This document shows positions 1-64,000 of a stretch of 64,000 nucleotides of DNA, piece after piece. How positions within the stretch are numbered: the stretch's first letter is position 1; every line of letters starts with the position of its first letter. The DNA lies in NCBI RefSeq assembly GCF_042453785.1, contig NC_091670.1:682001-746000 (forward strand), read 5' to 3'. The translations under genes and the position numbers were made by a program. The notes below the pieces were generated by a model. That model did not search any database and had not been told where the DNA came from. It saw only the letters and a list, made by a program, of their open reading frames with translations. Source of the stretch: Malus domestica. Its lineage: Eukaryota > Streptophyta > Magnoliopsida > Rosales > Rosaceae.

Positions 1-91
1 GTGCAGTTTCAGCTCATGCGGGCGAGGACTTTGAATCATTGGAGCTTTTGATGCCTTGTGCAGTTTTAGCTCATGCGGACGAGGACTTTGA

Positions 92-264
92 GCCATTAGA
101 GCGTCTTGGAGTCCTCGGGGTCTGTCTTCTGCTACTGTTGGTGCTGCGACGGGAGAGGTGAGGAAGCCGTCCTATGGTTTTGCTCCATTTTTGCCGAGAA
201 AAGAGAGGGAACCAGAGTCCCTGGAAGTTTTGATGAGGAAGGAGTTTGATCCCCCTAGGCCCTA
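92..264 (+). other. possible 3' end of an unrecognised coding region
   Basis: An open frame runs from about 92 to a TAA at 262-264 and ends with a charged, proline-rich tail (FAPFLPRKEREPESLEVL). In another frame the first 110 bases hold two copies of a short repeat encoding a GEDFESLE / DEDFEPLE pattern, so a frame change or a splice near 100-158 would be needed to join both. I do not recognise the protein. It could equally be the edge of a gene lying mostly to the left of the window or chance coding. Low confidence. Confidence 0.22.
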
Positions 265-1795
265 ACTTTTGCTGGAAATCGGTGGAAGCCCCCCCATTTT
301 CTTTGCTTTGGGGAGTGGGAAAGCAAAGTTCCTCCATTCTTTTCTCCAAAAACTGAAACACAATGACAAAGGAACCATTAAAAAAACAATAAACTCACCT
401 TGTTTTTTTTATACCCTTGCCGTGTATCCCATTTGCTTGCTTTTCTCTTCTATTTTTTGTCTTGTCTCCCCTGTTGTGTGCTCTTCTCTCTTGTCCTCTT
501 TCTCTCAATTTCTCCCTTTTGTTTTGCTTTTGCAGTCAGTCTCCCCTTTTATAGACTTAGGGTGACAGGAAAAAGGGGGGGGGGGTGAGAAAGTGGGTAG
601 TTTTTCATCAACTCACTTTTGCACGTTGAAGGAAATGGGCAACTCCACACGTTCCAGCAACATCTTTAATTTTTCTGATTTAATTCATTTTTTTATTTGT
701 TTTAAAAAAATGAATGGTGTAGATTTTCTTGGTTAATCTTCACCGTGGATTTTAATTGCTACCATCATCTCCATTTTCCTTGAATTGGGGAACCATTTTT
801 TTACCCCAGCAACTTTCATTCAAAATATCATCTATGATTAATCTTGCTAAACTAATTAACCTTACTTCTTTATTGTTAACCTAAAACTGTAACCAAAGAA
901 ATAATTTGAAGGACCCTGAACTCCCTTTAATTGGACATATGATATTATGAGTAAAAGTCCTTGTTTACAAGGCAAGAAAAAAGAACTTTATACATACTTA
1001 ACCCATCTATAAACACTCCAATCGAACTAAGAAGTCGAAATAACTTGTGGCATAAGTAATCAATCCATTTAATAACTAAAAAGAACAATTTGTTATACAA
1101 AGATAACAGTGGCATGCTCAGACCCGTATTAGTTTTTATTGTGAGCCTTAAAGCCTAACAAAGGTCCCACAAAAGGCACCATTCAAACTAATAACAAACT
1201 CTTATTGTAGTACACCAAGCAGCAAACCTTGCCCGAAAGGCAAAACCCAGGGGAGTTGTGCGAGGTTTCATTGGCTGCAAATATTTCTTGAATGTGTCAT
1301 ACTGCTCCCTTTGGGTAATTATGACTAGATTGGTACTACAACTTTTTAACAAGGCTTGCATTTACTTTACATGAGGGAAGTATTTGCATTCACGGAATGC
1401 TTTCTTTTCTTTACGGATTCAATATTTCTCCACAAAAGCAAAACTTGTCCACTTAATCTTGTAAGTTTCTTTGTTTTCCACCTGAATTGTTACTTGTGAA
1501 AGGAGCTTCTTATTGAGCAGAGTTTTGGCCTAAAATCCTCAAACATACCAAATCCAAATCCACCCATATCCAAATAGGGACTTGCATAACATACTATTTA
1601 TTTTATATAAATATAAATTAGCCTTCATGCACGTGCTCACGCATGTGCAGAGGACATTTTCTAAATCAAGGCATGCTAAGCGCAACTTAAATGTATTTAT
1701 ATGCGTGAATTGCTTCAATAATTTTTTTTATGACAAAAAGAAAGTCAAATATTTGAAGTAAATGAATAATATTAGACCATGCTAGAAGAAACCCC
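265..1795. other. AT-rich intergenic DNA, nothing recognised
   Basis: The stretch 390-560 is pyrimidine-rich with several short open frames that look like composition effects. The rest is AT-rich with no codon structure, RNA gene or clear repeat boundary that I can see. Confidence 0.5.
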
Positions 1796-2880
1796 TCATA
1801 AACCAATCAAAGCAGATGAATCCACCACTTAGTGTAGACAACATCGTTTGTTAAAAAAAATGAACATTTGACAACTAATTGAATCATATTATTATGCAAG
1901 TGCGAAATGCTTTTTTTATCACCAGCAGTAAGCGTCTCTTAAGATGTTTTGAACGTGTTTACAAATAGAGAAAATAATATTTAATAAACAATTGATTGAA
2001 TCACATTATTACTAACCCATTGTGAGGTTAAACCCACCCCTCTTCCCTTTAGTGTGGATAATATCATTTGTTCGAAAAGAAAAAAAAACAATCATTTGAT
2101 AACTAATTGAATCACATTATTATGCGCGTGCGAAATACCTTTTTTATAATGGGCACAATGCTTCTCTTAAGATGTTTTGAACATGTTTAAAAATGGAGAA
2201 AATAATATTTAATAAACAATTAGTTGAATCACATTATTGCTAGCCCATTATAAGGCTAAGCCAATCCCCTCTCCCTTAGTGTAGATAATAGCGTTTGTTC
2301 AAAAAAAAAGAAAACAGTCATTTGACAACTAATTGAATCACATTATTATGCGTGTGCGAAGATCTTTTTTATAACCGGCACTGCATGCCTCTTAAGATGT
2401 TTTGAACGTGTTTAAAAAAGAGAAAATAATATTTAATAAACAACTGATTGAATCGCATTATTGCTAGTCTATTGTGAGGTACTAAAAAAAAACTGTACAA
2501 AAAGAATTATTATTAAAAAATACTATTTATATGATGAAAATACCCCTACAACTAATTGAATCACATTATTGTTAACCCATTGTGAGACTAAGCCCACCCT
2601 CTCCCCCTTAGTGTAGATAATATCGTTTGTTAAAAAAAAAACAATTATTTGACAACTAATTGAATCACATTATTATGCGCGTGCGAAATACCTTTTTTTA
2701 TAACTGACACTACATGCCTCTTAAGATATTTTGAATGTGTTAAAAGAGAGAAAATAATATTTAATAAACAATTGATTAAATCACATTATTGCTAGCATAT
2801 TGTGAGGTACTAAAAAAAACTGTACAAAAAGAATTAATTATTAAAAAATACTATTTATATAACGAAAATACCCCTGCATT
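1796..2880. repeat. degenerate tandem repeat array, about 4 units of 220-330 bp
   Basis: A block containing ATTGAATCACATTATTATGC, then GTGCGAAAT, then CTTAAGATGTTTTGAACGTG, then an AATAATATTTAATAAACAA stretch and a CCCATTGTGAGG / TTAGTGTAGATAAT block recurs with anchors near 1889, 2120, 2341 and 2668. Units 3 and 4 gain an extra segment (2478-2545 and 2800-2878) containing ACTGTACAAAAAGAATTA. The copies are imperfect. No coding frame is visible. It may be a local minisatellite or a stack of decayed AT-rich elements. Confidence 0.7.
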
Positions 2881-3214
2881 ATTTTGGGCTGTTTTTGAAT
2901 TTTTTTGTTTGCGAGACATTTTTGTCCAAAATTTTTTTATGAAGCCCGTGATCCCATAAAGGGCTGTTGGCTTTATATATAGAGATGAAAGTGACACTGA
3001 AAGAGAGGGAGTTCAATTGTGGGACCTCAGATGGATGGAGGGTAAAACACTCTTTAAGAATTGAGTTAGAAGCCCCTTTTCTAAAAGACGGTTGCAATTG
3101 ACGGCTTAATGTACGCAACAAGAAATTCAAATTCGATGTGGTTTGGCATTAACTGCGAGTACAGTTTTGGACATTGGAGTCCCAAGTGAAAGACGTGCAG
3201 CAACCACACACAAG

Positions 3215-3346
3215 AAAAGGTATCTTTACAGCTAGCATTGTTTGCAGCACATGCTCCGCTTGCTCACCCATTTGCTTTGGGCTTTTGTTGTATGTGTTTG
3301 TTTTTGGTTAGTAATAAAAGTTTCACTTTGACCAAAAAAAAAAAAA
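3215..3346 (+). mobile_element. probable LINE-type 3' tail
   Basis: A GT-rich stretch with a TTGGTTAGTAATAAAAG polyadenylation-like motif is followed by a run of about 14 A at 3333-3346. This resembles the 3' ends of plant L1-type LINEs, of which two clearer copies lie at 38690-39167 and 59044-59514. No coding part is left, so the call rests on the tail only. Confidence 0.33.
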
Positions 3347-3531
3347 AAGGAAAGAAATTTGTTGGTCAATAAAAGTGGCCTATGCGATATTTATTAATAA
3401 ATACAAGAATCAAATATATAGCAAACGAGACAAGGAAATGCATTTTTATCACTGTACAAAGATTGAAATTGCTGTTGAATTCAATCCAGAGGAGAGGAGA
3501 GAGGAGCAAACCAAGAACAAAAAGGCAGCAG

Positions 3532-6297
3532 ATGGCTTCACCTCCATTAGAGTTTTTGACGGGCAAGATAGTATCGATTATCGAAAATGAAGTGTCACTA
3601 ATAGGAGGAGTTCGTGACCAACTCGATGAAATCAAGCGTGAGCTGCTAACCATGAAGGCTTTCCTGGCAGATGCTGGAAAGAAGGGAGCTCTCAGTGAAG
3701 TAGAGAAAACATGGGTGGAAAATGTGAGGGACGTATCCATCGATATCGAAGACATCATTGACGAGTTCACCTATCAAATGAACAGGCACAGAAGTTGGGG
3801 TCCATACACAAGAGCCTTTCGTCAAATGATTTGCTTCCCCAAGCATCTTTGGGAGAGGCATAGGATCGCCACCAAATTGCACAATATCATCAGAAAAATC
3901 AGAGCTATTCGAGAAAGAAACCAATGTTATGGCGTTGATCGCATACAAGGCATCGGTGCTTCACATAATTACGATCCCAATCGAGTCAGAATCTATGGTG
4001 AGTCCTCTCTTTTCTTTAAAGATGATGAACTTGTGGGAATCAAAGATGCTAAGGACAAGTTAGTTGGATGGTTGTTGTCTGAACAGCCAGAAAGAAGTGT
4101 AATTTCGGTGGTTGGAATGGGAGGTTCGGGCAAGACCACCTTAGTGGCAAACACCTTCAACAGTCAAACTGTAAAGAAACACTTTGATTGTCATGCTTGG
4201 ATCACAGTCTCGCAAACTTACAACATCGAAGATCTGCTAAAGATAATGATCAAGGAACTTTTCAGAGCTGCAATGGAAGCTATTCCTCTTGACATAAACA
4301 ATATGAGCTACAGAGGTTTGGTGGAAATGCTTATAAAATATATGCAGCCGAAGAGGTACGTGATTGTCTTGGATGATGTATGGGATAGAGAACTCTGGAG
4401 CCACATAAACGTAGCACTTCCTGATGGAGCACATGGAAGTCGAGTTGTGCTTACAACTCGGAACGAAGACATTGCTTCATTTTCATTCGGGGTCAGAAGC
4501 CATGTGTACCATGTTCATCCTCTCATTGAAAAAGAGGCTTGGGATCTTTTTTCCACGAAAGCTTTCTCTAGCTGGCCAGACAGGTCCTGCCCCCAAGAGC
4601 TCGAACACATTGCTAGGGATCTTGTTGGAAAGTGCAAAGGTTTACCCCTTGGAATTGTGGCTTTGGGTGCTCTCATGTCAACCAAAAGATTAAAGTCTGA
4701 ATGGACAAGATTCAGCAGTAGCTTGAATTGGGAGCTAAGCAACAATCCAACACTTGAAGTAGTAAGGAGCATCCTACTGCTAAGCTTCAACGGTTTACCT
4801 TATCGACTCAAGCGTTGCTTCTTATATTTTTGCATTTTTCCAGAAGATTATGTGGTTAAATGTGAAAGGCTTAAAAGGCTGTGGATGGCAGAGGGGTTTG
4901 TCGAACAAGTTCGAGGGGCTACGCCTGAAGAGATTGCTGAAAGCTACATTGCAGAGCTCACTTGTCGATGCATGCTGCAAGTTGTTCAGAGGGAACCATC
5001 TGGAAGGGCAAAAGCATTCAAGGTGCATGACCTTTTGCGAGAACTTGCCCTTTCAATTTCAGAAGCTGAGAAATTTTGTGCAGTGTATCACAGTCAGGAA
5101 GCAAATGAAGGGTGTAAGGATTCACACCGGTTATCAGTGCGAGCAAGCAATGGAGAATTTCAACCACACAGAGATATGTCAAAGGTTCGTACCTTCTTTA
5201 TTTTTTCCCCCGCGATGAGCGATTCTTCTTCACTAGAAAAACTGCCGTCCGGTTTCAAACTGTTAAGAGTCTTGGATCTAAAATATCTTCCGCTTGCTCA
5301 ACTCCCAGACGATATAGTGAAGTGCTTTAACTTGAGGTATTTAAATCTGAAATCGACAAAAGTGAAAGAGCTTCCGAAAGACATAGGAAACCTCCATAAT
5401 TTGGAAACATTAAACATTAAGAACTCCATGATAAGGTCACTTCCAGTTGGAATGGTGAAGTTAAAAAACCTACGACATCTTGTGATGTACCATTATCCGG
5501 CATATGATGTCAAGTCTTTTAATTGGTTGGATAGCACACAAGCAAGGTTCGACATAAGTAAGCTAGAAAGCTTGCAAGTGTTGGATGGTATTGAGGCAGG
5601 AGGCGAGCTAATCAAACAACTTCGACACATGACCCAACTCACTAGACTTAGTGTATCAAATGTAAGAGGTGTTGATGAGAATGACTTGTGCAAATCAATT
5701 GAAAGCATGAGACTCCTTCAATTCTTAGGTGTCAAGACAAGTAATGAGGATGAAGTATTACGCTTGGATGCATTGGCAACACCTCCTCCTCTACTCAAGA
5801 CACTTATCCTAACTGGAAAGCTAGAAAAAGTTCCGCTTTGGTTTCATTCCCTTGACAGCGTTATGCACTTGAGTTTGCATTGGTCCAGATTAAAAGAGGA
5901 TTTCCTTCCTTACATCCAAACACTACCGAATCTGAACAAACTTGTGCTACACAATGCACATGTCGGGAATCAATTAATCTTTCAAACCGGATTCCAAAAG
6001 CTTACTGAATTAAGTGTAGGCAATTTCCCTGAATTGAATACCATCATCATAGAGAATGGGGTGATGCCATCATTACGGACACTGCGAATTGGTGAGTGCA
6101 TGGAGTTAAAACAACTGCCTGATGGAATCGAACACCTTACATGTCTCCAAGAATTGAATTTTATAGATGTTCCCAGTGAGCTCATAGAGCGAATACATGG
6201 AGAAGGAAGCTTGGATCGGTCTAAGGTCAAGCACATCTCCGACATCCGTTATTGCTGCAAAATAGAGTTGGGGTTCTGGGCTTGGAAAAGATTGTGA
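3532..6297 (+). CDS. CC-NBS-LRR disease resistance protein, RPM1-like
   Basis: Intracellular immune receptor of the coiled-coil NLR class, 921 residues in one exon, close to the length of Arabidopsis RPM1. Order seen: coiled-coil domain with EDIID (residues 73-77, the EDVID motif), P-loop GMGGSGKTT (195-203), kinase-2 YVIVLDDVW (276-284), GLPLG (370-374, usually GLPLA), RNBS-D-like CFLYFCIFPEDY, VHD (498-500) where MHD is usual, then leucine-rich repeats from about 560 to the end. An in-frame ATG 150 bases upstream (3382) would add 50 residues of unrelated sequence; I chose 3532 because the coiled-coil domain starts there in the family. The family binds ADP/ATP in the NB-ARC domain and triggers defence at the plasma membrane. 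No frameshift or stop interrupts it. The recognised pathogen cannot be told from sequence. Confidence 0.93.
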   Translation: MASPPLEFLTGKIVSIIENEVSLIGGVRDQLDEIKRELLTMKAFLADAGKKGALSEVEKTWVENVRDVSIDIEDIIDEFTYQMNRHRSWGPYTRAFRQMICFPKHLWERHRIATKLHNIIRKIRAIRERNQCYGVDRIQGIGASHNYDPNRVRIYGESSLFFKDDELVGIKDAKDKLVGWLLSEQPERSVISVVGMGGSGKTTLVANTFNSQTVKKHFDCHAWITVSQTYNIEDLLKIMIKELFRAAMEAIPLDINNMSYRGLVEMLIKYMQPKRYVIVLDDVWDRELWSHINVALPDGAHGSRVVLTTRNEDIASFSFGVRSHVYHVHPLIEKEAWDLFSTKAFSSWPDRSCPQELEHIARDLVGKCKGLPLGIVALGALMSTKRLKSEWTRFSSSLNWELSNNPTLEVVRSILLLSFNGLPYRLKRCFLYFCIFPEDYVVKCERLKRLWMAEGFVEQVRGATPEEIAESYIAELTCRCMLQVVQREPSGRAKAFKVHDLLRELALSISEAEKFCAVYHSQEANEGCKDSHRLSVRASNGEFQPHRDMSKVRTFFIFSPAMSDSSSLEKLPSGFKLLRVLDLKYLPLAQLPDDIVKCFNLRYLNLKSTKVKELPKDIGNLHNLETLNIKNSMIRSLPVGMVKLKNLRHLVMYHYPAYDVKSFNWLDSTQARFDISKLESLQVLDGIEAGGELIKQLRHMTQLTRLSVSNVRGVDENDLCKSIESMRLLQFLGVKTSNEDEVLRLDALATPPPLLKTLILTGKLEKVPLWFHSLDSVMHLSLHWSRLKEDFLPYIQTLPNLNKLVLHNAHVGNQLIFQTGFQKLTELSVGNFPELNTIIIENGVMPSLRTLRIGECMELKQLPDGIEHLTCLQELNFIDVPSELIERIHGEGSLDRSKVKHISDIRYCCKIELGFWAWKRL

Positions 6298-6818
6298 TTC
6301 TCCCCAAATCCCTTTGTTTTCCGATATCTGTCCAAAACTTGCTGTGTTATTACCCCGTTTATGGCTTAAATGTAATCTATTTTGGGAATCCTAGTTTTTC
6401 TTTTACTTTTTAGTTCTTCATTTTTGCCTGTAATAGCATATTTAAAATTTGCTCCTATGGCATTTCCCTTTTCATACTCTGATTGTGAATTCTGGAAGTC
6501 AGGATTGTTAACACAAATTGTAATTAATTAGGTGGTTATTTACTTAAAAGAATTACTTCCTAGGCAGGATTGCAGTTTCATTTATTTATAATCAATTGCA
6601 AATATGTTTTCTTTTTCTTCGTATGCAACCTTGGTCTCAGAAAATTCTTCAATTATAAGCATGTTACAGTTGGTGCCATTGAAGTGATACATTCTTGAAC
6701 ACAACAAATGTATTATGCATACAATGCTACTCAATAAAATATCCAAAGCATGAGACTCGTACCTGAAAAGATTACAACCACCACCGTGTGCAGAGTCATC
6801 ATAAGCAGAAGTTCCTGA
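6298..6818. other. convergent 3' flanks of the NLR and PPR genes
   Basis: AT-rich spacer between two genes that point at each other. Several AATAAA-like motifs are present (for example AATAAAATATCC near 6734), fitting 3' untranslated regions. No other gene or repeat seen. Confidence 0.5.
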
Positions 6819-8564
6819 TCACCAATAATCTCCACACGAACATATTCCATTCGCAAAATGGTGGAAACGCTTTGAATCTCGAATTATGATACTCCGCTTC
6901 TCAATCAACGATATGAGTTTTGCAGTGCTGTGACAGTCTCCACAGATTCTAAGGTTCTTGGTAATAATGATTGGCATGTCAGCATTCGTCACCAAAAGCC
7001 CAAATGCAATGGCTAATTTCTCACTGTGCTTGCTGATCATATCCTCTTTCACCGCCTCTTCAACATCATGTAGAACACATTCTGTTTCAGACACAAATCC
7101 AGCTTCTCGGATCTTTCCAATCACTTCTTCCAATTTGGTATATATCTTATCTGAGTCAGGGTGAGATTGATCACCCACGACAAAGCGATGGATTTTATTT
7201 CCGTGTTCGATAAAACTGCATCCAGGGTTTCTAACGAGACCTTTGTCCTTCATCAAAGCCCTCACCTTTGAAGCATCCCTCCACAAACCAGCTGCAGAGT
7301 ACATATTGGATAGCATGATATAGTTTCTGGAATCTGATGGGTCCAAAGAAAATAATCTCTCAGCAACTTCCTTCCCAAGTTGAGTGTTACCATAAACCCT
7401 ACAAGCACCAAAAAGAGCCCCCCATACGCCAGAGTTTGGCTCCATTGGCATACGTCTAATCAGCTTGTAAGCATCATTTAGAAGCCCAGAGCGTCCCAGA
7501 AGATCAACCATGCATGAATAGTGATCCAACCTAGGCTCAATTCCATAAACTTGAGGCATAATGTTGAAGTAATTCTTCCCCTCCTCGACAAGTCCCGAGT
7601 GGCTACAAGCACTTAGCAAATGTGTGAAGGTGACGTGATCAGGCTCCACACCTTCTTTAAGCATGTTTTCAAAGAGCTTCATTGCTTCTCTCCCATACCC
7701 ATGCACAGCATAGGCTGCAAGCATAGCAGTCCAAGCTACTTTGTCCGGAATATTTATTTCCCCGAAAATCTTAAGTGAGTAATTAAGTCTCCCCAACTTT
7801 GCATACAAATCCAGCAGTCCGGTTGCAATTGTGACATTTTCATTGAGACCACATTTCATTATCATACCATGGATGCACTCTGAGAGTTTCCGCAAACCTA
7901 AATTCTCACAAGCTTGAAGCAAGGACACCGCAGTGCCATCATCCGGATCAATTCCAGACCTTCTCATGAGATTAAAATAAGCCACTCCATCTGCTGCACT
8001 CCCATTTTCAGTGTGAATCGCAATCATTAAATTCCATGATACAACATTTGCTATCGGCATTGTCTCAACCAGTTGAAAAACTTCATCCAAAGAGCCTGAC
8101 TTTCCATAGAAATTAATCAAAGAATTGACAAGCTTAACTTCCCACAGCACACCCAACTTGAATGCAGAGCCGTGAATGTACATTCCTTCAACAACAGCTC
8201 CCCTACTAGCACAGGCGGAGATTATAGACATAAGTGTAACCTCATTGGGTTGTATTCCCATTTCAAACTTCATCCTAAAAAATGCATTCAAGCATTTATC
8301 CACATACCCTCTTCGCGAAAACCCAGAAATCAAAGAATTCCAGGAGACCAAGTCCTTATGGGGCAATTCATCGAACAGGTTCCGTGCATCATCTGCACGG
8401 CCCAAACTTGAATAACAAGAAACCAGCTGATCGCCAATGAACCCATCTCTATAATCCAACGATTTGACCACGCAGGCCTGAATTGCGCGGCAAAAGGAGA
8501 CGCAAGTGCAGGACCTCAGAGAAAAAATTAGGGTTGAAAGAAAAGTGTCTGGATTCATCAACAT
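6819..8564 (-). CDS. DYW-class pentatricopeptide repeat protein (organelle RNA editing type)
   Basis: 581 residues, intronless, as usual for this family. The body is a chain of PLS-type repeats with the expected signatures (DLVSWNSLISGFSRRG, VAWTAMLAAYAVHGYGREAM, VTFTHLLSACSHSGLVEEG, HYSCMVDLLGRSG), followed by E/E+ motifs and a complete DYW domain. The deaminase residues are present: H513-x-E515, C541-x-x-C544, and the terminal DYW at 579-581. Such proteins bind one or a few organelle transcripts and convert C to U in mitochondria or chloroplasts. The layout resembles Arabidopsis At5g40410, but that link is from memory and not certain. The start is the first in-frame ATG; the N terminus has few acidic residues, as a transit peptide would. 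The edited site cannot be predicted here. Confidence 0.93.
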   Translation of the reverse strand: MLMNPDTFLSTLIFSLRSCTCVSFCRAIQACVVKSLDYRDGFIGDQLVSCYSSLGRADDARNLFDELPHKDLVSWNSLISGFSRRGYVDKCLNAFFRMKFEMGIQPNEVTLMSIISACASRGAVVEGMYIHGSAFKLGVLWEVKLVNSLINFYGKSGSLDEVFQLVETMPIANVVSWNLMIAIHTENGSAADGVAYFNLMRRSGIDPDDGTAVSLLQACENLGLRKLSECIHGMIMKCGLNENVTIATGLLDLYAKLGRLNYSLKIFGEINIPDKVAWTAMLAAYAVHGYGREAMKLFENMLKEGVEPDHVTFTHLLSACSHSGLVEEGKNYFNIMPQVYGIEPRLDHYSCMVDLLGRSGLLNDAYKLIRRMPMEPNSGVWGALFGACRVYGNTQLGKEVAERLFSLDPSDSRNYIMLSNMYSAAGLWRDASKVRALMKDKGLVRNPGCSFIEHGNKIHRFVVGDQSHPDSDKIYTKLEEVIGKIREAGFVSETECVLHDVEEAVKEDMISKHSEKLAIAFGLLVTNADMPIIITKNLRICGDCHSTAKLISLIEKRSIIIRDSKRFHHFANGICSCGDYW

Positions 8565-9640
8565 ATCCCATCATTTTTCATTCATTCGTTTTGTGTATGC
8601 GTTGTTCCATCTGCCAAAACAAAAAGCGTGCTTCTCCTTTCATACATTAGCTTGCTCTGATTCTCACTACTTTTTGTTTGGCGCGTTTGGTATGACTCGG
8701 TTGTCTGAGAGAAATTGTCAGTAAAGAAACGGAAAAGGAAGGAAGAATAGACTGGCTGTTTGTCAATAATATAAATATGTCCTTAGATTTTTGCGCTTGT
8801 GGCTTGATACTAGACGTTACGAGACTTTGTCAGTAATTTACTAATTTCTGTCCATATAACGTTTGTAGTTTGGCACAACACGTTACCACAACATTATACT
8901 CATGTTACGTAAATTTGTTTGTTTAGTATTTTGATTTAAGGTAGACTGTATACTTAAATCGATGAGATGGACCTGATCGAATAAAAAAAAATTTAAAGGT
9001 CATATTGACTTGAACAACTTTGGTTCTCATTCAAATATTAAATTGCATCAGTGTATAATGGTAACTTATACTTATGTTTTGGTATGAATATATCACATAC
9101 GTTGATTCGTTAAACATTAGTCAAACCGTATTATTTGTATTTTTATTGGGTTGTTTTTAAAAGTATTTTCACCACTTCAAGATTTTTACAAGACTTGGGG
9201 CATTTATCTTTTGTTTCCTTGCAATTATTACTCCAATTCATCTTCATGTTCTTAAAATCGGGAATATATACATAAAAACGAGCTAATACATACAACATAT
9301 GATGCGTTTTAAGACAACTTCTACACGTAAATTGATAATTTGGTACATCCAATACTATTGCCAAAAATACTTAATTCTAATCAAATGTTGATAAAAAAAT
9401 AATAATCAAATGATCTCTTCAAAAATAAAAAATTTCAAACCATGGAAAATAGAAAAGCATAATTTACCCAAAAAAAGGTATTCACCAAAAAAGAAAAAGA
9501 AAAAAAGGCAAGCTGTCAAACATAACAAAGCTCGTTTGAACATAACAAGGCGCTCGTTTGAACATAACAAAGCTCGTCTGCAGATGGTGTTAGCAATTTC
9601 ACCTCCTCTCCTTTGTTGTTAAAGACAAAAGTAACACAAG
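8565..9640. other. divergent intergenic region, PPR gene and EDR2-like gene
   Basis: AT-rich promoter-side DNA between two genes that point apart. Around 9530-9580 a short motif (AACATAACAAAGCTCGTTTG) is repeated three times imperfectly. No gene recognised. Confidence 0.45.
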
Positions 9641-9654
9641 GAACCAGGCCTCCC

Positions 9655-9775
9655 TCCCTCCCCAAATAATCAGACTGCAAAACCCTAATTTCCGTTTCCC
9701 ATTTGTCAATCTGTATAATTAGGGTTTGCAAAGCTACCACGCTTGATTGCCGCAATTTCTACCCCAAAGCTCAAG
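9655..9775 (+). other. probable 5' untranslated exon of the EDR2-like gene with a telo-box
   Basis: The telo-box AAACCCTAA lies at 9680-9688, with an inverted partner in TTAGGGTTTGC near 9720 and AGGGTTTTT at 9778. A plausible 5' splice site, CAAG|GTTAGG, ends the exon at 9775; the matching acceptor would be TGATAG at 10519-10524 just before the coding exon. Telo-boxes near transcription starts are common in plant housekeeping genes. The exact transcription start is not visible, and another untranslated exon could exist near 10090-10140. Confidence 0.45.
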
Positions 9776-10549
9776 GTTAGGGTTTTTCTTCCTTATCTCT
9801 GAGCCTGTGATCACGCCTTTATGTTATTTGATTCCAAGTTGTAAATTACTTATCTTTTTGCTTCAATTTGGTTCAATATGATCGCAATTTTGGCTGATTG
9901 ATTTATATTTTTCATTGTTTTGGTTATGTTTAGCTGTGAATCTTATAAGTTCAGCTGGAAATTGGATTCATTTGTGTGGGATTTTTTAATTACTTTGTTT
10001 AAATGTTAAATAATTGGGGAAGAAATCCAAGAAAAAAAAACTATTGAGATATTAGACGATTGTTCTGGATTTTTCTTTCTGTTGTAAGGCAGAACAAGGC
10101 AAGGAACTTAGCATCCCAGGGAAGAGAGTGCACGGAATATATTTTCTTTGGAGAAAAATATGTTGAACGGTAACGGTGAACATGTTATATGCGGCAATAG
10201 CATCCGGCTGTCCGATTTCTGAAGTCCTTTTGTATTGGAAGGGTGTGAAGAATAGTTATGTGATTATTTCTAATTTTGGTTTCTATCAGAAAGAGGCTGT
10301 TGTTTCAGCATAGTTACAGAAGTACAAACTACCTCTTTATTCTGATTTTTAGGGGCATTTTCCTTGGTTATGGTATATAGTATAAAGTATTTGTAGAATT
10401 TACGATTGTCAGGTTTGTATGGCCATATTTATGGATTGTGTCTCTATGACACAAATCAAACGTAATTCAGGAAAACAGTTATACTCTTTTTGTATTTATC
10501 TTGTTTTCTCTTATTATGTGATAGGTTTGCTGCCGAAGGAAAATCTCTT

Positions 10550-12327
10550 ATGGACAGCACTGGTGAAAAGAAGGAGCTTGAATGGATAGAGAGAGTGAGA
10601 TCAGAAGGAGCTGTTCCACTTCTTGATCCAGACAATTGTCGAAATGGTTGGGCTTCTCCACCTGGGGACAAGTTCTTAGTTAGAGGTCCTGACTACTTGT
10701 CAACCAAAGTTAAAGTTCCTGCTGGTGAATATCTTCTAAAGCCTCTTGGTTTCGATTGGATTAGAAGTTCGACAAAGATTGGGGAGGTCTTAAAACATCC
10801 AAACAGTCGTGTCAAGAAGGCTATTGAGGAGGAGTTCCCGACTGGTGATAAGCCTTTCGTTTGGGCTTTCAATCTTCAAGTTCCGAATAAGGATAATTAC
10901 AGTGCTGTGGCGTATTTTACAACCAGAGAGCCTATTCCTGAGGGGTCTTTGATGGACCAGTTCTTGAAGGGTGATGATGGGTTTAGGAATTCAAGGCTTA
11001 AATTGATTGCCAACATTGTCAAGGGCCCTTGGATCGTGAGGAAAGCAGTTGGGGAGCAGGCCATATGCATAATTGGGCGTGCCCTTTCTTGTTATTACTG
11101 TGCATCAGATAGTTTCTTAGAAGTAGACGTGGATATTGGGTCTTCCATGGTTGCAAGTGCAATAGTTCATCTGGCATTTGGTTATATCACAACTCTGACT
11201 GTTGACCTTGCATTTCTCATCGAGAGCCAAACTGAATCAGAGCTTCCAGAACAACTTTTAGGTGCTGTAAGATTCTCTGAACTAGACCCTGCGGTGGCAA
11301 GGCCAACTGAACCATATCTTGGTAGGAGTACTGGCAGTTTGCAGTCTAATCTGCCTATACGGTTATGGAAGTCAATTGGACAAGGATTTTCCCACATTCT
11401 TCATCCAGGTGACCATGAAAATGGGTCTAGCTCGGGGTCAGCACATGTTAATGGGATTGGAGATAATGAAAACAGCTTAAAAAATGGTAAGTTCTTCTGA
11501 CCAGTGGTCACATTTGAGCTTACCCACCCCCCATTTTTTGCGTAATGTGGAGTTTCTGTTGTGGAGGAAACGTAATCAGAATGGTTCCTCAAGAAACTTC
11601 CGTACGAATTCAGAGAAATTTATAATCTTTTTTCGTGCATGCAACTTAAATTGCTTTTTTTTCTTTTCTTTTTTTTTCTTTTCCTTTGTCCCTCTGTTGT
11701 TTTCCCTGTTTCTTGGTCCTATCATTAGGAAGTTCTGCTGGTTGGAATGTGTAATCATACTGAGGCCTGTCCAGTGCACTGTCCTCACCTTTTGTCCCAT
11801 ATGCTCCTTTATCGTGAACAAACAATAAACTATTTTGTTGTCGATGTCTGAACCAATGTTGCTAGTAATTAGGATCTAATTTCTGATGGCATTATGCAAG
11901 AGAAGAAATCCTATGACATCATTTATTTGCTTGTGGTCAAATGATACTCTTGACAGAATGGACAATGTATCCATGAATGCTGTTTGAACTCGGATTTAAG
12001 CTTCTGAATAGATACTCCTTTTAAAGTTGCACAAAAATATAGACAACCTTTATTTTTCCTTTTTTGGGTGTAATGTTTTGTTTATGTTGTTATATTCAAC
12101 TGTTCAGGACCAGGCTAAAGATTTTGATGTTTACATGTCCAACAAAACACAGCCATGGTAACATTTTGTGGATCTTTTTGATCAAGTACACTTATTTTTA
12201 TTTCGCACTTTGGTTGCATCTATTTTAATGTACGATATTACACAATCATATTGACCTACAACACTCTGTGGACATGGTTATACTTGCAGATAGTCAAGTG
12301 AAATGTGATGGCGACAAATCAAAGTGA
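10550..12327 (+). CDS. ENHANCED DISEASE RESISTANCE 2-like protein, short DUF1336 form
   Basis: Two coding exons: 10550-11486 and 12290-12327, joined across AATG|GTAAG and TTGCAG|AT, giving 324 residues. The second exon adds only the tail DSQVKCDGDKSK. Almost the whole protein is the EDR2 C-terminal (DUF1336) domain: GDKFLVRGPDYLSTKVKVPAG at about residues 40-60, GFDWIRSS, a conserved PWIVRKAVGEQ segment and the hydrophobic VASAIVHLAFGYITTLTVDLAF stretch. It lacks the PH and START domains of full-length EDR2, which limits salicylate-dependent cell death in Arabidopsis. Short DUF1336-only proteins exist in Arabidopsis and their role is poorly known. The start is MDSTGEKKE at 10550, since the upstream frame runs into an intron acceptor. 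Confidence 0.87.
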
Positions 12328-13338
12328 TTCGAATTTGTTGGAAGCATCACAGATCAAACTTCTCAACATGGACTGCTTCACTCGTGTCATCTGCTTGTCT
12401 CTGATTATCCGGCGCTATGGAGTAGGAAGCCTTGGTGTAGGCACCGAGTCCTAATTCCAGTTGGCAAGATATTCACATTATCAACATTTTAATTTATGTA
12501 GATACAATTCTTTTGTTAATTTGACATTTAAACGAGTTTGTAAAGAATAGCGTCGCCCTGTGTAAAAGCTATAGCGGTACCCAGTACCTATCAAGATTCC
12601 ACTTCATTGGATTTTATGTACTATTGAGAATTATCCCCCGATGATTGCACTTTTTAACATTTGCAACGCTTGTTTCCTCATTTAAAATGTTTCTTGCACT
12701 TTGGGCGTGAAAAATTTGGATTCCGAAACCGTTGGATTTCTTGTGTTTAAACATTGCTTGAGGATCCTTGAAAGGTCTGGTGCACTGCTCGAGAGGATTT
12801 GGAAAGGTCTCGAGCAATTACACAGGTGCTTTACAACAAAGCACTGGTTGAGCATACAAGGAGTAGCTCGAACCAAAGAAAGGATATCGAAATATGTAAC
12901 ATTTCCACAAGATATGGAACCTCGCCTACCATCTGTTCTGAATTATTTTCCTTAATGCTTGTATCATACAATGAAAATGCTGCAACTCCACTGTCAATAC
13001 GATTACACAATTCGTTTCCGATCAGTTTCTATGGGAAAAAAAGTAGTAGAATTATACATTGTCTGCTCAACTTAACATTGTCAAGAGATCCAATAAATGA
13101 TAATAAAAAAATTGCTTCACACAACTATGAACATTTACCATCACATATTCAGAGTAAGCAACAATCTGTCACTCTTTAGCGTCAAACCCGTAGCACCGGA
13201 GAATTTGTATCACTGCAGCATGTAGAGGTGAAATATTCGGCAAGTTCTGAGAATTAGCAGTTTCAAGTACGACTAGGGCTTGGTGGATTTAATTCTGAAG
13301 TAACTGGACTTTAAGTCAAGCTTGCATTTACAAATATA
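12328..13338. other. convergent 3' flanks of EDR2-like and rhomboid genes
   Basis: No convincing gene. Open frames of 60-130 codons here overlap in several phases, have no family resemblance and lie where the 3' untranslated regions are expected. A GAGGATYTGGAAAGGTC-like segment is repeated imperfectly at about 12758-12815. Confidence 0.45.
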
Positions 13339-14154
13339 TCACACAAGCTCAACGCCCGAAGCTGGTAATGCGTTCATTTGCAATGCCCTACCATTTCCTG
13401 ATGCAATAAATCGTACGGCTGGCAACGAAGAATCAGTAACAGGTTCAATCTCAAGAAAACTGAAATCATATGCACTGGATCGCTTCAAACTGAACACAGT
13501 AACAAGCACAATCCATCCCAACATGGAAACCGCCCAGTAATTGTTCATCCCGTGAATTAAACCCCAAGCAATAGCATACCCAACAATGATTCCAGATAAA
13601 TGGCCAATAAAACTTGCTTGAGGAACGATGATTGAGGTAAAAATGAGTGACTCAAATGGTGCAAAACTAATGGGAAGTGAGAGAAATCCAAAAAGATGCA
13701 ACTTTGACGTGGGTTGCTTCACCGAAAGAATTGTCATCCACCCAAAAACAACACATGAATACCCAACAGCCGTCACTCTCCGAAAATATTCAATCTTGAA
13801 TTTTTGGATTAACAAATGGTAGATTCCCAAGACTAGCACTCCGGATAGCACAACCAACACAAGCGTGTACTGCAGATAATATTCCACCCCGAGCCCTATG
13901 GGACCCAGCTTTTCTACTACCCCAAGACTCCAAAGGGCACTCATATTGAAAACAAGATGAATAATGCTTATATGAGAGAAAGCTGAAGTTATAATCCTCC
14001 AATGATGCCCTGCAACCGCAGTTTCATAACTCAAGCCCACATGTGAATAGCCAATGTTTTTCTTCTGTATGTAGAACCAAATCGCACTGCATATTCCTAT
14101 GAAACAACTTGTGGCTGGTTTGTCCAAGATCTCAAAAACCAATGGCCTACCCAT
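13339..14154 (-). CDS. RBL13: rhomboid-like intramembrane serine protease, RBL13 type
   Basis: 271 residues, single coding exon, matching the short plant RBL13 group. Six or so hydrophobic segments are seen. The rhomboid core shows the HxxxN-like segment in [13 protein letters not shown], the catalytic serine in GYSCVVFGW and the catalytic histidine in [14 protein letters not shown], so the Ser-His dyad looks intact. Family members cut membrane proteins within the bilayer; substrates of RBL13 are not known to me. The start is the ATG at 14152-14154 ([17 protein letters not shown]); a TTG three codons upstream is not needed. A 5' untranslated exon probably lies at about 14841-15060, since ACTCAG|GTATTT on the minus strand forms a donor there. 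Confidence 0.87.
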
Positions 14155-15075
14155 CTGTGCCAACCCTTATTTCTCAAGGATGTTTTAAACTCAACCTATA
14201 CTATCCCGAAACCACAACTTCCACAAATGTAGTAAGCTGCAGAAGAATCAAGACCACTTTTGCACTACCAAACATGGCATGTAGACAGCTCCTTCAAAGT
14301 TCATAAATCAAGGGGCTTCCTCAAAACTGCATAACTGTTTTGGAAACTCAGAAAACAGTTCATAAGTTTAGAATTACCCAGATCAAATACCTTCAATAAA
14401 ATGTGATGATTCACAACACCCACCACCCAAAATGTGCACAAAACACCAACCCTAGAAATGGGAAGGAAACTTTGGGATTCAATCCAAAATCACCTCTCTA
14501 ACGAATTTAATAAGTTGAGGGATTAGGTTCCAGAAAGATAATTGAATCAGAGTAATTAGAGTTTTGCAGACATGGAACTTACTTATTCACAATTGTATAG
14601 GGAATGATAAAGGTCAAAAAAGACTGATTACATCTATAAAATGTATGAAAATAACAAGGGAAAACGTAATATTGGAGAAATTTGTTAAGAATTGTGAATG
14701 AAATCAATCTGGACTCAGAGAACAATCTAAAATTAGGGTTTTTATTTTCAAGTCAGATAGAGAGTAACAGAAATAAACCCAGATCAACACATGAATGGAC
14801 TTAAATTTGTAATTGCATAAAACCCCAAATCAGTGAAATACCTGAGTGAGAGTGAGACGGAGGCAGATGCTGTGCGGCGAAGAAGATCTGTGGACGAAGC
14901 AGATGGCTGTGAACCAATTGAATCCTCAATGTTTTCTGGGAAACGCAGCTGCAATGTCGAGAGAGATGAGAACGACGAAAGGAATGGGGGAGTTAATAGA
15001 GGTCGGCGCATTCCATGAGCGATTTGTAGAGTGTTCTCGTAGTAGTGTTGAAAGTGACGCAAAAGGGAAAAGTAT
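14155..15075 (-). other. 5' untranslated region and intron of the rhomboid gene
   Basis: On the minus strand a donor-like site at about 14840 would splice an untranslated first exon (about 14841-15060) towards the coding exon. The intron stretch contains only AT-rich sequence. Short open frames at 14784-15085 overlap in three phases and do not look coding. Confidence 0.4.
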
Positions 15076-15109
15076 TAACTATTAAGCAAGGTTTTATTCT
15101 AAAGGGAGG

Positions 15110-15790
15110 ATTAATCTGCCATTAGCTAATGCTTATTAGGGGTAATCACAAATATTACCAACGGATATACATAACGGTCCCCTTAATCCCTCAAATAAGC
15201 TTATTTGAGAGACCTTAGGATGCTCATTCCTTAACTTTTTTCGTAAAGGTCCGTCTATATTTTAGTATATTATTCGTAAATCATTAAATTGTAAAAAATT
15301 AAATAAATTCAAAATTATTAAGATATCCAATTACAGTGAAGTAAAAAGATAAATACCTTTTTCCAAAGAAACAATATTATGACTATCATTTAATCCAACA
15401 ATTAAATGGTTTGGGATTTAGATGTTTTTGGTAAAGATGATCTTTTATATAAGATCTAAAATGTTGATCATTGGATCGTTGAAATACAATGTGGAGTGCG
15501 CCTTACAAAGAATCCCTCAACTAAGGGGAGTGTGTATACACACATTTGGGGAACAGATCCGGAGCACCTTTTTTTTTTTAAAAAAAAAATTCTACTTTTC
15601 TCAAAAATTTTGATACACATTTTTGTGAGCCCATTTCGTATTATACTTTAACAATCCGAACTGTTTATCATTTAGAACATTATTCACAGATCATTCTTGT
15701 AAAAAAATATAAATCTAAAACAATTATGACATTCATTTGTAGTGAAAAGTACGGTTCTATATAAAAAATAAAAAAAAATAAAAAATCCTA
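15110..15790. repeat. AT-rich repeat-like intergenic block
   Basis: Sequence between the divergent rhomboid and CNX7 genes. It has two related parts (15230-15370 and 15640-15740) with matching phrases such as a TATATTTTAG / TATTATACTTTA step, then ATTATTC-GTAAATCATT / ATTATTCACAGATCATT, then GTAAAAAATTAAA. A hairpin-like GTGTGTATACACAC sits at 15529-15542. I read it as a decayed non-autonomous element; no termini are clear. Confidence 0.35.
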
Positions 15791-16117
15791 CACTAACAAT
15801 CGTATAGTTTCAAATTTGGGTATTTGATAGACATCATCTTTAAAGATAAACTTGAAAGATAAACGATTCGAATTATTAAAAAACATTAAGAAGTGAGCTC
15901 TGTAAAAAGGTATAAAAATTTGACAGAGCATAACAGAAAATAAACCTAAAACAAATACATACCCAAAACAAGAAAGCAAAGTTGTAAAAGCCCAAAAGCC
16001 CAACCCCAACACGGAAGTGTCGAAGTGATATTCTTGTTTGTTTGTTTGTTTTTATTTGGTCAGCGCTCGCGCTTGTTATTCTCTGCAATCTCTGAGCTTC
16101 GGAACGGTTGGTGAAGG

Positions 16118-18300
16118 TAAAGCTTGTACTTGTTCCCATCAATTTCCGGCAACTATTAGATGGGTTTAACTTTTACTTTCTTCATCTTCTGGGCATCCCC
16201 AGAACCCTGTTTTTCCTTAAAAAACACAATGCTTGTTTGCTGCTGTGCCACCTCCTTTCAATTCATTTTCAAGTTCGTTTCTTGGTGGGGTTTTCAGTTT
16301 TCAACTTCCTTTTGTGTTTATTTCATCTTCCAAAACCAAAGCTTTCCCCCTTCTCACCTTGGTAATTTGGCAGTTGACTTCATACTTGTAACTTGTATGA
16401 ATCGTAATTGATTAAGAAGGATTTGACTTAATATTCATGCCCCTGAATATTTGTAATAGCTTATAGTTCACATCAGAACTTATAGTGATTCAGTTTTCAT
16501 TTTTTTTAATTCAAAATTTAAGTGTTGCGTAATTTTTGGTTCAGGGTTGGGAATGGGATAATCAAATGATATCTAGAGTCACCTGTATATGTTTGATCTT
16601 CAACATGTGCGCTTTCGATCATCGTTATGTCTTGGAATCTTATAGTGTTCCGAGGTGGTATGATTTAAAACCTGACTTGAGAGAAAACCAATTTGAGGTT
16701 TGAGTTTGTATCAATTTTGTTGCGTGCAAGATTAAGTTAAAGTGAGGTTTCTAATTGTTTGTTTGTTAGTTTTTTTCATGAATTTGTTTTCTAGGTGAAA
16801 ATTGACAATGTGATGCTCCTCTTCTATTACTCTCTCTCTCTCTAAGTTGAATAAGGTTACTGCAATTTTTTGTAGAGCTTTCATGATAATTGTCGACATA
16901 CAATAGCTTTCTTTCTTTTTTCTTTTATTTTTTATGTTTGATATTGGTTTTGCTTGGTTTGCGGGATGATGCCTGCCATACTGGCATCATTGTGCTCACA
17001 TGTGAGAACTATTGGTTTTAAAATGCTAGGAAAACACGGATGGCCTTGTAGACTTTATTCAAAAGGATCCGATCAACCAAATTGCTAAACTACATGAACG
17101 CCAAGTTTATAATGCATGCATGCACCCTAACGAGTTGCTGCATTAAGTGCAGCAATCTGTATAAACCCTAAAAACAAGTAGATGTACTGACCATAATTTG
17201 CAGCCATACTTCTTGTTATGGTGGAGTCTCTTCTCTTCTCTTATACTCAGTGCTTATGTGTTCGGAATACACAGTGGGGCTTATCCTTCTTAATGAACAC
17301 GAAGATTATATACTGAGAAGAGGGACCAATCCACACCATTGATTTTTGGTAACTGCCTCATCCCATTACTGTGACAGTTACCATCAGTTTTTCGAATTAT
17401 AAACCAACTGAGATTGTTAATTTCTATCATGGATTCTATCATATCTGTGTGGCTTGTCATCTCGTTGTTGATTCAGTGGTTTTGATGCTCTGTTTCTATA
17501 GCTTTCTTACAACTGAAGCTATCTGCTTCAATGGTTACTGCTAATCAGTTAGCCCTTACTCAGTCTCCAGTTTCATTTTTAATTGCAATTGTGGGTAATA
17601 CTGTTACTGTGAATTGGGATGACTCAAATTATGTCACTTGGAATTTCCAAATTGACCTTTTGTTGGAGGGAAATGGAATAATGGGGTTTATTGATGGATC
17701 TATTCCCCGTCCTGATAAATTTTCTCAAGTTGTATGCGATGATAGTATTATTGAGAATGCTGCTGTGATTTCTGATCACTGCTACTTTACCTCTTTCCTC
17801 ATTTTCATGCATCATCGGTTGTCATAATTCTCAGGAAATGTGGATTACTCTTAGAGAACGATTTGCTAATGTCACTAGAAGTGGTATTAGAAAGAGCTGT
17901 TATTGCCGTTGTGGCAATGGCGAGGATTTAGTCATCTTGAATTGTAAGTCTAATAGTTCAAAGATATATGTTCTCATATTCTGGGGGTAAAATTTGCTTA
18001 TTCCAGATCTCAAAGAAACAGTTGTGGAGTAGTTGTCTGACCAACGAGAAGATGATTGTGAGAATTGTAGTCATGCTAGACTTTGTGAGGTCAAATCTAT
18101 ATGATTGTATGACTGATATTGGAATTGTTTAATTGCATTAGTTATTTACCAGGTATCCTTGGCAGTCATAAAATGGTGGTGGTTTTTTTTTTTCTGATAA
18201 GCATGATAGAAGTTGGTTTTTTTTGCTGATTTCCATACCATTGCTCTATCAATTTTATTATGTTATTGGTGTCTTAAAACTGAAGATGTTATTGTTGCAG
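16118..18300 (+). other. 5' untranslated-region intron of CNX7
   Basis: A donor GTGAAG|GTAAAG at 16117/16118 and an acceptor TTGTTGCAG ending at 18300 enclose about 2.2 kb. The untranslated first exon would be about 16030-16117. The intron holds a Ty1/copia gag fragment and a CT microsatellite near 16830-16845. The exon boundaries are inferred from splice signals only. Confidence 0.5.
17531..17990 (+). mobile_element. Ty1/copia gag fragment
   Basis: The frame from 17531 translates to a typical copia gag N terminus: the segment VTVNWDDSNYVTWNFQIDLL with LLEGNGIMGFIDGS and then, after a frame change near 17820, QEMWITLRERFANVTRSGI. Stops and shifts break the frame, and no pol region or LTR is visible, so this is a truncated relic inside the CNX7 leader intron. 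Confidence 0.72.
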
Positions 18301-18304
18301 CCAA

Positions 18305-18322
18305 AATGTTTCACAACAACTA
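18305..18322 (+). promoter_or_regulatory. short upstream open reading frame in the CNX7 leader
   Basis: Directly after the predicted splice acceptor lies ATG TTT CAC AAC AAC TAA, a five-codon frame that ends 24 bases before the CNX7 start. It would be in the same mRNA if the acceptor at 18300 is used. Whether it lowers translation is unknown. Confidence 0.4.
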
Positions 18323-18346
18323 ATTCACGGGGCAGGGTGTTCTGCA

Positions 18347-18664
18347 ATGGATTCCAAACAAGAAGAGATGAAGACGGCAGCCACAGACTCTACAAGTAAG
18401 GGGATCGAGGGTTCATCTGTTAAGATAAAGGTGCTGTTCTTTGCGAGGGCTCGTGATCTAACTGGCTTGAGTGATACGCAACTGGAGGTGTCGTCTGGTA
18501 GTACTGCACTTGATTGTTTAGATAAGCTCATCACCATGTTTCCAAGCTTGACAGAGATCCGCGGGTGCATGGTGCTTGCTCTTAATGAGGCGTACACAGC
18601 TGATTCTGCGGTCGTTAAAGACAAGGATGAGTTGGCCATAATACCTCCAATAAGTGGTGGATAA
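18347..18664 (+). CDS. CNX7: molybdopterin synthase small (sulfur-carrier) subunit, MoaD/MOCS2A type
   Basis: 105 residues with a ubiquitin-like beta-grasp fold sequence: [16 protein letters not shown] near residues 28-43, then [14 protein letters not shown], a central [21 protein letters not shown]-type stretch and the terminal IPPISGG. The C-terminal Gly-Gly is the site that is adenylated and thiocarboxylated by CNX5 and then donates sulfur to precursor Z together with the large subunit CNX6, forming molybdopterin in the cytosol. The start has a good upstream context and the N-terminal 25 residues are hydrophilic and variable, as in other plant CNX7 proteins. No intron splits the coding part. 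The ending and length fit the family well. Confidence 0.93.
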
Positions 18665-19496
18665 AGGCATCTCATATAACCAAGAACTGTAAGGATATCC
18701 ATGTATTCAAAACCTTGAAAAGTAATCGAGGATTGTTCATAGCTTTCGTTGAGCTCATATGCATGCAAGTAACTGCAAGTATATCCACGAAGCCGAAAAT
18801 CTTGGATATCATTTTTGATAGGTGAAACCCTTGGGTACAGACAATCGTTATTGTCGACATTTGGTAGCCAATAAAGGAAAGCATAAGCAGATTATCTTGA
18901 GTTCTTGGATGTATGATGTTTTGATGTATGTGTACAAAACAGTAGTACCAAATAAATTATCTGCTCTCTTTTTACATATGCAGAGCAGATGCATTTGCTA
19001 AGGCTGCAGCAGTTGTGCCTAATAATTTGATGACCAGAGTTTACGTTTTAAACGTCGACTGAAATGTTCTACCACTCTGCACTGTCACGTGGGACGTCGG
19101 AAAATTGTTATAAATTCCTCCAGATTGTATACCATTAATATATCATAACGGTATTGCTCCTAAAGAAATTAAGCAGAAGATTATTAACCACATAAAAAAG
19201 GTTATCATTTTTTTCTTTGAAAAGAATATTCATAATGGGCATTCAATGTCCTATTCTTATTACATGAAAACTGAAATAGAAATGAATTGTAAGGCAGGAA
19301 AATATTTGGAAGCCAAATAAAGGTTCCAGAATAGAAACAGTAGAGAATATTTTCATTAATCCAATTGAGAGATAATCCAAATATAAATAATCTATGTTTG
19401 GTAACATGGTAAACCACAAGTCAAATAATCACTTATTTATATATCACTTCACCACTATCCTACGAACATAGAGAATTACTGATAATCCACAAGCGG
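18665..19496. other. 3' flank of CNX7 and promoter side of the HMA gene
   Basis: AT-rich spacer between two genes on the same strand. No gene, RNA or clear repeat until the tRNA-like segment at 19497. Confidence 0.4.
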
Positions 19497-19570
19497 CTTG
19501 TACTTGAGTTGGTTAAGATCATTTCTCTCCTGCGTACGAAGTCCCGAGTTCCATTCCTCCTTTCCGGCAT
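19497..19570 (+). repeat. tRNA-like SINE head fragment
   Basis: TTGAGTTGGTTAAGA resembles a polymerase III A box and AGTCCCGAGTTCCATTCC a B box (consensus GGTTCGANTCC with two changes), about 35 bases apart. No tRNA cloverleaf closes around them, so this looks like the head of a tRNA-derived SINE just upstream of the HMA gene. Fragment only. Confidence 0.42.
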
Positions 19571-19612
19571 CGCTTGTATCCAAAGGGAGATTTCTGACAA
19601 CCTAACTTCAAC

Positions 19613-20774
19613 ATGGCAGAGAGAAAAGAAATTGTGTTGAAAGTATTAATGCATTGTGAAGGATGCCAAAGTCAGGTTTCCAAATGTTTGACGAGTTTTG
19701 AAGGTAAAACTTCTTGCACAAATATCTCAGTTTTTTTTTATTGTGCATCTTCCCCATACTACATATGATGAACTTGCAGAAATAATATTTGCAAATTTTC
19801 TCTTGACTGGTTAGGCGTTGAGGAAGTTGTGGTTGATTACCCAAATCATAAAGTGACAGTAAAGGGGAAGAACGCCGACCCTCTGAAGGTTTTGGAGAGA
19901 CTACAAAACAAGTTTAGTAGGAATGCTCAACTCATATCTCCAATACCAAAACCACAAAACCAAGGGCCAAAAGAGCCCAAAAAGAAAGAAGCGGTATTTT
20001 TTTCATTTGAGCGATATTCTAATTAATCTAATTTAAATTATGGAGAGGAGCATTCGGTTTTTTTTACATCGACATATTCATTTGCTCTTGTCAACCGTTA
20101 TCTTACTTGTTTTCGGTTTCGGAAATGTAGGCTACGCCTGAGGTTAAAGTTGTGGTGCTCAAAACGTTGATGCATTGCGAAGGATGTGCAATTGATATTA
20201 AGAAATACTTGGAGAAAATGAAAGGTAAATCCCTATTGCGGAGGATGTGCAATTGCTAATTCGCGTTATATCATCAAAATTTGAAATCGTTCGTTTAGCC
20301 GTTTAATCTAAATAGATAATTCTTCTATACAACATGTTCTTAATTCGGAACAAGAATTTTCATTTCTCTTGTTGTATATAGAAAACAAGATCTTAGTAAT
20401 GGACGAGAATGAAACACATGGAAAAACGAGTTTAGGGGTCAATTAACCCGCTCCGTTTTCTTTGGCATATTTTAGGTGTTCTAAGTGTGGAAGCGAACAT
20501 GGAGAGGTCGACGGTGAGAGTGAGGGGAATAGTTGAAGCAGCAAAGCTGGTAAACTACTTAAAGAAGGAATTAGGGAAGCATGCTGAGATAGTGAAGCAA
20601 GAACAAGATGAGAAGAAAGAGCAAGGCAAGGACAGCGGTAACAACAATTACAGAAGCCGAGGAGGAGGAGGAGGAGAATGTGTGTTCCAATATCCACCTC
20701 AATATTCAGCTCAACACAATTACCCTTGTCAAACATTTAGCGATGAAAATCCTTTTGCATGTTCCATAATGTAA
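19613..20774 (+). CDS. heavy-metal-associated isoprenylated plant protein (HIPP) with two HMA domains
   Basis: Four exons give 220 residues: 19613-19703, 19815-19993, 20131-20224 and 20476-20774. All junctions follow GT..AG and keep the frame (phases 1, 0, 1). Two HMA domains each begin with the metal-binding motif MHCEGC (residues 13-18 and 104-109). A lysine/glutamate-rich and glycine-rich linker follows, and the protein ends in CSIM (217-220), a CaaX box for farnesylation, which defines the HIPP family. Such proteins bind soft metals or act as membrane-tethered adaptors; some influence cadmium tolerance or pathogen susceptibility. The introns fall at the same place inside each HMA domain, as expected for an internal domain duplication. 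Confidence 0.92.
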
Positions 20775-21275
20775 AAAGCAATTTAAGATTGTAATTGTAG
20801 CTCTTTCCTCCTTCCATGGTGCATAACATCTTTTCGGATGCTTTCAGTTTTGGATTTCCTAGCAATAAATGTCACAATAATAATAAATGATTAAACGGTT
20901 TCAGTAAACATAAGATTCATTTGTACAGATGGCTCAAACGAGTGATTAATGCTGTATTAACTTGCTAACAAGTTCCCAAAACAACACTTGAGAGAAGGAT
21001 GGGTGTATACATTCTGCATTTTCCAAGTTCCGGGCATGAAAAGCACGCCGAGAATTCAGATAAAACGATAAAGCATGCTACACAACAGGGAAACGAAAAG
21101 TAACGATTGATACCTAGTGGAAATCTTTGTCTGCATTTTACAAATAATTCTTTAGAGTAAATACATAACAGCCACAATCGTTTTGATACAAACCAAGGCA
21201 CAACAACGCAGTACTTTTAGCACGGTCATGGACAAAGTACTTTCTTTTTCTACATACTTCACAACAAGAATTTTT

Positions 21276-23790
21276 CTATCTCAAACCCATTACAGGCCAT
21301 GGATTTATTCCAGCTGCTGGCAGCGAAGGTCGCATTATAGGAACTCGCTTCACCACTGAAAATGCTTCATTGAGACGCACAGCACGGCTCATGAACTGAG
21401 ACACCTTCTGTAAATATCCCTCAGTTAGATATCCCAGGTTGGCCACCTCAACATATATCTCAAAACACAAAAGAATAATATTTCTTACAACCAGACCCGC
21501 TTGAGCTAGAGCTCATTGCCCAAGACAAAATACTTTGAAGAATAAGTAATCAAGGTCAAAGATTCACAAATAAGCCCCTTGTCGCGAGAAAAAAAAAGGG
21601 TTTAGAATACCTCAAGTGTCCATGATGATTTATTCTATAGCAACTATCTTTGGATTCATGATCTCTTGAATATGTTGAAATAACCATTAAAAGGTAACCC
21701 TTCACCTTTTTGATAAATTGAAAGTATAAAATAAACTGATAGACTTCATTAAGGTCCATTTTGTTTCTAGTTTTGTGTTTCCATGCATAACTTTCTAACT
21801 GGCCTATATTGCAAGCTTTCACAAGTTCTTTTAAAGCTATCAGTTCTCTCGGTCTATAAATTTTTAAAAACTATTAGATTGAGTGATCTCTGAGCCTAAA
21901 GTTTCTTTCCACTTCAAAGCAGCGGCAAACCAAAAAAAAAATGCAGATACATGAGCATTAAGTTGCATTGAGGAAAAAAGTAGTAGATAGAGGCTGAAGC
22001 AAATTGGTGGACTAAAACCAGTGTAGTAGCATCAGCATAGGTCGTAGGATAGTCACCTTGCAGGGTATTAGTTTCTCTTCTTCGGATCTATGTTTTGTTA
22101 TGAGGAAAGGATAAGAGAATTAGTTTTTCAATGACAGAGAGATTGGGGAATCACCATTGTGTATAGTTCTCAGCTTCCCAAAATGTTTGCTATCAAAATG
22201 TTGTTTGTTTGTATAAGTTTGACTACTAATTCACCTCTATTTAAACTTTGATATTTAACTTTTATAGTGATCAAATATCCACCGTTTCTCATCCAAAGAA
22301 ACGAGAGAAAAAGGTGATACCAGTAAGTTAACATAATAACATCATCTATCAAATAATGGAGGAAGGTGAATAAAACGGGATTTTTACATTCCTTTGCACC
22401 AGAAAATGTCGAGAAAAAACAAAACACAGTGTGCAAAAAGTACTCCCAAATGATTATTTATGTTTAAGACAAGTAGTCAAGATTGGAAAACAGAAAAGAA
22501 AGATATGAAATGGTAGCATTAAAACTTTTTGCTTACACAAGTCGCTAAATGACAAAAAACAAAGACATATCAGAATGATTCCTATCGCACTTGGGTAGAT
22601 TCCTTTTAACGAGTCATTGTTTTGCTACAAGAGGACCTAGGAATACAAAGAGTTTGATATAATTGGTTTAAAGAAAGCTTCGTATTTCAACTTTTAACTT
22701 TCCAAATAAATAGCAAACACTGGTGCATGAAAACAGATGCAAAAAGATGGTTTAAAACTTTTGATTGACAGCCATAAAGTACAGACCACATAGTAATCTC
22801 AATGCAGGCATACTTAACAAATTGCAATAACATGAATTGAAAAACCATGATCACTAAATTAATCGATAATAAATTGCAATAACTAACCTTATCATCCAGA
22901 GTAACCTTGAGCTGCAAGCTCTGGCTCTTTCGCTTCATCTTGTGCAATCTCCGCCCCAAGAGCACTAAACCCATTACCGCTGCAGCCACAGACAAGGACC
23001 AAACAGGGCTTACCCTGAAAACACAATACTTCAAGACCTCAAATGGGACCTTCCACCACAGGATTGTCCTCTTCCCTACCTCTTCACCGGATTTCGGCTC
23101 TGATTTCTCATCTTCAACTGCACTACTTTGACTCTCAACCGATTGTCCTTCTGGCTCATTGTCCAAGTTATTTCCACTTTCCAAGCCACTAAAACCTATC
23201 TCGCTTTCCTTCGCAACCTTCTCAAATTTCACAGAAACCAGACTGTCGCCGCCTGAATCAGACCAGAACTTTCCCAAATCCTTATCAAGACTTCCGTTTT
23301 CCCCAATTGCTTCAAAGCTCACTCGGCCCTGAGCATCCAACCCACTAACTTTCTCATCCACAGCTCCCCTTTCTCCAGCCCCTCCACAACCCACATGGCC
23401 TTTCTCACTTTCCACAAAACCCAATTCTTTTTTCCCCTCAAAATCATGACTTTTTCGGTCATCGGACCGATCACTTGCCGAATCGGACCAAAACCCACCC
23501 GATTCTTTTCCACCATATTGAGTCATGGAACCCGGGTCAATCCAACTGGGGTTGTCGGACTCAACCGAACCCTCTTCGCCGGCATCAATCACCGCCTTAC
23601 CATACCCGAACCTCCCTTGATTATCCAGGGAGAAGTAATCAGGCCTGATCATACCTTCGGCTTGAACATCGATTCCCTCGAAGCTCCTAGGGCTATCAAT
23701 CGAGTCGTCTGAGTTAACCAGGGTAGGGTCCGAGCTGTTTAGCACCTCCCAGTCCTGCAACTCACCAACTTCTCCTCCTCCTCCGTCCAT
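21276..23790 (-). CDS. single-pass membrane protein, ATG8-interacting-protein-like
   Basis: Two exons on the minus strand: 22888-23790 and, after a 1.48-kb intron, 21276-21407 (TTTACAG|AAGGTG acceptor), giving about 344 residues. The N-terminal 240 residues are acidic, Ser/Gly-rich and look disordered, with a FWSDS pair at 100-104 and 175-179. One membrane segment lies at about 262-280 (VWSLSVAAAVMGLVLLG), followed by a basic stretch. WEVL at 14-17 fits the ATG8-interacting motif W-x-x-L. This arrangement, with the AAAVMGLVxLG membrane segment, resembles plant ATI proteins that link ER or plastid bodies to autophagy. The family name is by resemblance only. The acceptor could instead be at 21434 (GTTGAG|GTGGCC), adding nine residues. 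Confidence 0.72.
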
Positions 23791-25060
23791 GGCGGGAATT
23801 GATTGGCGGGTATTCGGAATCGGAGGAAATGATAGAAACTCAATAGAACAGTATCAAATTAACAAACCCTAACCCAAAATCTTAATAGAGTAAGCCATAC
23901 CCTAACCGCGACCAAATGGAAATGAGGTTTCTCTTCCCTCTTGGGGTGTTGGATTGGCAACGAAAAGCAAAGACAGGGTGTTTTTATTGGTACACCACAC
24001 AAAAATACAGGTACCCTTTTATTCCCAATTCCCACAGATTACACCCACCCCTGTATTTTGATATTTTGAGCAGGGATGATGAGGACTAAGACTTACACGT
24101 TGTTGAAGCTGGGCCACCTGTGGTGTTGAAGAATCGGGGCAACACACAAGATAAAAGCCAGAGGTCAAGTTTGTAAATTTCAATACTTTCCGGAAGCTTT
24201 GACTAATGGGATCTTGCCACGTCATGGGTAGAGTGGGATGACGAGTGGTGGAACATTGGCCCTTTTAGAAGAGAATGATTTATGTAGACACAGATACACT
24301 CTTACAGTGTCGTATCGTGTTACTTATGTTATTGGAATAGAGAAATAAGTTTTTACAAGCATTTTATTGATGCTAAAACATTCCGTGCGGTGTATCAGTG
24401 TTGTAAATTGTAGGAGAGAATTTTGAGATGTCCTTTTCTTGACAGAGTAGGAGGAATTGAAATTGGGGGATTGTTGGAAGAAAGGAAGGAGTGGGCAACA
24501 AGACAACCGGACGCCACCAATTTTTCTTCGGTGCAACCACCGTTACCAATTCATGGCTGTTGGATTTAAGTGGGTTTTGGTACCTTGACGGGCCTGTTGG
24601 GGTCTATCTGAGACAGACCAATTAGGATTACACGATCGTGTGCTTATTTTCTTGACGAATGTATCTGTGGTAGTCTGTCACTGGAGTCTCACATCAAATA
24701 ATAAATAGATTCTTTTACTTTAATTTTTTTCGGCGACAATTGAGAATAATAATCAACAATGGATGCGCCGGCTTGTTGGGTGGGGTGGGCGGTTGGAATT
24801 TGGTTGGAAAAATCGATTGGGAATTAAGAATTTGTATGGCACATGTACATTATTATAAAAACGTTTTTGTTATTTATATGAAAATATATATGTGTGTTGA
24901 TTTTTCATACGTACTTTTGTATTATTAAAATAAAACATTATTACGGTAATTTATTAATGTCATACAAGTTGGTATTGGAAATATCGGAAATTAAACCCAA
25001 CTTCACTCATGCGATCCACTTTTTCTCCATGTTGTTCAAATACCACAGGTTTTGATTTTG
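23791..25060. other. intergenic, upstream of the ATI-like gene
   Basis: The first 200 bases hold the likely leader and promoter of the ATI-like gene (AACCCTAACCC near 23865). The rest is AT-rich with no codon structure or repeat that I can identify. Confidence 0.4.
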
Positions 25061-25358
25061 CTAGTTTAAATTAGAAAGATTGGAGCTAGGGAAGCTATTC
25101 ATTGACAGTAGGGTTCTAAAGCCAACAGAGAGTGTCACAATTCCAAGAGAGACGCCAAAACCTGGAACCTGCTTTCTACCTGGTGTTTCTCTAAGGTTGT
25201 CGTAATGTCCACCAGCGGCAAATTTATAGCAGAAATTAAGCAATCACAATAGATGCTTCCGCAATTGCTGCCCTCTTGTTTTAAGTTTATACAACAGTCC
25301 TAAATGAATCGTACAAACGTACCAAATTGTCTAAAACACTTGCGCCCTTCTCGCCACC
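25061..25358 (-). pseudogene. histidyl-tRNA synthetase 3' gene fragment
   Basis: On the minus strand, 25105-25215 translates to AAGGHYDNLRETPGRKQVPG then FGVSLGIV, matching GGRYDNL...[15 protein letters not shown] of the intact gene at 36227-36367. Further up, 25265-25358 matches the start of the 94-codon exon of the intact gene, including the same exon edge (CACCT at 25354-25358), but with internal loss. The class II motif-3 arginine is missing and frames are broken. It is a decayed duplicate of exons 5-6, about 9.5 kb from the end of the intact gene, and its upstream part is cut off by the gypsy element that starts at 25382. Confidence 0.75.
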
Positions 25359-25381
25359 TAACGAACGTACCAATTGCATGT

Positions 25382-26112
25382 TGTGGATGCAAATTTCTTC
25401 CTCCTTGATCTTGGACAATTTTGCACCTACAAAACAATTAACACCTTAGGTTAAGGCCAAGAGCCTCACGCGCCCACGATGAATGGGGGGGGCTTTGGCC
25501 GAAGAACCTCCGATGCCAAAGTTAGAATTTAGAGAGAAAGAGTGTTTAAAGAATTTTAGAATTTTTGCCAAAGTGTTGGAATGAATATTTGGTGAAAATA
25601 TGAGCCTATTTATAGGGCTAGGTTGGTTTAGGTTTTATTTTGGTTTAATTAGCCAATTAATTGGCTAATTAAACATAAAAGGAAATATTTTTTGATTATG
25701 GAATTAATTGGCTAATAAAAAGGAAGAAATGGTGAAAAAAGGTAGAAAAAGTGATGGATTAGGTTTTGAATGGGGATAGCCGGCCATGTGGTGTTTTAGG
25801 GTTGAATTGGATGTATTTTGTGGTTATTTGGATATAATGGATGGTTTAATTGACAATTAATGGGTTAATTAGGCAATAAACCCATTAATTAGCCAATTAA
25901 CATAATTTAAAAGGAATGTGTTTGGGAATTACCTTGTAGAAAGGATTTGATGAGATGGACTTTGAATTGTTACCTATTTTGGGCACTTCTGTCTTGGTTG
26001 AAAGAGGGTTGCCCGCTGCTTGCGCGTGGGAACCTCGTTGTACTGCAAAGGTATTTTTGTCCTTTTTGTCCAAAAATCCACGTGTCGCCTTGTGAATATT
26101 TTTGGCTCCACA
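25382..26112 (-). repeat. 3' LTR of the gypsy element
   Basis: 731 bp, pairs with 32068-32797. I count about 12 substitutions and one length change in a G run between the two, so the insertion is fairly recent. The LTR holds an inverted AATTAGCCAATTAATTGGCT type motif. Confidence 0.88.
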
Positions 26113-26269
26113 AATGCCCCCACACCTGTTGAGCTGCTCGCAGAAAAGGGCAGCATGTGTAGAGATCTTCTTGCTTTAGGAAACTTATGACTGCTTCCTA
26201 TTTTGATGTAGATCTCTTTTTAATAGGAAATTAGATCCTTCTAGGAAAGGGAAATAAATTTCTCTCAAA

Positions 26270-27240
26270 GCCTATTTAAGTCCACCTTAAGTGGGTTATT
26301 AAATCAACTTTGGAGAGCGATTTATTCTACCCTACAAGAGAGAGATAGCTTAGAGGATATTTGTTCCCCCTCCTCTAGCAATCTTCTACATCTTGCCCGT
26401 GCAAAGGACCGTCTTTCGTTGCTTTCTTCGTCTTCTTCGTGCCGCACTGAGGTAAGAAAAAATTAATTTTCCTTGTCTTCTTCTTGGATGGTGCTACCTC
26501 GGGGCAGCCGTCGGGGTGGTGCGGCACGTCCGCTGGCATAGGCCAGAAGTCGACTCGGCATGGGCCGATGAGGTATTGTGGCAGAGACAACTGCTTTAAG
26601 CTGCTCGACTTGGCTAGAACCAATGGCAGCTTGTATGGCTGGGGCCACGGATTGTGGTGCTGTGGCGCAGTGCTAGGCGAGTCACATGGCTCATGTCTTT
26701 TTGGGCTTTTGGACATGACGCGAGCTAGGCAGGTGACTGAAGAGGTTGCGGGCCTCATGAGCTGCTGGAATGTTGGGTTGAACTCCCCTGCTGGGTAGCA
26801 CGAATGACGTTGGCTACTTTAACTCTCTTCGTCAGGAGAAACGTGGGATGCTCTTAAAATAAGAGGTGAATAGGATCAAGGCGGATGCATTGGCTCATCC
26901 AATCACCGTTGTGGATCTTGCTGCAAGTGAAGGTGGGAAAATGGATCTTCCCTGCCTGCTCAAGAGATGCCGGCTGAGAAAAAACCAAAAGACTTCTTTC
27001 GCTGCTTATGCAAAGGATGAAAAGTTGATTGCTGCTTATAATCAAGTGATCCACTTTAAGAGAATCGTTGATAGGCTTGAACCCCAAGTGTTGGAACTTC
27101 AAGGTGTACTGAAGATCAACGAAAGTTTGAAGAAAGAAATGGATGAGCTGCAGCGCGTCCATGTTGGTATTGGTAAAGTAGTTGGAGAAGTTGGTGCCTA
27201 GGCTGGAGCAGTCAGGGGTGATGCCGCTACTAAGAGCTTC
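26270..27240 (+). other. reverse-strand open frame and leader inside the gypsy element
   Basis: The plus-strand frame 26875-27201 encodes about 108 residues with a coiled-coil-like C-terminal half (KRIVDRLEPQVLELQGVLK and ESLKKEMDELQ). It lies next to the 3' LTR and opposite to gag-pol. A TATA-like CCTATTTAAG at about 26271 and an untranslated-looking purine/pyrimidine leader precede it; upstream codons (26488 onward, MVLPRGSRRGG) carry stops. Tat-lineage gypsy elements such as Grande are known to carry an extra reverse-strand gene in this position, so I infer a decayed version of that. No function can be named. Confidence 0.5.
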
Positions 27241-28290
27241 GCAGCTGCTGAAGGTGTGGCGACCGAATAGTCGTGGGATGTCCAGGCTGCTAAAATGTAG
27301 TCATCTAGGTAGCCTTTAAGATTTTCTTTGTTTTTCCTTGTAGCTCATGTTTTGCTTGAACTCATTCGGCCTTTACTAGTCGTTTATAAACATGTTTTCC
27401 TTAGCTTTTCTTCATTTTTGCTTCTTTTGTTCATGCCCTAACCTTTAGACTTGATAGACCAGTGGCAAGCATGCTACTTTTTTATAAGCAGACAAGCTCG
27501 CGTAGCCTATGTAGCCGTAGGTGTTGGTGTAGAACTTTGCAAAGTTGTTAGTCATTAGGTTGGCAACTAGATGCCTTACTTACAGAAGCAGACAAGTCCG
27601 CGTAACCACTAGGTTGTTAACCTTGACTTTCTCCAATTTCGTAGGTTGCGTAGCAAGTATCACAACACTTTAGGACTTGGTGTAGGTTGTTCCGCGCTTG
27701 GCAGAGGTGAAGCTTATCGACTACGTAGCATGTCGGCAGTGGATAAAACTTCGTATATGCGTGCTAGCTTGTTTAACCTTTCACAAGAATGTGCGGTTGT
27801 ATAAGTTTAGTGCGGCTTTACTGCTCGAAGGGCAAGCCGTAAGCAGTCTTCCGAAATCTGTAGACTACCTTAGTGCACTCGGTAGCAGCTTTAGGATTCC
27901 AGGGTAGTCGTCCATCGGATGTACTGCGTAATGTGCCCTCTCCGTCTCTAGGGCCCGGTTCCCCACGGATTAGGCCAAGAGACCCAAATTCCTTCAGTTA
28001 GCTAAGGCTTGAAAAAGACCATTACGGCTACTTCTAAGAATCCCGGCGCAAGCCATCGTGCATCTAGTTATACTAAGGTAGCCCGGCTCATCCACGTCTA
28101 GATATTCGAAGTGTAGAGTTTATCCTCCCATTCTTGAAGAGCTGACCCATGTGGGTGTCGGGGAATTGGTTTACCTTTTCGCGTTGGAGATCAATTAGTT
28201 TACCCTCTCGCACTGGAGAGCATGGTTGGTCCCTCGGGGGGCGCAATTCCTGCGGTAAGTCCCTAAGAAGGGCGCGGTCTTCTTTTGAAG
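27241..28290 (-). other. non-coding 3' internal region of the gypsy element
   Basis: No family match. A phrase around AGCAGACAAGCTCGCGTAGCC at about 27488 recurs near 27588 (AGCAGACAAGTCCGCGTAACC), so there is a weak internal repeat of about 100 bp. No intact gene. Confidence 0.4.
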
Positions 28291-28301
28291 TGCAGGAGTG
28301 A

Positions 28302-29420
28302 TCAGTTGTTGTAAGCATGCAGCCAAGCCAAGTCGTGATTACTTCTGAATTCCTCATTGAAAAACAAGTTAAACGAACGAGAACTTAGATATAAGGTAAG
28401 AACTGCATAACAACTGGATAATCCTCGGCTGGTGAGGTAGTGCCCGTCGAGCTGCTTGAGTCTTCGGGCTTTGATGTAGCGAGATGTCACACATTGTACT
28501 TCCTCATATTGTAGGCGTTCCACTGTTTTTCGATCTTTTTGTCGTTTTATGGTGGCGAGGGTGTAATTGTTCTTACCACATACTCTGCTGATCTTGTACG
28601 GACTTTCCCAGATGGGATCCATATTTTTAGAGCCTTTTCTGCTGGCAGTGATGAAGGTTTTTCTTATGACCAGATCTCCGAGCTGGAACTGCTGGATCTT
28701 GGCCCTTTTGTTGTAGCTTGAGAGGAGTTGATGCTGGTAGGCTGCAATGCGAGTGATAGTCTGTTCGCGCCTCTCTTCTGCCAGATTTAAGTTTGTGGCC
28801 ATCTCATTTCGGTTGCTCGTCTTTTGGTTGTGTGATATGCCCATAAACATCATTGGAGTTCGTCTGACCATTTTCTTTTCTTATTGGTGGGGGATTTCTT
28901 ACAGCAGTCGAGGATCATCTTAGTGGATGTTTTGGCCCGCCTATTGCCTTGAGGATATCTTGGCGTAGACATGTGCTGCTTGATGCCATATTTTTGGAAG
29001 AACTTTGCCAAATCTTTGCCCACGAATTGCGGGCCGTTGTCGGTGACAATGGATTAAGGGATGCCAAATCGGCAAATGATACTTCTTCATATGAAGCGCT
29101 CTATGTCCGTCTGAACCATGATCGTCATGGGCTCTGCTTCTACTTATTTGGTGAAGTAGTCGGTTGCCATGATCATCATGCATTTGCCCCTGGTAGTCTG
29201 GCTGGTGATTAGCTAGGACTCGGAATGAATGGAAAACTTTTTCACCACCAAGTCTTTTGTCATTCGAAGGCCTGCTAGTGAGGCTTCGTACTCTGCTTCG
29301 TTGTTAGATGCTTTGAAGCTTAGAGTGATCGCCTGCTTGAGCATTGAAACGTCTGGGGTGGCAAGAACCATGGCTGCTCACGAGCCTTTGTAGTTGGATG
29401 TGCCGTCGACATGCAAACGC
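28302..29420 (-). pseudogene. gypsy pol remnant: RNase H joined to integrase
   Basis: Minus strand, from high to low coordinates: an RNase H piece (ASNNEAEYEASLAGLRMTKDL, about 29250-29320), then an abrupt join to the integrase core (ATDYFTK, then SIVTDNGPQFVGKDLAKFF near 29050), then the integrase C-terminal part (RIAAYQHQLLSSYNKRAKIQ and FQLGDLVIRK...YKI, 28480-28770). Three stop codons break the core and the catalytic glutamate region reads GNRRAK in place of the usual NGQAE-like motif. The jump from RNase H to the middle of integrase marks a deletion. Confidence 0.8.
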
Positions 29421-29788
29421 CAGAAATCTCCATTGAGGGAGCAGGTGTGGCTAAAGTGTGCTCGGCTGCCTTCGGGGCGTCGTTGGGCCGAGTTGTTGCG
29501 TTCGTCAGAAAACTTTGCATCTGCCAGGGTCTACGCCTTTATCGTCGTCGGTTTGGATTCGGCGGAATAGTGTGTCATGATGATGACTGCTTGCGTTTGA
29601 AGGTAAAACTTAAACTTTTGGGTTACAACAATTATCGCCAAAGTTAGCTTTTGAATTTTTAATAGCATCGAGGAGAGCTTATGAACTGTAGAATACAGGT
29701 AGTCGGGCCCCCATGTCTTCTCGCATGATGGTAGAGCTTATTGCTACTTTAGATACCGTCAAACATGCGAATAAGTCATCCACTGCTT

Positions 29789-31903
29789 CTAGGGAGGTGA
29801 TGTCGGGTACTTCTTCAAGTCCTTGAATGTGCATTGGCGAGCCTCATCCCAAAGTGCATGCTTCTCTGCCAAAGCAAAAGAGTTTGCCAGAGTTAGATCT
29901 TCTTTCATGATTAATTTTCCGAATAGCGGGTGGTCTGCTGGAAGTCCTTTTTGGAAGGCTGCTCTAGCTATCGAGTCGTTGCATCTGACTATTTTTGCCT
30001 TCTCTACTTTGAACCTCCTCACATAGTCGCGAAGCGACTCTTTTGGGTTCTTCTTGACGTCGAACAAATGGTCAGACTTCTTTTTTATCGAGCGATAAGA
30101 TGAATATTCTTTGGTGAAAACCAAAGAAAGTTCGTAAAAATTCCGGATAGATTGTGGTGGCAGGGTGTAGAACCAATCTTGCGCCTCGCCTTATAGAGTG
30201 GTGGCGAATATCTTGCACATAAGATCATCGTTGTTTCGATAAAGGATCATTGTGGTTCGGTAGCCCTTTAAGTGTCTATCCAGGTCTTCATCCCATTTGA
30301 AAGATGTGAAATATGGCATGTTGAACTCGCATGGAGGCTCTGCCTGCTCGATCTCGTCCGTGAAGGGTGACCTACTTATATTGGTCATGTTCCGTTGTAG
30401 TGCCTCGTCGGTGACCTCGTTGCGTTGGAAATCATGCAATCGCTTGGTCAATAGTCTCTCTACTTCTTCCTGAATTTGCCTTTATTGAGGTAACAGAGCT
30501 CTCAGCTGCCCCTAGCCATGACTTGCTGGTCTAGGCTGCTCTTCCATGTGTTTGGCTCATCTATGTCACGGATGCAGTGCATGTGGTGCGTTCCTAGCAG
30601 GCGAGCGAGTTCTTATCAGGCTGCTGGTTGAACTTGAGCGGGATTGAGTGACTGCTTCTCTCCGTCCGTCGTGCTGCCTACTCTGATGTGAGGTGGAGGA
30701 TGCTCCTTGTGGGCTTAGTCGCGAATGGACACTTTGCCCGGAAGGTTGCTCATGTTGACTATCGAAGTATGACCCCAACCGTGAATGTATGCTCATCCGT
30801 GGCCCTAGTCGAGAGTGCATGCTCCTCCGCGCGCTAAGACGGGAATGTACACTGCCCAAACGTTCGGCTCGTGGCTGGTTGAATGGCTGCTTGCTGGGAC
30901 GCTGCTGGAAAGGTCTGTCTGCCCTTGTCCTACTTCGGGATACCTCGTTCGGGGCACATTGGATCCCGATGCGTTGCAAAAGTTGATTCACCAAGGTTGT
31001 CTCTTGTGCAAGGGCGCTCGTCAACTCTATGACTTGTCGAGACAAGTGTTGTTCGCCATTTGGATTGGAAGAGCTTGGAAGGAATGCGCCTCATTGGGCA
31101 GTGGAAGAGTGGTAGACTCCGGGCGCGAGATTTGAGTTGGGAAATGTCAAATCCGCAAAAAAATGTGGTAAGAATGCCCCCGGCTCGATGCTAGGTCCAG
31201 ATGGTTGAGATAGTCTTGGGCCGACTTGGGCTGCTTGGAAAGCCACGAGAGCAGGCTGGGCCATGAGAGTGGGCTGCTCGACTGGAACTGGCTGGGCCAC
31301 GGAAGTGGGTTGCTCGACTGAAATTGGCTGGACAACGGGAGTGGGCTGCTCGTCGGGAGCAGGCTGGGTCACGAGAGCAGGCTGCTTGGGAGGAGCTGGT
31401 TAGGCCACGGGAGTGGGCTGCTCGTCGAGAGCAGGTTGGGTCACGAGAGCAAGCTGCTTGGCAGGAGCAGGCTGGGCCGCGAGAGCAGGTTGCTTGGCGG
31501 GAGCAGGCGGGGCCACGGGAGTGGGCTGGGTCACGAGAGCAGGCTGCTTGGCAGGAGCAGGCTGGGCCGCGAGAGCAGGTTGCTTGGCGGGAGCAGGCTG
31601 CTTAGAATGTGATGCAAGCGAATGCGAGGCTTGGGCCCGGGCCCGTGCAAACTTGGATGGCACGACTTGGGCCGTGGCCTTGGTGTCGTGAGCCTTGGAT
31701 GGCACGGCTCGAGCCGTGGTGAAGGCACCATGAACCTCGCCACGGGTGGCTACCTCGGTAGCCACCGTGGTGGTTCCCATGGTGGAAACTCGTGGTGGTG
31801 GTGCTGCTCCACTTATTGTCGCATTTAGCCTCATGGATCTCCGCAATCCCATTTCTTGAACATTAGAATTTTCACTTGTGGAATTTTCTAAATTTCTAGC
31901 CAT
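29789..31903 (-). pseudogene. gypsy gag remnant
   Basis: Starts at an ATG at 31901-31903 (MARNLENSTSENSN) and reads through a low-complexity zone of about 20 repeats of a QPAPAKQPALV type, with stops near 31400 and 31089 in an otherwise continuing frame. A stretch with four SRLxxRxSVHSRL units follows (30720-30850). The gag domain proper is at 29789-30170 (EYSSYRSIKKKSDHLFDVKK, then ESLRDYVRRFKVEKAKI), a standard retrotransposon gag signature. A frameshift lies between 30124 and 30566. Non-functional. Confidence 0.82.
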
Positions 31904-32067
31904 TATATTTTGCTTATACGTTTTATCAAAGAACCTTTGCAAGTAAAAAATTCTAATAATAAGAACGTATGATAAATATTCAAATGGACTAGAAAATAAA
32001 GAAAAAACCTTTTTGTGCGAAAGTCTTCTACGAGTATGGATTTCAACTCTCAATGAAAGCACCAATT

Positions 32068-32797
32068 TGTGGATGCAAATTTCTTCCTCCTTGATCTTGG
32101 ACAATTTTGCACCTACAAAACAATTAACACCTTAGGTTAAGGCCAAGAGCCTCACGCGCCCACGATGAATGGGGGGGCTTTGGCCGAAGAACCTCCGATG
32201 CCAAAGTTAGAATTTAGAGACAAAGAGTGTTTAGAGAATTTTGGGATTTTTGCCAAAGTGTTGGAATGAATATTTGGTGAAAATATGAGCCTATTTATAG
32301 GGCTAGGTTGGTTTAGGTTTTATTTTGGTTTAATTAGCCAATTAATTGGCTAATTAAACATAAAAGGAAATATTTTTTGGTTATGGAATTAATTGGCTAA
32401 TAAAAAGGAAGAAATGGTGAAAAAAGGTAGAAAAAGTGATGGATTAGGTTTTGAATGGGGATAGCCAGCCATGTGGTGTTTTAGGGTTGAATTGGATGTA
32501 TTTTGTGGTTATTTGGATATAATGGATGGTTTAATTGACAATTAATGGGTTAATTAGGCAATAAACCCATTAATTAGCCAATTAACATAATTTAAAAGGA
32601 ATGTGTTTGGGAATTACCTTGTAGAAAAGATTTGATGAGATGGACTTTGAATTGTTACCTATTTTGGGCACTTCTGTCTTGGTTGAAAGAGGGTTGCCCA
32701 CTACTTGCGCGTAGGAACCTCGTTGTACTGCAAGGGTATTTTTGTCATTTTTGTCCAAAAATCCACGTGTCGCCTTGTGAATATTTTTGGCTCCACA
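32068..32797 (-). repeat. 5' LTR of the gypsy element
   Basis: 730 bp, the upstream LTR for transcription on the minus strand. It ends at TGTGGATGC (32068), followed by the primer-binding region inside the element. See the partner at 25382-26112. Confidence 0.88.
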
Positions 32798-33040
32798 CGT
32801 CTCTTTTGTGTCTCTTTACTAAGTTTTTTGACACGTGTCCCTCTACTTAAAAGAAACACAAATGAGACATGCAATTGAGGACAGTAGACCCTTGGCCTAA
32901 GTAGCAAACCATAATGATTTAGACTGTTGGGTTCTAGGTCATACATTTAGGATACCATTGATTCGAATAATTAATTATGTAGCGAAACTAAACATATAAA
33001 TAATAAAGTTAGGCAATTTTTATTTGATATTTTTTTCAAG

Positions 33041-33852
33041 GTTCTAAAAAACGCTATGCACTAGTCGGGCGGCGAGCTGGCGCCTAGCGCCTAGGCGGAT
33101 TTAGGTAAATTTCTTGTAATCTTGTAAGTAAGTGCATATTGATACTTACAAAAAATTATACTTGTATGAAATTCATGAATACAATGATAAATAAAAAAAT
33201 GATAAAATACAAAACTAGTATCCAAAGTTCAAATTTTAAAACACACATATATGCCATATTAGTTAAGATAATTTGAATGATTATATCTAATTTTCATAAA
33301 AATAAAAATAAAAATCCCACGTGTCTGATGTGAAGAGGTGCATGCATCCTCCCCAATTTCAAAACGCACCATGTGTGTGGTGTGACCCTTACCCTCCACC
33401 CCTAGTCCCCATCCCTCACATCAGTCAAGAGACTCCTTTTTTGACGCCATGATAACCGAAAACGTTTATTCATTTTTATTCTTTCCTTTTTCTCATGGTA
33501 TTCGTCTTCTTTCCTTTCCACTTCTTCTTTCTTTTTCTTTCCGTTTTCCTTCTTGTACGTTCTCCCTTTTTTTCTTGTTTCCTCTTCTTCTGTTTTGCAT
33601 TGTAAGTTCCTCTTCTTCGATGGATTTCAGAGAGAGGGAGTCGCAACATCTAAGAAAGTCGTGGTGCACAGAGGGAGGGAGTCGAAGTGGTAGAATTTCT
33701 TCCCAGGAAACCTCCACTCCGCCTAGACCGCCGCCTAGACAGCCGCCTGGACCGCCCAGGCCGCCTAAGAGCGCCTAACAACTCCCCGATTTTTCTTAAC
33801 GATTCGGACCTAATCACATCGGCACCACCACGCCTAGGCCGTTTTTTAGAAC
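33041..33852. mobile_element. 0.8-kb element with inverted termini and GCCTAGGCG motifs
   Basis: The ends are GTTCTAAAAAACG (33041-33053) and its exact inverse CGTTTTTTAGAAC (33840-33852). Just inside, GGCGCCTAGCGCCTAGGCGG (about 33082) faces a GC-rich CCGCCTAGACCGCCGCCTAG run (about 33720). The middle is AT-rich on the left and pyrimidine-rich on the right, with no transposase. I read it as a non-autonomous DNA element; a target duplication is not clear. Confidence 0.55.
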
Positions 33853-33894
33853 ACTGATTTTTTTTAATGGGAACGATAATTTCATTTCATCCTT

Positions 33895-34115
33895 TGAACG
33901 AGAATTAATGACACATTGAATCTTGGAGATGGTCCCAATCTTGAATAACATCAAAAGGTTTCTCGTTCCAGACTTAATTACCAATTAACAAAGCAAAACG
34001 AGCTAGACAGTGAGCAACCTCGTTGCAACAAAGTAAAACATGAACAAATTCCACAAACTGTAACCGAGCAACCCACTCTTTGGAGTCTTCAATGGATCGG
34101 AAAAGTCTCTCTCTC
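33895..34115 (-). mobile_element. LINE RNase H-domain fragment
   Basis: Minus-strand translation gives SIEDSKEWVARLQFVEFVHV, then CNEVAHCLARFALLIGN, a stop, and VWNEKPFDVIQDWDHLQD. This is the C-terminal RNase H-like end of plant L1 LINE proteins (N-x-VAHxLARFA, then W-x-E-x-P...IQD). One stop and no further domains, so a relic. Confidence 0.55.
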
Positions 34116-34518
34116 CGGCTCCACAACAAAATCTCAAGTGAGTGAGGAGGGACAAAGCAATTTGTTTTTCTTCACCCAACATTATTTTCCTTACTTTTCT
34201 ACGCTGAAATTTGTTGTTAGTAATTACAAGTCTCCTTTCTTTCTGGCCTTGGAGCTGCGTTGTAAGCAAATCTAACACAAAGTAAAATTCACGGGATATT
34301 CTCTCCCGCACATTTATTAAATCTCAACTGTTCACACACGAAGAAAATATTGTCAAGGTGAGAAAAGCTCAACAACGCATCACTCAATTTTTTGGGTGGG
34401 GGGGGGGGGGGGGGGAAACGGGGAGGTAAGCGTAAAACCCCGTCAAATTTGCTGTCAAAGTTTTGAAATTGAAATTTTGATGCACAGTTTCTTGAGGAAA
34501 CGGTGATTTAGTATTATC

Positions 34519-34743
34519 AAGCTCAAATCAGCAACATAAGCGGTAGGTCGCACTTGGTAGAGGTTGCACTTGATGCGATAGCAAGTGCCTTCGCCCATAA
34601 GCGGTAGGTCTCGGGTTCGAGACTTGGGAGCAGCCTCTCCATAAATGAGGATAAGGCTAGCCGACATTCACCTCTCCCAGACCTTGCGTAAAGCGGGAGC
34701 CTTGTGCACTGGGTACGACCTTTTTAAGCTCAAATCAGCAACA
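34519..34743 (+). mobile_element. SINE (Au-like) with 18-bp target duplication
   Basis: The body 34537-34725 (189 bp) has a tRNA-like head with a B box (TCTCGGGTTCGAGACT, about 34608), then GGGAGCAGCCTCTCCATAAA and a tail AAGCGGGAGCCTTGTGCACT ending in T-rich sequence. This follows the plan of the plant Au SINE family. It is flanked by a perfect direct repeat, AAGCTCAAATCAGCAACA, at 34519-34536 and 34726-34743, which proves insertion. Confidence 0.88.
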
Positions 34744-34853
34744 GAGCGTCTTTAACAAAATACAGTTTCTACGGTGTACCAAAACAAAACAAAGTATTAG
34801 TTAAAAAGTTAGGGTAATCTGGTTTGACATCTTTGGCGCCTTCAAACATTAAA

Positions 34854-37800
34854 TTATGATGAACCCAGCCGTTTTTGAACTTCTTCCACAATTCTATCCC
34901 TAGAAATTGTGATCTCCTCGGCAGCCTCCATGTCTTTCAATCTCAGAGTCTTATCATTCCGCTCCCGTTCACCCTCAATTATCATCCAAGGGATCCTAGA
35001 TTCCTTTGCTCGATCAAAGTGTTTCGTCCCTCTTTTATTGACCAAGAATTCTGCATTCACTTTTTCAGCCCACAACTCGCTTGATAGCTCTGCTGCTCGT
35101 CCTAAATCATCCCCAAATATACTCACTAGGACTTCAGTCTTCGTTGCTCGTGTTCTCTGTATAACAATAACATCAATAAGATACAAGACGGATCAATGCC
35201 TCATACAAGGCTGCAAAACTGAACTACAAGGCAAAGTATAATGCCATGTGGCTCTCCAAGTTATTAACAAAAATATCAATTTACATTATATCCCTAAAAT
35301 CTGGCATGCAGCTGGCCAAAAAGTCATATACTTTGACGAACAAATATACATAACAAGAAGCCGTCGAATCACACTTCTTCCCCATAAAAAGTCTTTCAGT
35401 GTTCTGGATATACTGTGGACATTGGAACCAACCAATCCAAAGTGTAGGAGGACACAATCAATATCGCAAGTCACAGAAACACAACATACAGGTATCTAGG
35501 GGCTCAACCCAAGTTGCACCCCTAGATACCTGGTAACATATGACAGATACATACCTATTTGCTCTTTTTTTTTCTTTTTTTTTATACACCCAACCCATCT
35601 ACCAATGGCAATTCCTTGCTCTAAACTAAAACAGGATTCAAAGAAATACAGTAGGGATGCTGAACAAATGGAAAGATGGCTCTAGAATAACTAAATCTGG
35701 CACCAAAATAACGAGTTTTAGTTTCCTTGGAGCACCAATGTGAGAATACTGATATGAGTTTATTTCCTTTTAACCTTTGGGTTTATTTCAGCTTTGGTTT
35801 CTTTCTAGAAAAGGTAAAAAAGAAAGAGAGTTGAAGAATGTGGGTTAGAATAGGGAATGAAGAAATTATTCTTGAGTAAGCAGTCATCTGTGCACGTCAC
35901 ATGATTACTTCAGTTAAATTCATCGATAGAAGTTTGGATTTGGATCAACCAACCAAAATTCAGGAACCAAAATGACACTACATAAAGTTTAGGGACTAAA
36001 CTAAGATATGGACTAGTGCTCGGAAGGCATAGTGTAACTTAACCTAAGAAATGTATAACCTACTGAATTTATAGTTCATAAAATTTTGTTCTATTAATTA
36101 CCCAGTTGAGGGAATAGGATTTGAAGTGCTGTCACTACCAATCAGATTATAACCCAACAATAACATTCACCCAGAATATAAGTACACTATTAATCGACAA
36201 ATGCACAGAAACATGTGAACCGTCACCTGATTTTGGTCTTTGTTAAGCTGCTCCATTATATTAAATACTCGTTCAATTCCAAGGCTGATACCAACAGCTG
36301 GAACCTGCTTTGTACCAAACATCCCTATAAGGTTGTCATAGCGTCCACCAGAAGCAATTGAACCAACCTGATAACAAGATAATATAGGTTGAAACACATA
36401 AGTGAAGGTGAGGAAGCAAAGGGAAAACGCCATTTATTATTACTTGCACAGTTCATCTGAATTGAAATTTTGGAATAATGTCACTGAAAGATTATACAAG
36501 GCAAATGAGACGTGTTATGCAAACAGCAATAACACACAAAATGAATGCAAAATAAATTCACAACAGCATTTACATAATTTTACCTGGGCACCCCCCTTAA
36601 AAACAGCTTCAAATATTACTCCAGTATAATAATCGAGACCCCTTGCAAGACTTAAGTCAAAAGCCACTTTTCCTATGCACTTTGATTTTTCCAAAGCATT
36701 GAATAAGATTGCCAGGTCATTCAATGCATCTACCGATAAACTGTTTTCTAAGAACTTGCTGCCCTCCTGTTTAAGCTTACTTAACAGTTCCAAAGGATGT
36801 CCACGCTCTTTTACAAAAGCACCAATTTTGTCTGCTGTCTCAACACTTAAGCCCTTCTCTTCCACCTAGAAAAATTCAAAGATGGCAAATATAAAATTAT
36901 ATTCGGGTAAGAGAAAATAAGTCAATAATATGAAAAATGACATGAACCAAGACAAACAATAAGGGATAGAAATGAAAATGTATGCCCAACAATTATGGAG
37001 AAAAGCATGAAATACGGTTTATTCATAATTCGGGCAGACAAATGTTTTGCCATCCAGTTATTTGGAACTCAAAACCTACATTTTAAAATCAATACCATTC
37101 AGTGTTTTGAAAGTGAACAGTTAATTATCAATCAAACTTTTGGGTTGGTAGTTACAGGACCAAAAGCTTAACCTCATGGTGTGAGACTTCAGCCATCCAT
37201 CAGGCAATAATACAAATACAGATACTAACCAGGAAAACTTCCCAACTAGACAGCCATTCCTTGTCAAGAAGCAGACACATTAGAACTATTATCATATTTC
37301 ATTCACAACAAAGTCTTCCTCCTACTTGGGTTCAGCTAGCATTTTGTAAAATCAATCTTATGTAATAATCATTGTTCTGTTAAGTTATATTATGCAGTAA
37401 TTAATGTTCTGTTAAGTTTTTCATAGTGAATTACAAATAAAAGCAAAGAGACAGATGAAATGTAACTCAAGCAAACACATGCAGAGCATAGAAACAAGCA
37501 AACCCAAGATACAGCAATGTAACTCAAGCATACACATGGGAAATCAGTTGCAATTTTTGAGTCTTTACCATTTCGTTTTTTATCTGCTCAAAAGACTGCT
37601 TGTCTAACTTGTCAATACTTGAACAAATAGTTCTGAATTTTTCAGGAGGCACTCCACAGATTTCAAACATTCCATCCAGCAACTTTCTGTGATTCAATTT
37701 AATCTGTATAATAAACAGTGACAAACAAATGTAAATTCAAGTTGAGCCAGAAAAATAAGGCATACCAAAATAATTGCTCACCTTATGTTACAGATGCTAC

Positions 37801-40800
37801 TAAACAAAATAATGTTCATTTTGTTCAAAGCTTCAAAATGTTATGCACTTATAGAATAATAATGCATGTAAGAAATCAACATCCATATTCCACAATTTTA
37901 GAGTTTAAGCCAGAAAAATAAGGCATATCAAAATAATTGCTCGCATTATGACACAGATGCTACTAAACAAATAAACATCCATGTTGTTCAAGAATTCAAA
38001 ATGTTATGCAGTTACAGAATAATCATACATGTACGAAATCAACATACATATTCCACAATTTTATTAACAAAATAAAAGGAAAAGAAGAAGAAAATATTGT
38101 AGTTGAGCTCCTGCCAACTAATTTAAGCGTGGCATGTAAGATCAGTATAAACACATATTTTATTGCAATGGACCAAGTTAGGATATCCTGGATTTTTAAA
38201 AATCATAAAAGTAAATAACTATAACTCCATTACGTTTTGGACATGGTTTTATGTAAAAATCACACAACTCAGGGATATACACATATGGAAGTGATCTACA
38301 ATTAGGATGTAAAATGCAAGCACACACGCAGTCAAAATTGATAGACTTTAAGACATAATATAATGTTTTATCAATTAATCTATATCATATTTACATCCGT
38401 TAGAAGAAAAAAATACACTGTACTATGAAACCATGCAGCGGAATGAGCGGATATGATCCTGGAATAATTTTATTTTTCTACCGAGCAATGTGAATTCCAA
38501 AACAACCAATTGGAAATCTGAATATTAGCAGTGTAGGAAGCACTTAATGGAGAGTCTACATTACATTTAGGTAACATGTTACATTTGCTACTTTTACAAG
38601 TTGACGACTCAAAGACTAAGTCAAAATCCATCTTTCCATAATTAAATTTGTACGCAATGACATAAACAGAGGGTAATTTCATTGCTCCTACTCGATCCAA
38701 CTGTGGTGGAAACTGTTTCAGGAGGTTAAAGTAAGTTGGGTCATTCCTAAAGGGTGTTTTGAGCTACTAAGCACCAATTTTAAGGCACTTGGAAAAGGGA
38801 AAAAATCCAAAGCTTTGTGGGGTTGCCTGGTATCGGCAATTTTTTGGAATATATGGCTGGAACGCAACAAAAGGATTTTTGAAGACTATACTGGAGTGGG
38901 GGCAGAAGTACTTTGGGGGAGAGTAAAATATTGGGCATCTTTTTGGGCTTCGGTTACTAAAGAGTTTAATAATTGCTCTCTATCTCAAATACTGTGGGAT
39001 TTGTTAGCAGCAGTTAAGTGAGCTAGGTCTAGAATTGGCTACTGTAGCCAAATCCTATTGGGATTTTCCTTTCTAATTTGTTGGTGGACTTCTTATCCAC
39101 TTCTGTGTTTTTCTCTATTCTTTAATAAAATTGTTTCTTCTCAAAAAAAATAAAAATAAAAAATGAAAAGTTACCTCATAATCTCCAATGTTCAGCTCAT
39201 CAAGAAGTTCTGTCAAAATCTTAATAACTTCAAAATCTGGACCCATTTTTTCAAATTGGCCAGCAATATCAAAGTCGCATTGGTAAAATTCACGATATCG
39301 TCCTTTGGACGGATTGTCTCTTCTGTAGACCTTTGCTATTTGGTATCTTCTGTAAGATGTGATACCATTCATAGCTACATATCTAGCAAATGGAACGGTT
39401 AGATCATATCGTAGTGATAAAAGCTCTCCTCCCTGAGGAAAAGATAAATACAAACAGTTTTATTGTCAAACTATAACAACATTGCAACATAGCTGCTAGA
39501 AACCTAAAGGAAGTAGTTATAAGGAAGAAACAGAAGAATATCAAGGCCTTTGTCAAACAATGATAGGCAATTCCCCGAATGATAAATGAAACTATACCCG
39601 TCAGAAAAATACAACAATACCCGTCAGAAAGTTTAAAAAGGATAAAATTACGAGCAAGATGCAACCAACACAAGGTCATCCCTATAACTAATTCCTTAAG
39701 AAAACCACAAAAGAAAATTTAAGGAGTAGCTCCCTAGCTCATGCACATAAAACCTAAAAGGCCTTTTGACGTAATATTTCGTAGCCAAATTAAGAAACAC
39801 TTCATGAAACTTAAAGAAAAATATATTTACTATGGTTAATTATATCAGCACAAAACTAGGTCAAAGCCTTGGACTCGACAGTCTGAATGCCTATCTGGAA
39901 TGCTGTTCTTGGTTAGAATACTTTACGATTTTTCGAAATAGTAAAAGATCACCCAAGAAATCCAGAGTACAAAAAGTGATCTTCGGCTAAAATAGAGCGA
40001 GTACCAAGATCAAACTGAGTTAAGCTTTTATCCCCCACCCCCTCTTCACACTGCATTTGTACGAGTCATGACAATAAAAAACATAGAAATTAACTATGAA
40101 ACATAAAAGCAAAACTCCACTTAAATTGACAACAATTTAAACGGAGAAAGTACCTGGTCAGCAAGATCATAAATCAATTTCGAATCTTCCCCATATTTCC
40201 CCATCAGGGTTTCTCTCAATTCAAAAACTGGAGTGTCAAGGGCTGTGGCACCATGCCTCTGAAAGACCCCTACAATTATTGAGAATGCTTTCTCTCTTAC
40301 TGCCATTTGTTCTTTAGAGAAGTCACGAGTACCCTAGGATTTGCAATAATATATACAAGGTCAGAATGCTAGTAAGTCCACTCTCGCAACCAACAACAAC
40401 AACAACAACAACAACAACAAAGCCTTTTCCCACTAAGTGGGGTCGGCTATATGAATCCTAGAACGCCATTGCGCTCGGTTTTGTGTCATGTCCTCCGTTA
40501 GATCCAAGTAATCAAGTCTTTTCTTAGGGTCTCTTCCAAAGTTTTCCTAGGTCTTCCTCTACCCCTTCGGCCCTGAACTTCTGTCCCGTAGTCACATTTT
40601 CGAACCGGAGCGTCAGTAGGCCTTCTTTGCACATGTCCAAACCACCGGAACCGATTTTCTCTCATATTTCCTTCAATTTTGGCTATTCCTACTTTACCTT
40701 GGATATCCTCATTCCCAATCTTATCCTTTCTCGTGTGCCCATACATCCCACGAAGCATCCTCATCTCCGCTACACCCATTTTGTGTACATGTTGATGCTT

Positions 40801-43800
40801 CACCGCCCAACATTCTGTGCCATACAACATCGTTGGCCTTATTGCCGTCCTATAAAATTTTCCCTTGAGCTTCAGTGGCCTACGACGATCACACAACACG
40901 CCGGATACACTCTTACACTTCATCCATCCAGCTTGTATTCTATGGTTGAGATCTCCATCTAATTCTTCGTTCTCTTGCAAGATAGATCCTAGGTAGCGAA
41001 AACGGTAACTTTTTGTGATCTTCGCTAGATTGCTCCGGTCATTAGTGTGGATAAGTATATAAATGGATAGAGATAGGAAAGCAAACACAAGATGTACGTG
41101 ATTCACCCAGATTGGCTACGTCCACGGAATAGAGGAGTTCTCATTAATTGTGAAGGGTTTACACAAGTACATAGGTTCAAGCTCTCCTTTAGGGAGTACA
41201 AGTGAATGATTTAGTACAAATGACATTAGGAAATATTGTGGGAGAATGATCTCGTAACCACGAAACTTCTAAGTCCCGGAGTGTGGTATCGGCTTGACTT
41301 TCCTTATCTGTCTCATAGGTAGATGTGGAATCTTCTCTGGAAGTACTCTTCCTCCATCCAGGGGTGGTATCTGTAACTGGTGGAGATGCACAAGGTAATG
41401 TATCAATGTCACTTGAAGCTTACTTGTAGTTTCAGGCTTGGTCAAGCGCGATACAAACCATGTAGTAGGAGTCCCCCAAGTCGCCGAGCTAGGGGATCTG
41501 CTGAAAGAGGTAACAGACAAGGTAAGCAATCAGAGCTCCGGCTGATTGTTCACATTCTCCCTATCTTGCAGGCAGCATGAAGGATAAAGAGAAGAAAAAT
41601 GAGAAGAGATGATATGGGATACTTTTGCTTTTGAAGAAGTAACTTTCCACAGGCTTATTCTTGAACTGGGCTGGAGGGTTTTCTGGTTTCCTCCAAAGTA
41701 TAAGGCCGACTGAAGAATTTGAGGGTCAAAACAAGTCCATCAAATCTAGAGTACGTTCGACCCTGCTGATATGGGATACTTTTGCTTTTGACAGAGTAGT
41801 GGATATATCGGCACGTGTGCTGTTACGCTTGTCTCCACATGCTTCCTTGTATCCTTCTCACTTGCCCTATCCTCAGGCAGATGCGGTATCTTCCTTGGAA
41901 GCATAAGATGTTGAAGATGAGTACTCGAGAGCAATGCCAGGGTAAGGGGTTCCAGGCAGTCAGTTCCTGGCTGGAAGCTTGATTCCAAGTGCTGACTGAT
42001 TGCTCTCTTTCTCCTTGTCTTGCAGGTAAGAACAAGGCCAAAGGAAAAGACAGGGAAAAAGCATGATATGGGATACTCTTGCTTTTAACCCTGATGATAT
42101 AAGATATTCTTGCTCTAGTATAGCTTGTTTACAGAGGTATTATCGGGGGGAAAGAAAGCTGAATATTTTGAAAGGCTTCGTTGGGAGTGCCCTCTCAGAT
42201 AAGAGGAAGGGTTGAGCATTTTTGCAGGTCTGCCTGTCCGTTGGGGATGGAGGTCGCCATATATAGGAGTCTCCCTAACATCAAGTAATAATGCTATTCC
42301 TTTACCCTGCTTGGTCATAGCACGGTAGTGGGAGCTGCCAGCTTCACAAGTTTTAACTCTGTCAGAGCACTTTGAAAAAGTGGTCTGTGGTATCTGGAAA
42401 GCTGATGTTGCGTGTGAAGATTACAGACAAGCTTTATCCAAGGAGATCCGGCTCTTGAAGTTGGGAAAGTGGTGCCTCTTCGGTTTTCGAACAAGCAATC
42501 CTGTCGGGGATCTGGCTCTCGAGATTCGGAGAACGATGCCTCTTCGATTTTTGAGAAAGCAATCATGCTGGGGGTCTGGCTCTCGAGATTCGGAGAGCGG
42601 TGTCTTCGATTTTTGAGAAAGCAATCATGCTGGGGGTCTGGCTCTCGAGATTCGGAGAGCGGTGTCTTCGATTTTTGAGAAAGTAATCATGTTGGGAGTT
42701 GGGAGTGTTTTCTCGAATATGAGTAAAGGTTGGGCATGTTTGCTAGTCTACCTTGCCACGAAGCACAGAGGTTGACACACAGGGACTTTCCAATTATCCA
42801 GCAGTGGTACTGTTCCTTTACCCTCTCTTCGATTTTTGAGAAAGTAATCATGTTAGGAGTCTGGCTCTCGAGATTCGGAGGGCGGTGCCTCTTCGATTTT
42901 GGAGCAAGCAATCTTGTTGGGGGTGTTTTCTCGAATGTGAGTAAAGGTTGGGCATGTTTGCTAGTCTACCTTGCCACGAAGCACAGAGGATGACACACAG
43001 GGACTTTCAAATTATCCAGCAGTGGTACTGTTCCTTTACCCTCTATTCGATTTTTGAGAAAGTAATCATGTTGGGAGTCTGGCTCTCGAGATTCGGAGGG
43101 CGATGCCTCTTCGATTTTGGGGCAAGCAATCTTGTTGGGAGTGTTTTCTCGAATGTGAGTAAAGGTTGGGCATGTTTGCTAGTCTACCTTGCCATGAAGC
43201 ACAGAGGTTGACACACCGGGACTTTCCAATTATCCAGCAGTGGTACTGTTCCTTTACCCTTGTGGGTAATAATATGGTAGCTAGGCCGTCAAAATTTATG
43301 TGTCTAAACTTTGTTAGTGTTGTTTCTTTGCTATTCTTTTACCCTTCTTGGTCAGAGCGATGTAGTGAGAGTTGCAAGCTTCACGTGTCTCGACTTTGTC
43401 AGAGAACTTTGGCAAAGTTATATGTGGTACCCATGAGCTACTGTTGCGTGTGGGAAGTGGGTGATTAAACAGTACGATTCATGTGCTTTCTACTTCGCCA
43501 GAAATCTTCGACAGAATGCCCATAATTTCCGCAAAGCTGAGTGTGCGTGTGACAGGTGCTGACAAGGCTGGAAAAGTAGTCTCAACTTTGTCAGAGAACT
43601 TTGGCAAAGTTATATGTGGTACCCATGAGCTACTGTTGCGTGTGGGAAGTGGGTGATTGAACAGTACGATTCATGTGCTTTCTACTTCGCCAGAAATCTT
43701 CGACATAATGCCCATAATTTCCGCAAAGCTGAGTGTGCGTGTGACAGGTGCTGACAAGGCTGGAAAAGTAGGTGCCTCTTCGATTTCTGAGATCGACCCT

Positions 43801-46800
43801 CGTGGTCTCTGAGCAGCCCAGCTTTTGAGAAAGCAAACCTCTTCGATTTCTGAGATCGGCCCTCGTGGTCTCTGGGCAGCCCAGCTTTTGAGAAAGCAAA
43901 CCTCTTCGATTTCTGAGATCGGCCCTCGTGGTCTCTGAGCAGCCCAGCTTTTGAGAAAGCAAACCTCTTCGATTTCTGAGATCGGCCTTCGTGGTCTTTG
44001 AGCAGCCCAGCTTTTGAGAAAGCAAACGCCTCTTCGATTTCTGAGATCGACCCTCGTGGTCTCTGAGCAGCCCAGCTTTTGAGAAAGCAAACGCCTCTTC
44101 GATTTCTGAAGCTTCGTCGAGTGCAGATTTTTATAGAGGCTAACATTAAGTTCCAAAGCACACTTGAATATCCACTTGTAGAAGCTCCATTCTTGCACTT
44201 CTAAGAACTTGATTTGTCCGACCTCTTCTCTCTTCTACACCTTTGAAAATGTCTGGCCCCTCCGACCGTCGTTTTGACTTGAACCTTGTTGAAGAGGCAG
44301 CCCCGCCTTCTCCAGACAACATATGGCGCCCATCCTTCGTCTCCCCTATTGGTCCTCTTACCGTTGGGGATTCCGTGATGAAGAATGATATGACCGCTGC
44401 GGTAGTGGCCAGGAACCTTCTCACTCCCAAAGATAACAGACTACTTTCCAAACGGTCTGATGAGTTGGCTGTTAAGGATTCTCTGGCACTTAGTGTTCAG
44501 TGTGTAGGTTCTGTGTCTAATATGGCACAACGCCTATTTGCTCGAACCCGCCAAGTTGAATCATTGGCGGCTGAAGTGATGAGTCTCAAACAGGAGATTA
44601 GAGGGCTCAAGCATGAGAATAAACAGTTGCACCGGCTCGCACATGACTATGCTACAAACATGAAGAGGAAGCTTGACCAGATGAAGGAATCTGATGGTCA
44701 GGTTTTACTTGATCATCAGAGATTTGTGGGTTTGTTCCAAAGGCATTTATTGCCTTCGTCTTCTGGGGCTGTACCGCGTAATGAGGCTCCAAATGATCAA
44801 CCTCTGATGCCTCCTCCTTCTAGGGTTCTGTCCAGTACTGAGGCTCCGAATGATCCCCCTCCGGTGCCTTCTCTTTCTGGGGCTCTACCGACTGCCGAGA
44901 CTTCTCCTAAGCAACCTTTGTGAAGGCTCCCTCTTGTTTGTTTATTTTGACTCAAGTATATGTACATATTTGTAATTTATCAAGATATCAATAAATAAGC
45001 TTTCCTTCATTTCAACGTATTGTGTTAAATCACCAAAGCCTTCTTCGCTAAGTTCTTTGAATTTTCTTTTGTTGAAGCTTGTATGTTGGAGCTTTGTGAG
45101 TGGAGCATGTAGGTTGAGGTAGTGTTCCCTTAATTTCCCGAACGAGGACAACTTCTCGGTTGGAGACTTGGAAAATCCAAGTCACTGAGTGGGATCGGCT
45201 ATATGAATCTTAGAACGCCATTGTGTTCTGTCCTGTGTCATGTCCTCCGTTAGATCCAAGTACTCTAAGTCTTTTCTTAGGGTCTCTCTCAAAGTTTTCC
45301 TGGGTCTTCCTCTACCCCTTCGGCCCTGAACCTCTGTCCCATAGTCGCATCTTCTAATCGGAGCGTCAGTAGGCCTTCTTTGCACATGTCCAAACCACCG
45401 TAACCGATTTTCTCTCATCTTTCCTTCAATTTCGGCTACTCCTACTTTACCCCGGATATCCTCATTCCTAATCTTATCATTTCTCGTGTGCCCACACATC
45501 CAACGAAGCATCCTCATCTCCGCTACACTCATTTTGTGTACGTGTTGATGCTTCACCGCCCAACATTCTGTGCCATACAGCATCGCCGGCCTTATTGCCG
45601 TCCTATAAAATTTTCCCTTGAGCTTCAGTGGCATACGGCGGTCACACAACACGCCGGATGCACTCTTCCACTTCATCCATCCAGCTTGTATTCTATGGTT
45701 GAGATCTCCATCTAATTCTCCGTTCTTTTGCAAGATAGATCCTAGGTAACGAAAACGGTCGCTCTTTGGTATTTCTTGATCTCCGATCCTCACCCCTAAC
45801 TCGTTTTGGCCTCCATTTGCACTGAACTTGCACTCCATATATTCTGTCTTTGATCGGCTCAGGCGAAGACCTTTAGATTCCAACACTTCTCTCCAAAGGT
45901 TAAGCTTTGCATTTACCCCTTCTTGAGTTTCATCTATCAACACTATATCGTCTGCGAAAAGCATACACCAAGGAATATCATCTTGAATATGTCTTGTTAA
46001 CTCATCCATTACCAACGCAAAGAGGTAAGGACTTAAGGATGAGCCTTGATGTAATCCTACAGTTATGGGAAAGCTTTCGGTTTGTCCTTCATGAGTTCTT
46101 ACGGCAGTCTTTGCTCCTTCATACATATCCTGTATAGCTTGGATATATGCTACTCGTACTCCTTTCTTCTCTAAAATCCTCCAAAGAATGTCTCTTGGGA
46201 CCCTATCATACGCTTTTTCCAAATCTATAAAGACCATGTGTAAATCCTTTTTCCCATCTCTATATCTTTCCATCAATCTTCGTAAGAGATAGATTGCCTC
46301 CATGGTTGAGCGCCCTGGCATGAACCCGAATTGGTTGTCCGAAACCCGTGTCTCTTGCCTCAATCTATGCTCAATGACTCTCTCCCAGAGCTTCATTGTA
46401 TGACTCATTAGCTTAATACCCCTATAGTTCATGCAATTTTGTACATCGCCCTTATTCTTGTAGATAGGCACCAAAGTGCTCGTTCGCCACTCATTTGGCA
46501 TCTTCTTCGTTTTCAAAATCCTATTGAAAAGGTCAGTGAGCCATGTTATACCCGTCTCTCCCAAAACTTTCCACACTTCGATTGGTATATCGTCTGGGCC
46601 TACTGCTTTTCTATGCTTCATCTTCTTCAAAGCTACAACCACTTCTTCCTTCCGGATTCTACGATAAAAAGAGTAGTTTCTACACTCTTCTGAGTTACTC
46701 AACTCCCCTAAAGAAGCACTCCTTTCATGTCCTTCATTGAAAAGATTATGAAAATAACCTTTCCATCTGTCTTTAACCGCGTTCTCTGTAGCAAGAACCT

Positions 46801-49800
46801 TTCCATCCTCATCCTTGATGCACCTCACTTGGTTTAGGTCCCTTGTCTTCTTTTCCCTTGCTCTAGCTAGTTTATAGATATCCAACTCTCCTTCTTTGGT
46901 ATCTAGTCGTTTATACATATCGTCATAAGCCGCTAACTTAGCTTCGCTCACAGCTTTCTTCGCCTCTTGCTTCGCTTTTCTATACCTTTCACCATTTTCA
47001 TCGGTCCTATCCTTGTATAAGGCTTTACAACATTCCTTCTTAGCCTTCACCTTTGTTTGTACCTCCTCATTCCACCACCACGATTCCTTTTGGTGTGGGG
47101 CAAAGCCCTTGGACTCTCCTAATACCTCTTTTGCTACTTTTCGGATACAACTAGCCATGGAATCCCACATTTGGTTAGCTTCCCCCTCTCTATCCCACAC
47201 ACACTGGGTGGTTATTTTCTCTTTGAAAATGACTTGTTTTTCTTCTTTTAGATTCCACCATCTAGTCCTTGGGCACTTCCAAGTCTTGTTCTTTTTTCTC
47301 ACTCTTTTGATATGTACATCCATCACCAACAAGCGATGTTGATTAGCCACGCTCTCTCCTGGTATAATTTTGCAATCCTTACAAGTTATACGATCCCTTT
47401 TCCTCATTAGAAGAAAATCTATTTGTGTTTTTGACGACCCACTCTTGTGGGTGATCACATGTTCTTCCCGCTTCTTAAAGAAGGTGTTGGCTAAGAAGAG
47501 ATCATATGCCATTGCAAAATCCAAGATAGCTTCCCCATCCTCGTTTCTCTCCCCAAAACCATGGCCACCATGAAAACCTCCATAGTTGCCTGTCTCCCTG
47601 CCCACGTGTCCATTTAAATCTCCTCCTATAAATAACTTCTCCGTCTGAGCAATTCCTTGCACCAAGTCTCCAAGGTCTTCCCAAAATTTCTCCTTCGAAC
47701 TCGTATCCAACCCTACTTGAGGTGCGTACGCACTAATCACATTGATAAGTTCTTGTCCTATTACAATCTTAATTGCCATGATTCTATCTCCTACCCTCTT
47801 GACATCTACAACATCTTGTGTCAAGGTCTTGTCCACAATGATGCCAACACCGTTTCTCGTTCTATTTGTGCCCGAATACCATAGTTTAAACCCTGAGTTT
47901 TCTAGATCCTTTGCCTTACGCCCAACCCACTTAGTTTCTTGTAGGCACATAATATTTATCCTTCTCCTCACCATAACTTCTACTACTTCCATAGATTTTC
48001 CCGTCAAGGTTCCTATATTCCACGTTCCTAAACGCATTTTGCTCTCTTGAACTCTACCCTTCTGTCCTAGCTTCTTCACCATTCCCCGTCTAATAGGATC
48101 AAAGTACTTCTTTTGTGTGTCCCGTGTAAAGTTGATAGGAGCATATGCTCCCAAACAACTTTGAGTGGAGTCGTTCGAAAAGAAGTTTCTATAGCCCCCT
48201 TGCTCATTTAACACTGCATCCGGGTGCCGATGGAACAAAAGAACATAATCTGCAAGGGCAACTGCAACAGATTCCTGAGTATGGTTTCTTAAAGATGCAC
48301 ATTCACACAATTGTAAAAAACTTTCAATTCTTTCCAAATGATCACGGATTACAGATTCAAATTTCTGTTCGTATTGAACTACAAAGGTGCAATATCTTCT
48401 AAGAAAACTCACTTGTTTTCAAGGACAACACAAAGTAACAGGTAGATCATAATAACCACACATGGTTATCCAGAAAATCACAAACACAGTTTCCCAAATA
48501 AAAAGGTAAAACAAAACGATAAGAAAAGAATGAAATTAATTTTCTACTACAAATCAATGAAATAATGTGGATTAGAGAAAATACTCCGGGACAGATATGA
48601 TATGTCATTAATGATCCACTGTTATCAAATATTGACATATCCTATAACTGCATAAGATATATGCGTACATCAATTACACAGATAGATAGGGACTAGTTAG
48701 ATATCCCTCTTGGGTTTTCAATTATTAAAATATGATGGACTAGTTAGATAGGGTCATTGATTCTAGCTTTCTCTACACAAAAAGTGAGATGTATCAAGTA
48801 AGAGAGCTAAGGAGCAGGATACAAGTATAGGTTATGGGTAATGTATAAATCAAATAGATGAGCATACACTGGTGTAAAAAATATTTAGCCCTGAGTTACT
48901 GAGTGAAAACTTGATTCTCCATTAACATGTATTGAAATGCTACAGAACTGAATTGTTAACAATATTATTTCATTGATTTCTTAGTTTATTAACCATCCAA
49001 CACACATTCTGCAAACACTAGTTCAGGGATCAAGTAAACTCCCGAGCCACAAACTAGTAAAAGGTGAACAAACTGCATTAATTGTAACTTAAGTATTAAC
49101 AATTTCAGTCCAGCTTACTCTGCTTCCTTCCCAACTAAGCACGTGTTTCCATTCTAAACTAAAGTGTGGTAAGCCAAATTCTTTTAAGAGAGATACTAAT
49201 ATGGACCATCTGGAAATAAAAGAAACAACAACAACAACAACAACAAAACCTTTTCCCACTAAGTGGGGTCGGCTATATGAATCCTAGAACGCCATTGCGC
49301 TCGGTTTTGTGTCATGTCCTCCGTTAGATCCAAGTACTCTAAGCCTTTTCTTAGAGTCTCTTCCAAAGTTTTCCTAGGTCTTCCTCTACCCCTTCGGCCC
49401 TAAACCTCTGTCCCGTAGTCACATCTTCGAACCGGAGCGTCAGTCGGCCTTCTTTGCACATGTCCAAATCACCGGAACCGATTTTCTCTCATCTTTCCTT
49501 CAATTTCGGCTACTCCTACTTTACCTCGGATATCCTCATTCTCAATCTTATCCTTTCTCGTGTGCCCACACATCCCACGAAGCATCCTCATCTCTGCTAC
49601 ACCCATTTTGTGTACGTGTTGATGTTTCACCGCCCAACATTTTGTGCCATACAACATCGCTGGCCTTATTGCCGTCTTATAAAATTTTCCCTTGAGCTTC
49701 AGTGGCCTACGACGGTCACACAACATGCTGGATGCACTCTTACACTTCATCCATCCAGCTCGTATTCTATGGTTAAGATCTCCATCTAATTCTCCGTTCC

Positions 49801-52800
49801 CTTGTAAGATAGATCCTAGGTAGCGAAAACGGTAACTTTTTGTGATCTTCGCTAAATTGCTCCGGTCATTAGTGTGGATAAGTATATAAATGGATAGAGA
49901 TAGGAAAGCAAACACAAGATGTACGTGGTTCACCCAGATTGGCTACGTCCACGGAATAGAAGAGTTCTCATTAATTGTGAAGGGTTTACACAAGTACATA
50001 GGTTCAAGCTCTCCTTTAGTGAGTACAAGTGAATGATTTAGTACAAATGACATTAGAGTACAAATGACATTAGGAAATATTGTGGGAGAATGATCTCGTA
50101 ATCACGAAACTTCTAAGTATCGGAGTGTGGTATCATCTTGACTTGCCTTATCTGTCTCATAGGTAGATGTGGCAGCTTCTCTGGAAGTACTCTTCCTCCA
50201 TCCAGGGGTGGTATCTTTAACTGGTGGAGATGCACAAGGTAATGTATCAATTTCACTTGAAGCTTACTTGTAGTTTCAGGCTTGGTCAAGCGCGATACAA
50301 ACCATGTAGTAGAAGTCCCCCAAGTCGCCGAGCTAGGGGATTTGCTGAAAGAGGTGACATACAAGGTAAGCAATCAGAGCTCCGGCTGATTGTTCACCTT
50401 CTCCCATCTTGCAGCAGCATGAAGGATAAAGAGAAGAAAAATGAGAAGAGATGATATGGGATACTTTTGCTTTTGAAGAAGTAACTTTCCACAGGCTTAT
50501 TCTTGAACTGAGCTGGAGGGTTTTCTGGTTTCCTCCAGAGTATAAGGCCGACTGAAGAATTTGAGGGTCAAAACAAGTCCATCAAATCTAGAGTACGTTC
50601 GACCCTGCTGATATGGGATACTTTTGCTTTTGACAGAGTAATGGATGGATCGGCACGTGTGCTGTTACGCTTGTCTCCACATGCTTCCTTGTATCCTTCG
50701 CACTTGCCCTATCTGTTCCTCAAGCAGATGCGGTATCTTCCCTGGCAACATAAGATGTTGAAGATGAGTACTCGAGAGCAATGCCAGGTAAGTAACCAGG
50801 TAAGGGGTTCCAGGCTGTCAGTTCCTGGCTGGGAGCTTGATTTCAAGTGCTGACTGATTGCTCTCTTTCTCCTTGTCTTGCAGGTAAAAACAAGGCCAAA
50901 GGAAAAGACAGGGAAAAAGCATGATATGGGATACTCTTGCTTTTAACCCTGATGATATGAGATATTCTTGCTCTAGTATAGCTTGTTTGCAGAGGTATTA
51001 TCGGGGGGAAATAAAGCTGAATATTTCGAAAGGCTTCGTTGGGAGTGCCCTCTCAGATATGAGGAAGGGTTGAGCATTTTTGCAGGTCTGCCTGTCCGTT
51101 GGGGATGGAGGTCGACATATATAGGAGTCTCCCTAACAACTAGTAATGCTATTCCTTTACCCTGCTTGGTCATAGCACGGTAGTGGGAGCTGCCAGCTTC
51201 ACATGTTTTAACTCTGTCAGAGCACTTTGAAAAAGTGGTATGTGGTATCTGGCTCTCGAGATTCGGAGAACGATGCTTCTTCGATTTTTGAGAAAGCAAT
51301 CATGGTGGGGGTCTGGCTCTCGAGATTCGGGGAGCAGTGTCTCTTCGATTTTTGAGAAAGTAATCATGTTGGGAGTCTGGCTCTCGAGATTCGGAAGGCG
51401 GTGCCTCTTCGATTTTGGAGTAAGCAATCTTGTTGGGAGTGTTTTCTCGGATGTGAGTAAAGGTTGGGCATGTTTGCTAGTCTACCTTGCCACGAAGCAC
51501 GGAGGTTGACACACAGGGACTTTCCAATTATCCAGCAGTGGTACTGTTCCTTTACCCTTGTGGGTAATAATATGGTAGCTAGACCTTCAAAATTTATGTG
51601 TCTAAACTTTGTTAGTGCTGTTTCTTTGCTATTCTTTTACCTTTCTTGGTCAGAGCGATGTTGTGGGAGCTGCAAGCTTCACGTGCTCAACTTTGGCAGA
51701 GACTTTGACAAAGTTATCTGTGGTACCCATGAGCTATTGTTGCGTGTGGGAAGTGGGTGATTGAACAGTAAGATTCATGTGCTTTCTACTTCACCAGAAG
51801 TCTTCGACAGAATGCCCATAATTTCCGCAAAGCTGAGTGTGCATGTGACAGGTGCTGACAAGGCTAGAAAAGAAGGTGCCTCTTCGATTTCTGAGATCGG
51901 CCCTCGTGGTCTCTGAGCAGCCCAGCTTTTGAGAAAGCGAGCGCCTCTTCGATTGATTCGGAGAACGATGCCTCTTCGATTTTTGAGAAAGCAATCATGC
52001 TGGGGGTCTAGCTCTCGAGATTCGGGGAGCAGTGTCTCTTCGATTTTTGAGAAAGTAATCATGTTGGGAGTCTGGCTCTCGAGATTCGGAGGGCGGTGCC
52101 TCTTCGATTTTGGAGCAAGCAATCTTGTTGGGAGTGTTTTCTCGAATGTGAGTAAAGGTTGGGCATGTTTGCTAGTCTACCTTGCCACGAAGCACAGAAG
52201 TTGACACACAGGGACTTTCCAATTATCCAGCAATGGTACTGTTCCTTTACCCTCTCTTCGATTTTTGAGAAAGTAGTCATGTTGGGAGTCTGGCTCTTGA
52301 GATTCGGAGGACGGTGCCTCTTCGATTTTGGAGCAAGCAATCTTATTGGGAGTGTTTTCTCGAATGTGAGTAAAGGTTGGGCATGTTTGCTAGTCTACCT
52401 TGCCACGAGGCACAGAGGTTGACACACAGGGACTTTCCAATTATCCAACAGTGGTACTGTTCCTTTACCCTTGTGGGTAATAATATGGTAGCTAGACCTT
52501 CAAAATTTATGGGTCTAAACTTTGTTAGTGCTGTTTCTTTGCTATTCTTTTACCCTTCTTGGTCAGAGCGATGTAGTGGGAGCTGCAAGCTTCACGTGCT
52601 CAACTTTGGCAGAGAACTTTGGCAAAGTTATCTGTGGTACCCATGAGCTATTGCTGCGTGTGGGAAGTGGGTGATTGGACAGTAAGATTCATGTGTTTTC
52701 TACTTCCCCAGAAGTCTTCGACAGAATACCCATAATTTCCGCAAAGCTGAGTGTGCGTGTGACAGGTGCTGACAAGGCTGGAAAAGTAGGTGCCTCTTCG

Positions 52801-55800
52801 ATTTCTGAGATCGGCCCTCGTGGTCTCTGAGGAGCCCAGCTTTTGAGGAAGCGAGCGCCTCTTCGATTTCTGAGATCGGCTTTCGTGGTCTTTGAGCAGC
52901 CCAACTTTTGAGAAAGCAAACACCTCTTCGATTTATGAGATCAACCCTCGTGGTCTCTAAGCAGCCCAACTTTTGAGAAAGCAGGCGCCTCTTCGATTTC
53001 TGAGCAGGCGCCTCTTCGATGTCTGAAGCTCCGTCGAGTGCAGCTTTTTATAGGGGCTGGCATTAAGTTCCAAAGCACACTTGAATCTCCACCAGTAGAA
53101 GCTCCATTCTTGCACTTCTAAGATCTTGATTTGTCCGACCTCTTCTCTCTTCAATACCTTTGAAAATGTCTGGCCCCTCCGACCGTCGTTTTGACTTGAA
53201 CCTTGTTGAAGAGGCAGCCCCGCCTTCTCCAGACAACATATGGCGCCCATCCTTCGTCTCCCCTACTGGTCCTCTTACCGTTGGGGATTCCGTGATGAAG
53301 AATGATATGACCGCTGCGGTGGTGGCCAGGAACCTTCTCACTCCCAAAGATAACAGACTACTTTCCAAACGGTCTGATGAGTTAGCTGTTAAGGATTCAC
53401 TGGCTCTCAGTGTTCAGTGTGCAGGTTCTGTGTCTAATATGGCCCAACGCCTATTTGCTCGAACCCGCCAAGTTGAATCATTGGCGGCCGAAGTGATGAG
53501 TCTCAAACAGGAGATTAGAGGGCTCAAGCATGAGAATAAACAGTTGCACCGGCTCGCACATGACTATGCTACAAACATGAAGAGGAAGCTTGACCAGATG
53601 AAGGAAACTGATGGTCAGGTTTTACTTGATCATCAGAGATTTGTGGGTTTGTTCCAAAGGCATTTATTGCCTTCGTCTTCTGGGGCTGTACCGCGTAATG
53701 AAGCTCCAAATGATCAACCTCTGATGCCTCCTCCTTCTAGGGTTCTATCCAGTACTGAGGCTCCGAATGATCCCCTCCGATGCCTTCTCTTTCTGGGGCT
53801 CTACCGACTGCTGAGACTTCTCCTAAGCAACCTTTGTGAAGGCTCCATCTTGTTTGTTTATTTTGACTCATGTATATGTACATATTTGTAGCTTATCGGG
53901 GATATCAATAAATAAGTTTTCCTTCATTTCAACGTATTGTGTTAAATACACCAAAGTCTTCTTCGCTAAGTTCTTTGAATTTTCTTTTGTTGAAGCTTGT
54001 ATGTTGAAGCTTTCTGAGTGGAGCATGTAGGTTGGGGTAGTGTTCCCTTAATTTTTCGAGTGAGGAAAACTTCTCGGTTGGAGACTTGGAAAATCCAAGT
54101 CACTGAGTGGGATCGGCTATATGAATCTTAGAACGCCATTGTGCTCGGTCCTATGTCATGTCCTTCGTTAGATCCAAGTACTCTAAGTCTTTTCTTAGAG
54201 TCTCTTCCAAAGTTTTCCTAGGTCTTCCTCTACCCCTTCGGCCCTAAACCTCTGTCCCATAGTCGCATCTTCTAATCGGAGCGTCAGTAGGCCTTCTTTG
54301 CACATGTCCAAACCACCGTAACCGATTTTCTCTCATCTTTCCTTCAATTTCGGCTACTCCTACTTTACCCCGGATATCCTCATTCCTAATCTTATCCTTT
54401 CTCGTGTGCCCACACATCCAACGAAGCATCCTCATCTCCGCTACACCCATTTTGTGTACGTGTTGATGCTTCACCGCCCAACATTCTGTGCCATACAGCA
54501 TCGCCGGCCTTATTGCCGTCCTATAAAATTTTCCCTTGAGCTTCAGTGGCATACGGCGGTCACACAACACGCCAGATGCACTCTTCCACTTCATCCATCC
54601 AGCTTGTATTCTATGGTTGAGATCTCCATCTAATTCTCCGTTCTTTTGCAAGATAGATCCTAGGTAACGAAAACGGTCGCTCTTTGGTATTTCTTGATCT
54701 CCGATCCTCACCTCTAACTCGTTTTGGCCTCCATCTGCACTGAACTTGCACTCCATATATTCTGTCTTTGATCGGCTTAGGCGAAGACCTTTAGATTCCA
54801 ACACTTCTCTCCAAAGATAAAACCAATAACTAGCCACATATATAAAATTCAAAGTTGTAAAGGGGTTAAAAATGATAGCTAACTTTTCAAAGTTTATGTT
54901 GATGTAAAAACTCGCTCTAAGAGTGCTTTTAAAGATGACTACTTAAACAACTTCACTATTAGGGGGGACAAGTAACGATCAACTTAGAAGAACTTTTATC
55001 AAACTTTCATTTTTATCTTTTTTTCATTATCCACATCTACCGTACAAGAAGGAACATGTCGAATAAAAGGTTATCTAAAGCCACCAATCAAGTAACACAT
55101 GAAAATCAATCCGTTAATCATCTTGAATCATATCTGATCAACTATACTTTAGATTAAATGTCATGAGTACTCGAATCTTACCTTTGCAATCTTTGGGAGT
55201 CTTCTACTCTCATTGCTTTCCACTATCTCCTTCACTTTGCTCAAAAAACAATCAAATTCCGGGTTCTTGAGGTCAAAAAACAATAAAAACTCGTCCGCCC
55301 AATTTACCAACAACCCCAAACTATCAACAGCATTTCCTCCCTTGCCCTGCAACCTATCTTTAATCAACTGTACTACAACACCAGTCCCTTTACCCAAAAC
55401 TACCTTCTTCTTCTTCTTCTCACTCTTCTTGTCCACTTTCATATTCCCTCCTCCATTCACTTCACTACCTTCACTCTTGTTCAACTCCGCTCCCTCAAGC
55501 GCCACAAATGCCATTAATGCCTCCCAAGTCACAATCTTCCACACAATTCCCATCAACACATTCACTTCGCAAGCAAACTTATCATAATTCTCTTCCGCCT
55601 CGGAACCCAATTGGGAAACCAAGTTGTACCCACTTCTCAAGCTTTCGCTACTTGGGCATTTCTTCTCAAACAATGCGACCAAACTTGACCTCAAATCCTC
55701 ACTCCCCACCTCATCCACAATCATCTTCGCACGGGACAAACTACGGTCACCCAAGTGATAAAGCGCCAAAGCCACTGACAACAATGCGGTCCCCACTGTC

Positions 55801-56510
55801 CAGGGACTACCTACCTCCCCGCCAGAATTCAGCACCGTTCGAGTCGTGGAGTGCACAGATTTCACTTGCTCTCTCAATTTCGCGTGAATTTGGGGGATTC
55901 CCGACACCGCTCCAATTTTAAGCTTACCCACTAACTTAGACCCATTGAGCAACACCTTCAAATCACTGGCCACCGCAATCACCTCCTTCGAGGCATACCC
56001 ATCCCCTGAATCCATCGAATTAAATGCCGTTATGTCGGCCTTCAAAGCCTCGCAAGAAATCGCCGCCACTGCATCGGAAAAAGTAGACAAAGTGGCGGAC
56101 TGGTGGTCCAGAAGCGCACATATCGCACACACAGCAGAGGATAACTTGAGTTCCTCCAACGCAAGAGCCTCCTCTTCGGTCAAATCGAGCGATCCGAGCT
56201 CCAAGCCTGGGGAATTGAGGGTTCTGGCGATTCGAACAGGAAGATCACTACGGATGTTGGGGGAACCGGCGAGAGAGAGGAGCTTGCTGAGAAGGACGAC
56301 GAGGGAGGCTCTGGATTCTACAACCGTTGGGAGAGAGGGGAGGAAAGAGACGAGGTTGTGGGCGTTGAGAGGCGACGAGGAGGAGGCGAACCGATTGAGC
56401 ACCGACGAGTCGATGCGAAGCTTAGCGAGGCCTTCGGCTATGGCGTAGACGGATGAGGACGACAGAGACGAGCCCTTACCTCCTACTGTTATCACTGGCA
56501 GCTTCGCCAT
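34854..56510 (-). CDS. histidyl-tRNA synthetase, cytosolic plant type, with giant first intron
   Basis: Class II synthetase that charges tRNA-His. Seven exons, all phase 0: 55182-56510, 40154-40333, 39175-39432, 37569-37703, 36584-36865, 36227-36367, 34854-35156; 875 residues, near the 883 or so of Arabidopsis At3g02760. Exon 1 encodes a 443-residue plant-type N-terminal extension ([20 protein letters not shown]) ending at LPKIAK; exon 2 continues [17 protein letters not shown] (motif 1 region). Motif 2 is [12 protein letters not shown] (from 548), the histidine loop [10 protein letters not shown] (707-716) and GGRYDNL (735-741), motif 3 GISLGIER (754-761), then the anticodon-binding domain. 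Every junction has GT..AG. Intron 1 spans about 14.85 kb of transposons, and intron 3 holds a LINE. No disabling change in the exons. Confidence 0.93.
38690..39167 (+). mobile_element. 5'-truncated L1-type LINE in HisRS intron 3
   Basis: The frame translates to the C-terminal end of a LINE reverse transcriptase protein: [31 protein letters not shown], then [13 protein letters not shown], ending LLAAVK at 39019-39021. A 3' untranslated part with TTTAATAAAATTG and an A-rich tail ends at about 39167, only a few bases from the 5' splice site after HisRS exon 3. The same family lies at 59044-59514. No target duplication identified. Confidence 0.82.
40395..41006 (-). mobile_element. RTE-type LINE 3' end, copy 1 left
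   Basis: Minus strand: [20 protein letters not shown], a [19 protein letters not shown] segment, then [10 protein letters not shown] and [14 protein letters not shown], the C-terminal part of plant RTE proteins, then a short 3' end with GCCGACCCCACTTAGTGGG and a (TTG)n tail, seen on the plus strand as CAA repeats at 40395-40420. It begins abruptly at 41006, where segment X starts. Confidence 0.85.
42690..43345. repeat. 218-bp tandem repeat, three units, in segment X copy 1
   Basis: A unit containing GTAAAGGTTGGGCATGTTTG, CTACCTTGCCACGAAGCACA and CAGTGGTACTGTTCCTTTAC recurs at exact steps of 218 bases (anchors at 42730, 42948, 43166). The steps repeat the same chance frame, which is why short look-alike open frames occur in each unit. 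Confidence 0.88.
43393..43776. repeat. 192-bp tandem duplication in segment X copy 1
   Basis: ACTTTGTCAGAGAACTTTGG at 43393 recurs at 43585, and the sequences that follow, through GACAAGGCTGGAAAAGTAG, are nearly identical. Copy 2 has only single forms of this part at each place, so the duplication arose after the copies separated or was lost in copy 2. Confidence 0.82.
43775..44115. repeat. 63-bp tandem array upstream of the X gene
   Basis: Five units and a partial sixth start at 43775, 43838, 43901, 43964, 44029 and 44094; each contains CCTCTTCGATTTCTGAGATC, CCTCGTGGTCTCTGAGCAGC and CAGCTTTTGAGAAAGC. The array ends about 15 bases before the TATA-like box, a position typical of promoter enhancer repeats. 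Because 63 is a multiple of three, long reverse-strand frames stay open in several phases here; I do not take them as genes. Confidence 0.88.
44127..44139 (+). promoter_or_regulatory. TATA-like box of the X gene
   Basis: ATTTTTATAGAGG lies about 115 bases before the X start codon; copy 2 has CTTTTTATAGGGG at the matching place (about 53044). Together with the upstream 63-bp array and the pyrimidine-rich leader it forms a plausible plant core promoter. Confidence 0.5.
44249..44923 (+). CDS. protein of segment X, copy 1 (unrecognised, coiled coil)
   Basis: 224 residues, intact, starting [18 protein letters not shown]. Residues 1-45 are proline-rich and hydrophilic; 55-100 contain [15 protein letters not shown] and [19 protein letters not shown]; 105-150 are a heptad-like coiled coil ([19 protein letters not shown], then [20 protein letters not shown]); the end holds three related PS(S/R)xxxPxxEAPNDxP repeats. 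I recognise no enzyme, gag, zinc-finger or DNA-binding motif. A TATA-like box lies upstream and AATAAATAAG (44990) downstream. Copy 2 differs by 12 substitutions over about 195 codons, only 3 of which change the protein, before a 1-base loss. A structural or RNA/DNA-binding role is possible but unproven. Confidence 0.6.
   Translation: MSGPSDRRFDLNLVEEAAPPSPDNIWRPSFVSPIGPLTVGDSVMKNDMTAAVVARNLLTPKDNRLLSKRSDELAVKDSLALSVQCVGSVSNMAQRLFARTRQVESLAAEVMSLKQEIRGLKHENKQLHRLAHDYATNMKRKLDQMKESDGQVLLDHQRFVGLFQRHLLPSSSGAVPRNEAPNDQPLMPPPSRVLSSTEAPNDPPPVPSLSGALPTAETSPKQPL
45182..48037 (-). CDS. RTE-clade LINE polyprotein: AP endonuclease and reverse transcriptase, intact
   Basis: 951 residues from the ATG at 48037 ([13 protein letters not shown]) to the TGA at 45182. 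The N-terminal third is an apurinic endonuclease (CLQETKWVG with the catalytic glutamate, IISAYAPQ-like [29 protein letters not shown]). The centre is a reverse transcriptase ([66 protein letters not shown] and the catalytic FADD). The end has [10 protein letters not shown] and [10 protein letters not shown] typical of plant RTE elements. No stop or frameshift, so it could be competent for target-primed reverse transcription. It lies in HisRS intron 1, in the same direction as HisRS. Confidence 0.92.
48038..48412 (-). other. in-frame 5' extension of the RTE frame with protein-like, non-RTE sequence
   Basis: The RTE frame stays open 125 codons upstream. Residues from about 48405 to 48165 read as an ordinary globular protein: [59 protein letters not shown]. 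Composition and helical pattern are unlike any RTE leader I know. TTTTCTTAG at its outer edge (about 48400-48408 on the minus strand) looks like a splice acceptor. The join to RTE leader sequence is near 48165, at a palindrome GGAGCATATGCTCC. It may be a captured host exon. I cannot name the source gene. Confidence 0.5.
48413..49218 (-). other. HisRS intron 1 sequence between the two composite units
   Basis: AT-rich, no coding frame or repeat recognised. Probably original intron DNA that separates the two insertions. Confidence 0.4.
49219..49833 (-). mobile_element. RTE-type LINE 3' end, copy 2 left
   Basis: Counterpart of 40395-41006: the same C-terminal RTE segment on the minus strand, the same (CAA)n on the plus strand at 49228-49246, and the same breakpoint into segment X after AGCGAAAACGGT. 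A few substitutions, including one that turns the RTE arginine/glycine-rich tail into a stop. Confidence 0.85.
49834..54100 (+). mobile_element. segment X copy 2
   Basis: Same order of parts as copy 1 with about 2-4% substitutions. It carries its own rearrangement: the stretch from ATTCGGAGAACGATGC at 51261 is repeated from 51956, so a block of about 695 bp including part of the 218-bp array and one 63-bp unit is duplicated in tandem. The 63-bp array before the gene is shorter (about 52795-53020). Confidence 0.7.
53166..53891 (+). pseudogene. protein of segment X, copy 2, frameshifted near its end
   Basis: Identical in plan to 44249-44923. It differs by SPTGP for SPIGP, QCAGS for QCVGS and KETD for KESD. 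One C is missing in the run at about 53770-53775, so the third proline repeat and normal end are replaced by about 40 unrelated residues to a stop at 53889-53891. The coiled-coil core is intact, so a product could still be made. AATAAATAAG follows at about 53910. Confidence 0.6.
54104..54815 (-). mobile_element. RTE-type LINE, 5'-truncated, copy 2 right
   Basis: Minus-strand frame from [20 protein letters not shown] to the RTE C terminus, about 98% like 45182-45900, then the same junction to segment X. It stops abruptly at about 54815, with ATAAAACC beyond; the left end of the composite is preceded by AATAAAAG (about 49210-49217), a weak candidate target duplication. Truncation at the 5' end is usual for LINE insertion. 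Confidence 0.82.
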
Positions 56511-56636
56511 TGTCGGAGCTCAGAGAGAAAGAAAATGTGAGAGGAGAGGTTTAACCGGTTTCCGAAGTAGGGTTTTCTCGTTTCTGAGGTAGGGTTTTTC
56601 AGCGGAGGCAGATTGTCTCCAGGGATGGATTGTCTA

Positions 56637-57212
56637 CCCTCCCTCCCAGTTCCATACTCTTCTCATCCAAGTTTGTTTGTGATCCGTTAATATTTTATAT
56701 TAATTTTTTTATAAAAATAAAAAAAATAAAAAGAATAAAAATATAAAATATTGATGTAACTTAACTGTGATTACACAAAATAGGAAGGGATGGGAAAAGT
56801 ATGAAAATAGGAGGCCAAACAATCCACCTCCCCTGTTTGAGGACAAGGATTGTCTGCCCTCCCACTTCTGTGCCCTCATGTATCCTCCTGTTTGTGTAAT
56901 CACGATTAAGTCACGTCAATAAGGTAAAGATCAATAAGAATATAAAATGTCGATGTGGCTTAACCATGATCATACAAAACAGAAGAGCTCGGAGGGTACC
57001 GGAAGTGGGAGGGCGGACAATCCTTGTCCCCTGTTTGGGTGCCCTTCTCATTTCATCGTGTGGTCATGATTAATCCACATTAACATTTTATATTCATATT
57101 ACTTTTTATTTTATTATTTTTATAAAAAAATTAATATAAAATATTGTGACAATAACGCGACAAAATAAGGAGAAATGAGAAAAACATCCGGCAGACAATC
57201 TGCCTCCTGTTT
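56637..57212. mobile_element. three related MITEs in the HisRS / aspartokinase divergent spacer
   Basis: MITE A (56637-56825) begins GGATTGTCTACCCTCC and ends with the inverse GGAGGCCAAACAATCC. MITE B (56841-57029) begins GGACAAGGATTGTCTGCCCT and ends AGGGCGGACAATCCTTGTCC. MITE C (about 57030-57212) begins CCCTGTTTGGGTGCCC and ends GGCAGACAATCTGCC. All three share the inner TTTGTGTAATCAC and AATATTTTATATT motifs in inverted arms. No transposase. Confidence 0.75.
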
Positions 57213-57216
57213 CAGC

Positions 57217-57281
57217 AGCCACATCATGTCATCAAGTAGCCACATCATATTATCATGTGGCCACGTCATGTCATCACGTGG
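57217..57281 (+). promoter_or_regulatory. 21-bp triple repeat with G-box upstream of aspartokinase-HSDH
   Basis: Three units of AGCCACATCATGTCATCAAG type follow one another; the last includes CACGTG at 57275-57280, a G-box, about 105 bases before the start codon. G-boxes bind bZIP and bHLH factors in plants. Function here is inferred from position only. Confidence 0.4.
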
Positions 57282-57382
57282 TTTCTCCTGGCATTAAAAG
57301 TTACCATCATTGATCGCGAAGCCGCCAACACACCAAAAACCCACCCAAAATCTCTCTTCGTTTTTTCGTGGAGGCAGCAGCC

Positions 57383-60300
57383 ATGGCGTCCCTCTCTTCG
57401 GCGATCTCCAGTAATCCCAGCCACACGCTCTTCCCCAACGCAATGGCTCAAGACGCCAAGCCCAGGAAGCGCTGCTACTCTCATTGCCCTACATTTCTTC
57501 TCCCTCCTCACCGCTCTCCCATTTGCAGGTACTCAATTTTTTTCTGCATTCCATTTTCTGTTCGTTTCCTCAGAAAATGGAAGAGCTTTGTGTATATAAA
57601 GTATTGGTTTTTCACTTTACCGTTTTACTGGAGCTTACGACTTGAGTAGTAAATGTGTAACTTAGCCTGGGATGATTGAAATGTTTAACTTGCCCTAGAG
57701 TTCCATGTCATGGTTAAGGATTGTTATTTGCCTTGTTTTCACAATAATGGTATACCGAGAAGCGAAAGAACAGTGGAAAATGGGTCCTTTTCTGTGTTGG
57801 AAAATGGAAATGTTTTCCAAGGGATGTTGGAACCTTTTTTTGTTCTTGTCTAATTGTTGTTTAGTGTTGGTACTTTTAGTTAATTCCTTGTCAGTTCAGT
57901 TTTTGTTTGATTTTGTATGCGAGCACATCCGAAAGATATAGTATCAAGTTGCTTCAATCTGGATGAAATAGCTCATTGCTTGATGTCACCGTCATTTTCA
58001 AGTAGTTGTTTTTCTTTGAACATTCTTGCTTTCTGTATTGACTAGCACTGAATTTGATTACGGATCACAACTAACATGACCAAAGTAGGTACTTTCAACC
58101 TTCAAGAATTGATGTTCAATTTTCTATCACAGTTTTGCATTTTACTCTGAGAAATTTACTTTTTATTCTGCAATTAAACAGTCCTTTTTTATCATCCTCC
58201 TTTTTCACTTCTAAAATTAGTAACGTAACTTTAGATTATCTTAAGTTATTTATTAATTTACGAGGAGGTTTGCTGCCTTTAGCAGAAGGGGTTTTGTTTC
58301 GGGGCTGGAAAGGAAAAGGACACTGAAAACCCGTATCTTTGCATCACTCACAGGTTCATTTCCCTTACTTTTCTATAACTCTTCATATATTTCTCCAAGG
58401 GTCTTGCATGTTTAACTTTTCATCTAACTCTAGTTTCCTTTTCCTTTATTAGTAGATACTCCAGTAAATGTATCCCCTGAAAAAGTTCAGCTTCCGAAAG
58501 GTGACAGCTGGTCTGTTCATAAATTTGGCGGTACTTGTGTGGGGAGTTCAGAAAGAATTAAGAATGTTGCAAAAATAATTCTTAGTGATGATTCAGAGAG
58601 GAAATTTGTAGTTGTCTCTGCAATGTCCAAGGTAACAGATATGATGTATGATCTTATCTACAAGGCTCAATCACGAGATGAGGCCTACATATCTGCATTA
58701 AATGTGGTTTTAGAAAAGCACAAATGTACAGCTCTTGATCTACTTGATGGAGATGATCTTAGTAGTTTCTTAGCACAATTGCATCACGACATCAGTAACC
58801 TGAAAGCGATGCTTCGTGCTATATACATTGGTACTACACTTCTCTCTCTCTCTCTCTCTCTCTATTCATCATTTATTATTTTCCACCAAACATCAGGACA
58901 TTAGTGGCTCTCTATCTATATAAACTCTCAAAAGGATTTTCACAAAAAGTAAATTTGTTGTGTAATTTCAACAGTTCCTATCAGAATTTAGACAGTTCAT
59001 GTTTAGTATTGTATTGTGTTTGTGTTTATATTACAAACAATATTTTTTTGAGAAGAAACATACATTTTATAAAAGAACAGAGAAATACAAAGAAGTGGAT
59101 AAGAAATCCACCAAGAACAAAAACAAGGAAATCTCTCATGAGGATCTGGCTACATCAACAAAACCTAAACCTAAATCACTTTACTGCTGCTAACATATCC
59201 CACAGTAACTGAGAAAGAGAGTAATTTTTAAAATCATTTGAAACTGAAGCCCAGAGGGCTGCCCAGAATCTTACTCTTCCCCAAAGTACTTCTACCCCCA
59301 CACCAGTATAATCCTCAAAAATTCTTTTGTTACGCTCCAACCAAATGTTCCAAAAAACTGCCGAGACCAGACAACCCCTCAGCGGAGGATTTGCATTCCA
59401 TCCGTTATTCTGCAGCCCATACTTGCTTCTTATCACCTTGTGCCAGAGAGAATGTGGTTCCTTTGGGAATCTCCACAACCACTTAGCCAGTAACGCTTCA
59501 TTCCGATTCCTCAAATTACAAACAATATGAGCCAGTGTTTTCCTTCATAGAAAGACTAATTCTTTTATATGAATTCTCAGTAGTGTGGAATGGAGTTAAT
59601 GACTTCTGTAATTCTTCCAATTTTGCTTCCTGATTAATTATAATGACAATACATTAGCAGAATGGATGAAAATAAATAGAAGGGTTAGTGCCCTAACATC
59701 AGCAATTTCTGTAATTGTGAATTTGTTATTTTTCCTAGTCTTAGTTGTTGTGCCACTTAATTTGGATTTACTTGTTAATTTTCTTAGTGTCCACTCTTCT
59801 AAGTTTGGATAAACTTTGAGGTTGGAGCTTATCGGGTTGACTATTTTCCTTACCTATGGCAGCTGGTCATGCGACAGAGTCATTCACAGAATTTGTTGTA
59901 GGACATGGAGAGTTATGGTCTGTGCAGATGCTGTCATGTGTTATTAGAAAGGTATATTGGTGGCCTGTCTGTTTTCAAGAGCATTTGCTGAATGTCACTT
60001 TTCCTAGTTTTCTAATATATTGATATTTTTTTATTTCCTTCTGCAGAATGGGGTAGATTGCAATTGGATGGATACAAGGGAAGTCCTTATTGTGAATCCT
60101 ACAAGTTCTAATCAAGTTGATCCTGATTTCAAGGCATCTGAAGATAGACTTGAGAAATGGTATTCCAAAAATCCATCAAAAACAATTGTAGCTACTGGCT
60201 TTATTGCTAGCACACCTCAAAATATTCCTACTACTTTGAAGAGAGATGGAAGTGACTTCTCTGCAGCTATCATGGGTGCTCTATTCGAGGCTCGTCAAGT

Positions 60301-63300
60301 CACAATTTGGACAGATGTTGATGGAGTCTATAGTGCAGATCCCAGAAAAGGTTCGTATTGCCTTTGTATTTGGTCAACAGTATAAAATATTATAACTTTT
60401 AATAGCTATACATATAAATACAGGTGCACATTTTTTTGTGTTTTTTTTGGGAGGATAATAATTGGTTGATGCCATTTTGAGAAGGGGTGTGCTATCCACA
60501 CACCCCAAATTACTTCTCACACACCCCTTGTTAATTTCTGTCCATTGATCTTCTTTAATTCATCCAATCCGGCGGCCGAAAATTAAAAGGGTGTGTGAGA
60601 AGTAAAATGGGGTGTGTGGATATCACACCCCTTTTGAGAAAGCTAAAAATGTTACTGAGTTACCGTGGGATTTAACTAATGATAAGAAATCTCCATCTGC
60701 AGTCAGTGAGGCAGTGATTCTGAAGACTTTGTCTTATCAAGAAGCCTGGGAAATGGTGAACCTCACTACTCACCATCAAAGTTTCTGAGATTGGTGCGTT
60801 TACAAATATGACATTTAATATACATGTATGTGCAGTCTTATTTTGGGGCAAATGTTCTGCATCCACGCACTATCATCCCAGTGATGAGATATGACATTCC
60901 AATTATAATAAGGAACGTTTTCAACCTTGCTGCACCTGGAACAAAAATTTGTCGCTCTACTGAGGATGAAACTGCCCAGGGTTTGGAGTCGTTTGTCAAA
61001 GGGTTTGCCACAATAGACAACTTGGCTCTTGTCAATGTGGAAGGGTGAGCTTTGCATTATAGTGATTGTTGCTGGATTTGAATTAAAATATTTACTTTCC
61101 CCCATTTTTGTAACATTCTCCTTTGTTTATCACAGAACTGGAATGGCTGGTGTTCCTGGTACAGCCAGTGCTATCTTTAGTGCCGTAAAAGATGTTGGGG
61201 CTAATGTTATTATGATATCTCAGGTTACTTCATCCTCTGAATCCATTATGTTCATGGCATGCTGATAGAGTAACACATCTATGATGCTCAATGTTGTTAG
61301 TGATGATTCTCTGTAGGCTAGTAGTGAGCACTCTGTGTGCTTTGCTGTCCCTGAGAAGGAAGTGAATGCTGTTTCTGAGTTACTGCAGTCTAGATTTCGT
61401 GAGGCTTTGAATGTTGGGCGTCTTTCTAAGGTGCTTACTCTTTATTTGACTAATTTTCTTGGCCAGGTTGCTTGATACTTGCCTAAGCAGATCAAGGACA
61501 ATGTACTGACATTTACAATTAATTTATTATTTATTTACTAATGAAAAACCTATTGGACCCACATTTTGTGGATCAGTTAAAAAAATTACAGCTTACAAGA
61601 AGAGTTGAAAATGGTGACATGAATTTTAATGTCAAAGCCTGTTGGTTTTATATCAGATTTGTTTGTTTCCTTGTGAATACTGAAATTGCGCTCTATTTCA
61701 TTTCTATTATTGAATGGATCTTTGGTTCATTTTTATACCAATTTCTGGCACCTCCTCCCTCTCAGGTTCAAGTCATTCCAAACTGTAGTATTTTGGCAAC
61801 GGTTGGCCAAAAAATGGCCAGTACTCCAGGAGTTAGTGCAACTCTTTTCAATGCACTGGCAAAGGTTAGGGATTTATTATATTCTATTAATTTTAGCAAC
61901 AAGTTGGATTATTATATTGGATTTTAACAATTCATAGTTTGTATACTGGTTTACAATGTGGGTTATTGTAGTCTTTGATTCTCATAATCCATTATTACAT
62001 TATGAAGGGATATAAATTGTTTCATAAAATGCAGGCAAACATTAATGTGCGTGCCATTGCTCAAGGTTGTTCTGAGTACAATATTACTGTAGTTGTAAAG
62101 CGGGAGGATTGTATTAGGGCTCTGAGAGCTGTCCATTCTAGATTCTATCTTTCAAGAACCACAATAGCAATGGGCATCATCGGACCTGGTCTGATTGGTG
62201 CCACATTACTAGATCAATTAAGGGATCAGGTACATTATTTCACCTTTTCTTTTGTTATTATCTGGGTTTTGTACAATATAGCACATGTAATCTGTCAATG
62301 AAAATTCTTCATGGCACTTAGAAGCTGAGAACTTAGAAGAGCTCAGTTTGGTCAGATTGTATCGTTCTGTGTGCTTTGTTGGTGGCCTTTTTTGGTTTTT
62401 GCATATTGGTACCCATCCTAGTCGGATTTAGTTTAGAGAGCAGCAATATGTTGAATTGTACTGAATCCATTCTTGTCCTGTTTATGAGGTGAGATGTGGG
62501 TTGCTTGTGTATAGAAAATACAGCCAAATGAATAGTAAAAATATTCTGAGGGCATGCATGTTGTTCATCTACAGCCACATACAAGTTAAAATAGTTTCAT
62601 GACCCAACCAATTGAGTTATTCTCCCTAAATTTATCATCTTCATCGTAAGTTTATAGTTGCCTCCTCTCTCTCTTCCCACACTCACACACACTTTGCTCT
62701 GTATTTACTGTCAAAGTATATTGCTTCTCTTACTAACCAAACTTTGATGAACACCGGATGTTTTGAATTTCTTTCATATGGTTGGGCAAATCATTAAAAT
62801 TGAAATTTTCAAATCTTTGCAGACAGCTACCCTCAAGGAAGAGTTTAACATTGATTTGCGTGTTATGGGAATCACTGGCTCACAGACAATGCTTTTGAGT
62901 GAGGCGTAAGTTAAAAAGCTTTCAATGGAATATCATTTAATCAAATGCTTTTCATAATCTGAAGTAGACCTTTTGATGGTGGTGGTCTAATTCGTACGTC
63001 TTTAATGAAATGTTTTTGAATTGATAATTGACCAACATGCTTCTTTTAAGTAGCGGAAATTGCCTCTTTCCACAGTCCAATTACTATATATGCAGAACTT
63101 CAAAAGTTAGTTCTCCATGTTATTCTTTTTAAATTTCAACCTTTTCCATTGTAATTTTTTCTATATTTACAACAACAACAACAACAAGACTTAGAGTACT
63201 TGGACCTAACGGAAGGGGTGACACATAACCGAGCACAATGGCGTTCTAGGATTCATATAGCCGACCCCACTTAGTGGGAAAAGGCGTTGTTGTTGTTACA

Positions 63301-63832
63301 ACAACAACAACAGCAAAGCATTATCCAACTAAGTGGGGTCGGCTATATGAATCTTAGAACGCCACTGCGCTCGGTTTTGCAGCTAGTCTTTCTTTAGCTA
63401 CAAGTACTCCATGTCTTTTCTTAAAGTCTATGTCCAAGTCTTCCTAGGTCTTGCTCTACCCTTTTTCCCATGAGCCTCTGTCTCATAAAGTCATCCATGT
63501 CTTCGTATAGGTTGGCAATAATAGTTAAATACATTTACTCCTCAAATCATTCACTCTATAGTTTCACTTCCAGGAACCCTAATCTTTTTATTTTTCATTG
63601 TTGTAGGGGTGTTGACTTATCTAGATGGAGAGAACTCCAAAAAGAGAAAGGAGTAGTAGCAGATATGGAAAAGTTTGTGCAGCATGTACATGGGAATCAT
63701 TTTATTCCAAATACTGTTTTGGTTGACTGCACAGCTGACTCTAGTATTGCAAGCCATTATTATGAATGGTTGCGGAAAGGAATTCACGTAGTCACTCCCA
63801 ACAAAAAGGCAAACTCAGGGCCACTTGATCAA
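57383..63832 (+). CDS. bifunctional aspartokinase-homoserine dehydrogenase, plastid (3' part outside window)
   Basis: Plastid enzyme for the first and third steps of threonine/methionine synthesis from aspartate. Thirteen exons: 57383-57528, 58268-58353, 58456-58830, 59863-59951, 60047-60350, 60703-60755, 60836-61044, 61136-61223, 61317-61430, 61766-61864, 62035-62229, 62823-62905, 63607-63832; all joins keep frame, 689 codons so far of an expected 910-920. Residues 1-75 look like a transit peptide. Aspartokinase: KFGGT (100-104), TGFIAST, GSDFSAAIMGAL, TDVDGVYSADPR. Regulatory ACT part: GTGMAGVPGTASAIFSAVKD and a second related unit (GQKMASTPGVSATLFNAL). Homoserine dehydrogenase: Rossmann GPGLIG (571-576) and the TPNKKANSGPLDQ segment at the last exon seen. 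Exon 2 has a weak acceptor. Threonine feedback control is known for the family. Confidence 0.94.
59030..59528 (-). mobile_element. 5'-truncated LINE with 14-bp target duplication
   Basis: The LINE piece 59044-59514 reads on the minus strand: [53 protein letters not shown] and LLAAVK at the end, then an A-rich tail seen as T's at 59043-59050. It is flanked by ATTACAAACAATAT at 59030-59043 and 59515-59528. It sits in intron 3 of the aspartokinase gene against the direction of the gene. Confidence 0.9.
60482..60633. mobile_element. 152-bp MITE in an aspartokinase intron
   Basis: The outer arms AAGGGGTGTGCTATCCACAC and its inverse, GTGTGGATATCACACCCCTT, continue inward through ACACCCC..TTACTTCTCACA to about 45 bp, with three or four mismatches. 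TTGAG flanks both ends (60477-60481 and 60634-60638). The middle (TTAATTTCTGTCCATTGATC) is unique. It lies in intron 5. Confidence 0.82.
63172..63500. mobile_element. two RTE 3' ends in opposite orientation
   Basis: 63190-63298 reads on the plus strand as the RTE C terminus ([20 protein letters not shown], then RIHIADPT and stop) and ends with GTTGTTGTT. It begins with ACAACAACA repeats. Directly after, 63299-63500 is an older RTE 3' end on the minus strand, starting with ACAACAACAACAACAGC. Both sit in intron 12 of the aspartokinase gene. Confidence 0.72.
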
Positions 63833-64000
63833 GTAATCTCTGTTTTTATACTGCAAATTTCTTTCAAGTGTTTTATCTTTGGTGATATCTAATTACAAAT
63901 TCTTGTTTCAGTAGTACGAATAATTCCAATTAACTGAGAAAGAACAAGAACATCAACCATTTTTTGATTAGTTCATCTACCCAAGTGCGTTTATGTGGTT

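Follow-up and report, generated by a model that had tools for sequence, protein, structure and literature searches.

Two composite elements lying in one apple intron raise the question of whether an RTE-type LINE has carried a large piece of foreign DNA through the genome as a single unit, or whether the intron was simply duplicated. The window, i.e., the whole 64,000-nucleotide stretch analysed here, is C10:682001-746000 in a genome of 651 Mb and 19 contigs. Self-comparison showed that both copies, on the minus strand, run from an RTE frame through a segment X into a second RTE 3' end and a (TTG)n tail, which bears out the order given in a first-pass annotation of this DNA; the two junctions that it had reported as identical between the copies were also found where it placed them. 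This chimeric RTE is a unit of ~8.1 kb. It begins with an RTE 5' end and an endonuclease-reverse transcriptase (EN-RT) frame; an LTR stretch of 4.2 kb follows in the manner of a giant 3' UTR, and an RTE 3' end with (TTG)n closes the unit. Its parts in the window are as follows.

40391..48234, minus strand: copy 1, a chimeric RTE of subfamily 1 with the whole EN-RT frame; 5' end ~220 bp short
45182..48082, minus strand: RTE frame of copy 1, 966 aa from the in-frame ATG at 48082
45183..45192, minus strand: joint B of copy 1, ten bases reading CCACTCAGTG in the chimera and the LTR, and CCACTTAGTG in RTE tails
41008..45182, minus strand: segment X of copy 1, LTR sequence (its 3' 4.2 kb) in the same orientation as the RTE
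41006..41012, minus strand: joint A of subfamily 1, LTR up to ..GATCACAAA, then RTE
40421..41007, minus strand: second RTE piece in copy 1, made up of the RTE coding end plus a short 3' UTR
40391..40420, minus strand: (TTG)n tail of copy 1
49219..54816, minus strand: copy 2, which is older, also of subfamily 1, and cut off at its 5' end ~700 bp into the RTE frame
49834..54100, minus strand: segment X of copy 2, with joint B at ~54100 and joint A at ~49834
49257..49842, minus strand: second RTE piece in copy 2, after which comes the (TTG)n tail

The self-comparison recovered the doubled RTE end within each copy, 45183-45768 repeating 40431-41015 in copy 1 (92.3% over 586 bp) and 54101-54686 repeating 49257-49842 in copy 2 (93.0%). 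Between the copies, 40398-42637 and 49224-51440 are alike at 91%, and 43901-45898 and 52793-54816 at 95%. Copy 1 had been called full length: its frame is indeed whole, but the element falls short at the 5' end, and its start, previously put at 48412, is corrected to 48234, the point up to which four longer dispersed copies match the window, but not past it. The reading frame stays open to 48418 and extends into flanking DNA, because the element ends at 48234.

The proximity of the two copies, which lie within 15 kb, would suit a tandem segmental duplication of the intron, the alternative that the first-pass annotation had raised. However, their outer flanks are unrelated, with no duplicated flanking DNA, the sole listed match being the shared spacer against itself. 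A paralogue on C5 matches the flanks on both sides of each copy and contains neither insertion. In a tree of RTE ends, the two copies sit in separate branches of subfamily 1. They also differ in divergence, X of copy 2 and of one other copy (L070) being 3.1-3.7% different from young copies (14 pairs). With the family also dispersed over the genome, we reject segmental duplication for this locus, chiefly on the flanks and the empty C5 sites, and regard it as having next to no probability. The C5 paralogue holds ~38 bp at the site of copy 1 and ~50 bp at the site of copy 2 that are missing from the window; these extra bases would fit small target deletions in the window, and indels on the C5 side would look alike. 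Target duplications, which had been proposed as a check just outside the copies, gave little here: none abuts copy 1, and no clear one was seen by eye at copy 2.

To count the two joints, exact patterns were searched on both strands of the whole 651 Mb genome, with reversed patterns as controls. Joint B, as a 27-mer including the RTE side, occurred at 1,866 sites (880 + 986; reversed control 0), joint A of subfamily 1 at 1,825 sites (897 + 928; reversed control 0), and RTE tails at 2,727 sites (1,326 + 1,401; reversed control 0). The genome search that the first-pass annotation had advised for the two junctions thus returned more than 1,800 exact, dispersed sites for each. A 20-mer with 3,314 sites was discarded as a copy count, since native LTRs contain the same 20-mer. 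With a 201 bp joint-A query, the best 40 of 906 candidates were 99-100% identical and spread over many chromosomes; for the joint-B query, the best 40 of 999 candidates were scored. On C1, joint B lay 3.2-4.5 kb upstream on the same strand for 47 of 73 joint-A sites, and controls with the wrong order or the wrong strand gave 0 pairs. Among the first 100 exact RTE tails listed, all on C1 up to 23.6 Mb, joint A was close upstream of 42, joint B of 54, and either or both of 67 (downstream controls, 0 and 1). The chimera accounts for at least 67 of these 100 exact tails.

We examined how these copies end. Likeness stops at the TTG tail in all eight joint-A loci (one of them, L005, the window's own), and pairwise comparison of the 3' flanks of 21 tailed loci (208-700 bp each) turned up 0 matches among 210 pairs. 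Among 30 joint-B loci (including the window's own, L017), 12 break off within the RTE, each at a position of its own, and the other 18 extend past the compared stretch. Eight copies were followed further 5': three end at 47737-47873, one slightly past 48234, three reach a common 5' end 218-219 bp further out than 48234, and for the last (L044) no match was obtained. Both ends could be read in 20 copies, a twenty-first being left out for want of a tail in its piece. Duplications of 11-22 bp abut both ends in 7/20, letters common to the tail being counted, and the three full-length copies are all among these seven. No abutting duplication was found in the other 13, copy 1 included; one of these shows a non-abutting match of 15 bp. 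As a control, 380 mismatched pairs were compared without requiring the repeats to abut, and in 4 of them the longest run in common was at least 10.

The simple-repeat (TTG)n ending and the variable 5' truncation expected of RTE-clade LINEs are therefore both present. The unit is no LTR retrotransposon, as it holds one internal LTR piece and its ends are an RTE 5' end and an RTE tail. Several lines of evidence together show that the chimera spread by LINE-type insertion as a single unit: the joint counts, a shared tail, 5' ends that differ from copy to copy, target duplications at some copies, unrelated 3' flanks and empty sites. The earlier argument that a common tail with a variable 5' end reflects LINE-style insertion is thereby upheld at dispersed loci with unrelated 3' flanks.

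The frame of copy 1 (ATG at 48082 to 45182) has no internal stop. It carries an endonuclease domain (PF03372), a reverse transcriptase domain (PF00078) and a FADD motif, and the solved structures it matches best are those of LINE-1 ORF2p (query started at 48073). The AP-type endonuclease and reverse transcriptase frame of RTE-clade LINEs is thus present, and we take the element to belong to the RTE clade, going by its tail. At joint B, the chimera carries the C of the LTR, so that CAG replaces the TAG stop of the RTE and the frame ends one codon later, at TGA. The resulting C-terminus, ADPTQ*, occurs in 30/30 joint-B loci, all of which were picked by joint B itself. The terminal 533 codons are open in 10 of the 18 copies that span them (one being the window's own). 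Judging from this coding capacity, the chimera is probably self-sufficient as a LINE.

Segment X is the 3' 4.2 kb of an LTR lying in sense to the RTE; a first guess of an antisense LTR, based on a plus-strand ORF, was ruled out by the LTR ends and a primer-site-like sequence. In copy 1, X also contains tandem repeats of 62-63, 192 and 218 bp. The end of X without the usual RTE bases after it occurs at 207 exact sites. Among 100 of these sites listed, at least 5 are subfamily-1 joints with small changes, and the 10 loci fetched comprised seven of subfamily 2, one of subfamily 3, one plain LTR end and one changed subfamily-1 joint. In subfamily 2, the LTR runs up to CTTAATA and the RTE starts from 45990; in subfamily 3, the LTR runs up to ..GTGCATCAACA and the RTE starts from 46040. 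At seven further subfamily-3-like loci, RTE follows directly after CATCAACA in 7/7 (one reads CATCAACC). Six more loci starting like the plain LTR continue into TTTGGCGC (three) or other DNA (three), so that, with the plain LTR end already fetched (L064), TTTGGCGC comes next in 4/7 and other DNA in 3/7. As the sequence beyond it varies in this way, we take CATCAACA to be the LTR 3' terminus, and RTE begins immediately after that terminus in all eight subfamily-3 loci. Because the subfamily-3 RTE part starts at this point, we consider it probable that an LTR element inserted into an RTE.

We asked whether such fusions arose more than once. Joint B was also found in the subfamily-2 (3/3) and subfamily-3 (1/1) loci that were followed upstream. 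A tree of 37 RTE-end pieces, drawn from 14/30 joint-B loci and 7/8 joint-A loci (the short row L074 was dropped), splits 18 outer from 19 inner pieces (100/99), with a midpoint root and bootstrap unsettled. Subfamilies 1 and 2 separate on the inner and outer sides alike, and these mirror clades imply that the two RTE parts already differed when they were joined and have travelled together since. Several independent LTR-RTE fusions are ruled out by the same joint B in the four subfamily-2 and -3 loci together with the mirrored tree, and we conclude that the sampled copies share one origin. In X, young subfamily-1 copies differ by 0.5%, and young subfamily 1 differs from subfamily 2 by 5.8%.

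Joint B provides a clue to how that origin came about. CGACCACTCAGTGACTTGGA occurs at 717 exact places in the genome, and in the 8 loci fetched likeness to the chimera starts at CCACTCAGTG; these loci were picked by a pattern holding the ten bases, so that an LTR without them could not appear. One LTR fetched for another reason (L075) has the ten bases as well. In RTE tails, CCACTTAGTG stands at the joint-B site in 2,727 exact cases, versus three with C. These three candidates for a CAGTG RTE end before a plain RTE tail were dismissed, two as mutated outer chimera ends and the third as an RTE piece next to another chimera. Three loci in which X starts after other bases likewise proved to be two 5'-truncated copies and one mutated joint. 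The LTR and the RTE are nearly the same over the ten bases that hold joint B, and this suggests a template switch to an intact RTE mRNA. The same bases could also serve microhomology-mediated repair or ectopic recombination, joining the two in DNA without reverse transcriptase, but an RTE and an LTR-broken RTE would then have had to meet in the right order, and we consider this route improbable.

We think it reasonably probable that the family was founded by LTR insertion into an RTE, followed by a template switch and then by cis copying of the chimeric LINE. An LTR retrotransposon or solo LTR would first have inserted within the RT region of an RTE copy, setting joint A at the LTR 3' terminus. 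RNA of this LTR-broken RTE would then have been reverse transcribed at a target. Once it had copied the RTE end together with most of the LTR, the enzyme would have jumped, at the ten near-identical bases, onto the 3' end of another RTE mRNA, one that was intact; this jump would have created joint B and restored a whole frame. If the enzyme requires just the RTE 3' end and tail, the chimera could subsequently be copied in cis. Small deletions at joint A may then have given rise to subfamilies 1 and 2, with recent copying of subfamily 1; this order of subfamilies is read from the joint and one subfamily-3 row, the tree bootstrap being unsettled. A narrow search with an exact 18-mer for the founding RTE-to-LTR 5' joint returned one match, a point-mutated chimera, and did not find the joint itself.

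The first-pass annotation had instead proposed a 3' transduction. On such a reading, transcription of one RTE would have run past its end through an LTR and another RTE, the long RNA would have been inserted elsewhere, and the upstream tail would have been lost later. Mobilisation as a unit, as it foresaw, holds, and the identical part order, the LINE-style spread and foreign DNA ending in an insertion-competent tail would all be expected. Read-through into a neighbouring RTE fits less well. The inner RTE is tailless, with joint B within its last codons, so that the complete 3' end of its own that a transduction would leave is absent (although the joint-B loci were picked by a joint-spanning query, in which an RTE with a kept tail could not appear). 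It ends, moreover, within bases common to the LTR, and the downstream RTE part of subfamily 3 starts at the LTR 3' terminus, which transduction does not require. On these grounds LTR insertion with a template switch fits better, and we deem transduction unlikely.

Comparison with known systems places the chimera between several categories. L1 3' transduction families are LINEs that carry foreign downstream DNA and pass it on, as the chimera does; in the chimera, unlike these, the tail comes from a second, related RTE piece, the frame has lost its own tail, and the joint falls within shared bases. SVA elements, in contrast to the chimera, have no enzyme frame. They resemble it in combining an LTR part, tandem repeats and a LINE-enzyme tail in one unit, according to the available text of PMC13174262. 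Template switching has been proposed for some Arabidopsis Sadhu copies (PMC2848041) and for LINE-1 chimeras (PMC13174262); as far as the accessible portions of these reports go, the proposed cause is the same, namely two RNAs joined in reverse transcription, whereas the apple chimera retains its enzyme frame and founded a large family. RTE-clade LINEs, in the sections available of PMC3747384 and PMC2887409, combine an EN-RT frame with a short 3' UTR carrying simple repeats, which in plants are (TTG)n; they also show 5' truncation and target duplications. The chimera is like them in its frame, short native 3' UTR, (TTG)n and 5' truncation, and part of its copies have target duplications. It differs in that 4.2 kb of LTR separate the frame from the 3' end and in its doubled RTE coding end; the duplications at those copies measure 11-22 bp, versus 6-12 bp for RTE in the same part of PMC2887409. 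SINEs with an RTE 3' end, such as tobacco TS, which shares about its last 100 bases and TTG repeats with RTE (PMC3747384, available text), indicate that RNA ending in this way can be copied, as in the chimera, although they are small, tRNA-derived and devoid of an enzyme gene. Since TS shares so little of the RTE end, a plant RTE enzyme can probably make do with hardly anything beyond that end. This would account for the harmlessness of 4.2 kb of LTR lying between the frame and the tail. No RTE-LTR chimera in apple was found in titles and abstracts of the open-licence literature.

It seems rare, to our knowledge, for a LINE to absorb a large piece of another element and yet found a big family. 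Here, the event is legible base by base, in that the LTR terminus, the shared bases and later subfamilies are kept over more than 1,800 exact joints, and ideas on how LINEs acquire new 3' ends thus become directly testable. The chimera could account for the excess of RTE in apple over pear: in the available part of PMC3974708 (Table 4), LINE/RTE-BovB DNA amounts to 10,996,014 bp in apple, 2,200,632 bp in European pear and 4,408,634 bp in Chinese pear, while 16 of the 22 classes in that table take up less DNA in apple than in European pear. LINEs make up 4.1% of the GDDH18 apple assembly (PMC13334179, available text). More tentatively, and with some doubt on our side, a chance template switch may have rescued an LTR-broken RTE that became the main Malus RTE lineage and the bulk of the five-fold apple excess over European pear, the LTR perhaps aiding transcription or escape from silencing. 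For repeat annotation, the LTR-like and LINE-like pieces at this locus are one element.

We observed that X, the LTR-derived segment of the RTE chimera, carries in both copies a plus-strand open frame running antisense to RTE:

44213-44923, plus strand: antisense open frame in X of copy 1, 236 codons from stop to stop
53130-53891, plus strand: antisense open frame in X of copy 2, 253 codons from stop to stop

The copy 1 frame matched no Pfam family, and the antisense-frame region of X also shows similarity to LTR loci.

On C4 of the same assembly (7264164-7392341), five exact matches to the X-end pattern, in which the end of X is not followed by the usual RTE bases, lie on one strand at a spacing of about 32 kb, probably reflecting tandem repetition of a 32 kb segment.

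The C5 paralogue has an RTE end of its own (L091, the fetched C5 stretch, 1415-1506; about 90 bp); it lies about 126 bp away from where copy 1 sits and seems to have inserted independently. Self-comparison of the window also showed these features:

63186-63487: inverted pair of two short RTE ends, joined tail to tail (self-comparison)
25381-26112 and 32067-32797: direct repeat, 732 bp, 98% identity (self-comparison)
1825-2878: tandem array, unit sizes near 228 and 328 bp
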